Source: Candidatus Nitrospira kreftii (GTDB taxonomy: Bacteria > Nitrospirota > Nitrospiria > Nitrospirales > Nitrospiraceae). Taken from it: DNA of 64,000 bases. The notes below the pieces were generated by a model. It worked only from the letters and a program-made list of their open reading frames with translations. It had not been told where the DNA came from and made no database searches. Location: NCBI GenBank assembly GCA_014058405.1, contig CP047423.1, positions 3,394,501 to 3,458,500 on the forward strand, read 5' to 3'. Positions 1-64,000 of this stretch are shown here, piece after piece; the first letter of the stretch is position 1, and every line of letters begins with the position of its first letter. The position numbers and the translations under genes were made by a program.

Positions 1-957
1 GGCATCCACGGAACCAAAATCAACCTGCGCGTCCTCAAACTCCCAGAACCGTGCGTTGGGCATGCCGCGAAAACTCACCGGAGCGGGAATCGCGCTGTGC
101 GTGATCTCGGTAAGCGTGTCGTCTGACGCTCCGCCCAACGTCACTTCGGGATTCACATCGAAGGCGTACCAATCCAAGTGACCATCAAAGTATTCCCCGG
201 CCGTCAGCGGCACTTCGCCGTCGCTGAAGCGCGTGCCGATTGAGAACGCATACTCCATGCGCTCCGGCAACCATGTGGGATTCTCCTTCGCAGGTTCATT
301 GAAAAGCGTGTCGAACCAGGTCAACCAGAGTCGCGCAGCCTCTCTCACGTCAGCCAGATCACCGGGTGTGACTTCAAGATCGGGAGCGATGACGATAACT
401 CCAGCATTGGTTTCACGAAAGGCTGTGTGGAGCAGTCTTCCATCGGGCACCCGTGCCGCCATGAGATCGATGAAAGCCAGACTGTCGCTATCCACAGTCA
501 CACGTTGTTCTGCAGTCAGTCTTGGCAGGGGATACTTACGAACGAAGGCGTCGCGGTAGTCACGTGAAATCGCTCCCGACTCGCGCATCTGGTCCAACAT
601 TCTTAAGAACTGCTGGCCTGACTCCGCCGTGAAGCGAAGTTTTGCCGTCTGATCTTTTGCAGGGAGAATTGTCTCCCGTTCAACCAACGTTTCCAGCGGC
701 ATACTCGGGTCATACCGAGGAGCGTTCGCAATAGTGTTGGCCTTGATTGCTCCTGGAAAATAGCGGGAAAGTCTCGCTGCATCCGCACGCCAGCGCGCCG
801 TTATCGGCGAGCCGTTATCCTCCCCCTGGAATTCTCCTAGTTGCCATTGGCGAGCGAGTAGCCAGAGCGGGTCGTAGATCTTCGCCTGCAAGCTATTTTT
901 CATCTCAGCATTGCGGCTGAGCGGCTGTAATCTCATCCAACTGGTTATCGATGTCAT
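1..957 (-). CDS. Conserved protein of unknown function, C-terminus cut by window edge
   Basis: This frame is open on the minus strand from an ATG at 957 to the window edge, giving about 319 residues with no stop, so the gene continues beyond base 1. The N-terminus has no signal peptide. Residues about 28-46 read DPLWLLARQWQLGEFQGED, a strongly patterned motif that I associate with uncharacterised bacterial proteins but cannot tie to a named family. No catalytic motif is visible. The start is 6 bases after the stop of the 1571-residue gene, so it is the last visible gene of the operon and probably translated by coupling. Function unknown; the coding call itself is firm because the frame is open throughout and the composition is protein-like. 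Confidence 0.85.
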   Translation of the reverse strand, partial: MTSITSWMRLQPLSRNAEMKNSLQAKIYDPLWLLARQWQLGEFQGEDNGSPITARWRADAARLSRYFPGAIKANTIANAPRYDPSMPLETLVERETILPAKDQTAKLRFTAESGQQFLRMLDQMRESGAISRDYRDAFVRKYPLPRLTAEQRVTVDSDSLAFIDLMAARVPDGRLLHTAFRETNAGVIVIAPDLEVTPGDLADVREAARLWLTWFDTLFNEPAKENPTWLPERMEYAFSIGTRFSDGEVPLTAGEYFDGHLDWYAFDVNPEVTLGGASDDTLTEITHSAIPAPVSFRGMPNARFWEFEDAQVDFGSVDA

Positions 958-963
958 AAGTGA

Positions 964-3900
964 CTACTTCACCGTTGTAAAGTCGGTCGACACAGTGTCG
1001 CCGAGTGTGTTGTACGCAAAGTATAGCGCCGGCAGATAATGTCCGACTTCATCCAACGTCACCGGATCGACTGCACGCATCCGAGCCAGGTCGAGGGTCT
1101 CCAAAAGTAGCTGTTGCAAGGACCAGATTGTCCATGGGGTCCCCATCTCTGGCGGCACAGCGATCAGAATCGTTTGCGGCGGCGCAGCATTTGGTTGGTC
1201 GTATTGCATCGCAATGCCTGTCGTCTCGGTTGTGCTCGGCACGGTCTCCACCCATTCATCGATCAACACTCCTGCCAGTGTTTTGCGTACGTTGAGATCG
1301 GCGGACGACTGCACCGCAATCGAGAGCTTCCCTCCGGGAATGTTCCTTCCCTCTGCTAGCGGCAGCGCCACCCACCGATCTCCTTCAGCGTAGGGAAGTT
1401 GTACGATCTTCAGTTTTAACTTCTCACCCGTGTTGAGGGCTTCAGCATAACTGAGCGCTGCACTGAGGTGAGACATCCCGTCACGTACCCGAGCCATTCG
1501 CTGGAACCACGCAGGAGCAACGAGAGGATCGCTGCCTTGAACTTTGTCGCTGTCAGCCAACGCCTTCTCAAGCTCCTCAATATTGGCGGGCGTGAAGCGT
1601 GGCAGCACGATGAACGCTTTACCAAATACGATTTGCAGGCGAGAAATCGCATGTTTCAACTGGTCCTCGACAGACGGAGTCGCGAGCGCTTCCAGTTGTT
1701 CCTTGCGCTGGACCAACTCCTTTTGAATTGATGCGGCTTGGGTCATCAGCACTTGACGATCGGTGGTCGAGTCGCCAGCAGACAGTGGCACTGCGCCGGC
1801 TATACCAAACGCTGATGCGCGAAGGATCAATTCACGCAATTCGGTGAGATCGCCCGGCGAGGCGGTTTGCGAATTGAAATCCTCGAGGGTCTGCTGCAAA
1901 GCAGTGACAGCAGCGGACGCACGCTTATTGAGCTCCTCCATGTCGACACTGAACTCAGCTGTTCGATCAGGCGGATTCAGGTCCTCGCCATCCAATGCTC
2001 GCACGTTCGTGAGCAACCGCTTCGTTGTTCTCAGGGCCTCGCGAAATTCACCATAACTTAGCTCGCTGCTGCTCCACTCTGGCATTCGCTGCGCATTGAC
2101 ACGCAGCAGAGAACCAGCGGCAAATCCTCCGGGCCGAGTCATCATCTGTAGCAACAGGCGCTGCTCGATCTCCGCTTGTTGTCCATCCTTTCCCCCTTCG
2201 ATGGCGTGGATATAGTCGAGAGGAGCTTGGCCCAGCTGATCCAAGCGAATCTCTTTTATCTCCAAAACTTTTCCGGTGACGGGGTCGAGATGCTCGATCA
2301 GACATCGTACGTGTGCCGGATTTGGAAGCAGCCTCGCAGCCCAGGCATTCATCTGCGGTTCGGCGTTCGCGCGGGGTGAACGTGCCGACCAGTGCGTGGG
2401 GAGCTGTGGCTCTCCACTGAACAACGACACGACGCGATGCGTGAGCGCAATACCCGTGCGGGGAGTTTTCACGACTTCGAGCTCAGGCGGAGGAGTCTCC
2501 CCTCCGGCGACCGACTCCACAGTGCTCGCGGCGCGCAAGGGATTTCCACGCACGACCTGATGCACGCTCTCCGCCATGAGGGCATCGCTGACAGCATCGA
2601 CGGCCTGTTCCAGGAGGTCTAGCTCCGCTTTCAATGCTTCGAAATCAGCGTTGTTCGGATCAAATGGAGGCAGCACGGGTGTTTTCTGATTGACCATTTG
2701 TCCAAAGGGAATGGTATTCATGGTCCATGGGGATGGCGAAGTCGACGTTCCCTCCTTACCTTTCTCCCATCGACGCATCAGCGCCAGTCCATCCACGACG
2801 TTGTTGGCCGCTAGGGACTCGACCGAGGCTGTCTGCTGCCCGGGCTCGAGTTTCCGCGCAACCAATGGCGCGAGCTCACGAAAAACGGAGATGAACTGCG
2901 CTTTTCGTATCTCCTGCAACCGCCGTTCGAAGCGGTAACCGAGTAATGCACCGAGTGGTTGTCCCTGGCGTACACCATCGAGCAACCACGTGGCGAGTCT
3001 CACTCGTTCCGACGACAAGTCAATAGCCAGAAGATCGCTGACGGTACCGCTACTGGACTGGGCCAGATGACCACTGCGCAAGATGGCTACCGTTGCTGCC
3101 TGAGTCAGGGATGGTGTGTGAACGAAACCGGGATTCTTTGCCGCTTCAAACACTGGTGCTTGTTCGCCTGGAGGTGTAGGAGCTTGCGCCTGGGGTTCAG
3201 CTGGTCTCAGGTTCATCACCCAACCATAGCCGCCCAACAGAACTCCGGTCGGATCGCTTTGCCGCATCTCTTCCAATCGTTTAGTCGCAAAGGAAGTGAT
3301 CCAGGCATCGAGCCGGTGTGAGCACAGATCGAGCGTGCCGATCATCAACTGTTCGAGTATGTCGACATCAAGCGACTTCAGGTAGGCCAGGCTCGCACGA
3401 AATTCACTCAAGTGCTTGAGATCTGGCTCTCGTGCGACATCCGGTTCACCACTTGGAGAAAAGTTGATCAAGTACTGTCCGACCGGCTTCGAACCTTCTG
3501 TGAGAACGATGTTCGTCTTCAGTCGCTCCCAGATGGTCGGCACCGTCAGACTCGGCTGCATGCTCAGAAGTTCTGGCTCACGTTGCAGGCCTGGCGTCAA
3601 CAGATTCTGTTTGATCAACAGATGCGACGCAGCCGATGCGTATTCCAGCAACATCGAGTGGCGCAAGAGCAAGTGCAGCAGTGTGTGGGGTACCGGCTGC
3701 TCGAATGTGTCACCTTGAAACCACGCTTCCTTGGCAAGGTCGCGCAAGGCGAGCAGCGATTCAATGTAGTTGGGCGACAGCGATTGATTCCCGTTGGCTT
3801 GGACCAGTGTGCCATTGAGTGGTGCAGTGGCCGTGGAAAACACCGCATGAGCCATTCGCGGTTTCCACGTAATGCCAAGCTCGCCCAATACGGTTGCAGT

Positions 3901-5679
3901 GAGTCGCTCCTGAGCCGCCCACCACTCGGGGACGGCACCCCGTTTGGCGTTGATGCGATTGATTACTTCCTGTCGTGCTCGGATCGCGTTACGCTGGATC
4001 GCTTCTTGTTGCCTGATGAATGCGACTCGCATGGTCTGTTGTTGCCTGATCCACTGAGCACGAAAACGCGGAGCCAGGTCTTCAGGCGGATCCTCGATTG
4101 GAGGAGGTTCTTCCATTGGAGGAATGTCGGGAAGTTCGAGCCCCCACACGTCGAGGAAGAAATCACCGCTGAGGAAGACCAACAAGTTGTCGAGATAATG
4201 ACGCCCCAGCAGTTGTCGTACGGAATAGCTGGAAGAGAGAGCATCGATGCTCAGTACTTCGGGAAGATCCTTGTCGAGACCGTTACCGTCGATCTCATCG
4301 GTTCGGCCCAGTCGAGGCACGTCCTGAATATTGCGGCGCCAAATTTCACGCAGTTTGAGCAGCAAACCATGTAAAACCTTGTCGCGATTGATTTCGTCTC
4401 CCTGATCCACGCGGGCTTTCCAGGCGGTGAGCGAAGTCACAGGAAGTACGCCGTACGGTTGCGTACCAACCCGAATCGCGGGCAATGGACCACCGGCGCG
4501 CACGTATTGAATGAAGTGGTTGCGAACCCAGGCAATATCTGATTCTGATAATGGGCTCTCACCTCCTACGGCGCTCGATCCCAACATCTGCAAAAGAAAG
4601 TAACCCCACGTAGCTTGCCAGAGCGCGGTGTTCATCTGTCGCGCATCAAGCTGTTCGGTGATCGCAGCATTGGGCACGTTCGCGAAAACCGGATCGGCCC
4701 TCAGCCCTAATGCGTGCGTGAGTCGATCACCATCGGTCCCACTTGGTTTAGCTGGGGGCTCTCTCAGTTCGGCGAGATAGCTGGCTTCGTGACCCGAATC
4801 ACTCGAACTAAATCCAGACGGCGCATCCTGAGTATTGTTGGAAGGTGTCCCCTGGCGTATGAATCCCAGCCCGTCGGTGTAGTGATGAGCGTTGAAAAGA
4901 TCGGAAAGCCGTTGTGCAGACTTTTCAAGCGAGTTTTTAATTCCGATGACAAGTAGAAAATCGAAACCAGCGGCAGCATCTGCTTGCGAGAGTTTTACGC
5001 GAATGCCCATCCCCTTCGCTTCGGCGGATGCGAAATCAACCATCCACCTCATATCCTCATCGATGCCGGACTCGTCGACGTTCGCGGTCGAGGAAGGATT
5101 TGGACCAGTCGCCAAAGGATCGTCTATTGCCTCACCTGTGACGTTGACTACCAGTCTGCCGTCTTTGTAACCAAGTAGAGTCCAACAATCCGGTAGGACG
5201 TACGTATGCGGCGTGCGCGTCCAGGAGCCCTCCTTCAGTTCCGGAGAGGGAAAGCGTACCGGTTTTGGTAAAGCCTGATTGCTGCCGATCGGATTCTGAG
5301 GGCGATCCTCGGGGTTGAGCGGCTTGAGTGTGCGCGCAACCCACGCCGCGCGTTGCGGATCCAGCCTGTCTGCGAGCTGCCGCCACGCAGCTTTTTCTCG
5401 ATCTTCATTTCCGGCCGCTCGCCACATCTGTCCCCAAAAGTGTTTGCCCCATGTCAGCTCGTCCACAGTCAGTTCAGGCTCGTGGGAGTCATTGTGGATT
5501 GTGTCAGGATAGACTCGCACGCGAAGTTCCGAAGTATCAGCGGCTTGGAGAACAAATCGGGTCTCGAGTCGAACCGGGAATAGGACCAGCGGGCGAGCAG
5601 GACCGGACGCAAGCTCAACTCCAAGCTCAGGAGTACTGAGGATGTTTGGAATCGGAGGGTTCGGAGTAGCCATACTCAT
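964..5679 (-). CDS. Giant conserved protein (1571 aa), function unknown
   Basis: A 1571-residue protein with no signal peptide and no evident membrane helix. The N-terminus (residues about 30-60) reads as beta-strand-rich (LVLFPVRLETRF, then RVRVYPDTIHNDSHEPELT). A middle conserved-looking patch RVGTQPYGVLPV lies near residue 410. The region around residues 530-600 is rich in Pro, Glu, Arg and Gln (PPMEEPPPIEDPPEDL, then many Arg/Gln), likely a helical or disordered linker. The C-terminal part has long helical stretches and ends with DEWVETVPSTTETTGIA and a YDQPNA segment. I see no enzyme motif. The ATG overlaps the upstream stop as ATGA (5676-5679), showing translational coupling. It belongs with its neighbours to one operon; a structural or assembly role is possible but not shown. 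Confidence 0.88.
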   Translation of the reverse strand: MSMATPNPPIPNILSTPELGVELASGPARPLVLFPVRLETRFVLQAADTSELRVRVYPDTIHNDSHEPELTVDELTWGKHFWGQMWRAAGNEDREKAAWRQLADRLDPQRAAWVARTLKPLNPEDRPQNPIGSNQALPKPVRFPSPELKEGSWTRTPHTYVLPDCWTLLGYKDGRLVVNVTGEAIDDPLATGPNPSSTANVDESGIDEDMRWMVDFASAEAKGMGIRVKLSQADAAAGFDFLLVIGIKNSLEKSAQRLSDLFNAHHYTDGLGFIRQGTPSNNTQDAPSGFSSSDSGHEASYLAELREPPAKPSGTDGDRLTHALGLRADPVFANVPNAAITEQLDARQMNTALWQATWGYFLLQMLGSSAVGGESPLSESDIAWVRNHFIQYVRAGGPLPAIRVGTQPYGVLPVTSLTAWKARVDQGDEINRDKVLHGLLLKLREIWRRNIQDVPRLGRTDEIDGNGLDKDLPEVLSIDALSSSYSVRQLLGRHYLDNLLVFLSGDFFLDVWGLELPDIPPMEEPPPIEDPPEDLAPRFRAQWIRQQQTMRVAFIRQQEAIQRNAIRARQEVINRINAKRGAVPEWWAAQERLTATVLGELGITWKPRMAHAVFSTATAPLNGTLVQANGNQSLSPNYIESLLALRDLAKEAWFQGDTFEQPVPHTLLHLLLRHSMLLEYASAASHLLIKQNLLTPGLQREPELLSMQPSLTVPTIWERLKTNIVLTEGSKPVGQYLINFSPSGEPDVAREPDLKHLSEFRASLAYLKSLDVDILEQLMIGTLDLCSHRLDAWITSFATKRLEEMRQSDPTGVLLGGYGWVMNLRPAEPQAQAPTPPGEQAPVFEAAKNPGFVHTPSLTQAATVAILRSGHLAQSSSGTVSDLLAIDLSSERVRLATWLLDGVRQGQPLGALLGYRFERRLQEIRKAQFISVFRELAPLVARKLEPGQQTASVESLAANNVVDGLALMRRWEKGKEGTSTSPSPWTMNTIPFGQMVNQKTPVLPPFDPNNADFEALKAELDLLEQAVDAVSDALMAESVHQVVRGNPLRAASTVESVAGGETPPPELEVVKTPRTGIALTHRVVSLFSGEPQLPTHWSARSPRANAEPQMNAWAARLLPNPAHVRCLIEHLDPVTGKVLEIKEIRLDQLGQAPLDYIHAIEGGKDGQQAEIEQRLLLQMMTRPGGFAAGSLLRVNAQRMPEWSSSELSYGEFREALRTTKRLLTNVRALDGEDLNPPDRTAEFSVDMEELNKRASAAVTALQQTLEDFNSQTASPGDLTELRELILRASAFGIAGAVPLSAGDSTTDRQVLMTQAASIQKELVQRKEQLEALATPSVEDQLKHAISRLQIVFGKAFIVLPRFTPANIEELEKALADSDKVQGSDPLVAPAWFQRMARVRDGMSHLSAALSYAEALNTGEKLKLKIVQLPYAEGDRWVALPLAEGRNIPGGKLSIAVQSSADLNVRKTLAGVLIDEWVETVPSTTETTGIAMQYDQPNAAPPQTILIAVPPEMGTPWTIWSLQQLLLETLDLARMRAVDPVTLDEVGHYLPALYFAYNTLGDTVSTDFTTVK

Positions 5680-8603
5680 CCAGACCGTTTAATCATCTCT
5701 CTTGCATGGATGGCAATACGCATCGGGCGCTGCAAAGTGATGTATGCGAGGTGCGAAGAATTCTTCCCCCACGTCGCCTTGTCAATCGTCTGCGTGTCGA
5801 TGTTCGGCACCACGCGCTTAATCGCACCAAGGGAAACATGCGACAGCGCTTTCAACTCTTCTTCCGTCTGAGCCATGTGTCGCCAGCTCAATTCGTTCCA
5901 GGTTGTCGTGAGCGCAGGTGGGGCTTTGGTGAAATCTCCAACGTCCATTCCGAAACAGGGCTCCGTGGGTTGTTGCTGAATCACAAAGAACCAACCGTTC
6001 GGATCGTGCGGTGCTTCGCCTTTGGCTTGAGCTTCTGTGAGATCAAAACCGAGGAACGTGACGTCGGAGTTCAGTCGTCCCTGGAAGAGTGGGTGACGTT
6101 CATCCGCAGACTTTTTCGAAAGTGTTACTCGTTGATCCTTCGGCACCGCAGCCACCGCATAGATCACTGAATTCGGATAGCGTTTGAGTAGTTCGCCGCG
6201 AATCAGTAGGACCAGCTTGTCGCCAGTGTTCGGTGTGTTCTGGCCCAGCTCGCGATCACCCCACAGGCTGATTGGTTCGAGATCGGGCTTATCACTACCG
6301 GCAGAAGTGTCCCAGAACTGTCGAAAGTACGTGCTGCGCTGGTCGGTCGGATAATTGCGCCAGAGCATCTCGTGACTCATCTCCGCGTTCAGCCCGACCA
6401 TGAATGATTCGACGAACTTCGGATTCGTGCCGAGCAGTGTTACAGTGTTTGCCGGCACATGGTCTAAACCTGGCAGCAGGTAATCCTGAGACAGATCTCG
6501 CAGCGCTTCATACATCGGCTGCGGGAAGACGGGTGAGTCCATGACCGGTTCAAGTGGGTCGTCAGTCTTGTTGGCTTCAGGAGCTAAGCGGACCGAGAAA
6601 TCTATTCGCCTCTTCATCGTCATGCCCGGAACGATGCTCTGCAGCAGCGCTTTCCTTGTGGCTGACAGGTCGATTGTTGGTGATTGATCGGACGGCGGAG
6701 TAGCAAACGCCTTGACCATGTACTCGTGATGATCCTTCGCGGCCTGACGAAAGAGCGCTGCGGCAGGATTGTCGGCAGTTCCTCGAGTGAAGTCGAGCAG
6801 CGTGCGGACCTGCCCCTCAGGAATTTGCGCGAAGTCCGCCAGCTGAGGTGCGCTATTCAGCGCCACAACCGTTCGTTCAAACCGAATCGTCTCGTTCAAT
6901 TGCGCGGCCAATCCCTGCGCTCTGGTGGCCACGAGATTGATCGAGATCAAGGCGGCTTCGTTCGCTCTAAAAGCTAAGACGGGCGTGGCGGCATTCAGTC
7001 TGGCGAGGATGGAGATCGGTGCAGCGCTGACTGGGTGGAATCGTGCGCTAACCCGACTCCGTGGGCTCGTCAAACGTCGCATCGGTGCGGAGACAACGCG
7101 ACCAGGAATAACGGACTGCGAGATCGTCTGTGATAACAGGGCGCGCGTCGTGACGTTGTTCACACCCGCGGTTTCCACCACGACTCGAGATTGAGCGACG
7201 CTGAAGACCTTCAACAATGTCTCGCCAGAAAATCGGCTGAAGTATTTCGTATAGTAGACATGGTTGACTGCACGGGCCAGCTGGGCCTGACGTCGCAGTT
7301 GATTGATGCGATCGATCTCGCCCAGTTGCTCCCACGCTGAGGCCATCAATGCCTCCTGTTGCGTCTGCACAACGTGAGTGCCCAGCGCTGCCACAGCTCG
7401 ATGTCGCGGATCGAGATTCAGTTCATCCAGCCAGGCTACCGGCGTCTGTGATGGGGGGAAAAGGCTCACCGTGTGACGCGCTGCTTGCCAGCAACCATAA
7501 ATCGGTGGCGCGACGATCGGTTTTTCGATACCGTCGTTCTGCATCGCGAGCCACGGAGCGTCGAGGATCTTTTTCAGTTCTGTTTGAAACGGCGTGCGAG
7601 TTGACTCTTGCCACTCTACCCTTGGTGAGCCAACAACACGCAACGCGCCTTCAAACTCGAGAGTGGTGCCAACTGGCAGAGTGATGTGGAAGTCAGGATC
7701 GCTGATGTCTACGCGTCGCTTGCCGATCTGTGGAGTGTCGCGCAGATCACGCGCAGTCAGAAGTTTCACCAACGCTTCGAAGTCACCACCGGTACCGGTG
7801 CGAAACTCCCAGTGGAAGTAGGCGGGCAACGTCACGGCATCAGCCTGGGTTGTCCATGCCGGCAACAACTCCGTCTCTTCATCACGTTCGCCATCGCGCT
7901 GAATCGGTAAACCTAGCCCGGCTTTTCTTCCCAGTTCAAACGTGGGCACAACACAGGCGAGGTAATCTGTGAGTGGATCAAGACGACGGGGACACAACAA
8001 GCGTGAAAGCGTCAGCGAAGGATTCCCACCGAGTGCTTGCTCCAAAGAGCCCTTGCTAAGCGCACTTCCGGCAACTTGGGCATGTGCCCATGCCCACGAT
8101 TCAGTCAGGTCGGGAAGTTCGTGTGTCGCGTGAGCCCTTATCTCAAGGACAGGTAATGGGAGAGTACGGTCCACTCGGAACACGACGTGACCCTGTTTGC
8201 GAACGACGATCAGACAAAGCCATGGCCGCAACTTCCCATCAGCATTTGCAGAAGCAGGTGTAAAAATCCAGGGAAAGTCGGGACGATCAAATTCGATGGC
8301 AGGAAAATAGTTGGGCTCGAAGTCTGTTGAGAGATGTCGTGGCTCGGTGCGGATTACTTGCAGGCGATCGATGCCCGTGACATCGCCTGGTCCATAGAGT
8401 TGCACCTGACGTTCGATATCGGGTGCCGCGTTGTTGATGCCCAGCTTGACGCGCACTGAGACAATGCCAGGTTGGGTCTCGCTCATGTCCGGCGTCTTGA
8501 TGCCGGATGCAGCTCCCTGACGCACCCAGGGAAGGAAGATGTAGTTTGCTGAGGTAAGAGTCATGGCTGTGGCACCCACATTCGGCTTGTGCGTTCCCTT
8601 CAC
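5676..8603 (-). CDS. Large conserved protein (975 aa), function unknown
   Basis: A 975-residue protein without signal peptide or membrane helices. Near the N-terminus it reads YIFLPWVRQGAASGI, then VQLYGPGDVTGID and FEPNYFPAIEFDRPDFPW, aromatic/Pro-rich blocks that look structurally constrained; the segment after them (LRPWLCLIVV) looks like a core beta strand. No catalytic signature is seen. The start at 8603 is GTG and overlaps the upstream stop as GTGA; an internal ATG at 8564 (MTLTSANYIF) is an alternative. The stop overlaps the next start as ATGA. These junctions argue for near-stoichiometric synthesis with the 1571-residue and DUF6603-like proteins. Function is unknown. Confidence 0.87.
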   Translation of the reverse strand: MKGTHKPNVGATAMTLTSANYIFLPWVRQGAASGIKTPDMSETQPGIVSVRVKLGINNAAPDIERQVQLYGPGDVTGIDRLQVIRTEPRHLSTDFEPNYFPAIEFDRPDFPWIFTPASANADGKLRPWLCLIVVRKQGHVVFRVDRTLPLPVLEIRAHATHELPDLTESWAWAHAQVAGSALSKGSLEQALGGNPSLTLSRLLCPRRLDPLTDYLACVVPTFELGRKAGLGLPIQRDGERDEETELLPAWTTQADAVTLPAYFHWEFRTGTGGDFEALVKLLTARDLRDTPQIGKRRVDISDPDFHITLPVGTTLEFEGALRVVGSPRVEWQESTRTPFQTELKKILDAPWLAMQNDGIEKPIVAPPIYGCWQAARHTVSLFPPSQTPVAWLDELNLDPRHRAVAALGTHVVQTQQEALMASAWEQLGEIDRINQLRRQAQLARAVNHVYYTKYFSRFSGETLLKVFSVAQSRVVVETAGVNNVTTRALLSQTISQSVIPGRVVSAPMRRLTSPRSRVSARFHPVSAAPISILARLNAATPVLAFRANEAALISINLVATRAQGLAAQLNETIRFERTVVALNSAPQLADFAQIPEGQVRTLLDFTRGTADNPAAALFRQAAKDHHEYMVKAFATPPSDQSPTIDLSATRKALLQSIVPGMTMKRRIDFSVRLAPEANKTDDPLEPVMDSPVFPQPMYEALRDLSQDYLLPGLDHVPANTVTLLGTNPKFVESFMVGLNAEMSHEMLWRNYPTDQRSTYFRQFWDTSAGSDKPDLEPISLWGDRELGQNTPNTGDKLVLLIRGELLKRYPNSVIYAVAAVPKDQRVTLSKKSADERHPLFQGRLNSDVTFLGFDLTEAQAKGEAPHDPNGWFFVIQQQPTEPCFGMDVGDFTKAPPALTTTWNELSWRHMAQTEEELKALSHVSLGAIKRVVPNIDTQTIDKATWGKNSSHLAYITLQRPMRIAIHAREMIKRSG

Positions 8604-11600
8604 ACCGGCTGTAGTTCCGATGGTCTCAAGACCTTGAAGCGACTGGCTTGGGTCGGGGTCTCCTGTCTCAACTTGCTCAGCTCCGCCACAGCTTCTGAAT
8701 AAGTAGGCGCTCTGTCTGCCACGCCTGTGACCGACTGCTCAGAGAGTTGCGCTCGGTCCACAATGGTCCAACCCTCCCGTGCCATCTGGTGCTTGACTGT
8801 TCCCGTGCGATACCGGGCCTTGCCCGTGCGCCGCAGCTCACTATTGGCCGCTGCTCCAAACCGCGACTGTCTGCTGAGCAACAATGGGCTCAAGCGGTAA
8901 AAGAGCTTTTGTCCCTGCCCATCCTCTTCATCATCGCTCTCCGACACATTCGTTCCCTTGTCCAAAATCCACGTTTCAAACTCGATGGCCTCTACCTCCA
9001 GCCAGTCCCGCGTATCCGTCGTGAAGACAATTACGTCCGAAATCAGCGCCACTCCCGCATCCATCGGCTCAAACGAAGGTCGTGACAATTTCTCGTCATC
9101 CGTCAACTCCAGAAACTGTGCCGGTGCGAAGAAGTCCCTCACCGGTCTCGGCACCTGTTGCTCATCTCCCACCGTCACATCCGTGATCGTGAATCGTCTC
9201 TCTCCCGCCGGTATGGCCTGTCCAAACCGCGAGAGGTCCATATTCAGCGGGACCACGTTCTCCTTCACCTGCAGCGTTCCCAGTGGATGCAACCGAAGGC
9301 CCGCCTCCCCCGGTCTCGCATTCAGTGTCACCAGCGGTCGCTGTCCCACCGCCAGCTGTGTGGCCCAGCTGTCCGGATGCCTGAGCGCCTCCTTCAACAG
9401 TGGCAACACTTCAATCGGCGCCGGCGCCGGCGGCTTCTCGCCCTTGACCAGCGTCGTATCCACTCTGATGGTCACGTCCCACCAGAGGATCTCGAACGTC
9501 GCCTTGCCTTTCAGATGCAGAGGCCGTGGTCCAGCCAGCGAGCCTTCTACTTTGACTTTGAAGAGATTGGTGGACCCGCGCTTGAGTTGTAATTGTGCGT
9601 GGAACTCGGCGATGAAGAAGAAGGGGTCAAGCTGGATCAACACATCATAGCCAATCTCGCCCTGAATGCTGAACCCCGACGCGGCTGCGTACAGCTCTGC
9701 GCGGGCACCGAACTGGACCGTATTCGCCGTCAGCGCAAAATACGCTTCACAACGGATGCGTGGATTGTCCCCAGCAGACAGGTTGATGGTGATACGCTCC
9801 AGTTTCGGGAAATTGACCGGCGGGTTGAACGCCGGGTGCAATCCACCGATGGCCAAGGCAAAGTTGGGCGAACCCTCCCATTTCAGCCGCATGGCCATGT
9901 CGCCCGTCAGCACGAATTTCTTCAGCAGCCTGGAATCGTAGAGGGAGGCGTCAAGTGAAGCCGTGCCCTGGTCGAAGTCGATCATGCCGATCGCATCCAT
10001 CTGCAAACGCACCAGATCATGATCGCGGCGGGGGAGGATGGCGGCAATCTGGGCGAGGATCAGCAGCCTAAGTCTGGCGCCCAACTCCAGCACCACACCG
10101 ATCTCGGCAGTGATGAGTGCAGGAGTGCCCCAGGAAATCTTGACCATGGGGCCGAAGAGATGATGACCTGCAGCAGGAGGAAACACGCGATTGAGATTGC
10201 TGATGATCTGAGGAGCATTACGGATCGGATCCTTGGGGAACATCACGCTGTCGAGCGTGTGGTTCTTCAAACCCGCGCGCAGAGCCTCTTCATTGAACGT
10301 GCGATTGAGCGCGAGCAGGCCACCGATGCCGGTGAGCGCAAAGCCAAAGCCCAGTTGAATGGGTGTGAAGCCTTCGACGAAGATCATCAGTACGAGTGAG
10401 TAGCCTTTGCTGCCGTCGGGCAGGCGTGTTGAGAGCAGACCGATTGCTTTGACTGAGATCTTCTCGGCGATCTCGAGCTGCAGCACGCCACCGTATTCGT
10501 GTTTCTCAATGTCGAAGCGCAGAAATCCGCCGCCCACAACGCCCGGAGCGTTGATCTCCAACCCAATCCCATTTGGTGGAACGGGTCGAATCCTTAGATC
10601 CGCAGACCCCAGACTGCCTGGACCAGACGTGATAGCAGCTCCCACTCCGAGCTGGTCCACGACGAGAACGACTGGGCCAATCTTGACGGACACACCAACG
10701 CTGACAGCGAGCGAGATGCCATCCGCCTGGGTCGCTAACACGAGGTGAAGTGCATCAATTGTGACCGGTCCGATCCTGCGGCCCAGCGTTTGACTGACCT
10801 TCAGTTCAGCTCGACCGCCTAGGCGAACTCCGTTGCGGTGGGACCAAGACAGGTCAACATCCGCATCGACCGTAAGACCCTCATCAGATACTGCGCCCAG
10901 GAAAGGCACATCCTCTGGTTTAACCGTGACTTTGCCACCCTTGAACTCGATGCGGACGATGGCATCGGTTTGCGATTTGTCAACAAGCGCGCCTACTGAG
11001 ACTGCGATTGACTTGGCTTCGACCGTTGCTCCTCCAGCCGATATCAGGGTCATCGGCGGGGCGGTTGGCGGCATCGCAAGCGTCAGGTCGAAATTGACCT
11101 CAGCGCCTGCCCCGCCCGTGGCGGCCTGCGCTCTGTTTAGGTTGGTATGCAGGACCGGATCGTTGTTGGGTCGAAACACAAGGGCGATACCGCTCTCAAG
11201 ATCCGCCTGAGCTGACATCCCCACCGAGATAATGGATGACAACGGCAATCGAATCGCGGCGGTACCCTCCGCATACGGCGCGAGGCCGAGTCCACCGTCG
11301 GCACCACCTGAGGTCGTTGGCGGCAGACCGAATACTGAGATTCCGGTTTCACCTGAGAGTAGTCCAGCCGAGCCCAGCAAGGGGAGCAACAGTTGGAGTT
11401 GTGGTGGGTGTTCGGTCAATGGACCACCGTGCATTCGCGTCAGCGGAATCCCTGGCAACTTGCGATGTCTGACTTCTGCGGCGATGTGTTGAAGCACTGC
11501 GCCGACACGAATGACCAACGTGTCTGGGTCGAATGCCGGTGTGCCCCAGCCATAGGTTTCCCGAAAGAGGTCCGTTGGGTCTGTGAAAAGTTTCGGGACG

Positions 11601-12112
11601 CGATCCCAGTGCACGACATGGCGGATGTGAGGCACTTGAAACTTTGCCGGATCAGCACCGAGGCGTTTCACCTCAAACCATCCGAGCAATGAGGCTACGT
11701 CAAAGAGCTCTGGAGCGGAGATCGCCACGGACTGGATCAGATAGAGATCCATAAGCCGGGTCAGAAATTCTTCCTTGATTTGAGCCCGGTCCAGGTATTC
11801 TTGCGGTGCTTGAATGTTTATGACCTTGAGCTCACCAAGCACATCAAGCACGGCATCGGCGAGCTGGGCCAACGTGTTGACCTGGTCTTCGGTTGGTACG
11901 TCAGGATTACTTGCGAGCTCCGACCACTGGGTGAGGTGGGTGCCGACACGTTCCATGTCAAGTGCCGCGAGACCGATATCATCCGCACCCGGTGGCAGAT
12001 CCCAGCCGAGCTTGGCCAGCAACAAACGTGGACCATTTGTGGCTTTCGTGATCGATCCGGCCAAGGTGAGTGCGGAAGCGATTCCTGCCAGTAATGTCTT
12101 TTCGGCGCTCAC
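8600..12112 (-). CDS. DUF6603-like giant beta-rich protein (about 1170 aa)
   Basis: I choose the GTG at 12112, which overlaps the upstream stop as GTGA; an in-frame upstream start at 12148 would add 12 residues inside the preceding gene. The first 230 residues look helical, and about residues 230-900 are a long run of alternating hydrophobic/polar strands rich in Gly and Val (for example FGFALTGIGGLLALNRTF near residue 580). I recall this pattern, with the following AGLKNHTLDSVMFP block, from proteins assigned to DUF6603; that assignment is from memory and not checked. No signal peptide is seen. The repetitive amphipathic strand pattern would suit a long beta groove or solenoid, but that is inference. 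It sits directly after a phospholipase-D-fold gene in the same operon. Confidence 0.82.
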   Translation of the reverse strand: MSAEKTLLAGIASALTLAGSITKATNGPRLLLAKLGWDLPPGADDIGLAALDMERVGTHLTQWSELASNPDVPTEDQVNTLAQLADAVLDVLGELKVINIQAPQEYLDRAQIKEEFLTRLMDLYLIQSVAISAPELFDVASLLGWFEVKRLGADPAKFQVPHIRHVVHWDRVPKLFTDPTDLFRETYGWGTPAFDPDTLVIRVGAVLQHIAAEVRHRKLPGIPLTRMHGGPLTEHPPQLQLLLPLLGSAGLLSGETGISVFGLPPTTSGGADGGLGLAPYAEGTAAIRLPLSSIISVGMSAQADLESGIALVFRPNNDPVLHTNLNRAQAATGGAGAEVNFDLTLAMPPTAPPMTLISAGGATVEAKSIAVSVGALVDKSQTDAIVRIEFKGGKVTVKPEDVPFLGAVSDEGLTVDADVDLSWSHRNGVRLGGRAELKVSQTLGRRIGPVTIDALHLVLATQADGISLAVSVGVSVKIGPVVLVVDQLGVGAAITSGPGSLGSADLRIRPVPPNGIGLEINAPGVVGGGFLRFDIEKHEYGGVLQLEIAEKISVKAIGLLSTRLPDGSKGYSLVLMIFVEGFTPIQLGFGFALTGIGGLLALNRTFNEEALRAGLKNHTLDSVMFPKDPIRNAPQIISNLNRVFPPAAGHHLFGPMVKISWGTPALITAEIGVVLELGARLRLLILAQIAAILPRRDHDLVRLQMDAIGMIDFDQGTASLDASLYDSRLLKKFVLTGDMAMRLKWEGSPNFALAIGGLHPAFNPPVNFPKLERITINLSAGDNPRIRCEAYFALTANTVQFGARAELYAAASGFSIQGEIGYDVLIQLDPFFFIAEFHAQLQLKRGSTNLFKVKVEGSLAGPRPLHLKGKATFEILWWDVTIRVDTTLVKGEKPPAPAPIEVLPLLKEALRHPDSWATQLAVGQRPLVTLNARPGEAGLRLHPLGTLQVKENVVPLNMDLSRFGQAIPAGERRFTITDVTVGDEQQVPRPVRDFFAPAQFLELTDDEKLSRPSFEPMDAGVALISDVIVFTTDTRDWLEVEAIEFETWILDKGTNVSESDDEEDGQGQKLFYRLSPLLLSRQSRFGAAANSELRRTGKARYRTGTVKHQMAREGWTIVDRAQLSEQSVTGVADRAPTYSEAVAELSKLRQETPTQASRFKVLRPSELQPV

Positions 12113-14325
12113 TGCTTGATGTCCTCGATGAGGGGCCTTCGGTCCCACTTACCACTTGAGAAATGGAACTTGCGGCTGCCCGTAATCGGACGTATCACTG
12201 CCTCGTTTAGTGGTTTGAGTTTTACACCCAAGGCGGCGAGGTGCTTGCGAGGCGTGTCGAGACAGCCGCCGTCTTCCTTGGGATACTCAAGTATGAAGCC
12301 GGGCAAATCCTCGCGCTTTGCTTGTGTCACGTGTTTGAGCGCGCGCTCAGCTGCTGGTCTCCAAAGCGACGTGAGCCACTGATGTTGTGGTCCAGTTGCC
12401 AACGACGGATCCTCATGATCCGGTATTCCGTTCTTCAGAATTCCCAGATGCTCGGCCCAGAGTCGTCGTCGGGTGAACTGCGCGAACTGGTTAGCTGAAC
12501 CGGGAGCTGTGGGAATGATATTGAGATTGAGTTCGCAGGCAGTTGTTTCGCCAAAAGCCAGTGGGCTAAGCAGCAAGTTGTAATCCAGCGAAAGGCCGTC
12601 CAGGTTTGCCGAACCGATCGTGGCCCACGAATCGTCTACGACAGCTCCCTTCGCGTGAATGTACACCGGTGCGACGAGAGGACGAACGGCATCAAGACGT
12701 TTGTCGTAAGTCCATCGAGTAAAGACGCCGACGCGATCACCTCCCGCTTCCCTGATCTGTTCGATCCGTTTGGCTTGCCGCCTCGGATAGAACATCACGT
12801 CGGGTTTGATCGGCACGACCATGATCACCTGGAGATTGCTGTTGGCTTTCAGAGCGGCTACCAAAGCGTCAGTGACGACTCCGTCAGTGAAGTACTGGTT
12901 TTCCATGTAGATGTAGTGTCTAGCAAGGGCAATCGCCCGCAGATAGCCTTCGAGAATTCCTTTTTCACTCTCGCGATTGAGTTCTTCGAAACGCTTGCCG
13001 CTCATGGTGCGCACGACCTGGAGCTTTGCGATCGCATCTTCACCGGAAGTCTGCGTGTTCGGTTCAAGGTTTTCAGGCAAGGCGGGTAGCTTCTGGTTTT
13101 CTGAGAGATCTTCATTCCAGTAGACACGAAAAGTTTCGTAGAGGTCTCTTGCGGCTGGTCCGACGACAGCCATGCTCAAGTCGTGGACTATATCCGAAGT
13201 GTTTCCACCACGGCGCGGCTCATCGAGCTGGTGCCGCAGCGTATCCCAATACCGTTGAGAGAATGGTGAACCAAGAACGACGGCGCGATCGTTGTCCACG
13301 ATCACCATCTTGCAATGTTGCACTCCATGGTCTGGTGCTTTTTGCTTGAAACCTCGCACGGAGAGTCGTTTTACCGTTTCATTGGCAATGGCCGGGCCCA
13401 AGTACCGATTCAAGTTGTCGACGTCTGTCGTCTCCTCTAGGACTTTTCGGATCTTGATGTACTCAACGAAGAACAGCACTACGCTTGTCAGGAGCACCAG
13501 GGGGAAGAAAGGGAGGCCGACTCCCATCAACGCAGCTATTCCGACTGCACCACCGACGGGAATTCCGGCCGCGAGGGGAGTCAGAACAGCGAGCCAAAAG
13601 AACGCTTCCGGAAAACTGAGGCCCGGTTCGTTCATCAGAATCCTCACGATCGTCTTCTTCTCCAACATTGACTTGAGCAGCAGTCGCTCTGGACGCTCAT
13701 CGCCGATTCTCGGTGAAGGATCTGTTGGCGCACCTGCTTGTGCGGGATCGATCGGAATCAAAGGCGTTGGAGAGAACTTAAAGACAAGGTTCGCTTTCTC
13801 TCTGGGCTCCTTAGTCGCTGGATCTTTCTCTTCGTTCTTTATGTGAAATTCTTCTGGCACGCCGAAGAACAACTGGGTCATGTTGATCGAGTGGTTGGCG
13901 AGTTTGATTTCATCTGCAACTCGGCCAAATGCTTCCTCCCCATCGATGAGAAGCTTGACGGCGTTGCCTTCGCTCACAAACTTTGCAATGCCGGTACCGT
14001 TGGTAACCAGGAGTCCTTCTGCATCAGCCCGAAGAACGGTGATTTGGTTGAGGTCAATATTAGCTTCGGTGAGAAACACCTCCCTATCGGAACTCAATTG
14101 GCGCCCAACAAAGTCAACCACTCGCACGGTAAGCTTGGGCGTAATCGAACCGGCCGCTGTGGCTTCGACCTCGATACTGTCGAGTTGAAAAGTGAACGTA
14201 CCGTCGACGACGTTGGCCTGACTTGCCTTGTCTGACGTGAGTAACCAATTAGCAAACGCGACGACTCTTACGTTGTTCATCGGCCTAGCTTCCTCATCGA
14301 TGACACGACCGCTAACAGTGATCAT
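12109..14325 (-). CDS. Phospholipase D-superfamily protein with N-terminal beta domain and membrane hairpin
   Basis: 738 residues. Residues 1-110 look like a carboxypeptidase-regulatory/Ig-like beta sandwich (ITVSGRVIDEEARPMNNVRV). Two complete HKD motifs are visible: HCKMVIVD followed by GSPF near residue 337, and HAKGAVVD followed by GSANLD near residue 556. Together they make one PLD active site, typical of phosphodiesterases and transphosphatidylases acting on phospholipids or nucleic acid. Between the N-domain and the first HKD, residues about 242-285 form two hydrophobic stretches (FFWLAVLTPLAAG; FFPLVLLTSVVLFFVEYI), probably a membrane hairpin, which favours a lipid substrate. No signal peptide. 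It is the first gene of the giant-protein operon; the Shine-Dalgarno sequence is weak (GGCAGGGCGAC before ATG). Activity is predicted from motifs only. Confidence 0.88.
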   Translation of the reverse strand: MITVSGRVIDEEARPMNNVRVVAFANWLLTSDKASQANVVDGTFTFQLDSIEVEATAAGSITPKLTVRVVDFVGRQLSSDREVFLTEANIDLNQITVLRADAEGLLVTNGTGIAKFVSEGNAVKLLIDGEEAFGRVADEIKLANHSINMTQLFFGVPEEFHIKNEEKDPATKEPREKANLVFKFSPTPLIPIDPAQAGAPTDPSPRIGDERPERLLLKSMLEKKTIVRILMNEPGLSFPEAFFWLAVLTPLAAGIPVGGAVGIAALMGVGLPFFPLVLLTSVVLFFVEYIKIRKVLEETTDVDNLNRYLGPAIANETVKRLSVRGFKQKAPDHGVQHCKMVIVDNDRAVVLGSPFSQRYWDTLRHQLDEPRRGGNTSDIVHDLSMAVVGPAARDLYETFRVYWNEDLSENQKLPALPENLEPNTQTSGEDAIAKLQVVRTMSGKRFEELNRESEKGILEGYLRAIALARHYIYMENQYFTDGVVTDALVAALKANSNLQVIMVVPIKPDVMFYPRRQAKRIEQIREAGGDRVGVFTRWTYDKRLDAVRPLVAPVYIHAKGAVVDDSWATIGSANLDGLSLDYNLLLSPLAFGETTACELNLNIIPTAPGSANQFAQFTRRRLWAEHLGILKNGIPDHEDPSLATGPQHQWLTSLWRPAAERALKHVTQAKREDLPGFILEYPKEDGGCLDTPRKHLAALGVKLKPLNEAVIRPITGSRKFHFSSGKWDRRPLIEDIKQ

Positions 14326-14790
14326 GTCGCCCTGCCTGGCAAGAGGGAGTCAGAAGAATGTCGGCCGGTACGTATCATGCCAATGAATCTCCTAACCCAC
14401 GAGCCTGTGATGATCCGCTGCAACGGATGACTACCTGCTGAATGATAGCTAGACTCATGATAGCCCCAGAGGTGAGGACCGCAGTTGGTAGAGAGACGGG
14501 TGATCTTCGATTTCTGTGTTGAGAGGCACAGCCCAGGGTAGATGACCGCACTGACTGCAATCACTCGTGATCTCAGCGGGTAAGGCCGCTTTATAAACCA
14601 CAGTAGACCCTCCGGATTGCCGGAACTAGCGCGGCTGCGAAAGAAACCCAGCGGCAATGTATGCCTCTACCATTTACGAGTCAAACGCTTTTTTGTATGG
14701 AGGCGTGTGCGCTGTAGAAATACGTGATTTACAAGACTAGAGAGGAGATTGTGCGAGGAAGCGCACACCTATTTGGACAGTCGCCGCGCA
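14326..14790. other. Intergenic region between copA 3' end and the giant-protein operon
   Basis: This 465-base gap must hold the operon promoter for the minus-strand giant genes and the end of the copper ATPase transcript. I see an 8-base direct repeat ATGATAGC at 14442-14449 and 14457-14464 (15-base period), which could be a regulator half-site pair, and a short hairpin TGTGCG/CGCACA at 14750-14755 and 14762-14767 with a 6-base loop near the end of the copper ATPase gene, without a clear T-run. No convincing gene is present. Confidence 0.4.
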
Positions 14791-17526
14791 TTACAAACGT
14801 AAAGTCCGCAACCGAAGCGCGTTCGCAATCACCGACACAGAACTGAACGTCATGGCGGCGCTGGCGAGCATGGGGCTCAAGAGCACCCCGACGAACGGAT
14901 AGAGGATCCCAGCGGCAATGGGAACCCCGAGGATATTGTACACGAAGGCGAAGAAGAGATTTTGTCGAATGTTCCGCATCGTCCCTCGACTCAACCGGCG
15001 CGCCCGCGCAATAGCTCGGAGATCTCCCTTCACCAACGTCACTCCGGCGCTTTCCATTGCCACGTCAGTCCCTGTTCCCATCGCGATTCCTACTTGGGCC
15101 TGCGCCAAGGCCGGCGCATCGTTGATCCCATCTCCCGCCATTGCCACGACATGGCCTTCTGATTGAAAGCGTTTGACAATCGCCGCCTTCTGTTCGGGCA
15201 ACACTTCGGCATGGACATCGTCGATATGAAGCCGCCGCGCCACCGCTTCAGCAGTCGTCTGATTGTCGCCGGTCAGCATCACGATCCGCAGGCCTTCGTT
15301 ATGCAATAGGTCGATCGCCTCCGGCGTGGAGGACTTGACGGGATCGGCGACCCCCAACAACCCTGCCGGCTTGCCGTCGATCGCCGCGAACATCACGGTC
15401 TGGCCCTCAAGTCTCAACGGTTCAGCCTGCGCCGACAAAGTCGTCGTCTCGATGTTCGATTCGTTGAGATACCGCTCAGTCCCCACGGTCACCACACGGC
15501 CCTCAACCATGCCCGTGACCCCTTTCCCTGTGAGCGAACGAAAATCCTGCGCCTTCGCGGGCACGATTCCCTTGTCTCGGGCGCCGGTCACGATCGCCGC
15601 CGCTAAGGGATGCTCGCTGCTTTGTTCCAAGCCGGCTGCTAACGTCAGAAGCTCCGTCTCGTTGAAATCCGGTAACGGAGTGACCGTCATGAGACGAGGC
15701 TTACCCTCCGTCAGCGTGCCGGTCTTGTCCACGACGAGAATATCTACATGTGCCAAGGTCTCCAGCGCTTCCGCGTTTCGGATCAGGACCCCTGCCGTCG
15801 CGCCACGCCCGGTGCCGACCATGATCGACATGGGCGTCGCGAGCCCCAATGCACAAGGACAGGCGATGATCAACACCGCAACCGCATTTAAGAGCGCATA
15901 GGCCATACGCGGTTCGGGACCAAAGAACGCCCAAATCGTGAAGGTGACAACGGCGACCGCAATGACGATCGGCACGAAGTAGGCCGCGACAACATCCGCA
16001 AGCCGTTGAATCGGCGCGCGCGTACGCTGCGCCTCGCTGACCATTCGCACGATTTGCGCCAGCAACGTCTCTCGACCGATTCGCTCCGCCCGCATCACAA
16101 AACTACCGGTTCCGTTGACCGTCGCTCCTAGAACCTTTTGGCCAGACATCTTTTCAACGGGGATCGACTCTCCTGTTACCATCGATTCATCGACGGCACT
16201 TGAACCCTCCAGCACCACCCCATCTACCGGAATCTTTTCGCCGGGTCGCACACGCAACCGATCACCGACTTGCACCTGTTCTAACGGGATATCCTCTTCG
16301 CGAGCATCGTTTCGAACCACACGGGCCGTTTTTGGTGCCAGCCCTAAGAGGGCTTTGAGAGCGCTGCTGGTCCGACTCCTAGCTCGCAACTCCAACACTT
16401 GCCCTAACAACACGAGAGCGATGATGGCCACCGCTGGTTCGAAGTAGACGGCAAGCTCCCCTCCGTGGACGCGGAAGGAGTCGGGGAACATTCCCGGAAC
16501 CAGCGTGGCTGCAACGCTGTAGAGGTACGCCGCGCCGGTCCCAAGTCCGATGAGGGTGAACATGTTCAGATGGCGACTGACGATCGATGCCCAGGCTCGC
16601 TCGAAAAGCGGTCGACCAATCCATAGCACTACCGGCGTGGCCAACAAGAACTGAAACCAGACAAGCGCTCGTCCAGAAACAAGTTGTTGCAACGGCTGGC
16701 CCGGCATCATTTCAGAAATCATCAGTGCGAAGATGGGTGAGCCGAGGACCACGCTCTGCCAAAACCGGCGCGTCATATCCACCAGTTCCGGGTTGACTTC
16801 CTCCACTGTCACCGTGCGTGATTCCAATGCCATTCCGCAAATCGGGCATACACCTGGCGCCGACTGTACGATCTCCGGATGCATGGGACAGGTATATTCG
16901 GTGCGAGTCGGCACCACGGTCACGTCCGCCGGCTCCAGCGCCATCCCGCAGATAGGGCACGCTCCGGGCTTGGTCTCTGACACCTCTGGGTCCATCGGGC
17001 AGACGTACTTGACGGTTGCGCCGGCTGGAACAGAAGCGGGTTTCGGAAGGCGCTGCTCAGGCGGGGTCAGATAATACTCAGGGTCGGCTCGAAACTTGCC
17101 GAGACATCTGGTGGCACAGAAGTAGTACGTCTTGTCGCGGTATTCGTAGGAACCGGCCGCCGTGGCCAGTTGTACCGTCATCCCGCAGACGGGATCGATC
17201 TCACCCTGCCTGACCGGTTCCATCATGTGTATCGGCTTCCGCGGAGCAGGCATCGTGATCAGATTCAGCGGCTTTTTGCTCAGCACCTGTTCCGGATCGG
17301 CACGAAATCGTTCCAGGCAGGACACCGCGCAAAAATAGTATGTCGTGCCTTTGTAGTCATAGCTACCCGCCGCCTTGGCAGGATCGACAGTCATACCGCA
17401 TACAGGGTCGATCTCCGACATCGCGTGAGCGTGCGAAAGAGCGTGGGTGCTTGGGATGTTCTCGCTCATGCGGTCACCTCCTGCGTGCGGCTTCCCGCAA
17501 CAGCCGCTCGATGATCTCTTACTCAT
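14791..17526 (-). CDS. copA: Copper-type P1B ATPase with two YHS and two heavy-metal-binding domains
   Basis: Exports monovalent copper (or silver) from the cytoplasm using ATP. The N-terminus has two YHS domains ([10 protein letters not shown], residues about 39-85; [10 protein letters not shown], about 109-155) and two short heavy-metal-binding domains (YVCPMDPE...CPICGMALE, about 172-200; YTCPMHPE...CPICGMALE, about 208-236), in place of the usual HMA domain. Then come eight membrane helices with the CPC transport motif (IIACPCALG, near residue 558), DKTGTLT, TGDN and GDGINDAP. Two starts have good ribosome sites: 17526 (AAAGGAG, adding a CCGKPH metal-ligand-like leader) and 17469 (AGGAGGT). 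It is downstream of the cysteine-tailed sigma factor and the DsbA-like gene, all on the same strand. Substrate is inferred from the CPC class. Confidence 0.93.
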
Positions 17527-17697
17527 GTGTCAGGCTCCTTTCATCTTATCCGGTATGGTCTCTCAATGTCGCGTTCAGAATTAAAGACGAAAAAGGAGGG
17601 CAAATATTACAGCGAGACCGATGGACGGGAAGAACTCATTGAAAATACTCGAGAGATCCGGTGGAAGCGGTGCAAGAGGCGTAAGCGGGTCAGATCG

Positions 17698-18261
17698 CTA
17701 TCCGCAGACGCAATTGAGGCAGCCATGTCTGCTACAGATCCCGCACGCGTCTTCAAGAGAGGCCCGTAACGATTGGCGAGCTCTGTGCAAGCGAACCGTG
17801 AGATTGTTCCGTGATATCTTGAGTTCCTTTGCGACCTGTTCTGGCGATTCGCCATCGAGATCGATGCGTTTGATGAGGTCCGCATAATTTCCACGGAGGC
17901 TCGGAAGGAGATCGTGAAGGCAGGCGCACACGGTAGCCTTTACCTGATCGGATGGCGGCTCCTGATGGTTGCCCGAAATGGTCAATTCCTGCAGTAAGGC
18001 CTGGTTACGACGAACCTCGGCTCCCTGGGAGCGATAATAATCGGCCACCGTGTGACGAAGGATACGGTAGAACCAGGCAATCACACTTTCCTCATTCTGC
18101 AACGAGTGGTAGTGCTCGACCGCGCGGGTGAGGCTCTGTTGAAGGATATCTTCCACGAGAGTCTCTTCGCCTACTCTGCGTCGAATAAACTGCCTGAAGG
18201 CGGACTCATTCTCCAAGAGTCGTTGAATGATCCGCCTCTTTCTTCCCTCATCCACCATCAT
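17698..18261 (-). CDS. ECF-type sigma-70 factor with cysteine-rich C-terminal tail
   Basis: 187 residues with sigma region 2 (ILQQSLTRAVEHYHSL...VIAWFYRILRHTVADYYRSQ, about 39-78) and region 4 (LIKRIDLDGESPEQVAKELK...NNLTVRLHRARQSLR, about 127-165). The final 16 residues read ACGICSRHGCLNCVCG, giving Cys 173, 176, 181, 184, 186 and His 179. A cysteine-rich tail on an ECF factor recalls the CorE (ECF44) class of Myxococcus, where the tail senses copper redox state; the arrangement here is similar in idea, and homology of the tail is not shown. No anti-sigma gene is adjacent. It starts 13 bases after the DsbA-like gene and lies 171 bases upstream of the copper ATPase gene, so copper or thiol control of this operon is a reasonable inference. 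Confidence 0.9.
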   Translation of the reverse strand: MMVDEGRKRRIIQRLLENESAFRQFIRRRVGEETLVEDILQQSLTRAVEHYHSLQNEESVIAWFYRILRHTVADYYRSQGAEVRRNQALLQELTISGNHQEPPSDQVKATVCACLHDLLPSLRGNYADLIKRIDLDGESPEQVAKELKISRNNLTVRLHRARQSLRASLEDACGICSRHGCLNCVCG

Positions 18262-18274
18262 GATTCGTCACTCA

Positions 18275-18931
18275 TCACTTCTTTGCGTCCGCCTCAAGGA
18301 TGCTCCGGACAATGGTCACCACATTCTCCGGCGTCATGTTCACCCCATCAACCTTAATATTCCCATCCAGCAGAAGCGACGGGGTCGAGGACACCTTGAT
18401 GCGTTCACCCCATCGACGCCCCTCTTCGAACAATTTGGCCGGCTTACCGCTTTCCAGCCCGGCCTCGAATGCGTTCACATCCAAGCCCACCTCTTTGATC
18501 AAGAGTGAACGAATCGAACGATCCAGCACCCCATCAAGCTTCTCTTTGTGGATCGTGCGAAAGAGCACGGCTTTCATCTGATCTCCCTTGCCCATCAACT
18601 TCGCCTGCTCATACATATCGAAGGGAGTGGGAAGCTTCCCAGGAATGACAGGAAATCCGACCATGGTGATCTCGACCTTATTCCCGAATTCTTTCAGCAG
18701 CAGAGGCACTCCCGTCTCCTCGAAGTGATGGCAATGCGGGCAGTAGAAGTCGGCGAACTCGATCACTTTCACTTTGCCAGGCTGATGGGCGGAAGGCTCG
18801 TCCTTGAGTATTTCGAACTTGCCCTTGAGTTCCGGCTTAGCTGCCTGTGCGCTGAACGGCGCACAGAACAGCCCGATCACTCCCACCACCAGAAGCGCGC
18901 CCTCCCATATCGACGTCATTCGACCACCCAT
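18275..18931 (-). CDS. Exported DsbA-family thiol oxidoreductase
   Basis: 218 residues with a signal peptide (hydrophobic 11-27, cleavage near AQA-AK) and a thioredoxin-fold active site FYCPHCHHFEE near residues 68-77; CPHC is the DsbA dipeptide class. A cis-proline candidate follows in STPSLLLDG. The protein probably oxidises or handles thiols in the periplasm. The start has an AAAGGAG ribosome site 7 bases upstream. It is first in the dsbA-like/sigma/copA unit, so a role in supplying or protecting cysteines of copper proteins is plausible but inferred. A minus-strand TATAAT lies about 43 bases upstream. Confidence 0.9.
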   Translation of the reverse strand: MGGRMTSIWEGALLVVGVIGLFCAPFSAQAAKPELKGKFEILKDEPSAHQPGKVKVIEFADFYCPHCHHFEETGVPLLLKEFGNKVEITMVGFPVIPGKLPTPFDMYEQAKLMGKGDQMKAVLFRTIHKEKLDGVLDRSIRSLLIKEVGLDVNAFEAGLESGKPAKLFEEGRRWGERIKVSSTPSLLLDGNIKVDGVNMTPENVVTIVRSILEADAKK

Positions 18932-18973
18932 CTCTAGACTCCTTTCACAGATAAATACCTACCGCCTACCCCC

Positions 18974-18979
18974 ATTATA
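18974..18979 (-). promoter_or_regulatory. Probable -10 box for the dsbA-like/sigma/copA unit
   Basis: The minus strand reads TATAAT here, placing transcription start near 18967 and giving a 36-base leader before the dsbA-like ATG. A good -35 hexamer is not visible (GCGCAA at 17-base spacing). The upstream part overlaps the plus-strand slp promoter. Confidence 0.45.
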
Positions 18980-19007
18980 ACGGATGAAGCCCCTGCTTGC
19001 GCTTTGT

Positions 19008-19013
19008 TATAAT
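19008..19013 (+). promoter_or_regulatory. Probable -10 box of slp; transcript may be leaderless
   Basis: TATAAT ends 6 bases before the ATG at 19020, which puts the expected transcription start at or beside the A of the start codon. No Shine-Dalgarno sequence lies before that ATG. The two facts agree with a leaderless mRNA. If instead the upstream ATG at 18984 is used, this box is not the promoter. Confidence 0.4.
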
Positions 19014-19019
19014 TACGCG

Positions 19020-19562
19020 ATGGAAAAGCTTTTGGCTACTTCTCTCATTTCAGGATTAATTCTTCTGTCCGGCTGTGCAATGACGGATGATCGAGCCGAT
19101 GGCCTTCCGTCCGGCACACCTCAAATCAGCTATGCGGAAGTTAAGGCAACTCCTGAATCCTACAGCGGGCAACTAGTGACATTCGGCGGGAAAGTATTGG
19201 AGGCGCGGCGGCTCAGGGAGGGAACCAGAATTATAATCTTACAACTGCCTCTGACATCTTCTCTCCAACCAACGATGGACCTCAGCAGGTCGGAAGGCCG
19301 ATTCGTGGCTCTGCAGAAAGACTTTCTCGACCCAGCGACAGTCCCGCCCGGCACGTTCCTCGCCGTGACGGGAGCACTGGCCGGTACTGTCGTCATGCCG
19401 CTGGATGAAACAGAGTACACCTACCCGCTCGTACACATCTCCAATCTTCGCGCGTGGACTGAGGAAGAAGAAGTACCTCGCATCCGCCGCCCCATCGGTC
19501 CCAGTCCCTATTGGGGCCCTTACTGGTCGCCGTACTGGAGCCCGTGGCCGTATTATTGGTGA
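19020..19562 (+). CDS. slp: Slp-family outer-membrane lipoprotein
   Basis: About 180 residues from the ATG at 19020 (an in-frame ATG at 18984 would add 12). The N-terminus MEKLLATSLISGLILLSGC is a lipoprotein signal with lipobox LLSGC. The body has the Slp layout: SEGRFVA, FLDPATVPPG, VTGALAG and a YPLVHI strand near the C-terminus. Slp proteins are starvation- or stress-induced outer-membrane lipoproteins of unclear biochemical role. The tail is unusual: PYWGPYWSPYWSPWPYYW, rich in Trp, Tyr and Pro. It is the only plus-strand gene in the island and is divergent from the dsbA-like gene with overlapping promoters. Confidence 0.85.
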   Translation: MEKLLATSLISGLILLSGCAMTDDRADGLPSGTPQISYAEVKATPESYSGQLVTFGGKVLEARRLREGTRIIILQLPLTSSLQPTMDLSRSEGRFVALQKDFLDPATVPPGTFLAVTGALAGTVVMPLDETEYTYPLVHISNLRAWTEEEEVPRIRRPIGPSPYWGPYWSPYWSPWPYYW

Positions 19563-19641
19563 CCCTCAGGGATAAGCTTTCACACCTATGTCGGTTGGTA
19601 CTACATCACACTTCATTGATGAGCAGGGTATCGATGGAGAT

Positions 19642-19725
19642 AAAGTGCGGGGCGAAAGGAGGAGGCAGGCAACCTTCACCCCGCGCTTGGTCCGAGCCGG
19701 AGGGTCGCCTAACTCGGACAATACA
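19642..19725 (-). repeat. Tandem two-hairpin element E1
   Basis: Stem 1 pairs GCGGGG (19647-19652) with CCCCGC (19679-19684), with GGCAACC in the loop. Stem 2 pairs GTCCGAG (19690-19696) with CTCGGAC (19713-19719). On the minus strand it lies about 80 bases after small protein A and is followed by ACTTTATC, so it may act as a 3' structure or weak terminator. It closely resembles element E2 in sequence and layout. Confidence 0.6.
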
Positions 19726-19802
19726 CAACGATACTCGTTCTGGGTCACTACGTGTCAGCTGGTTATGTGCTCGCAGGCACGACTGAACCGGTCTGGTCTT
19801 GC

Positions 19803-20159
19803 TTAAACGAAGCTGATGAGGAGAGACGTTGGCGGTGCTCGCGTGCGATCGGAGAAAGAGCGCTCTGAACTCACAAACTGATGGGTGGGAATACTGGCTG
19901 AACCAAATACCAGCTCTGGACCAGCAGGCGATGGCCCGCTTGCGACTGTGGTATCGGCCGTTGCTTGGCAAGCCCAGGCACAGACCGAATCCTGTGGAGA
20001 GGAACTGTCGTCAGTATGATGATGGTGGTGGTGGTGAACCTGGCCAACGTGAACCAGCGCGCACCCAGTACCCATTGCCAGAAGTATGACATAGATCAAG
20101 ACGGCGCACCCGGCAAGGGAAACGAAATGGCAAGATCTGTTGGATTGAGTCACGGACAT
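19803..20159 (-). CDS. Small exported His-rich C[AS]WxC/RAPP protein (member A)
   Basis: 118 residues. A hydrophobic segment (about 15-33, possible signal or anchor, ending MGTGC) is followed by seven consecutive histidines (HVGQVHHHHHHHTDD), then the motif CAWAC near residue 60 and a C-terminal TRAPP. These three features recur in four other small genes in this window. The R[AG]PP ending recalls the DUF2946 family of small copper-associated proteins, but that likeness is from memory. His and Cys residues suggest metal binding in the periplasm. The start has AGGA just upstream. It lies 179 bases after smbP. Function unknown. Confidence 0.72.
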   Translation of the reverse strand: MSVTQSNRSCHFVSLAGCAVLIYVILLAMGTGCALVHVGQVHHHHHHHTDDSSSPQDSVCAWACQATADTTVASGPSPAGPELVFGSASIPTHQFVSSERSFSDRTRAPPTSLLISFV

Positions 20160-20275
20160 AGATTCCTACTCACACGCTTTGTACGTGAGCATAAAAAAGC
20201 TGTCTACCTACGGTTGCCCCAGAAGAGACAATTCCTTCACTCAATTGCATTGCCTTAGTACGCTTGTTCCCCGGG

Positions 20276-20317
20276 ATTGAGCTAGGAACCGCTTCCAGAG
20301 AGGGTTCCTAGCTCAAT
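20276..20317 (-). terminator. Strong hairpin 3' of smbP
   Basis: A perfect 15-base-pair stem, ATTGAGCTAGGAACC (20276-20290) with GGTTCCTAGCTCAAT (20303-20317), and a 12-base loop. It begins 21 bases after the smbP stop on the minus strand. There is no T-run after it on either strand, so it may stabilise the 3' end or be a non-canonical terminator. Confidence 0.5.
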
Positions 20318-20338
20318 GGGACAATATGGCTCTTTTGC

Positions 20339-20632
20339 TTATTTCTTTTTCGCCGGGTGATGGGCTTCTTCGGCATGTGCCAGCGACTCCTCCGCATGCT
20401 TCAGCGATGCCTTCGCATGCTCGAGGGCTTCTTTTGCGTGGCCATCGGCACTTCCCTGAATGGCTTCCTCCAGATGCTTGATCGCTTCCTTTTCGTGGGC
20501 AATCCCTTCTTTCGCGTGTTTGATGACTTCCTTGACGTGCCCATCTCCCCCTGCGAATACCGAATTCGTGAGACCTCCTCCAAGCACTCCACATACGGCA
20601 ACGGCAACCATGGCAGCTTTAATCCGGTTCAT
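20339..20632 (-). CDS. smbP: SmbP-like small copper-binding protein
   Basis: 97 residues with a signal peptide (cleavage near VFA-GG). The mature part is a helical hairpin repeat with histidine every seven residues: His 32, 39, 46, 53, then 65, 72, 79, 86, plus 91 and 92. Units read HAKE, HEKE, HLEE, HAKA and HAEE. This is the architecture of SmbP, the periplasmic copper-binding protein first described in Nitrosomonas europaea. It likely buffers copper(II) in the periplasm. The ribosome site GAGGAGGAG lies 2 bases before ATG. A perfect 15-bp hairpin follows the gene and element E3 lies upstream. No cysteine is present in the mature chain, unlike the C[AS]WxC proteins nearby. Confidence 0.88.
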   Translation of the reverse strand: MNRIKAAMVAVAVCGVLGGGLTNSVFAGGDGHVKEVIKHAKEGIAHEKEAIKHLEEAIQGSADGHAKEALEHAKASLKHAEESLAHAEEAHHPAKKK

Positions 20633-20792
20633 GACTCCTCCTCATTGCAGATTAAAAAACTTTTGAACGGCAGCGCTCAGTATACACCTTCGAGAAGCGA
20701 CACGAGCTGTTCCTTAATCGGGTTCTGACTCTATAAAGAGTTGACAGCGCACACATACATTACAGAACTTCGCTGTTTGTTGAACCCCGAAG

Positions 20793-20867
20793 GGCCGGGG
20801 AATCGGCAGGAGGCAACCTCCGATTCCCCGGCAGGCCCGGCAGAAGAGTGCGCAACCGCCAGACCCG
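20793..20867 (-). repeat. Tandem two-hairpin element E3
   Basis: A perfect 13-bp stem pairs GCCGGGGAATCGG (20794-20806) with CCGATTCCCCGGC (20820-20832), with GGCAACC in the loop. A second stem pairs GCCCGGC (20835-20841) with GCCAGAC (20858-20864) with two G-U pairs. The element lies about 160 bases upstream of smbP on the minus strand. Confidence 0.55.
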
Positions 20868-20987
20868 TTGTGCATCGCGCTCGACCGTTTTCGGCTCCTT
20901 AACCATCCCCACTAACACGTTCATGCGATACCGCGCGTCAATTGCTCACCAGGTTTTCAATTTGGTGGCACGGAGCCTCTCGGTAAG

Positions 20988-21066
20988 GGACCGAGGCGGA
21001 GGGGTCGACGGAGGCAACCCCTGCGCCCCGGATCGGTCCGATCGAGTGGGCGGCTCGACCCGGACA
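20988..21066 (-). repeat. Tandem two-hairpin element E4
   Basis: Stem 1 pairs GGCGGAGGGG (20995-21004) with CCCCTGCGCC (21018-21027) with one mismatch, and again has GGCAACC at the loop. Stem 2 pairs GTCCG/CGGAC (21036-21040/21061-21065) and TCGAG/CTCGA (21042-21046/21054-21058). A further hairpin, CTCGG/CCGAG, lies at 20979-20995. Confidence 0.5.
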
Positions 21067-21144
21067 CCGATAACTCGACGATTCTCAGCTGGACCTTGAT
21101 GAATCATGCTCGCCCTCCATCACCTGCCTCATAAAACGACCAGA

Positions 21145-21216
21145 GCGGGTCTCGGATGGGGGGAAAGTACCCCGCACTGATCGATCCGAGAGGGATGGGC
21201 TACCGCTCTCGGGATA
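21145..21216 (-). repeat. Tandem two-hairpin element E5 (diverged)
   Basis: Stem 1 is short (GCGGG 21145-21149 with CCCGC 21171-21175). Stem 2 pairs CCGAGAG with CTCTCGG (about 21184-21192 with 21206-21215, one bulge). The loop motif GCAACC is absent. It lies about 130 bases after small protein B on the minus strand. The whole gap 20633-21345 holds only elements E3-E5 and no convincing gene. Confidence 0.4.
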
Positions 21217-21345
21217 CAACTTGTTACCGCGCGACGGTCGCATACCTACAGGGATGATTCAGGTGGAATACGATCTAACTGAGAAGATGAGGAGTCGGTA
21301 GACCCCTTACCCAAAAATGAAATTCACGAGCGTATCCCGCCTGAA

Positions 21346-21693
21346 TTATCCGAGCGCGAACACAGGCGGAGCACGAGAGGGTTGTAATGCACGAGGAGAA
21401 ACCGAGTGTGAATCGACGGAAGGGGCAGTCACCATCACCGCGACGAGATTGACAACCATGGTTGGGACCGATGCCACCAGCCCACTCTGCGACATTATCT
21501 GACAGGACCAGGCACACAGGGAAGAATGCGTGGAGTCTTGAGAATGATGATCGTGTTCTCCGGAAGAACCGATCGGCATGGGCACACAACCGGCCGCCAA
21601 GATCACCAATGCGACATACACCATGACAGTCAGGCACGCAACAACCCCAACTGAACCGGCAAACCGGCGCACGATCATGACAGGTTCCTTCAT
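21346..21693 (-). CDS. Small exported His-rich C[AS]WxC/RAPP lipoprotein (member B)
   Basis: About 115 residues from the ATG at 21693; the ATG at 21678 has a better ribosome site (AAGGA, 7 bases), and an in-frame upstream start at 21735 is less likely. The signal ends with a lipobox-like ILAAGC, so it may be a lipoprotein. Next come a His-rich piece (GEHDHHSQDSTHSS), the motif CAWSC, a hydrophobic stretch (MVVNLVAVMV) and SRAPP nine residues from the end. It is a member of the five-gene family and sits 52 bases after a small HTH gene. Function unknown; periplasmic or outer-membrane metal binding is inferred. Confidence 0.72.
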   Translation of the reverse strand: MKEPVMIVRRFAGSVGVVACLTVMVYVALVILAAGCVPMPIGSSGEHDHHSQDSTHSSLCAWSCQIMSQSGLVASVPTMVVNLVAVMVTAPSVDSHSVSPRALQPSRAPPVFALG

Positions 21694-21787
21694 AGGCCCT
21701 CTGTATACGCCTGTGTCCCTCACCCGTCCACTCATGCCTGCTCAGGTTGCAACAAAAAGGTCTGCCGACGCTGCAGTTGCGAATACA

Positions 21788-22015
21788 CTATGGCCGCTTC
21801 GCCCCCGTGAGCACTCCTGACATCGTGGTCTCATTATGCTTGATCAAACCGGTGACGGATTCGTGAAAGATCCGCAAACTTCCTTTACCAAGCTTTGTGC
21901 CGCGCAGCCGTCCATCTTCCACCCACCGATAAATCGTCCACCGGCTGACGGAGAGCAGTTCAGCCGCTTCTCCCACTCGAAGCATTGATTTTTCCATCCT
22001 GCCGGTCCACATCAT
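21788..22015 (-). CDS. Excisionase/MerR-like small HTH DNA-binding protein
   Basis: 75 residues. The core (about residues 11-50) reads MLRVGEAAELLSVSRWTIYRWV followed by EDGRLRGTKLGKGSLRI, the helix-turn-helix plus wing of the HTH_17/excisionase family. These are small DNA-binding proteins used as phage excisionases or as local regulators. No integrase or attachment site is visible, so a regulator of the neighbouring genes is more likely. The start is uncertain (22015 or the ATG at 21997). It lies between tonB (36 bases) and small protein B (52 bases) on the same strand. Confidence 0.8.
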   Translation of the reverse strand: MMWTGRMEKSMLRVGEAAELLSVSRWTIYRWVEDGRLRGTKLGKGSLRIFHESVTGLIKHNETTMSGVLTGAKRP

Positions 22016-22051
22016 GCCTTGTTCTTCAGTCCAAGGCAGTAGCTGTTTCCC

Positions 22052-22918
22052 TTAGTTCGCTAAGCTGTATACGATCGGAAGACTCACGACGATCTGCGAC
22101 TTTCCGATGGCATGTTTCATGTGAAGTGGGCATGCAAGTCTTACTGTTTCAATCGCTGCCTGATCGAGCGCACTGTACCCTGAACTTGTCTGAACGAACA
22201 CATCGGCGAGCTGCCCATCGGATCGGATGACGGCTTTTAGGATGACCTTTCCCTCTTGGCCGTTTATGCGGGCCGAACTTGGATACCGTTTGAGTTCCGC
22301 CACTCGCCTCCAGAGCGACTCGGCCAACCATCTGTTATCCACTTTCGCTGCCGTACCAGAGACCTGAGCTTCGCGCATCCTCAGTGGATCGACATCCATA
22401 CGACTGCCGTATGCCTCAGCCGAGGTGGGTGCCTCCTGAACAATGGGAACGTCCTGAGCTGATGCCACCGCCACGGACTCAGGCAAGGGCGCAGTCACAA
22501 TGGGTTCAGGCTCCTTCACCTCCACAGCCGGCTCAGCGACTTCGACTATCTGTTGCTCAACCAGCCCGTCACGTATCTGAGGAGTCTCCACTTTTTGCTT
22601 GATCGTTGGTTGCGGTGGCTCAATCTGCCGTTCCATCGGCATGACCGGTCGGGAACTCTCTAGGACAGGCTTACTCCGTGACGGAGGAAGTTTCTGGATC
22701 AGGGGTTGTTCTGATGCGGCAACTGATTCGGTTGGCTCCGAATTGGAGTCAGACCTCGCCTCTTCCACGAACGCCACATCCCATTGGAACGTTTCCCCCT
22801 GCAGGACAGGTTTAACTTGCGCGACAAATACAAAAGCCACGCCGACCACCATTCCATGTAGGACCAGTGAAATGCCCCAAGCAGGGAAGAAGAACTGATT
22901 GATACCTTTCGAGGTCAT
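22052..22918 (-). CDS. TonB-family energy transducer
   Basis: 288 residues. One N-terminal membrane helix (about 13-33) is followed by a long Pro/Glu/Val-rich periplasmic spacer (to about 190) and a C-terminal TonB domain (about 198-288): LKRYPSSARINGQEGKVIL, SDGQLADVFVQTSSGY, LPIVYSL. TonB couples the inner-membrane proton gradient to outer-membrane receptors. No exbB, exbD or TonB-dependent receptor is in the window, so partners are elsewhere. The GAGGAGG sequence directly abuts the ATG, an unusually short spacing. It is a copper-island gene and ends 36 bases before the HTH gene. Confidence 0.9.
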   Translation of the reverse strand: MTSKGINQFFFPAWGISLVLHGMVVGVAFVFVAQVKPVLQGETFQWDVAFVEEARSDSNSEPTESVAASEQPLIQKLPPSRSKPVLESSRPVMPMERQIEPPQPTIKQKVETPQIRDGLVEQQIVEVAEPAVEVKEPEPIVTAPLPESVAVASAQDVPIVQEAPTSAEAYGSRMDVDPLRMREAQVSGTAAKVDNRWLAESLWRRVAELKRYPSSARINGQEGKVILKAVIRSDGQLADVFVQTSSGYSALDQAAIETVRLACPLHMKHAIGKSQIVVSLPIVYSLAN

Positions 22919-22978
22919 CCTCCTCGCAACACTCTCTTAGCTTAAATAGAAACCCTACACATTAACACTGCTAACATT

Positions 22979-23024
22979 AGAAAAAGTGCGGGGCGGAGGT
23001 CAAGAGTGCAACCCTCTGCCCCGC
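22979..23024 (-). terminator. Probable rho-independent terminator of the beta-propeller gene
   Basis: Read on the minus strand, the GC-rich stem GCGGGGC/GCCCCGC is followed by ACTTTTTC, a short T-run in the expected place. It is the second hairpin of element E2 and would end transcription from the beta-propeller gene before tonB. Confidence 0.55.
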
Positions 23025-23058
23025 GCTGGTCTGAGCCGGAGGCAGCCTGCTCAGACAA
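22979..23058 (-). repeat. Tandem two-hairpin element E2
   Basis: Stem 1 pairs GCGGGGC (22988-22994) with GCCCCGC (23018-23024), with TGCAACC in the loop. Stem 2 pairs GTCTGAGC (23029-23036) with GCTCAGAC (23049-23056). It shares the linker GCGCTGG-GTC and the GAGCCGGAGG loop start with E1. It lies about 105 bases after the beta-propeller gene and about 60 bases upstream of tonB on the minus strand. Confidence 0.62.
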
Positions 23059-23160
23059 AACAACCATTGGGATCATGTACCAACTTGTCGCAGGATGGAT
23101 GGAACAGCCCATCGGGCCGTGAAGGGCTCCGATAGACTGCCCCATTCCTACAGACCTAGC

Positions 23161-24645
23161 CTAGTTGCTCGACTGGTTACCGGCCGAAGCCGCTCCCGAT
23201 TCGTAAACCAGCACACCTGCGGGATTTGTCCCAACAGGCACCGTCTGCTTCTCCTGGTTATCTGTGGCATTGATGATCGTCAGCGAATTGGCTGGAGCTG
23301 CGTTAGACACAGCGATATACCTAGCGGCTCCTGCTCCTTGAGCCAACACATCGAAACCATGTCCTCCGGTCGACACTAACGGAATTTCTCTCAACAACGT
23401 GAGCGCAGGTGGCGCCAGGGTTGACCAGTCAAACGCAAATAACCGGTCTTTCTTTGTGGCCGTCGCGCCGTTCCCCGCTAGAATGTAGAACCGCTTCGAG
23501 TCGGGAGAAAACTTGAAGGCCCCAGGAGAAGTCCCATTTAGTGCCGCATCTATTTCTGGGGTGGTTAAGTTGGCGATAGCCGGCGTTGCAGCACTCAGGT
23601 CAATGACCCCAAGTTTGGTTGCTTGCGGGGCGGCTGTTTCGCCACGGAGCAGGAGATACTTCCCATCTGGTGAAATACCATACGAGGTGTAGGGAGTTCC
23701 GGCGAGGTCAAATGTTTTAGTAATTGCCAATGTTGCCGGGTCGATCTCTGCGATTTCGCCATAGCCCTCTTGAATGCTGTAGACTTTCTTGGTCAAGTTT
23801 GACCAGCGAATACCGTGGGGGCCAGAAGTATTTGGAGTGAACGGGGTTGTAAGAGAGGTAGCGGACTCATCATTGCAAGGCGTAGTCTCTTTCGTCGATT
23901 TGCACAGATCAATCCGCGCAATCATCTTGCGATAGTTGGCAGAGGTTTCATCGCCGTCAAGAACTGCAATTTCACCGCCCGTTTCACTGGAAACGAAAAC
24001 CCGCTTATTCTCTGCAAAGGCTGCGACCTTATGACCATCAGCCAAGAGGCAAGTTGTTCCTAGCAGAGTAGGAGGAGTTCCGCCGGGGCCGAGGTGAGAA
24101 TTGTGGATCACAGTGACTGATCCCCCCCCTTGGGTCGCACAATTCACCAAATCGTCTCCGGGGGTCGTCGAGCCCTGGGCATTGTCGCCATCGTTCATGA
24201 TCCAGATCACCTCCCCATCGTTCTTATCGCGATAGAGGTGAACCGGTCTAGTACCAGCCTGGAGATTAGCCTCGTGGACTGGCGTTGCAGCGGTCAACGG
24301 GTCGATCGTCGCCACCTTATTCGCAGCTGCAAGATTCAGGAAAAGCCAGTCTCCGCTTGAAAACTGCATGTCCCCGAGTGCGACGTTCTCGAACTCCGCC
24401 GCGTCAATTGTGTTGACCACCGCGTTGCCGGAATCTCCCTTCAATGCCACGCTCGTCAACGTCTTGTCGCCTGTATTATTCACAAACACAAGGGCACTCG
24501 TCTTTCCCGCGCTGCCGCCAGGGGCCGGCGTTCCCGTGGTGGGAGTAGACTCTCCCGAACTACAGGCCGAGAGGCTGATCAGCGCGAGTCCTAACGCGCC
24601 AGTTGTGACACAGGATGCATAGCTTCGTCTCTTTAGAGCTTCCAT
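23161..24645 (-). CDS. Beta-propeller lipoprotein (YVTN/YncE-like)
   Basis: About 494 residues from the ATG at 24645, which has an AGGAAGGA ribosome site; a longer frame to 24756 adds a positively charged leader and is not favoured. The N-terminus is a lipoprotein signal (ALGLALISLSAC, lipobox LSAC), followed by a Ser/Thr/Gly/Pro linker. The body repeats strand patterns such as VATIDPLT, IAVLDGDE, IAEIDPATLAITKTF, LGVIDLS, FAFDWSTL and TIINAT, typical of a seven-bladed propeller of the YncE type. Such proteins bind ligands or proteins at the envelope; the ligand here is unknown. It follows small protein C by 76 bases. Confidence 0.82.
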   Translation of the reverse strand: MEALKRRSYASCVTTGALGLALISLSACSSGESTPTTGTPAPGGSAGKTSALVFVNNTGDKTLTSVALKGDSGNAVVNTIDAAEFENVALGDMQFSSGDWLFLNLAAANKVATIDPLTAATPVHEANLQAGTRPVHLYRDKNDGEVIWIMNDGDNAQGSTTPGDDLVNCATQGGGSVTVIHNSHLGPGGTPPTLLGTTCLLADGHKVAAFAENKRVFVSSETGGEIAVLDGDETSANYRKMIARIDLCKSTKETTPCNDESATSLTTPFTPNTSGPHGIRWSNLTKKVYSIQEGYGEIAEIDPATLAITKTFDLAGTPYTSYGISPDGKYLLLRGETAAPQATKLGVIDLSAATPAIANLTTPEIDAALNGTSPGAFKFSPDSKRFYILAGNGATATKKDRLFAFDWSTLAPPALTLLREIPLVSTGGHGFDVLAQGAGAARYIAVSNAAPANSLTIINATDNQEKQTVPVGTNPAGVLVYESGAASAGNQSSN

Positions 24646-24721
24646 AAACTGTTCCTTCCTCGTTGTTAAGTATCGTCTTCTCACATTGAGGGAGCGTGGC
24701 CGGCTCCCGATCACATATGTA

Positions 24722-25066
24722 CTATGCAATTTCAAAATCCATCTGCGGTGGGCCACGGGGTGGGAATTGGCTATCTAGAATGGCGTCCTGTACGGGAATG
24801 GAGCCGAGACTCCATACGAAGCTCACCTCACCGTCAGCAGAATTTTCGCCTCCTCCGCTACCACCGTGGACATCGAACCCTCCACAGTGCCATGCACAAT
24901 GATTGTGGTTATGCTGACCGTTGTGCGTCTGTCCCTGCGGACAGTGCGCGGCCACCCCTTGTGCCGTCAGATTCGCTTGTCCGACCGGCAACAATCCTGT
25001 GAGCCAGAGCACGGCGCAGCAGCCGGTCAGCATTCGAGAAACGTGTTGTCGCGTTTTCGTTAACAT
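24722..25066 (-). CDS. Small exported His-rich C[AS]WxC/RGPP protein (member C)
   Basis: 114 residues. A signal-like segment (about 12-30) precedes HCPQGQTHNGQHNHNHCAWHC, where the first 20 residues hold six His and two Cys; the motif is CAWHC. A Gly-rich stretch (GGFDVHGGSGGGE) follows, and PRGPP lies near the C-terminus. It is a member of the five-gene family, and its His is the closest to the motif. It lies 33 bases after the outer-membrane protein gene and 76 before the beta-propeller gene. The start (25066) has no clear ribosome site; the ATG at 25033 is an alternative. Confidence 0.72.
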   Translation of the reverse strand: MLTKTRQHVSRMLTGCCAVLWLTGLLPVGQANLTAQGVAAHCPQGQTHNGQHNHNHCAWHCGGFDVHGGSGGGENSADGEVSFVWSLGSIPVQDAILDSQFPPRGPPQMDFEIA

Positions 25067-25099
25067 GGTCGATTCACTATCACTCTTCTTACCAGCTCT

Positions 25100-26170
25100 C
25101 TAAGATCCCCCACCGAACAGTTGGAATGACTTCGTCACCCCAAAGATGTAGCTGATCTGTTGCTCCAGATTGCCGTTGAAGTCACGATGGATTGGAATTT
25201 GCGCGATGAAATAGGCTGAGGCGAAGTTGAACACATTCACCATAATGCCCGGTGAATAGGCGACATAGGTTGAGCCGGTAGTCGGTATTGCCCGAAACCT
25301 CACCGTCGGATCGAGCAGAATCGGCCCTCCTCCCGGGTTGAACAGAAACAGTGACGCGTCCATCGCGTCGTTCTGCATCCATCGGAAATTAAACTGCTGC
25401 GTGAAGACCAACCATGGCGTCCGTTCAAGCGGAATCACATTGAGCCCCAACGCCCCGCTCACTTCATCACCGAACTGATAGCCGTCACTATTCTTAAATG
25501 TGTGCCGATAGCTCGCCGATGCAAACTGATTCACCCGGTGGGGGATTAGCTCATATGTTTGATAGATCATCGGGACCACACCGAAGTTCCCACGTCCGAT
25601 TTGGAGCGTCGATTCAGCTAAGGTGGTTCCTTGGGCAAACCGCCCGTAGCTCCCTGTTGGGAAATCGACCCCCACACCTAACACGACCATGCTCCGCAGA
25701 GTGGGCAACACGTTGTACTTCAGTGTCGCTCGAATGTCGCCGAGCCCCCTCTCGCTGTAGGGCACCGGGGTGAGACCACCGATCTGCGCGTCCGACTCGA
25801 CGTGCTTGTAAGGAATTGCCACTTGGATACCGAGTCGTTCGGTCAGACCGTAGTTGAGGTCGAGTGTGGCGGTGCGCGTCGTCGTCTCGATTCGGTTCAC
25901 ATCCAAGTTCGCCAGCGTGAGGGTCCTATCGCCCTGACTGGCGAAGGGGATGCGTCCACCTTCACCTGGAGGCGCCTCCATCGGTGTGAAGTTGTAGATG
26001 GCGTTGATGGTCAGCAGCCCCTTCATCGGCACCTGTTGTTGAGACCCAATCACGACAAAGCAACTGACCGAGCCGCACGACGCCTCCACCTGGGATGGGT
26101 TGAGCACCGAGAACACCATTCCGATCACACCACCGATGGAGAGAACAGAGGACCAGATCGTACGCAGCAT
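25100..26170 (-). CDS. Predicted outer-membrane channel/transporter-like protein
   Basis: 356 residues. The signal ends near QVEA, and the mature chain begins SCGSVSCFVVIGSQQQVP, with a Cys pair. The rest alternates amphipathic strands with Gly and aromatics (LGIQVAIPYKHV, VVLGVGVDFPTGSYG, FNFRWMQNDAMDA) and ends in a strand with aromatic residues, as in 12-14 strand barrels such as the MetA/phenol-degradation transporter group. It probably forms an outer-membrane pore; the substrate is unknown. The Cys pair could be a substrate of the neighbouring TlpA-like protein. It lies 96 bases after small protein D on the same strand. Confidence 0.78.
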   Translation of the reverse strand: MLRTIWSSVLSIGGVIGMVFSVLNPSQVEASCGSVSCFVVIGSQQQVPMKGLLTINAIYNFTPMEAPPGEGGRIPFASQGDRTLTLANLDVNRIETTTRTATLDLNYGLTERLGIQVAIPYKHVESDAQIGGLTPVPYSERGLGDIRATLKYNVLPTLRSMVVLGVGVDFPTGSYGRFAQGTTLAESTLQIGRGNFGVVPMIYQTYELIPHRVNQFASASYRHTFKNSDGYQFGDEVSGALGLNVIPLERTPWLVFTQQFNFRWMQNDAMDASLFLFNPGGGPILLDPTVRFRAIPTTGSTYVAYSPGIMVNVFNFASAYFIAQIPIHRDFNGNLEQQISYIFGVTKSFQLFGGGS

Positions 26171-26266
26171 AACACCACACTCTTTCTGTTGAGTGACACA
26201 ACAGGATCCGCACAGCGAACCCCATTGCGAGACACAGTTGTTAAAAGGTCGCGCCGACCGTCGACG

Positions 26267-26566
26267 CTAGGCTAGAACGCTGGGAGGCCCACGGAAGAAG
26301 TATGAGAGCGAGACCACACTGAGGACTGTTTCACCGGGAGAGCTATTGACGGGGGCAAGGAGCTGCAGATGTGAATCGAATTGAACACCAGACGACCCAA
26401 TCCCGACGCCACCCGCACACAACCATGCGCAAAGGCCGGTTGAGTGGGAGCCCGCCTGATGGTCGGCATGGTGTTCAGCATGACTGACACTCGGGGCGAC
26501 CATCGCCCCGTTTACCAGTACGATGCAGAACAACAAGGCCCAGATGAATGCAGATCGCTTCTTCAC
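26267..26566 (-). CDS. Small exported His-rich C[AS]WxC/RGPP protein (member D)
   Basis: 99 residues with a clear signal peptide (cleavage near VSHA-EH). The mature part starts with a His-rich block (EHHADHQAGSHSTG), then CAWLC near residue 48, and ends FRGPPSVLA. It is a five-gene family member, most like member E in layout. It starts 24 bases after the TlpA-like gene, so probably co-transcribed with it. Periplasmic metal or redox role inferred. Confidence 0.75.
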   Translation of the reverse strand: MKKRSAFIWALLFCIVLVNGAMVAPSVSHAEHHADHQAGSHSTGLCAWLCAGGVGIGSSGVQFDSHLQLLAPVNSSPGETVLSVVSLSYFFRGPPSVLA

Positions 26567-26590
26567 TTCCTGAGACCTAAATACACTCTT

Positions 26591-27142
26591 CTATTGAATC
26601 GACGCCGCCTTGATTGGCTCTGGTTTTTGGATACGTGCCACGGTGTCAAGAATGACCTGCTCGGTCAGAAGCCCGCCCTTGATGTATTCCCTGACCACCC
26701 CTTTTTCATCAATAAATACGCTGACCGGTAAGCCAAAGACTCCGAACTGATTCGCCACTTTGTTGTCATGGTCCAAGAGCACCGGAAAGGTGTGACCGTA
26801 CTGTGTAATGTGCTCTCGTACCTTCGCCTCGTCTTCCAACTCGTTGATGGCTAATACGACGAATCCCTTGTCACGGAGACTGTCATACGTCGTCTGCATC
26901 GCCGGCATTTCCGTTGTGCAGGGTTTGCACCAGGTTGCCCAAAAATTCACCAGCACAACTTTGCCGCGATATTGACTTAGGCTCTGCTGCTTGCCCGTGA
27001 GATCGGGGAGGCGAAAATCCTCAGCGGTCGTGCCCACTGCGGGCACTCGTGAGCCCATACCCCATGCCAAACTTCCGCCGGTCACAAGTAGCGCGCTCGC
27101 AAGCAGCACCCCTAATAGAATGCTCTTGTTACTCTGTTTCAT
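26591..27142 (-). CDS. Exported TlpA/ResA-like thioredoxin
   Basis: About 183 residues from the ATG at 27142, which has GGAGGG 8 bases upstream; ATG at 27148 and a longer frame to 27232 are alternatives. A signal or anchor helix comes first, then FRLPDLTGKQQSLSQYRGK, the active site WATWCKPCTTEMP, and a cis-Pro region (LPVSVFIDEKG). WCKPC is the TlpA/ResA reductase type. It keeps periplasmic thiols reduced, often for cytochrome or copper-site assembly. Its neighbours are small proteins D and E, whose CxxxC motifs could be substrates. Confidence 0.9.
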   Translation of the reverse strand: MKQSNKSILLGVLLASALLVTGGSLAWGMGSRVPAVGTTAEDFRLPDLTGKQQSLSQYRGKVVLVNFWATWCKPCTTEMPAMQTTYDSLRDKGFVVLAINELEDEAKVREHITQYGHTFPVLLDHDNKVANQFGVFGLPVSVFIDEKGVVREYIKGGLLTEQVILDTVARIQKPEPIKAASIQ

Positions 27143-27296
27143 GTTCATAGCCCTCCACCATGCTATCACTCCAGTCAAATGTGTCTTGTGTCTATCAGAA
27201 CGTCGTAACCCGATTTCCGTCTCCGCATTCAAGAGATGACGTTCGGTAATGAAAACGATCCGTCACCTTTCGAAAGGCGCAGCAACCGGTTAGTCT

Positions 27297-27602
27297 TTAT
27301 GCGATGAAGGACGGTGGAGCTCGGCTCGGAGAGATTCTCGGCAGCTCGGAAAAGATAGGAATCGTATAAGAAATCGGGATAATTGCAACCGAGCTACGCT
27401 CGGATTGGATCAGTACCACTTCGGTGTCCAGCACTGTACCGGCAGCACACATCCAGGAGCAGAGCACGGTCCCATGTGTAGCCGCTTGATGCTGAGCGTG
27501 GTGCCCGGCATGTTCCGCAGATTGTGCCTGGGCTATTCCGCCGATAGCGAGCACACAGAGCACGATGAAAATCGAGAGGAACTTGCGAAACGGATAATCC
27601 AT
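27297..27602 (-). CDS. Small exported His-rich C[AS]WxC/RAPP protein (member E)
   Basis: 101 residues from the ATG at 27602 (GAGAAG 8 bases upstream); a GTG at 27611 would add three. The signal is clear (cleavage near AQA-QS). The mature chain has a His-rich block (AEHAGHHAQHQAATHG), then CSWMC, the only family member with Ser in place of Ala, and ends SRAPPSFIA. It is the first gene of the metal island and lies 154 bases before the TlpA-like gene. Function unknown; metal binding inferred. Confidence 0.74.
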   Translation of the reverse strand: MDYPFRKFLSIFIVLCVLAIGGIAQAQSAEHAGHHAQHQAATHGTVLCSWMCAAGTVLDTEVVLIQSERSSVAIIPISYTIPIFSELPRISPSRAPPSFIA

Positions 27603-27845
27603 CGGAGGCACTTCTCAAAATGGCTGAGGCCGTAGGGGCGAATGCACCAAAACTCTGCCGATGCAACAGATGCTACAATGGCATTGAATGTTAGGCGACG
27701 GTAACAACGCTTGTCAAGCCGCCATGATGCACCCTGAGGATCGAGTAGGATTCATGGATGGGATGCTGTATACTTGCCAAGCTTATCGGGATAATATCGC
27801 TCATTCATAACCGCATAACCGCTGTTCTCATTTCATATTACCGCT

Positions 27846-30569
<2,724 letters not shown>

Positions 30570-30680
30570 GGATGGGGCTCGGCTGACACACAGGCATGTG
30601 CCGTGGCCGTGGGTCTCAATCTGAAGGCCTTCAACCGCTGCTAACCTCAACAAGTCCGATTAGCCGTTGAGCCAACCCCT

Positions 30681-30700
30681 GTGCATTACGCGTAATGCAC
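30681..30700. promoter_or_regulatory. Perfect 20-bp palindrome after secA
   Basis: GTGCATTACGCGTAATGCAC is a perfect inverted repeat with no loop, so it is more like a protein-binding operator than an RNA hairpin. It lies 112 bases after secA and about 165 bases before the methyltransferase GTG start. The regulator is unknown. Confidence 0.5.
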
Positions 30701-30765
30701 CATTTCCCCCTTACTTCACCTTGACTTGCAGGAGTTCCGGACGCTAACCTAACCCTCTTTCATGA

Positions 30766-30801
30766 CCCTAGAAGTGGGTAACCCTTACCCATGATCTAGG
30801 G
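30766..30801 (+). terminator. Two-part hairpin before midA, possible terminator
   Basis: The outer stem pairs CCCTAGA (30766-30772) with TCTAGGG (30795-30801), and the inner stem pairs GGGTAA (30776-30781) with TTACCC (30785-30790). A TTTTT run follows at about 30809-30813. It could end transcription from secA, but the run is offset by several bases, so attenuation of the downstream gene is also possible. Confidence 0.45.
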
Positions 30802-30843
30802 GTGTCGCTTTTTCCATTGATGACGGTAAATTTGGAGCTTTCT

Positions 30844-32019
30844 GTGAGCGCAGGGCATCCAGAACTCATCGCCGCCATTGCTGCTGAAATTACTGCCTCA
30901 GGACCGATTCCGTTCGCTCGGTTCATGGAGTTAGCCCTCTATCATCCGCAGTTCGGCTACTACATGCGCGCACCGGAACATATGGTTGAACGGATCGGTT
31001 GGCGTGGCGATTTCTATACGAGTTCGGACGTCCATCCCATTCTTGGACAAGCCCTCGCAAAACAAGCTGAACAGATAGACCAGCTGCTTGGGCAACCTGA
31101 CCCATTTATTGTCGTCGAAATGGGACCCGGCAAAGGGTTGCTGGCAAGACACCTTCTATCCGCCTGCCAGAAGCACTTCGGATCATTGTTCGAGCGACTT
31201 CACTATGTTTTGATCGAACGAAGCCCGGCTATGCAGGCTTTACAACGCGAGAATGTAGCTCGTTGGCTCGATTGCCCGAACCGCCTCATCTGGGTGAACG
31301 ATCTTGAGGAGGTGGCCCCGGAGGGGTTGAACGGTCTCATCCTAAGCAATGAGCTCCTCGATTCATTTCCTGTTCACCGTATTCAAGTCACAGCCAATGG
31401 GACTGAAGAGTTGTGGGTGGACTATCAAAGCGGACGATTCGTCGAATGTTTGCGGCCCCTGTCGTCCGAAGCATTGTCCAAGCACGTGTGCCGAATACGC
31501 GCCGATTGGCCGGAGGGCTATCGAACCGAAATCAATGTCCACGCGTTGAGTTGGATGCAGCAGGTGGCTCGACTCATCAATCGAGGAGTCGTGCTCACGA
31601 TCGATTACGGCCACACTGCCCAAGATCTCTATCGACCTGACCGGAAAGCCGGCACATTCCTCTGCTATTCACGCCAATCCGTCAACGAGGAGCCGTTCCT
31701 GCGCGTGGGGGATCAGGACATGACCGCTCATGTAGATTTTACGAGCCTGGCTTTTACCGGAGAAGAATATGGTCTCCGCACGACCGGCTTCACCAATCAA
31801 CTGAGTTTTCTGATGGGGCTCGGCGTCGAACGCATGATAGAGGAGCTGGAACCAGACAGCCCTACGTTCAAAGCCGCCGTTCACTTGCTCAGGCCAAACG
31901 GTATGGGGACCACCTTCAAGGTCCTTGTTCAACACAAGGGAATTGTGAGTCCCGAACTGGATGGCTTAAAGTACAAACCGTTTTTTGGCTCGGCCCTCAC
32001 AGCGCAATCCGCTGCATGA
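30844..32019 (+). CDS. midA: MidA/NDUFAF7-family SAM-dependent methyltransferase
   Basis: About 391 residues from GTG at 30844, which has GGAG 6 bases upstream; GTG at 30802 and ATG at 30820 are alternatives that would overlap or abut the preceding hairpin. The family core is visible: PIPFARFMELALYHPQFGYY, a SAM-binding VEMGPGKGLLARHLL, and LSNELLDSFPVHRI. The human homologue NDUFAF7 (DUF185) dimethylates an arginine of NDUFS2, the NuoD homologue, during complex I assembly. Here the gene is directly upstream of nuoA, which fits that role. The target in this organism is inferred. Confidence 0.9.
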   Translation: MSAGHPELIAAIAAEITASGPIPFARFMELALYHPQFGYYMRAPEHMVERIGWRGDFYTSSDVHPILGQALAKQAEQIDQLLGQPDPFIVVEMGPGKGLLARHLLSACQKHFGSLFERLHYVLIERSPAMQALQRENVARWLDCPNRLIWVNDLEEVAPEGLNGLILSNELLDSFPVHRIQVTANGTEELWVDYQSGRFVECLRPLSSEALSKHVCRIRADWPEGYRTEINVHALSWMQQVARLINRGVVLTIDYGHTAQDLYRPDRKAGTFLCYSRQSVNEEPFLRVGDQDMTAHVDFTSLAFTGEEYGLRTTGFTNQLSFLMGLGVERMIEELEPDSPTFKAAVHLLRPNGMGTTFKVLVQHKGIVSPELDGLKYKPFFGSALTAQSAA

Positions 32020-32067
32020 GGGATAGAGGAACAGGACTTCTCCCGATGATCAGCCGCGTTTTGCATC

Positions 32068-32086
32068 TCACGCTTCACGTTTCACG
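32068..32086 (+). repeat. TTCACG repeat before nuoA
   Basis: The sequence TCACGCTTCACGTTTCACG carries three TTCACG/TCACG units and lies 8 bases before the nuoA ATG. The same motif family recurs in other nuo gaps. Confidence 0.5.
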
Positions 32087-32094
32087 GAGTCCCC

Positions 32095-32466
32095 ATGGGT
32101 AGTCCCACTGCTCCAGAGAGCTATGTCCCGATCCTCATCTTCATTGGTGTCGCTATTGCGCTAGGGACCGTCACGCTTCTGCTTGGCAGCTTTGTGCGTC
32201 CTCACCAGCCCTATCGAGCCAAGTTAGCGCCGTATGAAAGCGGAAGTCCGCTGTTTCAGGACGCTCGGGTGCAGTTTCCGATCCGGTATTACATCATTGC
32301 CATGCTCTTCGTGATTTTTGATATCGAGATCGTCTTTATGTTCCCATGGGCCGTCGCCTTCAACAGTCTCGGAATTGTGGGACTCGTGGAGATGACCGTC
32401 TTCATCGCCATTCTGGTAGTAGGGTTTTGGTATGCCTGGAAAAAGGGAGCGCTCGAATGGGATTGA
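32095..32466 (+). CDS. nuoA: NADH-quinone oxidoreductase subunit A
   Basis: 123 residues with three membrane helices. It is a small core membrane subunit of complex I at the quinone-site junction. The conserved YESGSPLF loop and the helix IFDIEIVFMFPW (with the Asp and Glu of the family) are present. GGAG lies 5 bases before the ATG. It is the first gene of the nuo operon. Confidence 0.96.
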   Translation: MGSPTAPESYVPILIFIGVAIALGTVTLLLGSFVRPHQPYRAKLAPYESGSPLFQDARVQFPIRYYIIAMLFVIFDIEIVFMFPWAVAFNSLGIVGLVEMTVFIAILVVGFWYAWKKGALEWD

Positions 32467-32489
32467 AGCTGGGCCGTTGTTCGTATCTT

Positions 32490-32553
32490 GTGAAGCGTGA
32501 AGCACAAACGGTGCGCACTCCGCTTTTGACGAACGACGCTTCACGAACGACGA
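32490..32553 (+). repeat. GTGAAGC/GCTTCAC repeat between nuoA and nuoB
   Basis: GTGAAGCGTGAAGC (32490-32503) is followed after 34 bases by GCTTCACGAACGACG (32538-32552). The two arms are inverted and could form a hairpin. Confidence 0.5.
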
Positions 32554-32563
32554 GATACGTGTC

Positions 32564-33043
32564 ATGAGTCTTCTTGAACGACAATTTGATGCCAATGTCG
32601 TGACGACGAATCTAGATGCCGTCGTCAACTGGGCGAGGAAGTCCGCGCTCTGGCCCATGACCTTCGGGCTGGCCTGTTGCGCGATCGAGATGATCGCCAG
32701 CGTCTCTTCCCGGTATGACCTTGACCGTTTCGGTGCCGGCGTCTTTCGCGCGTCGCCCCGGCAGTCGGATCTCATGATTGTCGCAGGGACCGTGTCACGA
32801 AAGATGGCCCCGGTCATTCGACGGATCTACGACCAGATGCCTGAGCCTCGCTACGTGATCTGCATGGGTTCGTGTGCGACGTCGGGCAATCATTACAACA
32901 GCTATGCAGTCGTTCAGGGTGTGGATCAGATCGTGCCGGTCGATGTCTATGTTCCCGGTTGCCCACCCAGGCCGGAAGCCTTGTTGGACGGACTCTTAAA
33001 GTTACAGGAAAAGATCCAACGGGAGAGGGTATTCGTGAAGTAA
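32564..33043 (+). CDS. nuoB: NADH-quinone oxidoreductase subunit B
   Basis: 159 residues. It holds the terminal [4Fe-4S] cluster N2 that passes electrons to quinone. Ligand motifs seen: GLACCAIEM (adjacent cysteines), MGSCATSG and [11 protein letters not shown]. Peripheral-arm subunit contacting NuoCD. Ribosome site weak; the preceding gap carries the nuo repeat. Confidence 0.97.
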
Positions 33044-33103
33044 GGCGCTGCCCTTTTGACGGAGAGTCTTCTGAAAGATGAGTGAAGCTGATCTGAGGGC
33101 TGG

Positions 33104-34879
33104 ATGAGCGTGATGATTGACGAACACATGCAATCTCTCACCGACACACTGCTGAACAAGTTCTCGGAAGCGGTGCTCTCTGTCGATGTCGACACGGCCC
33201 GATCAGAGGTCACCGTTCAGGTCGCCGCGTCGAGGATCTTGGAGGTCGCTCGGTTTTTACACGATGACCCCGCAGCCTGCTTTGACCACATTACCGATAT
33301 ATGCTCCGCGGACTATCCAGCCGATCAGGAACGGTTTGAAGTCATCTATCTTTTATTGTCACTTCCGTACGGTAAGCGCATTCGCCTCAAGGCCCGAGTG
33401 ACCGAAGACAACCCTGCCCTCGATTCGGTCACGAGCGTGTGGCGTGGGGCGACCTTCTTGGAGCGAGAAGTCTACGACATGATGGGGATCCGATTCATGG
33501 GCCACCCGGATCTCCGTCGCATCCTTCTCCCGGAGGATTACGCTGAAGGCTATCCTCTGCGCAAGGATTTCCCGACCGAAGGTCGTGGATGGCGCAGTCA
33601 ATTCGACTTCATCCCTCGCCTCGATGAGCCACCGGTCGAGCACATTGAAAGTGAAGTTCCGGAGGCCGAAAAGAAGCTGTTTCTCGCCGAGCCATCCGCA
33701 TCCTCGTCGAGTCGGCGAGAAGAATTATTGCTGAACATGGGTCCACAGCATCCGAGTACGCACGGTGTCGTACGGGTCGTCCTTGAGCTAGATGGAGAGC
33801 GAATCGTGAAGGCCACGCCGGACCTCGGCTATCTCCATCGTGGAGTTGAGAAATTGGCTGAAGGCCTGGCCTACATGCAGATCATCCCCCATACCGACCG
33901 CCTCGATTATGTCTGCGCCATGGCGAATAATTACGCCTATGTACGAGCCGTTGAAAAGCTGCTCGGCATCAGCGTGCCTGAACGAGCCGAGTACATCCGT
34001 ACCATCGTCGCGGAGATGCAGCGTATCCTCGGCCATCTGTTCTGGCTGGGGGCCCAGGCGCTGGATATCGGAGCTATGACCGTCTTCTTTTGGACATTTC
34101 GCGAGCGAGAGACCCTGCTCGATATGTTTGAAAGATTGTGCGGAGCCAGACTCACCTTGAACTATTACCGGATCGGCGGCGTGGACAGCGACTTCACTCC
34201 AGAGCTGGTGGATCGGCTCAAGACGTTCTTGGACACCTTTCCCGAGAAGGTAGATGAATACGATTCATTGCTGGCCAGCAACCGAATATGGTTGGGACGG
34301 ACAAAACACGTCGCCGTGATCTCCGGGGAAGACGCGATCAATTTTGGCATGACTGGTCCGGCCTTGCGTGGATCCGGCGTCGCGTACGATGTTCGTAAAC
34401 TCGAACCCTACGGCGTCTACCACAAGGTGGACTGGGAAGTACCGGTCGGGAAAAATGGCGACACCTATGATCGCTATTGGATCCGCGTCGAGGAGATGCG
34501 GCAAAGCGCCCGGATCATCCAGCAATGCCTGGATCAGTTGCCGCCTGGACAGATCATCGCCGATGAGCCGCAGTACATCCCGCCGCCGAAGCAGCAAGTG
34601 ATGCGCGACATGGAGAGCCTGATTCACCATTTCATCATCTTCACGCAAGGCTTCAAGCCGCCGAAGGGGGAAACGTATTGCGCGACCGAGGCACCAAAAG
34701 GTGAACTGGGATTTTTCATCATCAGCGACGGGAGCCCCCGTCCCTATCGATTGAAGATTCGGTCTCCTTCTTTCATTCATATGGGTGCGTTCGATCACAT
34801 GGCTCGAGGCTATTTGATTTCCGACATCATCACGATTTTCGGCACGTATGATGTCGTCATGGGAGAGTGCGACCGGTGA
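33104..34879 (+). CDS. nuoCD: NADH-quinone oxidoreductase fused subunits C and D
   Basis: 591 residues. Residues about 1-195 are the NuoC 30-kDa domain (ERFEVIYLLLSLPYGKRIRLKA, GYPLRKDFPTEGRGW) and about 205-591 the NuoD 49-kDa domain (NMGPQHPSTHGVVR, LDYVCAMANNYAY, quinone-site HLFWLGAQALDIGAMT). NuoD forms the quinone pocket. A C-D fusion as in Escherichia coli. GAGGG lies 4-5 bases before ATG. The NuoD part would be the candidate MidA methylation target. Confidence 0.97.
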   Translation: MSVMIDEHMQSLTDTLLNKFSEAVLSVDVDTARSEVTVQVAASRILEVARFLHDDPAACFDHITDICSADYPADQERFEVIYLLLSLPYGKRIRLKARVTEDNPALDSVTSVWRGATFLEREVYDMMGIRFMGHPDLRRILLPEDYAEGYPLRKDFPTEGRGWRSQFDFIPRLDEPPVEHIESEVPEAEKKLFLAEPSASSSSRREELLLNMGPQHPSTHGVVRVVLELDGERIVKATPDLGYLHRGVEKLAEGLAYMQIIPHTDRLDYVCAMANNYAYVRAVEKLLGISVPERAEYIRTIVAEMQRILGHLFWLGAQALDIGAMTVFFWTFRERETLLDMFERLCGARLTLNYYRIGGVDSDFTPELVDRLKTFLDTFPEKVDEYDSLLASNRIWLGRTKHVAVISGEDAINFGMTGPALRGSGVAYDVRKLEPYGVYHKVDWEVPVGKNGDTYDRYWIRVEEMRQSARIIQQCLDQLPPGQIIADEPQYIPPPKQQVMRDMESLIHHFIIFTQGFKPPKGETYCATEAPKGELGFFIISDGSPRPYRLKIRSPSFIHMGAFDHMARGYLISDIITIFGTYDVVMGECDR

Positions 34880-34952
34880 TCTATAAACAGCTGAGAGGAA
34901 AGAGCGCTGACGGGCTGGCATCTGGCACTTGTCGGCACCAGAACGAGGAAGC

Positions 34953-35498
34953 ATGACGTTCTCGGAAAAATATAAAGACGAAATCACCGATATCCTATCG
35001 CGCTATCCGGTCAAGCGTTCTGCCCTGATTCCGCTTCTCTATGTCGCGCAGCGCGATCAAGGCTACGTGACCGAGTCAGTGATGCGGGAGATTGCGGCGC
35101 TTCTCAGACTCACGCCACCACAAGTCTATGAGACGATTACCTTCTATACGATGTTTAACCTCAAGCCGATGGGTAAGTTCCACTTGCAGGTCTGCAAATC
35201 CCTCATGTGCGCGCTCGTGGGTTCAGACACGCTGTTCGGATGGATCAACGCGAAGCTGGGGATTGCGCCAGGCGAGACCACGGCAGACGGGCTATTTAGC
35301 CTCAGCGCAGTGGAGTGTTTGGCTGCTTGCGGGACCGGTCCAATGATGCAGATCAATGATGACTACTACGAGCAACTGACTGAAGACAAACTAGATCGCA
35401 TTCTATCCGATCTACGCTCAACGGGGACCAGCCCCCTAAAGAGCGGGCCCTTCATGTGGCCGGAACCGACGCCCGCAGAGCGGGCGAGTGAAGCGTGA
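34953..35498 (+). CDS. nuoE: NADH-quinone oxidoreductase subunit E
   Basis: About 181 residues from ATG 34953 (GAGGAAGC just upstream); a TTG at 34929 is a weaker alternative. It carries the N1a [2Fe-2S] cluster; ligands seen in VCKSLMCALVG (C-x4-C) and ECLAACGTGP (C-x3-C). N-terminal helices with RSALIPLLYVAQRDQGYV are typical. The C-terminus (PLKSGPFMWPEP) has the tail found in some species. Its last bases are part of a nuo repeat. Confidence 0.95.
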   Translation: MTFSEKYKDEITDILSRYPVKRSALIPLLYVAQRDQGYVTESVMREIAALLRLTPPQVYETITFYTMFNLKPMGKFHLQVCKSLMCALVGSDTLFGWINAKLGIAPGETTADGLFSLSAVECLAACGTGPMMQINDDYYEQLTEDKLDRILSDLRSTGTSPLKSGPFMWPEPTPAERASEA

Positions 35499-35572
35499 TG
35501 CGTATTTCGTCGTTCGCAAGAAAGAACGTCGGGTTGTCTGACGCTTCACGTTTCACGAACGACGTTTCACGA
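35488..35572 (+). repeat. Nuo repeat between nuoE and nuoF
   Basis: GTGAAGCGTGA (35488-35498) overlaps the nuoE stop, and ACGCTTCACGTTTCACGAAC with a further GACGTTTCACGAG follows at 35541-35572. Three TTCACG units are present. Confidence 0.5.
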
Positions 35573-35580
35573 GATTAACG

Positions 35581-36885
35581 ATGCCTCAACACGAACTCAT
35601 TCTTCTGAAAAACATGATGCAGCCCGGCTATACCGGGTCCTTATCGGACTATGAAAAGACAGGAGGCTATCAAGCTTTGCGCAAGACGCTGGGCAAGATT
35701 GCTCCGGCAGATGTCACGGCCATGGTTCGAAAATCCGGCTTGCGAGGACGCGGCGGCGCAGGCTTCCCGACCGGCGTAAAGTGGGGGTTCCTACCGAAAG
35801 ATTATCAAGGTCCCCGTTACCTATGTTGCAATGCAGACGAAAGCGAACCCGGGACGTTCAAAGACCGGCAATTGATGGAACGCGACCCTCACCAAGTCCT
35901 GGAAGGAATCGTGTTGTCCTGCTACGCGATCGGTGCGGAAACCGCCTTCATCTATATCCGCGGCGAAATGGTCTTGGGCTCCAAGATTTTGGAGCATGCC
36001 ATCGCCGAAGCAAGAGCCGCCGGGTACATCGGGCACAATATTCTTGGCACGGGTATTCATGCGGACGTTTGGGTCCATCGAGGGGCAGGCGCGTACATTT
36101 GCGGCGAGGAAACCGCGCTGTTGGAATCACTCGAAGGCAAGCGCGGTCTTCCTCGTATTAAGCCTCCGTTTCCAGCGACCCATGGCCTCTACAATAAACC
36201 GACCGTGGTCAACAATGTCGAAACACTGGCCAACCTGCCGCACATCATGAGCCGAGGCCCTGAATGGTTTGCCGCGATCGGGTCGCCTCCCAAAAGCACG
36301 GGCACGAGAGTCTTCTGTGTCAGCGGACATGTCAAGCGCCCGGGCAATTATGAAGTTCCGATGGGTGTCACAGTACGCGAGCTGGTGTACGAACATGCCG
36401 GAGGTATGCGTTCAGATAAACCGATCAAAGCATTCATCCCCGGAGGAGCTTCGGCGCCGTTTCTCACGCCGGCTCATCTCGACGTGAAGCTGGATTTTGA
36501 GCATGTCGCGGCGGCAGGATCGATGCTGGGATCCGGCGGCGTGACGGTGATGGAAGAAGGGACGAGCATGGTCTGGGCGGCACTGAGGTTGATGGAATTT
36601 TTCTATCATGAGTCCTGTGGAAAATGTAGTCCCTGCCGAGAGGGCAGTTCGTGGCTCGTCCAGACTTTGCGCAGAATTTTGACGAAGCGAGGTCGGATGG
36701 AGGACCTTGAAACCTTGCTAGATCTATGCAAAAACATTGCAGGCCGCACGATCTGCGCCTTCGGCGATGCAGAGGTTGCTCCCATCCAAAGCACCCTGAA
36801 GTATTGGCGGCAAGAGTATGTCGATCTTATCAATGAAGCAGAGGCAGCCAATCTGATCAAACTGGAACCGGTCGGGCGAGGATGA
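35581..36885 (+). CDS. nuoF: NADH-quinone oxidoreductase subunit F
   Basis: 434 residues. This is the NADH- and FMN-binding subunit. Seen: GLRGRGGAGFPTGVKWGF (FMN), YICGEETALLESLEG, and the N3 [4Fe-4S] ligands CGKCSPCREG with a later Cys in RTICAFGDAE. Length and motifs are standard. Peripheral arm, with NuoE and NuoG. Confidence 0.97.
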   Translation: MPQHELILLKNMMQPGYTGSLSDYEKTGGYQALRKTLGKIAPADVTAMVRKSGLRGRGGAGFPTGVKWGFLPKDYQGPRYLCCNADESEPGTFKDRQLMERDPHQVLEGIVLSCYAIGAETAFIYIRGEMVLGSKILEHAIAEARAAGYIGHNILGTGIHADVWVHRGAGAYICGEETALLESLEGKRGLPRIKPPFPATHGLYNKPTVVNNVETLANLPHIMSRGPEWFAAIGSPPKSTGTRVFCVSGHVKRPGNYEVPMGVTVRELVYEHAGGMRSDKPIKAFIPGGASAPFLTPAHLDVKLDFEHVAAAGSMLGSGGVTVMEEGTSMVWAALRLMEFFYHESCGKCSPCREGSSWLVQTLRRILTKRGRMEDLETLLDLCKNIAGRTICAFGDAEVAPIQSTLKYWRQEYVDLINEAEAANLIKLEPVGRG

Positions 36886-36979
36886 AGGACGCTGACAAGA
36901 GACAAACGCGCAGGCTGAGGACTCTGGAAGTCCGGATGTCGGCTTGTCACCCCATTCACGTGTCAGCAACATGTGCCCT

Positions 36980-39646
36980 ATGACGACTCCCACTGCACAA
37001 ATAGTTCGCCTGACGATTGATGGGATGACGGTCAAGGTCCCGAAAGGAACGTTGGTCATCGAAGCGGCGCGTCGCGTCGGCGTCATGATTCCGCATTTCT
37101 GCTATCATCCGAAGCTCAAACCGGATGCCAATTGCCGCATGTGTCTGGTCGAAATCGAAAAGATGCCCAAACTTCAGACCGCCTGTAGCACACCGGTAGA
37201 CGAAGGAATGAGCGTACGCACTGCGACCACCGTGGTCAATGATGCCCATCGCTCGGTGCTCGAGTTCATCCTCGCCAATCATCCGCTCGATTGTCCGGTC
37301 TGCGATCAAGGAGGGAAATGCGATCTTCAGGATTTCTCCCATCAATACACGGCCACGAGCCGATTCGTTGAAACCAAACGCATCTTCCAAAAAGAATATT
37401 TCAGCCCCCTCATCGAAACGCAGATGAATCGCTGCGTCCAGTGCCTCCGCTGCGTCCGTTACTGCGACGAAGTCATGGATGTGAAAGCCCTAGCGCCGGT
37501 CGGTCGAGGGACCATGACCGAAATTAAGCATTTCGGTCCGCATCCGCTGAATTGCGAGTTCTGCGGTGGTTGCGTCCAAATCTGCCCGGTCGGGGCGATT
37601 ACCAGCCGGCTCTCGATGTATGAGTATCGGCCCTGGATGTTGAAACGAGCCGACACCATCTGCGGATACTGCGGGGACGGATGTCAGATGACCGTCCAGA
37701 CGAAGGACCAGGAGCTCATTGAGGTGAACTCCGCGCATGGAGCCGGTCGAAATAATGGAGACCTTTGTGCTCGTGGGTTTTTTGGATTCCATGCCGCCAG
37801 CCACCCCGAGCGATTAACCCACCCGCTGATCCGGAAAAACGGCGCACTCGTCCAAACGACATGGGAAGAAGCCCTCGAATACGTCGCTACCCGTGTCAGC
37901 GAACTACAACAAATGCATGGGGGCGAGAGTTTCGGCGGATTGATCTCAGGCCGGTGTACGAACGAAGAGTTGTACGTCTTTCAGAAATTTATGCGCGTAG
38001 CTATCGGCACCAACAATATCGACAGCAGCGCCCGGTACGGGCACGTCAACGGTCTGCATGCGATGCGACTCGTCCAAGGGACACATCGGTGGACCATCAC
38101 CTTCGACGACATTCTGGATGCCGATGTGCTGCTACTCGTCGGCACAAACATCACCGAAACCAATCCCATCACGGGACTCAAAGTCAAAGAAGCGGTGAAG
38201 AAGCGCCAGGCAACGTTGATCACGATTGAATCGCTGGAGCCCGTCATCGACACGATGAGTAACATCGCCAATCTTTCACATCATCATTTTTGCATTCCAC
38301 CCAGCGAGATGCAGAATGGTATTCTTGGTCTCTTGAAAGCCATCCTTGAGGAAAATCTGATACCGCCGGACATCTCAGAGCGACACCCTGCGTATGTTAA
38401 GGCCGTCACGACCGCCCTGCGAGCATTCTCGTGGCAAGATCTTCAGAGGGCCACCGGCATCGAGCCTGATTCCTACATACAAGCCGCCAAGGTACTGGCA
38501 GCCGGACGCCGAGTGATTGTTCTGACAGGTCAAGTGCTCCTACGCAGCGAGCGAGGGTACGCCGGCTCCTTGACTCTTCTCGATCTGCTGATTCTGACAG
38601 GAAAATTGGACCAGCCTGGGTGCGGGTTTGCACCACTGGCAGAGGAAAACAATGACCAGGGTGCCGTCGAAATGGGCGCCATTGCGGAGTTTCTGCCGGG
38701 GGTCTGCTTCGCCGACAACGCTGCGGACCGCGAGAGATTCATGCGCCTATGGAGAAGGGACCTGCCGCTCGCCGTTGGAGCCTCCCTCGTCGACATGTTG
38801 CATCGTGCCCAAGCCGGATCCCTCAAAGCCATGTTCATCGTGGGGGAGAATCCCGTGGCCAGTCTTCCCGCACCGATACGCGCAGAGGATTCGTTACGAA
38901 AGTTGGACCTTCTGGTCTGCCAGGAACTGTTTTTGACTGAGACGGCCGCCCTGGCGCATGTTGTGTTACCTGCAGCTTCTTCGATGGAAAAAAGCGGGAC
39001 GTTTACAAATACCGAAGGACATGTGCAAGCCGTTCGTCCTTCGATTGAGCCAATCGGAGAAAGCCGACCCGATTGGGAGGTCTTTGCCGCACTGTCCATC
39101 CTGTTGGGCACACCGATGGAGTACGCGGAAAGCAAAGACATCCTGAAGGAAATCCGAGGTACCATTTCCGGCTATACGTCGCTCGGACCGACACCGTTGC
39201 CTCCTACAGTCGATTCTACGGCCATGGACCGTTTCCTCAGCGAGGGATACCAGCCGAATCTCACGACGCGCTACCAACTCATCGCACCGAAACCCAGGCC
39301 GGATGGAACTCTACAAATGAGATTTGGGCAGAGCCTGTTCCACTCTGGAAAGCTCTCTACTCGTTCGAAAGGTCTGCTACAGCTGGAAGGCAAGGGGCGG
39401 CTCCGGATCAATCCAGCTGATGCAGACCGTTTTGCAGTGATGAATGGAGATCGTGTTCGTCTCTGCAGCACCGCCGGAGAAATGACGACCGAGATACAAA
39501 TCATGGAACGGGTGCCTCAAGGTACGGCATGGTTTCCAGATCACTTCGGCCAAGCTGCCCTCGGCCTGTTCGAGTGCGCGATAGATCCAATCACATACGT
39601 GCCATCGTTCCGGACAGCCACGGTGTCTGTGATGAAGGTTGCGTGA
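36980..39646 (+). CDS. nuoG: NADH-quinone oxidoreductase subunit G
   Basis: About 888 residues from ATG 36980; ATG 36971 and TTG 36944 are alternatives and none has a strong ribosome site. The N-terminus is a [2Fe-2S] ferredoxin domain (CYHPKLKPDANCRMCLVE), then a His-ligand cluster NHPLDCPVCDQGGKC, two [4Fe-4S] sites (CVQCLRCVRYC; CEFCGGCVQICPVG) and the N7 ligands CGYCGDGCQM. The rest is a molybdopterin-oxidoreductase fold. Electron-transfer chain of complex I, as in bacterial NuoG. Confidence 0.96.
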   Translation: MTTPTAQIVRLTIDGMTVKVPKGTLVIEAARRVGVMIPHFCYHPKLKPDANCRMCLVEIEKMPKLQTACSTPVDEGMSVRTATTVVNDAHRSVLEFILANHPLDCPVCDQGGKCDLQDFSHQYTATSRFVETKRIFQKEYFSPLIETQMNRCVQCLRCVRYCDEVMDVKALAPVGRGTMTEIKHFGPHPLNCEFCGGCVQICPVGAITSRLSMYEYRPWMLKRADTICGYCGDGCQMTVQTKDQELIEVNSAHGAGRNNGDLCARGFFGFHAASHPERLTHPLIRKNGALVQTTWEEALEYVATRVSELQQMHGGESFGGLISGRCTNEELYVFQKFMRVAIGTNNIDSSARYGHVNGLHAMRLVQGTHRWTITFDDILDADVLLLVGTNITETNPITGLKVKEAVKKRQATLITIESLEPVIDTMSNIANLSHHHFCIPPSEMQNGILGLLKAILEENLIPPDISERHPAYVKAVTTALRAFSWQDLQRATGIEPDSYIQAAKVLAAGRRVIVLTGQVLLRSERGYAGSLTLLDLLILTGKLDQPGCGFAPLAEENNDQGAVEMGAIAEFLPGVCFADNAADRERFMRLWRRDLPLAVGASLVDMLHRAQAGSLKAMFIVGENPVASLPAPIRAEDSLRKLDLLVCQELFLTETAALAHVVLPAASSMEKSGTFTNTEGHVQAVRPSIEPIGESRPDWEVFAALSILLGTPMEYAESKDILKEIRGTISGYTSLGPTPLPPTVDSTAMDRFLSEGYQPNLTTRYQLIAPKPRPDGTLQMRFGQSLFHSGKLSTRSKGLLQLEGKGRLRINPADADRFAVMNGDRVRLCSTAGEMTTEIQIMERVPQGTAWFPDHFGQAALGLFECAIDPITYVPSFRTATVSVMKVA

Positions 39647-39692
39647 CAAGGCTACTACTTGCTGATGACTATGCTAATCGAGGAGTCTTATT

Positions 39693-40769
39693 GTGAGTGA
39701 ATTCGGGTTGCGTCTTGCCATATCTCTTACCCAAATCGCCGCCGTCATGGGCATCGTGGTTGTCACGGTGCTCCTCCTCACCTTGGCCGAGCGAAAAGTG
39801 TTGGGTTGGATGCAGGACCGTATGGGTCCAATGGAAGTGGGACCATACGGCATCCTCCAGCCGTTCGCGGACGCGATCAAATTGTTTTTTAAGGAGGACA
39901 TTGTCCCTGCCGGCGCCAACAAGTTCCTCTTTACGATGGCGCCCATTCTTTGCTTGATTCCTGCGTTCATTGGGTTTGCCGTCATCCCATGGGGCCCGAA
40001 CTGGACGCTCGAGATCGGCGGCATCACCGTCAAACCATTCGTGATTAGCGATATCAACATCGGCATTCTCTACATCTTAGCCTTTGCCTCAATCGGTGCC
40101 TATGGCATCATCCTTGGAGGGTGGGCATCCAATAGTAAATACTCCTTACTCGGAGGGTTGCGCTCGGCCGCACAGATCATCAGTTATGAGCTCAACGTCG
40201 GGCTGTCCATCATCGGCGTGGTCATCTTAACCGGCTCACTCAGCTTGGTGACGATCACCGATGCCCAATCAGGATGGTTTTGGAACTGGTACCTTTTCGC
40301 TCTTCCCGCCCCTCAGATTTTCGCTTTTGTCGTCTATGTGATCTCATCGGTGGCCGAGACGAACCGCGTTCCGTTCGATTTGCCCGAGGCGGAAAGCGAA
40401 TTGGTTGCCGGATTCTTTACCGAGTACAGCGGACTCCGATTCGCGTTCTTCTTCCTCGCCGAATACGCAAACATGGTCCTGGTGTCCTGTGTGGCTGCTG
40501 CACTGTTTCTCGGTGGTTGGAACGCTCCCTACCCCGGAACAATCCTTGAACTTTTGGGCATGCCGTCCTTGGCTTGGGTCGAGAACACCATGTGGTTCGC
40601 GGTTAAGACGTACTCGTTCTTGTTTCTCTTTTTCTGGCTTCGAGCCACGTTACCGAGACTGCGATACGATCAGCTGATGAAGTTCGGCTGGAAAGTACTG
40701 CTGCCGATCGCATTAGCGAACATTGTTGTGACGTCGGTTGCAGTGTTTATTGCTCAACAGATGAAATAA
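39693..40769 (+). CDS. nuoH: NADH-quinone oxidoreductase subunit H
   Basis: 358 residues, about eight membrane helices, GTG start with GGAG 8-9 bases upstream. It forms the membrane side of the quinone channel. The family loop SSVAETNRVPFDLPEAESEL with GFFTEYSG is complete. Joined to nuoI by 14 bases. Confidence 0.97.
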   Translation: MSEFGLRLAISLTQIAAVMGIVVVTVLLLTLAERKVLGWMQDRMGPMEVGPYGILQPFADAIKLFFKEDIVPAGANKFLFTMAPILCLIPAFIGFAVIPWGPNWTLEIGGITVKPFVISDINIGILYILAFASIGAYGIILGGWASNSKYSLLGGLRSAAQIISYELNVGLSIIGVVILTGSLSLVTITDAQSGWFWNWYLFALPAPQIFAFVVYVISSVAETNRVPFDLPEAESELVAGFFTEYSGLRFAFFFLAEYANMVLVSCVAAALFLGGWNAPYPGTILELLGMPSLAWVENTMWFAVKTYSFLFLFFWLRATLPRLRYDQLMKFGWKVLLPIALANIVVTSVAVFIAQQMK

Positions 40770-40783
40770 CTCCCGAGACTGAC

Positions 40784-41350
40784 ATGACCTCAACCACACC
40801 CGCTAAACGTCTGAGCCTATCGGAATGGGTCAAGACCATTACCTTTTATGAAATCCTCGTCGGCATGAAGGCGACCCTGTCGCACTTGCTCAACTATAAG
40901 CCGGTCACGTTGCAATATCCCCATGAGAAACGCACACTGCCGGACAACTATCGCGGCATGCTCGCTTTGCTCCGATATGACGATGGAACGGAGAAATGCG
41001 TGGGGTGCGACCTTTGTGAAGCCGCCTGTCCTTCACGGGTTATTCGTGTCGTGAGTGCCGAGGTGCCCGACGAACCGACGAAGCGCTACTCAAAAGAATA
41101 CTATATGGACATGACCCGATGCTTGTTCTGCGGGATGTGCGTCGATGCCTGTCCCGTCGACGCCTTGGGCATGACGAGAGAATTTGAATGGGCGGTGTAT
41201 GATAAGCGGCAACTCCACTTGAATAAGCAGCAACTTCTCGCGATCGGCGACCGATCGTTCCCGATCCGTGAGAAACGCTTGGAACTGCAACATCCGAACG
41301 TCGCGTTCTTCAACGTGCCATTCAAGCACGTTCCGCCCAAACCGAACTGA
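40784..41350 (+). CDS. nuoI: NADH-quinone oxidoreductase subunit I
   Basis: 188 residues with an N-terminal amphipathic helix and two [4Fe-4S] motifs, CVGCDLCEAACPSR and CLFCGMCVDACPVDA (clusters N6a and N6b). It passes electrons toward NuoB. The C-terminus ends with a short Pro/Lys-rich tail. Confidence 0.97.
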   Translation: MTSTTPAKRLSLSEWVKTITFYEILVGMKATLSHLLNYKPVTLQYPHEKRTLPDNYRGMLALLRYDDGTEKCVGCDLCEAACPSRVIRVVSAEVPDEPTKRYSKEYYMDMTRCLFCGMCVDACPVDALGMTREFEWAVYDKRQLHLNKQQLLAIGDRSFPIREKRLELQHPNVAFFNVPFKHVPPKPN

Positions 41351-41436
41351 CCCGGATAGAACGCATTGGGGCGCCGATGACGGCCATACCGTGGCATGAG
41401 TTTGGTCCGATCGACCGCTAACCTAGGAACTGTATC

Positions 41437-41982
41437 GTGGCTCACGTGTTTTTTGGATACTTCGCCGGGATCATTGCCATCACCTCTATTCTCGTGGTGG
41501 CACTAAGGAATCCCGTTTACAGCGCACTGTCCCTCCTGATCATGTTTTTCCATGTCGCGGGGCTGTACGTCACCCTCCATGCTGAATTTCTGGCGGCCGT
41601 GCAGGTCATCGTCTATGCCGGAGCCATCCTTGTCTTGTATCTGTTTGTGGTCATGCTGCTCAACGTCAACCGTGACGATCGGTACCACAGTCAATGGCGG
41701 ATCGCTGCCTTCGTTTGCATTCCATTGTCGATCGAATTTTTCGTCCTGCTCTCAGGCAATAGGGGCGCAGCCGATCGTCAACCAGCCTCGCTTCCTGTCG
41801 ACCCTCACACCGCAGACAATACCTTGGCCATCGGCCAGACGCTTTTCTCGACATATTTGTTCCCTTTTGAAGTGGCCTCCTTGATTCTCTTGGTCGCCAT
41901 GATCGGCGCGATTGTCCTCGCGAAACGCGACATCGGCGAGAATGAGGCAAAGGACATGACTCAACCCCCAGGTGCCCGATGA
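41437..41982 (+). CDS. nuoJ: NADH-quinone oxidoreductase subunit J
   Basis: 181 residues, five membrane helices, GTG start. The conserved helix with the bulge reads [17 protein letters not shown]. An extra hydrophilic loop ([17 protein letters not shown]) lies before the last helix. Its stop overlaps nuoK as ATGA (41979-41982). Confidence 0.95.
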
Positions 41983-42284
41983 CGGTCCCTGTTTCCTACT
42001 ACCTGATCTTGAGCGCGATTGTGTTCTTGACGGGAGTCGTCGGCGTATTGATTCGTCGCAACATCATCGCCATTCTGTTGTCCGTGGAACTGATGCTGAA
42101 CGCCACCAACATCAATTTCGCCGCGTTCAGCGACCACTTGCAGGATCTTGGGGGGCAAGTGTTCGTCTTTTTTGCCTTGACGGTGGCAGCGGCTGAAGTC
42201 GCAGTGGGCTTGGCCATCATCATCGCCTTACACCGATCCAAGGCGACGATCAATGTTGAAGAGTTCAACCTACTCAAGTGGTAA
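41979..42284 (+). CDS. nuoK: NADH-quinone oxidoreductase subunit K
   Basis: 101 residues, three helices, with the two membrane Glu of the family in LLSVELMLN and AAAEVAVGL. Translation is coupled to nuoJ by a 4-base overlap. Confidence 0.96.
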
Positions 42285-42297
42285 TGGAACCGTCTCT

Positions 42298-42384
42298 CGT
42301 GAAGCGTGAAGCGCCCTTCGTAGAGGATCATAGAACATTGCAACCGTTCCTTCTCATTGCGCTTCACGAACGACGAACGACGAG
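42298..42384 (+). repeat. Nuo repeat between nuoK and nuoL
   Basis: CGTGAAGCGTGAAGCG (42298-42313) and, after 47 bases, GCTTCACGAACGACGAACG with ACGAG (42361-42384). Arms are inverted, with the AACGACG unit doubled. Confidence 0.5.
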
Positions 42385-42396
42385 GAACGGGCTCTG

Positions 42397-44295
42397 ATGC
42401 TCTACGCCCTTATCCCATTCCTCCCATTAGCCGCCTTCCTTGTCTTAGGATTAGGGGGCTCCCAGATCAAGGACCGGGCTCACCTGGTCGCAGTCCCGGC
42501 AGTCTTGTTCTCGCTCGTGTTGGCGCTGTCGGCTTTTTTTGAAGTTGCCTCGGGTTCCGTCATTTCAGTCCAACTCTATACCTGGCTCGTGTCAGGTAAT
42601 CTCGACATTCACATCGGCCTCCATATTGATCGTCTAACCGCCGTCATGCTTTTGCTGGTAACCGGCGTCAGCTCGCTCGTGCACATTTATACGATCGGTT
42701 ACATGCACGGCGATTCGGGTTATGCCAGATTCTTCAGCTATATTGCCCTCTTCACCTTCTCTATGCTGATGCTTGTGCTCGCCGATAATTTGCTCCAGCT
42801 CTTCATATTCTGGGAAGCCGTTGGTCTGTGCTCGTATCTCTTGATCGGACATTGGTACGAGCGCGCGTCGGCCTGTGCCGCGGCAACCAAGGCCTTTCTT
42901 GTGAATCGTATAGGCGATTTCGGCTTTATGCTGGGCCTGCTGTTGGTCTGGTACCATTTTGGATCACTCAACTATCTCGACATCTTTCCCGCCATCCATG
43001 AAGCAACCGACTTGACGATGAATCTTCTCGGTCCGTTCGGAGGAGTGTGGGATGTTTCCGTATTCACGCTCATCGCCCTCTTACTATTCACCGGCGCGGT
43101 GGGTAAATCAGCACAAGTCCCTCTTCACGTCTGGTTGCCTGATGCAATGGAAGGCCCCACACCGATTTCGGCTCTCATTCACGCTGCCACAATGGTGACA
43201 GCCGGTGTATTCATGGTTGCACGGCTCGCTCCCATCTACAACCTGTCCCCCACCGCCATGAGCGTGGTCGCCGTGACCGGCGCTGCCACCATGCTTCTCG
43301 GAGCCACGATTGCGCTGACACAAACAGACATCAAGCGTGTGGTGGCCTATTCAACGGTAAGCCAGCTCGGGTACATGATCATGGCCTGTGGACTCGGCGC
43401 GTATGCTTCCGGCATGTACCATCTGTTAACCCACGGTGCCTTCAAGGCCCTGTTGTTCCTTGGCTGTGGCTCGGTGATCATCGCCCTTCACCATGAGCAG
43501 GACATGCGGCATATGGGCGGCCTCAAAGAGAAACTCCCGATTACCTATTGGACGTTCGTGGTCGGTTCACTCGCCCTTGCCGGATTTCCGCTCACGGCTG
43601 GATTTTTCAGCAAGGATGATATTCTAGTATCCGCTTGGCTAGCGGGAGATCTTGGTCGTGTTTTGACCATCTTGGGTTTATTGACGGCGCTCCTGACTGC
43701 CTTTTATAGCTTTCGACTCGTGTTCGTGACCTTTTGGGGACCGTCGCATGCCGATCCACAGCATGCCGCGCATATCCAAGAACCTTCACGAACGATGACG
43801 ACGCCGCTCCTTATTCTGGCAGTCTTCAGCGTGCTGACCGGATACCTCGGCATTCCCTCATTTTTGGAGCCCGTCTTTTCTACCGGACAGGAAGCCGCTG
43901 CTCCGCACGGCTCCGACGGGTTCATGATCATGCTTGCCGCCACTACGATGGGGTTACTTGGTATCGCATCGGCCTACTATGTCTACGTACTGAACCCGCA
44001 TCTTCCCGATCGCCTCGCTGGAGGGTTGAAAAGCCTCTATCACGCATCGTTGAACAAGTGGTATGTCGATGAACTGTACGACCATCTTTTCGTACGACCG
44101 ACGTTGAAGGCAGCCTCCGGACTTTGGCAACGAGTCGATGTCGAGGTGATCGATGGCGCCGTTAATGGGATCGCTCGGGCAATCGCGTGGGGAGGATGGT
44201 TGTTGAGGCTCATCCAGAGCGGCCAAACCCAACACTACGCTCTGGCGATGGCCGTGGGTATCGTCGTAATTGCCACGATGTTCTTGATTCTTTAG
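42397..44295 (+). CDS. nuoL: NADH-quinone oxidoreductase subunit L
   Basis: 632 residues, an antiporter-like proton-pumping subunit with a long lateral C-terminal helix. Seen: FWEAVGLCSYLLIG (key Glu) and KSAQVPLHVWLPDAMEGPTP (key Lys and the conserved proline/His segment). Length is normal for NuoL. Confidence 0.97.
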   Translation: MLYALIPFLPLAAFLVLGLGGSQIKDRAHLVAVPAVLFSLVLALSAFFEVASGSVISVQLYTWLVSGNLDIHIGLHIDRLTAVMLLLVTGVSSLVHIYTIGYMHGDSGYARFFSYIALFTFSMLMLVLADNLLQLFIFWEAVGLCSYLLIGHWYERASACAAATKAFLVNRIGDFGFMLGLLLVWYHFGSLNYLDIFPAIHEATDLTMNLLGPFGGVWDVSVFTLIALLLFTGAVGKSAQVPLHVWLPDAMEGPTPISALIHAATMVTAGVFMVARLAPIYNLSPTAMSVVAVTGAATMLLGATIALTQTDIKRVVAYSTVSQLGYMIMACGLGAYASGMYHLLTHGAFKALLFLGCGSVIIALHHEQDMRHMGGLKEKLPITYWTFVVGSLALAGFPLTAGFFSKDDILVSAWLAGDLGRVLTILGLLTALLTAFYSFRLVFVTFWGPSHADPQHAAHIQEPSRTMTTPLLILAVFSVLTGYLGIPSFLEPVFSTGQEAAAPHGSDGFMIMLAATTMGLLGIASAYYVYVLNPHLPDRLAGGLKSLYHASLNKWYVDELYDHLFVRPTLKAASGLWQRVDVEVIDGAVNGIARAIAWGGWLLRLIQSGQTQHYALAMAVGIVVIATMFLIL

Positions 44296-44368
44296 GAGAA
44301 GCGTCAATGATCATGTGTCATTAGTCATGCGGGAGGACACATGCATGAGGGAACATGCACCTCACTCC

Positions 44369-44403
44369 GTTGACTGTTGACCATTGACCGTTGACTATTG
44401 ACC
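44369..44403 (+). repeat. Five tandem 7-base repeats before nuoM
   Basis: Five exact copies of RTTGACY: GTTGACT, GTTGACC, ATTGACC, GTTGACT, ATTGACC. The array ends 1 base before the nuoM ATG and occupies the place of the ribosome-binding site. Confidence 0.75.
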
Positions 44404-44404
44404 G

Positions 44405-46015
44405 ATGACACATTCTTTTCCTTGGCTTACGGTGTTGATCTTCCTGCCTTTGATTGGAGCGGTGATCCTCTTTGCCGTGAAGGATGCCTCTGTCCGGCTG
44501 GTCGCTCTCGGTATTACCGTTGCCGACTTATTGATCTCGCTCCCGCTCTGGTGGCTCTTCGATGCATCCTCCGGCCAGATGCAATTTGTTGAATCAGCAG
44601 GATGGATCCCCACTCTCTCAATCAATTACAAGCTTGGCCTCGACGGTATCAGCTTGCCCTTGATTATCATGACGACGGTCCTGATGCCGCTCTGCGTCTT
44701 GATCTCCTGGCATACCATAGAAACGAGAGTTCGGAGCTTCATGGCCATGCTGTTGATTATGGAAAGCGCCATGATCGGAGTGTTCTGCGCGCTGGATTTC
44801 GTACTGTTCTATATATTTTGGGAAGCGATGCTGATCCCGATGTACCTCCTGATCGGGATCTGGGGCGGGCCGAATCGCCTCTACGCCGCAATTAAATTCT
44901 TTCTTTATACCCTCGCCGGCAGCGTCTTGCTGCTGGTCGGAATCCTGGTCCTCTATTTCCAGGGTGGCCACACCTTCGACATTCTTCAACTGAGCCAGCG
45001 AAGCTACGGAGTGGCGCTTCAGATTTGGCTCTTTTTCGCCTTTTTTGCAGCATTCGCCGTCAAGGTTCCTATGTTCCCCTTTCATACCTGGCTGCCGGAC
45101 GCACATGTAGAAGCTCCCACAGCCGGCAGCGTAATTCTCGCCAGCGTCCTGCTCAAAATGGGGACCTATGGTTTTTTGCGCTTTAGTCTTCCCATGTTGC
45201 CGGATGCATCACGGCTGTTCACTCCGTTGATGGTGATCCTCTCGATCGTGGCTATTATTTACGGCGCTTACATGGCTTTAGCCCAGGCCGACCTCAAGAA
45301 ACTGATCGCCTACTCCAGCGTCAGCCATATGGGATTCGTAACGCTTGGTCTCTTCATGTTCAATATTCAGGGGATTGAAGGTGCCGTCATGCAGATGGTG
45401 AACCACGGCATCACCACAGGTGGGCTCTTTCTCTGTGTCGGAATGATTTACGAACGAACTCACAGCCGACAGATCGCCGACAATATCGGTCTCACGAAGC
45501 CGATGCCTCGCTATGCCACACTGCTCGTCATTTTTGCACTGTCTTCGCTTGGACTTCCTGGCACGAACAGTTTCGTCGGTGAATTCATGGTACTCGTGGG
45601 CACGTTCCTCTGGAGCAAGATCGCCGCAGCACTTGCATCTTTGGGTATTATCCTGGCGGCTGCCTACCTACTTTGGATGATTCAACGGGTCGCCTTCGGC
45701 ATCCCTGCCGCGCAGGTACTTCCAAAGCTTCGCGATCTCAACCTTCGTGAGATGGTGACACTCGTGCCGCTGGCGGTCCTAATTTTCTTGATCGGCCTCT
45801 TTCCTAATCCCGTACTGACTCGCATGCACATGAGTGTGGAGAAAGTGATCGCACGTGTCATTCCGCTCTCCCAAGAAGAGGCTTCTGCTCTGAATCAGCA
45901 GGTTCCGTCCCCCACCCACCAGAGTCTCACCACGAATGTCGATCTCACGATCTCCCGAGAAGGCACGATCTCTCCGCGCCGAGCCAATCTCTCGACGAAG
46001 GAACTCCGGCCATGA
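44405..46015 (+). CDS. nuoM: NADH-quinone oxidoreductase subunit M
   Basis: 536 residues, antiporter-like proton pump. Seen: IFWEAMLIPMYLLIGIWGG (key Glu) and KVPMFPFHTWLPDAHVEAPT (key Lys). The C-terminus has an unusual long hydrophilic tail after the last helix (from about residue 480). No ribosome site is visible because the start is preceded by a 7-base tandem repeat. Its stop overlaps nuoN as ATGA. Confidence 0.97.
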   Translation: MTHSFPWLTVLIFLPLIGAVILFAVKDASVRLVALGITVADLLISLPLWWLFDASSGQMQFVESAGWIPTLSINYKLGLDGISLPLIIMTTVLMPLCVLISWHTIETRVRSFMAMLLIMESAMIGVFCALDFVLFYIFWEAMLIPMYLLIGIWGGPNRLYAAIKFFLYTLAGSVLLLVGILVLYFQGGHTFDILQLSQRSYGVALQIWLFFAFFAAFAVKVPMFPFHTWLPDAHVEAPTAGSVILASVLLKMGTYGFLRFSLPMLPDASRLFTPLMVILSIVAIIYGAYMALAQADLKKLIAYSSVSHMGFVTLGLFMFNIQGIEGAVMQMVNHGITTGGLFLCVGMIYERTHSRQIADNIGLTKPMPRYATLLVIFALSSLGLPGTNSFVGEFMVLVGTFLWSKIAAALASLGIILAAAYLLWMIQRVAFGIPAAQVLPKLRDLNLREMVTLVPLAVLIFLIGLFPNPVLTRMHMSVEKVIARVIPLSQEEASALNQQVPSPTHQSLTTNVDLTISREGTISPRRANLSTKELRP

Positions 46016-47478
46016 CTTTCTCAGTGGGCGACCTTTTCTTTATCCTACCGGAATTGCTTGTGACCACAGCGGCCTGCGTCGTGCTTGTGCTTGACCCAGT
46101 ACTGCGTGGGTCTCACAAGGACGGCCTGGTGTGGTTGAGTCTTGGAACCCTCGCCATATGCATGGGGTGGACCGCGTTCCAGGTGAGCGGTCCGACCGCG
46201 ATCTTTAGTGGTCTTGTTGTCATCGATGCCTATGGAACCTTTTGGAAATTGCTCCTGTACTTCGTCACCGGCCTCACCATCCTTCTTTCGTATTCGTACC
46301 TTAAGGAAGAACGGCTGTATTTCGGCGAATATTATGGCTTTATTCTGCTCGCGCTCGTCGGAATGATGGTCATGGTGTCGGCGGCCGATCTGTTGACGAT
46401 CTATCTCGGCACCGAGCTCATGTCGCTTTCGCTGTACGTGTTGGCGGGACTCAAGCGCGCCGAGCCGCGCTCTCTCGAGGCCTCTGCAAAGTATTTCGTT
46501 TTGGGCGCATTCTCATCGGGCATTCTCCTCTATGGCATATCGCTTCTGTATGGAGCGACCGGTAGTACCAGGCTACCGGAGATCGCCACGGCTATCGCAA
46601 GCCAGGGATTGACCGATCCGTTGCTGCTGTTCTCCACGATCTTGCTCGCAGTTGGGTTCGGCTTTAAACTCGCCGTTGTTCCGTTCCACATGTGGACACC
46701 TGATGTCTATCAGGGTGCCCCAACCTCCGTGACGGCGTTTATGGCGGTGGCCTCTAAAGCCGCCAGCTTCGGCGCGTTCCTCAGGGTATTTATTGAGGGC
46801 CTGGGAGGGCTTAGAGCGAATTGGTCGGCGATCTTTCTCTTGCTCTGCATCGGCACGCTCTTGATCGGCAACATCGTCGCGCTGGTCCAAACGAACGTCA
46901 AACGTATGTTGGCCTACTCAAGCATCGCCCATGCGGGCTATGCCTTGATCGGAGTCGTGGCTGCCGGTCGGATGGAGGGTTCGTCCGGGATCGCCAGCGT
47001 CTTACTGTATCTGGCGCTGTACACCTTCATGACCTTCGGAGCCTTTGCAATCGTGGCGATGCTTCGTAAAGGAGACCTCGAAGGAGAAGAGATCGAAGAC
47101 TTTACCGGTCTGTCGAAACGCCACCCTCTCGCTGCACTCTTGATGCTGATCTTTATGGTTTCGTTGGCGGGAATTCCTCCGACCGCCGGCTTTGTTGGGA
47201 AACTGTATATCTTCAAAGCAGCGGTGGAAGCCGGCATGACGTGGTTGGCGGCGCTTGGCCTGATCTTTGCCGCCATTTCAGCTTATTTCTACCTGCGACT
47301 CGTCATGGTGATGTACATGCGGGAGCCGATCGATCATTCTGACACCGCTCCGCATTTGGTCATGTCCCCGACTCTCTCTATCGTACTCGCCTGCACGGTG
47401 GCTGGGGTCGTGATCTTCGGGGTCTACCCCAACCCACTCGTGAGCTTCGCCCTGCAGGCCGTGTTGATACTAAAATAA
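46012..47478 (+). CDS. nuoN: NADH-quinone oxidoreductase subunit N
   Basis: 488 residues, third antiporter-like subunit. Seen: TELMSLSLYVLAGLKR and GFGFKLAVVPFHMWTPDVY. The last nuo gene; a BrkB-family gene follows after 38 bases and may be co-transcribed. Confidence 0.97.
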   Translation: MTFSVGDLFFILPELLVTTAACVVLVLDPVLRGSHKDGLVWLSLGTLAICMGWTAFQVSGPTAIFSGLVVIDAYGTFWKLLLYFVTGLTILLSYSYLKEERLYFGEYYGFILLALVGMMVMVSAADLLTIYLGTELMSLSLYVLAGLKRAEPRSLEASAKYFVLGAFSSGILLYGISLLYGATGSTRLPEIATAIASQGLTDPLLLFSTILLAVGFGFKLAVVPFHMWTPDVYQGAPTSVTAFMAVASKAASFGAFLRVFIEGLGGLRANWSAIFLLLCIGTLLIGNIVALVQTNVKRMLAYSSIAHAGYALIGVVAAGRMEGSSGIASVLLYLALYTFMTFGAFAIVAMLRKGDLEGEEIEDFTGLSKRHPLAALLMLIFMVSLAGIPPTAGFVGKLYIFKAAVEAGMTWLAALGLIFAAISAYFYLRLVMVMYMREPIDHSDTAPHLVMSPTLSIVLACTVAGVVIFGVYPNPLVSFALQAVLILK

Positions 47479-47516
47479 ACCATCGTATCGGGTTAACGAT
47501 CTTCGCGCGGAGCAGC

Positions 47517-48380
47517 ATGAGTATCCTCCGCTTTCTACTTGACGCTTTGAGAGCTTTCCTGCGCCAGGGTTGTCCCAGCTTGGCAGCAGCCCTCGCCTTT
47601 TTCTCGCTGCTGTCACTCTTTCCGCTCGTCTTTCTTCTACTCTACGGCATCAGCTTTCTGGTCAGCCAAGATATCATCGGTGAGCAATTCATGCTGAGCT
47701 TCCTCAAAGGCTTCCTCCCTTCACTGGGCGAACGGCTGGCCGAAGAGCTCCACCGGATCAGTGTCTTGGAAAGCGTGCGCTGGCTCGTGTTTCTATCTTT
47801 CTTTTGGTTTGGTGGCCTCGTTTTCTATGAACTCGACTACGCGCTCAACGTGGTTTTCGAGAGCACCCAGAAGCGGCATCCCTTGATTTCCACCGCGATT
47901 TCTATTGCCCTATTAGGGTCCACCGGGCTCCTTCTTTTCATTTCATATGTCGCGACGCAAGTCATCACTTTTTTAACTGCCTATGCTCCTCGACTCTGGG
48001 GACTCGATCTTGTCGCCCTAGCCGCACACGATTTTCATCTGACATACACCCTCCCCTTTGCACTCGCGTTCCTGGCAGTGACCCTGTTGTATCGCCTGGT
48101 TCCTCGACGCAGCCCACGATGGAGAGACGCCATGGCCGGAGCGCTGACGTTTAGCCTGCTCTGGGTCTCCACAAAGGTTATATTCGTCAGTTATGGCGGT
48201 TATGCCACCGTCTATGCACGACTCTATGGATCGTTGCTGGAAGTCGTGCTTCTGCTCCTGTGGGTCTATTATTCAGCAGGGCTCCTACTATTCGGTGGCG
48301 TGATCACGCACAAGCTTCAGCAACTCGCTCGAATCCCTCGACCAACGTCGGCTGATCACATAACCGCCGCGAGTGAATAG
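47517..48380 (+). CDS. YihY/BrkB-family inner-membrane protein
   Basis: 287 residues with about six membrane helices. The opening (LRAFLRQGCPSLAAALAFFSLLSLFPL) and the later GALTFSLLWVSTKVIF and YGSLLEVVLLLLWVYYSAGLLLFGG match the YihY/BrkB family. Its transport function is not established. GGAG is 5 bases before ATG. It follows nuoN closely but need not belong to complex I. Confidence 0.9.
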   Translation: MSILRFLLDALRAFLRQGCPSLAAALAFFSLLSLFPLVFLLLYGISFLVSQDIIGEQFMLSFLKGFLPSLGERLAEELHRISVLESVRWLVFLSFFWFGGLVFYELDYALNVVFESTQKRHPLISTAISIALLGSTGLLLFISYVATQVITFLTAYAPRLWGLDLVALAAHDFHLTYTLPFALAFLAVTLLYRLVPRRSPRWRDAMAGALTFSLLWVSTKVIFVSYGGYATVYARLYGSLLEVVLLLLWVYYSAGLLLFGGVITHKLQQLARIPRPTSADHITAASE

Positions 48381-48471
48381 ACGGTGGCTGGATATAGAGG
48401 GAAGATCTGGGAATCGAAAAACAAGGATGGCGATGTGAAACTCTTGCTGGTTTTTTTACCTAGTCGCTGCT

Positions 48472-49632
48472 TCACCCTCTACGCAACTGCAAAAAATGCA
48501 CAATGGCCGACTGTGTCACGAGACCCACAACCTCTCCGTCTTGCATGACCACCAATCGATCCCATCCTCCGCGAGCCATTCGTTCCATGGCATGAATCAC
48601 CGGAACCTCCGGTGTGATCACCAATGACTCTGAAACAGGGCGCATTACGTGATCAACCTGCCGCCACGCCCAAAGTGCTGGAGCCACGCCCTGTACCTCA
48701 AAGACCGTCAGAAGCCCTACCAACCGACGATCGTCCAATACCGGAAACCCTCCGTAGCCATAGGCCTGGAAGTACTGATTCACAGCTTCATGAAGTGTGC
48801 ATTGCGCAGGGATCGAAACCACGGTCGTCACCATCATGTCTCGAATAGGGATTGTCGCTAAGGACTGCCGCAGCACGGCTTGGCGTCGACTGGCTAAGGC
48901 AGCCGCAAACAGAAACATCCCGATAAAAACGACCCATCCTCCATTCGACATCATGGCGGCAGGTAGCTCCCCGCTGGCGGCCCCATAGACGACGATAAGA
49001 CCGACAAGGCCGAAGATCGCCCCAAACGCCAATCCGACCACCGCGGCTTGCCTCGTTGCTCGATAAAAGTCTTTTCCCCATGCCCACAGTCCGGCCCGCA
49101 GCACTCGTCCGCCATCGAGTGGAAAACCAGGGATCAAGTTGAAAAGCCCGAGCTGCACATTGACCATGCCCAATAAGACTCCGAGCATGATCACTCCCTG
49201 GAGTCCCTGCTGCCGTTGAACGGCCTCAGCCAGGAGTACAAGCAGAAAACAGATCCCACCGATCACGAAACTCACGGCCGGTCCGGCGACGGCGATGAGA
49301 AACTCCGCCTGTGGTGACGGCGCTTCCCTGCGCATATGGGCCACCCCTCCAAAAATGAACAGAGTGATCTGATCAATTGGGATGCGGTAGTAGAGCGCCA
49401 CATAGGAGTGCCCCAGTTCGTGCAGCAATACAGAGAAAAACAAAAGAATGGCTGCGACTGCGCCCATGGCCCAATAGCGCTCAGGTGAGAGACCGGGTAA
49501 ACTATCCGGCAGATAACCCGTCGAGAGGCTCCATGTTGCAAGGAAAAAGACCAGAAACCAGGATGCATGGACGCGGATCGGAATTCCCAACGCACGCCCG
49601 ATTTTCCAGGACGGCATGTGCATGGAGGACAC
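48472..49632 (-). CDS. Site-2 protease (M50) with C-terminal CBS pair
   Basis: 386 residues. Membrane zinc protease of the SpoIVFB type: HELGHSYVAL (HExxH, near residue 70) and NLIPGFPLDGGRVLRA (the LDG zinc ligand motif) are present, with several helices. The C-terminal part from about residue 260 is a CBS pair (RDMMVTTVVSIPAQCTL; VMRPVSESLVITPEVPV), which often senses nucleotides. Substrate is unknown. It is convergent with the BrkB-family gene. Confidence 0.9.
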   Translation of the reverse strand: MSSMHMPSWKIGRALGIPIRVHASWFLVFFLATWSLSTGYLPDSLPGLSPERYWAMGAVAAILLFFSVLLHELGHSYVALYYRIPIDQITLFIFGGVAHMRREAPSPQAEFLIAVAGPAVSFVIGGICFLLVLLAEAVQRQQGLQGVIMLGVLLGMVNVQLGLFNLIPGFPLDGGRVLRAGLWAWGKDFYRATRQAAVVGLAFGAIFGLVGLIVVYGAASGELPAAMMSNGGWVVFIGMFLFAAALASRRQAVLRQSLATIPIRDMMVTTVVSIPAQCTLHEAVNQYFQAYGYGGFPVLDDRRLVGLLTVFEVQGVAPALWAWRQVDHVMRPVSESLVITPEVPVIHAMERMARGGWDRLVVMQDGEVVGLVTQSAIVHFLQLRRG

Positions 49633-49756
49633 CGTAACAGCTGCATACTCAGAGGGTCAATTCAGCCTCACCGGATCATGTATACTCACTCACATGCGAT
49701 GATAGTGGGTCAGCCTAACGGCTTGGCATCTGTTTCGCGTATATGAGGGATAATCT

Positions 49757-50155
49757 ATGAAGGTCACAAAGCTTTTACATACAAGAATGCGAGTCAGCGA
49801 TTTAGATGAGACCATCCGGTTCTACACGACCGTGCTGGGGCTGGACGTTATTGAGAGGAAAACCTCGCCGCGCGGATCCCACCTGGCGTTCTTAAAAGTT
49901 CCTAATAGTGAGGAACTAATCGAGCTGACCAGTTTTCCTGCGAGCGGACCAGTCAAGGTCCAAGAGGATCTCGTCCATCTGGCCTTCCAAGTCGAACACC
50001 TCGACGAGACGATCGCGAGACTCACTGCGCAAGGGGTTACAATCACGGACGGCCCGACGAAGACTTCTTCCGGGAGCCGATTTATCTTCATCGATGCGCC
50101 GGATGGTTACGAGATCGAGTTGATCGAACGGCCAGCTGGAGTGAACATCGTCTAG
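49757..50155 (+). CDS. VOC-family protein, glyoxalase I-like
   Basis: 132 residues, two beta-alpha-beta-beta-beta modules. Metal-ligand candidates as in glyoxalase I: His of LLHTRMRV, Glu of EELIELT, His of LVHLAFQV and Glu of GYEIELIE. This fits a lactoylglutathione lyase, which removes methylglyoxal, but other VOC roles are possible. Confidence 0.85.
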   Translation: MKVTKLLHTRMRVSDLDETIRFYTTVLGLDVIERKTSPRGSHLAFLKVPNSEELIELTSFPASGPVKVQEDLVHLAFQVEHLDETIARLTAQGVTITDGPTKTSSGSRFIFIDAPDGYEIELIERPAGVNIV

Positions 50156-50283
50156 CCTTCTATGCTGTCACATATATTATCTCAGCGTCCATCAGCTCTC
50201 TAGATTGACGATGTGACGCCCCCCGACGTACCTTCTTCTCTGTAACTATTGGATGAATTTCCCAAATCAGGAGGACAAGCGAG

Positions 50284-51153
50284 ATGAAGAACGGTTTTCT
50301 CCGCGGACACGGGCTTGGCAACGACTACCTCGTGATGGATCCCGATGATCTAACGTTTAAGCTGACACCAAAAAATATTAGGTTGATTTGCGACCGCAAT
50401 TGGGGACTGGGCAGTGATGGCATCTTGGCATTGGCTTCGTCAAGGAAAGCCGATTTCGGTCTTCGCATTTTCAACCCGGACGGGAGTGAAGCAGAAAAGT
50501 CAGGAAATGGGCTTCGAATCTTTGCCCGCTATCTCCACGCCACGAGCAGGACAAAGAAGAAGCGCTTTACGGTTGAGACAAAAGGAGGATTGGTCACCAT
50601 TGAGTTGCATATAGACCGGCATGGGGACGCCAGTACCGTAACGGTCGAGATGGGAAAAGCGACATTCGCTCCAAAGTCACTCCCCTGCTCACTTAGCGTA
50701 CCGGAGTTGATTCAGCAGCCCATCAACGCCGCGGGGCAGTCGCTGATGTTCACTGGCGTCAGTGTCGGGAATCCCCATTGCGTGGTCTTTAGACCGGCCG
50801 GCAGGTCCTGGTCGCGAGAAGACCTGTTGACGCTTGGCCCGGCCTTAGAGAGCCATGCCCTGTTCCCGAAAAGGACCAACGTACAACTCGCTGTCCCAAC
50901 TGGTCCGAAGGAAATTTTCATCATGATTTGGGAGCGAGGCGCCGGAGAGACACAGGCCTCCGGTTCCTCATCTTGCGCAGCAGCCAGCGCCGCGGTGCGC
51001 TTAGGATTGGTGAAAAGTCCCGTCACGGTGAAGATGCCGGGCGGCGCCTTAAACATCAGTGTGGGTCAAGACTTCAACCTGACCATGAAAGGGCCGGTAG
51101 CTGAAGTTGCACGTGGAACATTCAGTCCATCGTTCGTTCGTGGACTGAAGTAG
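50284..51153 (+). CDS. DapF-like epimerase-fold protein lacking both catalytic cysteines
   Basis: 289 residues with the whole diaminopimelate epimerase fold: HGLGNDYLVMD at the start, FNPDGSEAEKSGNGLRI, a middle GNPHCVVF, and ERGAGETQASGSSSC. In DapF the two catalytic Cys sit in CGNG and ACGTG; here they are Ser 73 and Ser 226. A PLP-independent epimerase needs both thiols, so meso-diaminopimelate epimerisation is doubtful. The rest is well preserved, so it is not decayed. AGGAGG lies 8 bases before ATG. A distinct epimerase-like or binding function is inferred. Confidence 0.85.
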   Translation: MKNGFLRGHGLGNDYLVMDPDDLTFKLTPKNIRLICDRNWGLGSDGILALASSRKADFGLRIFNPDGSEAEKSGNGLRIFARYLHATSRTKKKRFTVETKGGLVTIELHIDRHGDASTVTVEMGKATFAPKSLPCSLSVPELIQQPINAAGQSLMFTGVSVGNPHCVVFRPAGRSWSREDLLTLGPALESHALFPKRTNVQLAVPTGPKEIFIMIWERGAGETQASGSSSCAAASAAVRLGLVKSPVTVKMPGGALNISVGQDFNLTMKGPVAEVARGTFSPSFVRGLK

Positions 51154-51245
51154 AACCTCGTCGCCCCCCGTCTATTCCCTGTGAACAGGACGAACTATTG
51201 CGTCTGCTTTTGGTATCCTTACGCGTAGCGAGCACCGGTTGACGT

Positions 51246-53075
51246 ATGATTCCTGACACGCTTCGTTCCAAACTCGACCATCTTCCCCACCAGCCAGGTG
51301 TGTATTTGTTCAAGAATCCGCAGGGGGAGATTCTCTACATCGGGAAAGCAGCTGTATTGGCCGATCGTATCCGATCCTACTTTCAAAAAGGCACTGACCA
51401 TACCGCTAAGACCAGCGTGCTCGTCAGCCAGGTAACCGACCTCGAAACCATGGTGACCAGGTCCGAGCTCGAAGCGCTGATACTGGAGAGCAACCTGGTC
51501 AAGCGCCACAAACCACGCTTCAACATCGTGCTGAGGGATGACAAGCAGTACCCTTATGTACGATTGCCGATCAAGGAAGATTTTCCACGGCTTTCCATCG
51601 TCCGTCGCGTCCAGAAAGATGGCGCTCTCTACTACGGCCCTTATACGCCGGCGAACGCCCTGCGCGAGACCTTGAAAGTGATCAAACACGTCTTCCCCCT
51701 GGCCACCTGCACCATCGATATCAACGGAACTGCTGAACGGGCGTGTCTTGAGTTTGAAATCAAGCGCTGCATGGCCCCCTGTGTAGGTAACCAATCGAGG
51801 GATGAGTACCATCAGATCGTCAAACAGGTCCGCCAATTTCTGGAGGGACGTGACCGTGAGCTGCTCGACGATCTTCGCCTTAAAATGGAAGCGGCGGCGG
51901 AACGGGAGGAATTTGAGGAAGCGGCACGCTTGAGGGACCGCCTCTTCAAGATTGACCGGATGCTGGAGAAACAGCGTATTACCCAAATCTCTGCCACCGA
52001 TCAAGACGTGCTCGGGCTCGCTCGGCGAGGAGCCGCCGTGGACCTCCAGATCCTGTTCGTACGAGGAGGGTTGCTGATCGGACGGAAGGACTTCTTCTGG
52101 CCTCAATCGGCGGATGCCTCGGATCACGAACTGATCCGGTCCGCGATCGAGCAATTTTACAACAAAGATGGCCAGCCTCCTCGAGAAGTCCTGGTCCCGG
52201 CTGACTTGGAGGACATCGCGCTGATCGAGCAATGGTTGTCGGATAAACGTGGAGAGACTGTCCGGGTCCTGGCACCGATACGCGGTGCAAAGCATGAGTT
52301 GGTCCTGCTGGCTGAAGAAAATGCGGCGTCAGCCGTCGCAGATCATCTGCGCGATGAAGAATTGGGGCGGCAGGCCTGTGAAGAGCTCAAACGGTTGCTC
52401 CGTCTCGATCGCCCTCCTCGTCGGATTGAAGGATTCGACATCTCAAATACGATGGGGAACCAATCCGTGGCTTCGATGGTCGTGTGGGAAGCCGGAGAAA
52501 TGAAAAAGTCGGACTATCGTCGGTTCAAAATTCAGACGGTCCAGGGGGCCAATGACTTTGCCAGCATGAAAGAAGTGGTCATGCGTCGATATGGGAGCCC
52601 CCGCGATGAGTCACATCGAACCACGGAGGACTTGGCTCGTCCGGATGTAGTCTTAATCGATGGAGGCCTCGGACAACTGGCTGCTGCTATTGATGGGCTG
52701 AAGGAAGTTGGACGACAGGACCTCCCGATTCTTGGTTTGGCGAAGGCCCGTGGAGAGAAGGAGGAGCGGGTCTTCCTCGCGGGAAGAAAAAACCCGATTT
52801 CCCTCACGGCTACGGCTCCGGCCACCCATCTGTTGCAGCACATTCGCGACGAAGCCCATCGCTTCGCACTTACATTCCACCGAAAGCTTCGTGGTCAATC
52901 ACTGGTCAGCTCCAAACTGGATCAGGTCATCGGAATCGGAGAGATTCGTCGAAATCGACTTCTCAGTCGATTCGGCAGTCTAGACAAGCTGATTTCAGCC
53001 AGTGACGACGCTCTTCGGGCAGCTGGACTCAGTGCAGAAACCATCATGAACCTTCGTAAGACTCTAACTCCCTAG
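51246..53075 (+). CDS. uvrC: Excinuclease ABC subunit C
   Basis: 609 residues, normal UvrC length. It makes the dual incision in nucleotide excision repair with UvrAB. Seen: the GIY-YIG domain at the start (GVYLFKNPQGEILYIGKA), the UVR region (ERDELEEAARLRD-like, about 215-235), the RNase H-like endonuclease centre (IEGFDISNTMGNQSVASMV) and the helix-hairpin-helix pair at the end. Ribosome site weak. Confidence 0.96.
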   Translation: MIPDTLRSKLDHLPHQPGVYLFKNPQGEILYIGKAAVLADRIRSYFQKGTDHTAKTSVLVSQVTDLETMVTRSELEALILESNLVKRHKPRFNIVLRDDKQYPYVRLPIKEDFPRLSIVRRVQKDGALYYGPYTPANALRETLKVIKHVFPLATCTIDINGTAERACLEFEIKRCMAPCVGNQSRDEYHQIVKQVRQFLEGRDRELLDDLRLKMEAAAEREEFEEAARLRDRLFKIDRMLEKQRITQISATDQDVLGLARRGAAVDLQILFVRGGLLIGRKDFFWPQSADASDHELIRSAIEQFYNKDGQPPREVLVPADLEDIALIEQWLSDKRGETVRVLAPIRGAKHELVLLAEENAASAVADHLRDEELGRQACEELKRLLRLDRPPRRIEGFDISNTMGNQSVASMVVWEAGEMKKSDYRRFKIQTVQGANDFASMKEVVMRRYGSPRDESHRTTEDLARPDVVLIDGGLGQLAAAIDGLKEVGRQDLPILGLAKARGEKEERVFLAGRKNPISLTATAPATHLLQHIRDEAHRFALTFHRKLRGQSLVSSKLDQVIGIGEIRRNRLLSRFGSLDKLISASDDALRAAGLSAETIMNLRKTLTP

Positions 53076-53085
53076 CTCGATCGGT

Positions 53086-54477
53086 CTAGAACAGGTATCG
53101 CAAACTGAAGGTTCCTAAATGTACGAAGGCATGATAGGTCCCGTCGACGGTTGGATTAAGATTCCCGGTGACGCTCCGCGATTCATAAAACCACTCCTGA
53201 TAGGCAAGGTCGAGTCCGATCCCTTTCGGCCACAGAAGCGACCCTCCACTGCAAGGGATCAGCCCGAGAAACCGTCCCGCCCCCTTACAGAGAAATCCCA
53301 CGCCAAGGGACAGGGTGTGCGCGGGTAAAGAAATGATGCCAGGATTAAAGGTCCGGTTGGGAACCGGATCTTCCGTGTACGTGTAGCCGGACCGCGCGGC
53401 AATCTCCCAAGACGGCATCCAGCGCGGGTTGAGCCACTTATACTCGGTTCCCACTGCAATCACCGTCACATTCTTCCACTGTTGCGGCTGGGGGATGGAT
53501 GCTCCATTGGACAGTCGTACATCGAGATTCCGGTTTAAGCTCCATCCCACATACTCAACATCAACTTCGACTTTCCATTCGCGCTCTAGGGATCGAACCG
53601 GCCAGACCGCGATCGCTCCAGTCACCATTTGCGGCAGCACCAGATCGGTTGACGCATCGGCGGCCTTCGCGCCGTTAACCAACACCGATCCCTTCAACGG
53701 CAAAACCGCTTGACTGCGATAGACTAGTCCGATCGAGACGACTGGTTTTCCTGCTTCATTTTTCAATGGGGTATAGAGCACACTGGCAGTCACACCCGCG
53801 CCAGTCCCTGTACCATTCAGTTCAATGGGCGCCCCTGCTGGGATTCCAATAGCCCCAGCACTGATCTGTTTCTGCTCCACATGCCCTTCGCCAAGGAAGC
53901 TCGCAAAGGTATAAATATCGGCACTCATACCTACCGAAAGAGCATCGTTTATCTTGTACGCAATGGTAGGTTTGATGGCAATCAGCGGCAGTTCCGCTGA
54001 TGTAATGGCCGTATTGAACGGGCCATCGATCGGATAGCGTGTCCTCAAACCGAAGGGCGATGTCAGCCCCAACCCAATGGTGACAGCGGAGAAACGAGGT
54101 GCACCTAGTGCTTCAAGGTTCGCGCTGAGGTAGGTGTGGCCAGGTGGAGGGAAGCTAACGCTTCCCCCGAAATCGCCTCGAGTATCAATTCCTGAAATGC
54201 TCTTCGTCTTAATGGAACCGCCAAGTAACGCGATCCCGAATACTCCCTGGATACCAGAGACTTGAGTAAGGCCAGCGGGATTATATTGAATAGCTGAGGC
54301 ATCGTCTGCCTGAGCTGCGAAGGCATTCCCTTGAGCTGCGGCGACAGCCCCCTGTGGTTGAAACCTCAGTGCTTGAGCGGTTGCGAGTGCAGGGGTCAGA
54401 AATAACACAACCACTACGACCACCACCCCAGCTGCAACACTATGAAGTAGGGAACCTGATGGGGAAAGCTGAACCAT
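53086..54477 (-). CDS. FadL/OmpP1/TodX-family outer-membrane channel
   Basis: 463 residues with a signal peptide ending near ATAQA. The plug-domain motif AIQYNPAGL is present near residue 63, and the chain continues as amphipathic strands with an aromatic C-terminal end (LRYLF). These proteins take up hydrophobic substrates such as fatty acids across the outer membrane. Convergent with uvrC (11-base gap). Confidence 0.88.
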   Translation of the reverse strand: MVQLSPSGSLLHSVAAGVVVVVVVLFLTPALATAQALRFQPQGAVAAAQGNAFAAQADDASAIQYNPAGLTQVSGIQGVFGIALLGGSIKTKSISGIDTRGDFGGSVSFPPPGHTYLSANLEALGAPRFSAVTIGLGLTSPFGLRTRYPIDGPFNTAITSAELPLIAIKPTIAYKINDALSVGMSADIYTFASFLGEGHVEQKQISAGAIGIPAGAPIELNGTGTGAGVTASVLYTPLKNEAGKPVVSIGLVYRSQAVLPLKGSVLVNGAKAADASTDLVLPQMVTGAIAVWPVRSLEREWKVEVDVEYVGWSLNRNLDVRLSNGASIPQPQQWKNVTVIAVGTEYKWLNPRWMPSWEIAARSGYTYTEDPVPNRTFNPGIISLPAHTLSLGVGFLCKGAGRFLGLIPCSGGSLLWPKGIGLDLAYQEWFYESRSVTGNLNPTVDGTYHAFVHLGTFSLRYLF

Positions 54478-54553
54478 GTCTATGCTGGCTTCTGTTTTAC
54501 TTTTTCTCCTTCTGACTTCTCCAGGTCAATACCCTATTTTCTTGTCGTAAGTA

Positions 54554-54571
54554 TAGGTCCGTATGGACCTA
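54554..54571. promoter_or_regulatory. Palindrome upstream of luxR
   Basis: TAGGTCCGTATGGACCTA: 7-base arms and a 4-base centre, 83 bases before the luxR ATG. It lacks the CTG...CAG of lux boxes and could bind another regulator. Confidence 0.4.
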
Positions 54572-54653
54572 GTTCATGGGCACTATCAAAACGTGCTTCA
54601 TTTTTCTATAATGGTCCCCCAATTCTGACTCTCCACATATATGGAGGTTCCCT

Positions 54654-55466
54654 ATGTCACAGGTGGCACAGACCGACAGAAACAGGCGCCCTTTCCCACG
54701 CCAACTTTTCGAGGCGCTTTCAAAAACTGAATGCACGGCTTTTGTCGAAGCGCTCCATTACGCAGTTGAAGCGAACTCTACGGCAGATGTCAAAGAGGCG
54801 CTAATCCAGTTTCAAAATTTGTTTCCATTTACGCGAGTGATTGGTGGTCTCGCCCGCCTCACGGCCAACGGCAGTTTCGACGGGTTTACCAACGTCATCA
54901 ATGTCAGCTACCCTGAGGAATGGATTCGACTCTACTGGCAAAACGGATATTTTGAGGTTGATCCGGTCTTTCAGACCGCTCTGCAGAAACCGGGCACCCA
55001 ACATTGGGGGACGACCTATCAAAAGGCAAGCTCTCCGAAGCAGCAGGAATTCATGGCCGCAGCAAAGGAATTCGGACTTGGAGATGGAATTACAACCGGA
55101 TCCTCCGATCCAGCTTGCGGAGTCGCGACCTTCTGTTCCTTTGCTTCTGCCGATAGTGTGGATGCTACGCGATATGTGCCCCTCATTGAGTATTTCGGAT
55201 ACTATGTTCATCTGGCGCTGTTACGCACGGCCCCTGTAAAGGCCCAATCAATGGATCGCTGTGTAAAGCGGTTAACGCTGAGAGAGTTGACGATTCTGAA
55301 CTGGGTCAAGAATGGCAAGACGAATTGGGAAATTGCCCAAATTATGGGCGTGACAGAACGTACCATCCGATTCCACGTCGAGAGTATCTTCTCTAAGCTC
55401 GATGTCACATCACGGTCCCAGGCGGTTGCCACGGCCATTGAACATGGCTTACCAAACGTCGTGTAA
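54654..55466 (+). CDS. luxR: LuxR-type acyl-homoserine lactone receptor/regulator
   Basis: 270 residues. The N-terminal domain (about 50-190) has the autoinducer-binding pattern: EEWIRLYWQNGYFEVDPV (conserved Trp, Tyr, Asp, Pro), HWGTTYQK, and FGLGDGITTG. The C-terminal LuxR HTH (about 203-265) reads LTLRELTILNWVKNGKTNWE, then VTERTIRFHVESIFSKL. It binds a signal lactone and activates or represses lux-box promoters. It is convergent with luxI 58 bases away. Confidence 0.93.
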   Translation: MSQVAQTDRNRRPFPRQLFEALSKTECTAFVEALHYAVEANSTADVKEALIQFQNLFPFTRVIGGLARLTANGSFDGFTNVINVSYPEEWIRLYWQNGYFEVDPVFQTALQKPGTQHWGTTYQKASSPKQQEFMAAAKEFGLGDGITTGSSDPACGVATFCSFASADSVDATRYVPLIEYFGYYVHLALLRTAPVKAQSMDRCVKRLTLRELTILNWVKNGKTNWEIAQIMGVTERTIRFHVESIFSKLDVTSRSQAVATAIEHGLPNVV

Positions 55467-55524
55467 GCACATGGGAGCTGGTCTCCTGTACCCAAGAATA
55501 GGAAGACCCAGGTTATACAGCACT

Positions 55525-56241
55525 TTATCCCACCTCCAATAACAGCGGCGAAACACTCAATGTCCGTCCCGTTATTGTCTGGCCGGTTGTGGTCTTGATT
55601 GTAGAGATCCACTCGAGAAAGCCAGGCCGCTTTTCCATATTCTCATTGTCGAAGCGAGCCATGTCATAGAGCGCTGCCACAGCTCCTGCCCCAGCCGGCG
55701 GGAGCTTTACAACAGGACCGATCGGTTCACAAGGAAAGCCCAACATCCGTAGCGCTCGCAAAAACCGGTGTTCAACTTCAAGGTAATAGTACCGAATCTC
55801 GTTCTCCACTGCCCATTGATAGATCCCCTTCAACGTCCCTAGCATGACCTGAGTGGAAAGCTTTGCGTCTTGTATATCGGGATTAACGGCAAGCCTGGTG
55901 ATTTCAGCTGTGTCCTGCTCTTTTCTAATCGTATAGTCTCCGGGAAGGAGTGCTCCAAATTCATTTTCCAACATGAACTTGCCGGAAGAGGGGAGGAGAC
56001 GTGCCATGCCAAGCAAAGTTCCATCATGATCTAGGACTCCGATTGTGACTCCCCACAGGTCATACATGTCCATCTCTTGGCCATCCTCTGTCGGTGGCAC
56101 CCACCCTAGTTTCTCTGCAAATACTCGATGCCGCAATTGGTAGGCCTGGGTGAGCTCCTCTTTTGTATCGAGCGTCTTAACGAGAAATTCGCCTTCGTAA
56201 AACGCAACTCCTCGTTCCTCAGAAATTTCTGAGACTGGCAT
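55525..56241 (-). CDS. luxI: LuxI-type acyl-homoserine lactone synthase
   Basis: 238 residues. Family residues are all present: Arg and Phe in LRHRVFAEKLGW, Trp in LGW, Glu-Asp-Asp in GQEMDMYD, Arg in GMARLLP, Phe in KFMLENEFG, and Glu/Arg in AEITRLAV. It makes an acyl-homoserine lactone from S-adenosylmethionine and an acyl carrier. The chain type cannot be read from the sequence. GAAAGGAGG is 5 bases before ATG. The upstream gap holds a lux box. Confidence 0.93.
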   Translation of the reverse strand: MPVSEISEERGVAFYEGEFLVKTLDTKEELTQAYQLRHRVFAEKLGWVPPTEDGQEMDMYDLWGVTIGVLDHDGTLLGMARLLPSSGKFMLENEFGALLPGDYTIRKEQDTAEITRLAVNPDIQDAKLSTQVMLGTLKGIYQWAVENEIRYYYLEVEHRFLRALRMLGFPCEPIGPVVKLPPAGAGAVAALYDMARFDNENMEKRPGFLEWISTIKTTTGQTITGRTLSVSPLLLEVG

Positions 56242-56348
56242 GACTGCCTCCTTTCAAAATGAGTTGATTAGGGACGCACCAGGGCCGAATGAGCAGGCCA
56301 AATATCTAGTGGAGGAGGCGGATGGTTCCATCTTAGAGAACAAACGTC

Positions 56349-56368
56349 ACCTGGCGGGTCCGCCAGGT
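56349..56368. promoter_or_regulatory. Lux box (LuxR-type operator)
   Basis: ACCTGGCGGGTCCGCCAGGT matches the ACCTG-N10-CAGGT frame of the Vibrio fischeri lux box. It lies 107 bases upstream of luxI (minus) and 78 bases upstream of the kinase ATG (plus). Toward the kinase, TAAAGA at 56390-56395 sits where a -10 box is expected (centre of the box near -42.5). Toward luxI a TAAGAT lies closer (56330-56335), so the spacing is less ideal. Confidence 0.75.
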
Positions 56369-56446
56369 GATTTCCTAGTCACCGTGCAGTAAAGATGTCG
56401 TTATTCCTGCTGGACTTGAATTCGCTAATAATTCAGTAGGAGGCTA

Positions 56447-57271
56447 ATGCAAAAGGAGGACACGAACGTGACTGAGGGAAAAGTAAGATTTCAGCTGTTG
56501 GATGGGGGGCTCCGGTCGATGTCAGCGCTCTCACTCTCCCAGTCTGTTCGTCCAGTGAAAGAATCCTTCCACACGTATGGGTTGGAGCCTTGCGCAGGTG
56601 AACTCACGACCGCATTCAAGGCGACTGAGCAGCGGTTGCACGAGCTCTTAGAAGATCGCAGCCGTATCGGTCGAGATCTGCATGACTGCGTGCTGCAGTC
56701 CCTGTATGCCGTCGGGCTCGGCATTGAAACTAATCATAAAATCAGGCAAAATAATAATCAGGAAGACAAAGTATCTGACGGACAACTGATTTCCCAGATT
56801 AACCAACTGATCCTTGAGGTCCGGAGCATGATCCGCGAATTGGAGTCCGGCACCGTTCAGGAATTCGACTTAATTTCTGAGCTAAATACGTTGCGCACGA
56901 CATATGAGCAAACAGGACAACTGCGCGTAAAGTTGGATCTTCAGCGCACCGCGCTTGAAGTACTCACGAACGAGGAGGAACGGGAGATTCTGAATATTGC
57001 ACGAGAGGCCCTTAGCAATTGCGCCCGCCATGCCCATGCATCTTGCGCTACGATCTCTGTGCGCATGAGAGACACGAGGATTCGTGTCACGATACAGGAC
57101 AACGGAGTTGGGTTTTCCACAGCCGTCGGTCAGCCGCGTGGATACGGGCTCACCAACATGGAAGCTCGGGCCAAAAAACTTGGAGGGTCATTGCGCGTTC
57201 AGTCTAAGCCAGGGGGAGGCACGCACGTAACGGCAGAGTTTTCATTAGAACCCATACTGACTTCTGTATGA
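56447..57271 (+). CDS. Soluble NarX/DegS-type histidine kinase
   Basis: 274 residues, no membrane helix and no recognised sensor domain. The HisKA_3 His box is RIGRDLHDCVLQSLYAVGLG, and the HATPase_c domain has NIAREALSNCARHAHA and DNGVGF, with the GYGLTNMEARA G box. The ATG at 56447 has AGGAGG only 3 bases upstream; GTG at 56468 has AAAAGGAGG at 8 bases and may be the real start. It overlaps the next gene as ATGA. A lux box lies upstream. Confidence 0.9.
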   Translation: MQKEDTNVTEGKVRFQLLDGGLRSMSALSLSQSVRPVKESFHTYGLEPCAGELTTAFKATEQRLHELLEDRSRIGRDLHDCVLQSLYAVGLGIETNHKIRQNNNQEDKVSDGQLISQINQLILEVRSMIRELESGTVQEFDLISELNTLRTTYEQTGQLRVKLDLQRTALEVLTNEEEREILNIAREALSNCARHAHASCATISVRMRDTRIRVTIQDNGVGFSTAVGQPRGYGLTNMEARAKKLGGSLRVQSKPGGGTHVTAEFSLEPILTSV

Positions 57272-57945
57272 AACAGCCACAAACCAGCATCGTTCTCATT
57301 GATGATCACGAGATGGTCCGTAGAGGCCTGCGTGCCCTGCTTCACCTCGAACCGGATATGACGATTGTGGGAGAGGCTGGAACTGTCGCGGAGGGTGTCG
57401 CGCTTGTTGAGCGCCTCACCCCGCACATGGTACTGCTGGACGTGAAACTTCCCGATGCTACCGTCACGGAGGCTTGCCGGCGGCTTCTCGCTGTCACGCC
57501 AAAACTTCGTATTCTTGTCCTCACCAGTTATGCCGAAGACGCCACCGTGATGGCTGCCGTTCAGAACGGAGCCCACGGGTATGTCCTTAAGGATGTGCGA
57601 ATGGATGACCTCATTCGGGCTATCCGTACTGTAGCCACCGGTCACGGCTATCTCGATCCACGAGTGACCCAGCGGGCACTTCATTGGATTCGCACCAGCT
57701 CGCATCTGGGCGTAAATTCCCAGGGCGTCACTCGATTGTCACCTCAAGAACGTCTCATTCTGCCTCTGTTGGCAGAAGGGAAGACGAACAAAGAGATCGC
57801 AGGCCATCTCCGCTTGAGCGACAAGACGGTAAAAAACTACCTGGCCAATATCTTCGATAAGCTGCATGTGAAACGCCGGACGGAGGCCGTTGCCTGGTTC
57901 ATGAAAGAAAGCCATTCGCCTCCTCTACGGAGTCCAAAGCTGTAA
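57268..57945 (+). CDS. NarL/FixJ-type response regulator
   Basis: 225 residues. The receiver has acidic DDHE at 12-15 and the phosphoacceptor Asp 58 in LLDVKLPD, with the conserved Lys in YVLKD. The LuxR-type HTH is at about 155-212 (LSPQERLILPLLAEGKTNKEIA). It is the cognate partner of the preceding kinase by position and overlap. Confidence 0.93.
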   Translation: MKQPQTSIVLIDDHEMVRRGLRALLHLEPDMTIVGEAGTVAEGVALVERLTPHMVLLDVKLPDATVTEACRRLLAVTPKLRILVLTSYAEDATVMAAVQNGAHGYVLKDVRMDDLIRAIRTVATGHGYLDPRVTQRALHWIRTSSHLGVNSQGVTRLSPQERLILPLLAEGKTNKEIAGHLRLSDKTVKNYLANIFDKLHVKRRTEAVAWFMKESHSPPLRSPKL

Positions 57946-58132
57946 GGCATTCAAACTCCTCTAGCTCTCGTTCATCGCCATTCCCTTTGGGACTTCCTCG
58001 CTCTCCTCTAGTATTGTAGGTTCACTGGACTCTGTGCTATTTCCCTGACTGTCGTCCTTAGCGGTGGCCCACTTCAAATGAAAAAGCTCGGCCTTCAGCT
58101 TCGTCCGGCCTAACACCTGAGATCCACTCTCT

Positions 58133-61100
58133 ATGAATTCTCCGTTTGGCATCGACAGCTCTCTGTCCACTGAACTGAGCCACTTGCGCCGGCAGGTGCT
58201 CGAGTTACAGCAGGCCTTGGCTCAATCCGAACAGGACCGTAGATTTGCACAAACTTCTGCGCTTGAAGCCGTTCAAGTCGGAACTTGGGAATGGCAAGCC
58301 GATACGAACCGAGTGAGTTGGTCGGTGGAGACCGAACGAATCTTCGGCTTACCTCCAGGATCGTTCGTTGGGACGTCCGACGGATTCTTTGCGCTCGTCC
58401 ATCCAGACGATCGCCAGCGGCTTAGTACGGCCATCGCAATGGCCATCGAAGAGCGGACCTTCTACTTCATTGAACATCGTATTATCACTGCACATGGAGA
58501 CCCACGATGGGTGGCGTGCCGTGGCCGCCCTCTTTGGAAAGAAAACGAATTGCTATCAGGGATGGTTGGTACGGTGGAAGACATCACCACGCGCAAGCAA
58601 TCAGAGCTGGCACAACAAGCTATGCACGAAACGCTCGAAGCTCATGTGCGCGAGCGAACAGCAGGACTAGAACGGGCCGTCATCGAGCTCAAACAAGAAG
58701 TCGCGCGGAGACAGCAGGCGGAGTCGGCGCTCAAGGCAAGTGAACAGCGGTATCAATCCCTTTATGAACACAATCCCTTCATGTATTTCACCCTCGCTTC
58801 CGACGGGATCGTGTTGTCGGTGAATCATTTTGGAGCAGAGCAACTCGGATACAAAAAAGAGGACCTTATCGGTCAATCGATCGTGCAGGTATTCGATGTG
58901 AGTGATCGCCGGACCGTGTCGGAACGGATTACGGCCTGCGTAGCGAGCCCATACACGCTGTTGGAATGGGAAACTCAAAAGATCCGAAAAGATGGAACTC
59001 GGTTATGGGTGAAGGAGCGAGCGAGAGCAGTTCATGATCACACCGGGATGGTTCTCGTGCTGGTGGTCTGTGAAGATATCACGGAACGAAAGCGGACCGA
59101 AAGACAGCTGCAGGAAACCTCCAGACTACTCCGTACCCTCGTGAATGAATCGGCGCTCCCACTTGTCAGTCTCGATCGAGAAGGTCGAGTCCTTAGCTGG
59201 AATCAAGCGGCAACCCGCCTCTTCGGCTGGTCTGAAGAAGAGGTGCTCGGACGTGAACTCCCCTATGTTCAAGCGGGCGAAGAGATCATGGCTGATGCCA
59301 TGTGGGAAAAAGGAATACGGGGTGAATTGATCGGTCCTATAGAATTGCGCCGTCGGCGTAAGGACGGCCAGATGCTCGACCTCCTCCTTTGGCCTGTCTT
59401 TGTTCATGATGAGTTTGAACAGGTTTCGCTGGCCGTCGGCCTCTATGTGGATCAGTCCGACCTCAAGCGAGCGGAGGAAGCCAAGCTCATGAGCGACGCT
59501 CGTCTCCGCTCATTCTTGAACGCGCTGGATGACCTGGCCTTTGAGTTCGACCAGGACGGGAAGTATCTCAATGTCTGGACTCGTAGCGAAGATAAACTGC
59601 TCCTGCCAAAATCGGAGCTTATCGGAAGATGCTTAACCGACGTCTTCGGACCTAAAACCGGCACCAATCCCCTGGAAACAATCCGCCATGTCATCGCGAC
59701 CGGAAAAACCGCCGCAGTTGACTATAGCGTGTTACTCAGTGGGAACAGGCGGTATTTCTCAGGGATTCTCACGTACATCCCAGGGAGTGAAGGAGGTACA
59801 GGCACCGTAGGCTGCATCATGCGCGATATGACTGAGAGCCGCCTCGTCGAGTCCCAGGTTCGAGAAAATGAGGCTCGATGGAGAGCGCTGTATGAGCATG
59901 CAGGAGTCGGGATCGCTCAGCTCACGCTCGATGGTCAGTTTCTCCGAGTGAATCCACACTTATGCAAGATCCTAGGGTACCCATCGGATACGATGCTTGA
60001 ACGGAATTTTCAAGACTTGACCCACCCAGATGACATCCAGGCGAATCTCGCCTATCTCGATGAACTGCTGATCGGAAAGCGTCACTCGTTCTCAATGGAA
60101 AAGCGCTATCGCCGGATCGACCACACCTGGGTGTGGGTCGACTTGACCGTATCTCTTGTCCAGACCGGCTCCAGCGATCAAGCCTATTTGATTGCGGTCA
60201 TTCAGAACATTGACGATCGGAAGCGCTCCCATTCGCTTCTACAAGCGGCCATGAACTCCGTCGCAGATGGCCTTCTCATCGTCGATCGACAAGGGAAGGT
60301 GACAAGCGCTAATCAACGTTTCTTGTCACTCTGGAACATCCCTGACGAATTGGCCGACTGCCAAGACGACGACGCCCTGTTGCGATCTGTTATGAACCAA
60401 TTACAAGATCCACAAGCCTTCTTGGACAAGGTCCGTGAACTGTACGCACACCCGGCCAATGAAAGTTTTGATGTCTTGCACTTCAAGGACGGCCGAATCT
60501 TCGAGCGTCACTCACGACCACAGATTCTCGATAGAGAAATCGTGGGCCGTGTCTGGACGTTCCGAGACGTCAGCAAACACAAACGAGCCGAGGAAGCATT
60601 GCGCGCCAGCGAACTCAGGCTCCAGCGCTTCGTCGCTGAAGCTCCGGTCGGTCTGTGCATCCTCGATGAGAACTGGCGCGCAATCAGCACCAACAGGGCC
60701 ATGTGCGAACTGACAGGGTACGAAGAGGAGGAGATCATCGGAAGCACCTATGCCCTGTACACGCACCCTGAAGATCTTTCCGCCAACATCGTATTGACCG
60801 ATGAGTTCTTTCGACGTGTTCGATCGAACTACACCTATGAAAAGCGCTATATCAGAAAATCTGGAGAAATTATTTGGGTTTTGGTTAAAGCGACACGTAT
60901 CGAGCTATCCGGTCACGAAGGGCCGCTGCTGCTGGCCGCAGTGCAAGACATTACCGAGCGCAAGCTCGCGATTGAAGAACGAGAACAACTGAGTCGTGAT
61001 CTTCATGACAATCTGCTGCAATCGCTGTATGCGGTCGGTATGCAACTGGAAGCGGGAAAGCTGGCCATGAAACATTCCGCTCGCCGGTCAAAACTGCATA

Positions 61101-61594
61101 TGAGTCGAGCGATCCACCAGCTCAACAATCTCATGGTCGATGTTCGCCGATTTATTGCCTTGCTGATAAAGCGCACTCCTAGGGAGGTGGATTTTGGACA
61201 GGCGCTCAATCAACTCATCATTTCGACGACAGGAACCGGTGATACCGCGCCGGAGCTGGACATCAAGAGTCCCGTCCTTTCTTTCATTACTCCGCAGCTG
61301 GCCGAACAACTTCTCAGTATCGTGCGAGAGGCCTTGAGCAATAGCATGCGCCATGCACGCGCCTCCCGTCGATGGGTACAGCTGAGCTTGATCGACAATT
61401 CCATCCGTTTAGTCATCGGCGACGATGGTGTCGGCTTTGTCCAAACCCGTAGACGTCCCACTGGTCATGGGCTCAGCAACATGGCGGCTCGAGCTCAACG
61501 TGTATTCGGCACCTTTACGCTTCAAAGCACTCCCAGACAAGGAACGATCATTTCGGTTGACGTTCCATTGAAGAAGGGAGCCGTGTATGAATAA
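58133..61594 (+). CDS. Seven-PAS soluble histidine kinase
   Basis: 1153 residues, no membrane helix. PAS domains lie at about 43-150, 205-320, 330-445, 455-570, 580-690, 700-800 and 815-930, with coiled-coil linkers (for example LEAHVRERTAGLERAVIELK at 160-180). The HisKA_3 box is LSRDLHDNLLQSLYAVGMQL (about 945) and the HATPase_c domain follows (NSMRHARASRRWV, DDGVGF). The catalytic part is a paralogue of the kinase at 56447. It overlaps the next regulator gene by 8 bases, and it probably senses redox state, oxygen or small ligands; the ligand is unknown. Confidence 0.93.
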   Translation: MNSPFGIDSSLSTELSHLRRQVLELQQALAQSEQDRRFAQTSALEAVQVGTWEWQADTNRVSWSVETERIFGLPPGSFVGTSDGFFALVHPDDRQRLSTAIAMAIEERTFYFIEHRIITAHGDPRWVACRGRPLWKENELLSGMVGTVEDITTRKQSELAQQAMHETLEAHVRERTAGLERAVIELKQEVARRQQAESALKASEQRYQSLYEHNPFMYFTLASDGIVLSVNHFGAEQLGYKKEDLIGQSIVQVFDVSDRRTVSERITACVASPYTLLEWETQKIRKDGTRLWVKERARAVHDHTGMVLVLVVCEDITERKRTERQLQETSRLLRTLVNESALPLVSLDREGRVLSWNQAATRLFGWSEEEVLGRELPYVQAGEEIMADAMWEKGIRGELIGPIELRRRRKDGQMLDLLLWPVFVHDEFEQVSLAVGLYVDQSDLKRAEEAKLMSDARLRSFLNALDDLAFEFDQDGKYLNVWTRSEDKLLLPKSELIGRCLTDVFGPKTGTNPLETIRHVIATGKTAAVDYSVLLSGNRRYFSGILTYIPGSEGGTGTVGCIMRDMTESRLVESQVRENEARWRALYEHAGVGIAQLTLDGQFLRVNPHLCKILGYPSDTMLERNFQDLTHPDDIQANLAYLDELLIGKRHSFSMEKRYRRIDHTWVWVDLTVSLVQTGSSDQAYLIAVIQNIDDRKRSHSLLQAAMNSVADGLLIVDRQGKVTSANQRFLSLWNIPDELADCQDDDALLRSVMNQLQDPQAFLDKVRELYAHPANESFDVLHFKDGRIFERHSRPQILDREIVGRVWTFRDVSKHKRAEEALRASELRLQRFVAEAPVGLCILDENWRAISTNRAMCELTGYEEEEIIGSTYALYTHPEDLSANIVLTDEFFRRVRSNYTYEKRYIRKSGEIIWVLVKATRIELSGHEGPLLLAAVQDITERKLAIEEREQLSRDLHDNLLQSLYAVGMQLEAGKLAMKHSARRSKLHMSRAIHQLNNLMVDVRRFIALLIKRTPREVDFGQALNQLIISTTGTGDTAPELDIKSPVLSFITPQLAEQLLSIVREALSNSMRHARASRRWVQLSLIDNSIRLVIGDDGVGFVQTRRRPTGHGLSNMAARAQRVFGTFTLQSTPRQGTIISVDVPLKKGAVYE

Positions 61595-62270
61595 AGCTCC
61601 ATCGATCCGAGTGGTCATCGTGGACGATCACGAAGTGGTGCGCATCGGGCTTCGGGCAGTCCTCAATCTGACACCGGGAATGAAGGTTGTGGGTCAAGGT
61701 ATCCGGATGGTGGATGCCAAAAGGCTGTGCCTTCGATTCAAACCTGATCTCATTCTCCTCGACATTCGCTTACCTGATGGCAGCGGCGTGGACGCTGCAC
61801 GGGAAATTCTCGTGAAATGTCCCCAGACACGCGTGCTCTTCCTGACAAGCTTTGCCGACGATCATACGGTGCTCGAAGCGATTCTTGCCGGAGCTCATGG
61901 GTACATTCTAAAAGACATCGCCTCCCAGGCTCTCATTCGCGCCATTCGTGCAGTGGCCGCCGGCCAGGTGTTCATCGACCCTCGTTTAACGGGCCAAACA
62001 TTGGGATGGCTGAAGAATGTGTATCGTGAACCTGGACATTCAAAACGCCCACTCCTCTCTCCTCAAGAGCAACGTTTATTACCGTTGGTCGCTCAAGGGC
62101 TCACCAACAAGGAGATCGCTCAAGACTTGCATCTCAGCGAAAAGACCGTAAAGAACTACCTCGCCAATATCTACTCCAAATTGAATATTGGACGTCGATC
62201 GCAGATTGCAGCTTTCTATGCAGGAAGCTTCAAAGGCTCCGGGCGCCATTTATCTATGGAAGCCGACTAG
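61587..62270 (+). CDS. NarL/FixJ-type response regulator
   Basis: 227 residues. Asp 59 in LLDIRLPDG is the phosphoacceptor, YILKD holds the conserved Lys, and the LuxR-type HTH is LSPQEQRLLPLVAQGLTNKE followed by LHLSEKTVKNYLANIYSKL. Cognate of the seven-PAS kinase by overlap. It is a paralogue of the regulator at 57268. Confidence 0.93.
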   Translation: MNKAPSIRVVIVDDHEVVRIGLRAVLNLTPGMKVVGQGIRMVDAKRLCLRFKPDLILLDIRLPDGSGVDAAREILVKCPQTRVLFLTSFADDHTVLEAILAGAHGYILKDIASQALIRAIRAVAAGQVFIDPRLTGQTLGWLKNVYREPGHSKRPLLSPQEQRLLPLVAQGLTNKEIAQDLHLSEKTVKNYLANIYSKLNIGRRSQIAAFYAGSFKGSGRHLSMEAD

Positions 62271-62570
62271 TCCAGAATAACCTTGGCACTTGGCATCAAT
62301 GCTTATCTCTTCGTGTCGAGAACACGAACGCCGCAGAACACAACGCTCACCGCAGAGAATCCCATCGCGTAGATCCCCCGACACCCTCCTACACTCTCCG
62401 CAGCTTCACCTTCGCTCCTTACTGATGCCCTACATAGCCTAAAGAGTTAAGAGTTGAAAGGATAATTCCGATAATAAAGAGGCAAGTCCGTTCTCAGGAT
62501 CGGCGAATACCGGTTTTAGTCCCGTCAGATTGATGCTGAACCGCTCCACGTAGCGCAGTCAGGGATTCTT
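62271..62570. other. Gap between response regulator and receiver-DHp gene
   Basis: 300 bases with no convincing gene. A hairpin TTCGTGT/ACACGAA (62310-62316 with 62322-62328) could help end the upstream transcript but has no T-run. No recognisable promoter stands out. Confidence 0.35.
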
Positions 62571-63215
62571 ATGTCCGCATCGGTGTCAAACTGCATCTCC
62601 GTCCTTCTTATCGAGCCAAAGAAGGCTCTGGCTCAGAGGTTCCAAGATATTCTCTCAAAGTCTTTTTCTGCCGTTTCCTCTCCCCAAGTAGTGTCCTCTC
62701 TTCAGGAAGGATTGAAGTGTCTCGCCAATCGTGAGGTCGCCGTGGTGCTTACGGACTTGGTGCTTCCTGACAGTAGTGGACCTGATGCTGTTCGTTTTCT
62801 TTGTAGGACCGCCCCTTTTAGCGCTGTGGTTGCCTTTACAGAAAGAGGAGATATGGCCTTACTACTTGAGGCGGTTCAGGCCGGCGCCCACGAGGCACTA
62901 CCCAACGTTCTACTCTCACCAGAGGAACTCACCCTAGCGATTCAAAGTGCCTTGATCAGAGTCAGTTCATCGAAAATACCCACTGAAGCCACGCGGTCTC
63001 ATTTCCCCCTCGCAGGTTCGCCCCCATCATTGCCAAAACTCGTGCACAACTTGAACAATGCACTTACTTCTATCAACGGATTCACCGACATCCTACTCGC
63101 CCGGTTGCCGGCTGACGAAGCCCCTCACCGTTGTGCGGAGCAGATCAAGGATGCCTGTGATCGCGCAGCCAGCTTGGCAAGAGATTTGGCAAGTTTGTCA
63201 GCAGACCCCTCGTAA
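62571..63215 (+). CDS. Degenerate receiver fused to a DHp-like helix pair, no ATPase domain
   Basis: 214 residues. Residues about 10-130 are a receiver-like domain: Asp 62 in LTDLVLPDSSG is present, but the second acidic pocket is partly changed (IEP) and the conserved Lys near residue 110 is missing (HEALPNV). Residues about 153-212 look like a histidine-kinase dimerisation helix: LVHNLNNALTSINGF with His 159, then RAASLARDLASL. There is no HATPase_c domain after it, so it cannot autophosphorylate. A phosphotransfer or scaffold role is inferred. Confidence 0.78.
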   Translation: MSASVSNCISVLLIEPKKALAQRFQDILSKSFSAVSSPQVVSSLQEGLKCLANREVAVVLTDLVLPDSSGPDAVRFLCRTAPFSAVVAFTERGDMALLLEAVQAGAHEALPNVLLSPEELTLAIQSALIRVSSSKIPTEATRSHFPLAGSPPSLPKLVHNLNNALTSINGFTDILLARLPADEAPHRCAEQIKDACDRAASLARDLASLSADPS

Positions 63216-63326
63216 GCCCTCGGACGCGCCCACCCAACTCCTCCAAACCCCACGATTCTGGAATACGGAATTGACAGGCTAGGCCTCACTGACTAGGATA
63301 CACCGCGCTGCGGTCAGGAGGCCCGA

Positions 63327-63902
63327 ATGTCAGACTCTCGTGCACCTCACACCAAAGAGACACTATCTTCGCCTAAAACTTCCCACTCTGCCAGCAGTCA
63401 AGTCGAAGCCTTGTTTGAAAGCGTCGTCTTTGCCAGCCGATGGATTCAAGCCCCGCTCTATGCTGGTCTTATCGTTGCGGAGCTACTCTATGCATACAAG
63501 TTTCTCCACGAGCTTTGGGAGATGGTGACCCACATCAACAAGATGGAAGAAACGGTATTCATGCTCGGTGTCCTCGGGTTGATTGATGTGACGATGGTGG
63601 CCAATTTGTTGACCATGGTCATCATTGGGGGGTACGCCACTTTCGTCAGCAAACTAGATTTGGAGCACCATCCAGACCGACCTGACTGGCTCACCCACGT
63701 CGATCCCGGCACCATCAAGATAAAGCTTGCTGCTTCTTTGATCGGCATTTCCAGTATTCACTTACTTAAAGGGTTTGTGGATGTGGCCAATGAGAATCCG
63801 GAGCATCTGAAATGGAAGATCTTCATTCATATGACCTTCTTGGCTTCTGCCATTTTGCTGGCTTGGACCGATAAGATCATGCAAAAGGACAAGAGGCATT
63901 GA
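63327..63902 (+). CDS. UPF0114 (YqhA)-family membrane protein
   Basis: 191 residues with about four membrane helices. FESVVFASRWIQAPLYAGL, MLGVLGLIDVTMVANLLTMV and LAASLIGISSIHLLKGF match UPF0114/YqhA. Function is unknown in the family. The last 98 bases of the window show no gene. Confidence 0.88.
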   Translation: MSDSRAPHTKETLSSPKTSHSASSQVEALFESVVFASRWIQAPLYAGLIVAELLYAYKFLHELWEMVTHINKMEETVFMLGVLGLIDVTMVANLLTMVIIGGYATFVSKLDLEHHPDRPDWLTHVDPGTIKIKLAASLIGISSIHLLKGFVDVANENPEHLKWKIFIHMTFLASAILLAWTDKIMQKDKRH

Positions 63903-64000
63903 GCAAGAGCGTCCCGCGTCATTCGTCAAACGCTGGGCATGAACGTATTGGCGAATGATGGTACGTGGCTACTGCCAGGCTGCGGTAAGCTGCCCATTGC

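Follow-up and report, generated by a model that had tools for sequence, protein, structure and literature searches.

The genes B, C, D and E of the window (the whole 64,000-nucleotide stretch that was analysed) form the constant unit of what is almost certainly a genuine and undescribed functional module, and the phospholipase D (PLD) encoded by gene A ahead of them is one of many interchangeable enzymes found at that position. Homologues arranged as B-C-D-E are present at about 100 loci, which represent roughly 15 phyla and extend to haloarchaea and Nitrososphaerota, and per-protein profiles give the order BCDE in 73 loci and ABCDE in 7, with nearly all of the remainder being contig ends, duplicated B genes or split ORFs. 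Close coupling is conserved across these loci, with the genes overlapping or no more than 30 bases apart at B/C in 78 of 96, at C/D in 73 of 102 and at D/E in 86 of 96, which rules out chance, and the operon usually ends right after E. The proposal in the initial annotation that the set constitutes a module is strongly supported by this co-occurrence in unrelated bacteria, and in archaea as well, with B-C-D-E kept in order across loci rather than scattered. The five-gene composition proposed for it held in part: the last gene, E, is a full member of the set, whereas the first, encoding the PLD, is an exchangeable partner outside the constant core.

Relatives of C are present in 28 of the 295 Nitrospirota genomes sampled, E in the same 28 plus one remnant, and DUF6603, the family to which B belongs, in the same 28 plus two more. 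The module is found in Acidobacteriota, Nitrospirota, Pseudomonadota, Bacillota, Chloroflexota, Bacteroidota, Actinomycetota, Cyanobacteriota, Myxococcota, Goldiibacteriota, Ignavibacteriota, Vulcanimicrobiota, Gemmatimonadota, Nitrososphaerota and Halobacteria, an account drawn from locus titles and taxonomy in which many loci are metagenome bins and single assignments may err, and in which the major groups include isolates. Relatives of C also lie on plasmids (haloarchaea, Streptomyces, Nocardia, Rhizobium, Paraburkholderia and Gemmatirosa) and in at least 491 stretches of the GTDB collection, a lower bound obtained by scanning with two peptide patterns. Presence in two domains of life, together with strict gene order and exchange of the enzyme, leads us to expect a distinct cellular role. 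In the module of the Nitrospira defluvii type (L048, L049, L060, L061), DUF6603 is encoded twice, and a further gene of 270-370 codons separates C from D.

All five minus-strand ORFs (Table 1) were confirmed in the window, which lies on a complete 4.13 Mb chromosome from Nitrospirota, in the same family as Candidatus Nitrospira defluvii. The couplings originally described were all found again, with GTGA overlaps at A/B and B/C, an ATGA overlap at C/D and a gap of 6 bases (TCACTT) between D and E. The mechanical ORF call for B begins at 12148, compared with the coupled GTG start codon at 12112. For E, reported as longer than 319 residues, the genome sequence bears this out and places the stop 798 bases past the window edge, and a cation-efflux operon follows E beyond the window.

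Table 1. Coordinates of the operon genes in the window and of related features at other loci
Feature	Position	Strand	Description
A	12109..14325	-	Variable enzyme slot, phospholipase D in the window copy; 738 aa; two HxKxxxxD motifs; hydrophobic segment at residues 251-288; N-terminal carboxypeptidase-regulatory-like domain (weak)
B	8600..12112	-	DUF6603 protein, 1170 aa from GTGA-coupled GTG; AF2 model predicts a helical N-terminus followed by about 30 long antiparallel strands
C	5676..8603	-	975 aa; conserved core protein with variable central region; matches no known family
D	964..5679	-	1571 aa; conserved core protein; inserted domains in some relatives; matches no known family
E	1..957	-	Residues 1-319 of 584; gene end outside the window at G000:C1:3393703; matches no known family or fold
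Intergenic region 5' of operon	14326..14790		Adjoins the gene for a copper P-type ATPase; boundary of the module inferred by comparison with same-genus relative G043
C with transmembrane-like segment or hairpin			L052, L065, L101, L107, L110, L114, L116, L121, L140, L141
Stand-alone S1/S8 C-terminal-domain proteins	L102 4659-5075; L115 3668-4090; L127 4582-4998; L052 17668-18066		Encoded beside partner proteases
Sister operon loci	L147 7244-19001; L148 2913-10592; L149 862-14836		

At most loci a same-strand gene lies directly upstream of B, typically overlapping it or a few tens of bases away. Among 70 such genes there are 16 PhoD-like proteins, 7 M64 peptidases, 7 PLDs, 6 subtilases (S8), 2 galactose/glyoxal oxidases and 2 DUF2515 proteins, with tyrosinase, beta-lactamase-fold and DUF4056 proteins and families without assignment as rarer types, a tally in which a few assigned genes may be unrelated neighbours; a further 13 upstream genes carry the GDSG motif of S1 (trypsin-like) proteases. 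On the C tree, at least 24 switches of enzyme type map among 59 loci. The S1 and S8 partners have in common a C-terminal domain of about 115-170 residues, which also occurs as stand-alone proteins of 130-140 residues beside those proteases. By its sequence distribution this domain would fit a docking part, and the small protein is a possible adaptor. A single docking domain common to all enzyme types was considered and rejected, the domain being found solely in the S1 and S8 proteases. The PLD partners have predicted membrane segments. In the case of the window, the A protein is placed in the PLD superfamily by the motifs HCKMVIVD and HAKGAVVD and by matches to PF13091 and PF00614. It has the same fold and HKD motifs as two other members of that superfamily, DrmC of the DISARM system and cardiolipin synthase, but it scores 28.7 against the DrmC equivalog, far under the cut-off of 133, and 60.4 against cardiolipin synthase, for which the cut-off is 290, and the other Drm proteins (DrmA, DrmB) are absent among A-E.

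The only matches among A-E in Pfam, NCBIfam and PHROGs are the PLD in A and DUF6603 (PF20248) in B, of which B is a clear member (471.6 bits compared with a gathering cut-off of 27; E 3.6e-141). DUF6603 is a Pfam family without a described function, and we found no mention of it in the literature searched. None of these libraries holds a family for C, D or E, such that three of the four core proteins fall in no searched family and the fourth in a domain of undescribed function. The view that nothing apart from the PLD has a known activity is upheld, and no two of the proteins turned out to match well-known unrelated families. Neither ATPases nor known relatives were found among the core proteins. 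Sequence-profile searches of the PDB gave nothing credible for C and D, only chance coiled-coil matches in the helical N-terminus for B, and for E a match to 3kdq (E 0.0018) that we judge probably due to chance. The idea that C, D and E are repeats of each other was rejected, a weak similarity between D and E being the sole exception. A viral origin was also set aside, with C absent from IMG/VR and E giving only a 48-residue edge match on one short contig. A GenBank entry from faeces labelled "Bacteriophage sp." (MT835531.1, L066; UNVERIFIED and unannotated) encodes C, D and E, and is probably bacterial DNA filed as phage.

Structure models were made for B and E, the latter from the copy of an Acidobacteria locus (L068) that is about 66% identical. 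The B model (mean pLDDT 78, pTM 0.58) places its long antiparallel strands between residues 350 and 901, and among solved structures it comes closest to beta-barrel membrane proteins (SlpA, LptD, FimD, porins) and apoB-100, a loose resemblance with rmsd of 8-14 Å and TM-scores of about 0.1-0.3 that does not separate a barrel from an open sheet or a lipid groove. The model suggests a very large amphipathic beta sheet, with no pore shown. Compared with outer-membrane beta-barrels, B has this structural resemblance, but no Sec signal is detected in 105 B proteins and the hosts include Actinomycetota, Bacillota and archaea. The E model (mean pLDDT 79, pTM 0.77) matches no PDB fold, with a best Foldseek E of 0.22 and a best VIA Z of 2.6 among Foldseek's own candidates, and none of the BFVD viral models matches it at an E of 0.001 or below. 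Model confidence is low at the most conserved N-terminal motif of E, DPLWLLARQWQLGE, which one would expect if this segment depends on a partner.

The absence of signal peptides noted for the window proteins extends to the family: a simple Sec-type heuristic is positive for 1 of 421 core proteins compared with 2 of 3 secreted controls. Some core proteins contain inserted LamG_3, PA14, F5/8C, Kelch, FG-GAP or LTD domains, and most, those of the window included, are without a recognisable binding domain. The variable middle of C contains, in one clade, a hydrophobic segment or hairpin that looks transmembrane-like. The predicted sheet of B, the putative membrane segments of the PLD and of this C clade, and the glycan-binding-type inserts are compatible with the lipid-linked or surface assembly first suggested. 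No gene family recurs beside the module, the neighbours being mixed, and several apparently conserved neighbour families turned out to be antisense shadow ORFs.

A divergent sister operon of four genes occurs in G189, G210 and G199, encoding a DUF6603 protein, a protein related to C over C residues 1-300 (hhalign probability 87%, E 4e-6), a protein of 1169-1333 residues and a Kelch protein. A PLD gene lies directly upstream in G199 (L149), and patatin and NACHT genes are nearby in G210 (L148). The same arrangement is found on Paenibacillus and Streptomyces plasmids (L152, L153).

A constant core with an exchangeable enzyme and binding-type inserts, and with neither signal nor motor, is best fitted by a carrier released from some cells, with an intracellular defence system as the main rival. 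We therefore tentatively favour a carrier that lacks signal peptides, would bind targets and would bear an exchangeable enzyme, and that would work like the toxin complexes without being a member of them. B, C, D and E would assemble with one enzyme into a self-contained complex in the cytoplasm, with the enzyme from the gene coupled to B as its cargo, which for the window PLD would act on phosphodiesters or lipids. D, and less so C and E, would form the body of the complex and tolerate recognition domains at fixed loops, and B would bind lipid or insert into a membrane with its giant amphipathic sheet. Targets would lie outside the cell and be reached most likely by lysis of a few cells, or by some other route, because signal peptides, an ATPase and secretion genes are all missing. 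Weighing against such a carrier are the weak likeness of B to barrels, the lack of a recognisable binding domain in most core proteins, those of the window included, and the fact that a variable enzyme and horizontal spread are also seen in intracellular defence systems. It is possible, though doubtful, that the module represents an envelope-independent enzyme-delivery nanomachine common to bacteria and archaea, built of four proteins unrelated to contractile systems or Tc toxins and serving many enzymes and target-binding domains. Should the carrier reading hold, the module would represent a protein delivery system of a new class, one that takes proteases, lipases, phosphatases and oxidases. 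Its five genes can be removed or expressed together, which opens the unit to direct testing.

Tc toxin complexes (TcA/TcB/TcC) consist of giant signal-less proteins encoded in operons, with an exchangeable enzymatic part and with receptor-binding domains at fixed loops, and the module resembles them in each of these respects. It differs in that its sequences match none of the Tc families, the enzyme is encoded by a separate upstream gene, no RHS/YD shell was found, and the hosts include archaea and free-living chemolithotrophs; Pfam domains of the TcA/TcB/TcC or RHS type are absent in A-E and in 31 core relatives. Polymorphic effector systems and extracellular contractile injection systems likewise pair an unchanging machinery with enzymatic cargo that can be exchanged, and they too spread horizontally. 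In contrast to the contractile systems, no sheath, tube, baseplate or ATPase genes were found in or beside the module, with none in A-E or among the families listed (25 of 134) for 127 neighbours, and E has no phage-tail-like fold in BFVD.

An intracellular conflict or anti-phage system, in which the core would detect infection or damage and set free an enzyme such as a PLD, protease or phosphatase inside the cell, would account for the constant core beside a variable effector, the patchy occurrence, the lateral transfer and the plasmid locations. PLDs, patatins and S1 and S8 proteases serve as effectors in known systems, and the patatin and NACHT genes adjoining the sister locus point the same way. 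The core has no NTPase or nucleic-acid domain, however, PADLOC matches nothing in B, C and E and gives a weak match in D, the flanking genes are without clear defence enrichment (as judged with no formal control), M64, galactose oxidase, tyrosinase and PhoD would be unusual effectors inside cells, and lectin-type inserts fit badly, such that we regard this reading as unlikely. We give still less weight to an enzyme scaffold on the producer's own surface or outside it, exported non-classically for nutrient or phosphate scavenging or wall remodelling: the degradative-type enzymes, the glycan-binding-type inserts, and the transmembrane segment or hairpin in the C clade and PLD partners would suit it, but an export signal is lacking, no co-located transporter was found, no sortase or S-layer anchor was found in most, and the hosts have entirely different envelopes. 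Intracellular, membrane-associated lipid handling or storage, with B as a lipid-binding beta sheet and the enzymes modifying the cargo, is improbable, since the likeness of the B model to LptD and apoB-100, the PLD partner and the patatin near the sister locus are set against upstream enzymes that are mostly proteases or phosphatases rather than lipid enzymes.

The window C protein shares 76% identity with a Pyrinomonadaceae protein. On the C tree, a quick tree with long branches elsewhere, it falls with Acidobacteriota with full SH-aLRT support, apart from the copies of other Nitrospira, which are themselves split into several distinct clades. The window copy was therefore probably acquired laterally. 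In the same-genus relative G043 the same flanks, cation efflux genes and a copper P-type ATPase, lie about 415 bases apart with the module missing, and the gap (L150 9721-10137) holds a two-frame (frameshifted) remnant of E corresponding to residues 266-345; the unit is therefore dispensable and was lost or replaced at this site. The surroundings of the module form a heavy-metal region, with the copper P-type ATPase on one side (window 14791-17526) and an RND cation-efflux operon on the other (L002 12802-18472).
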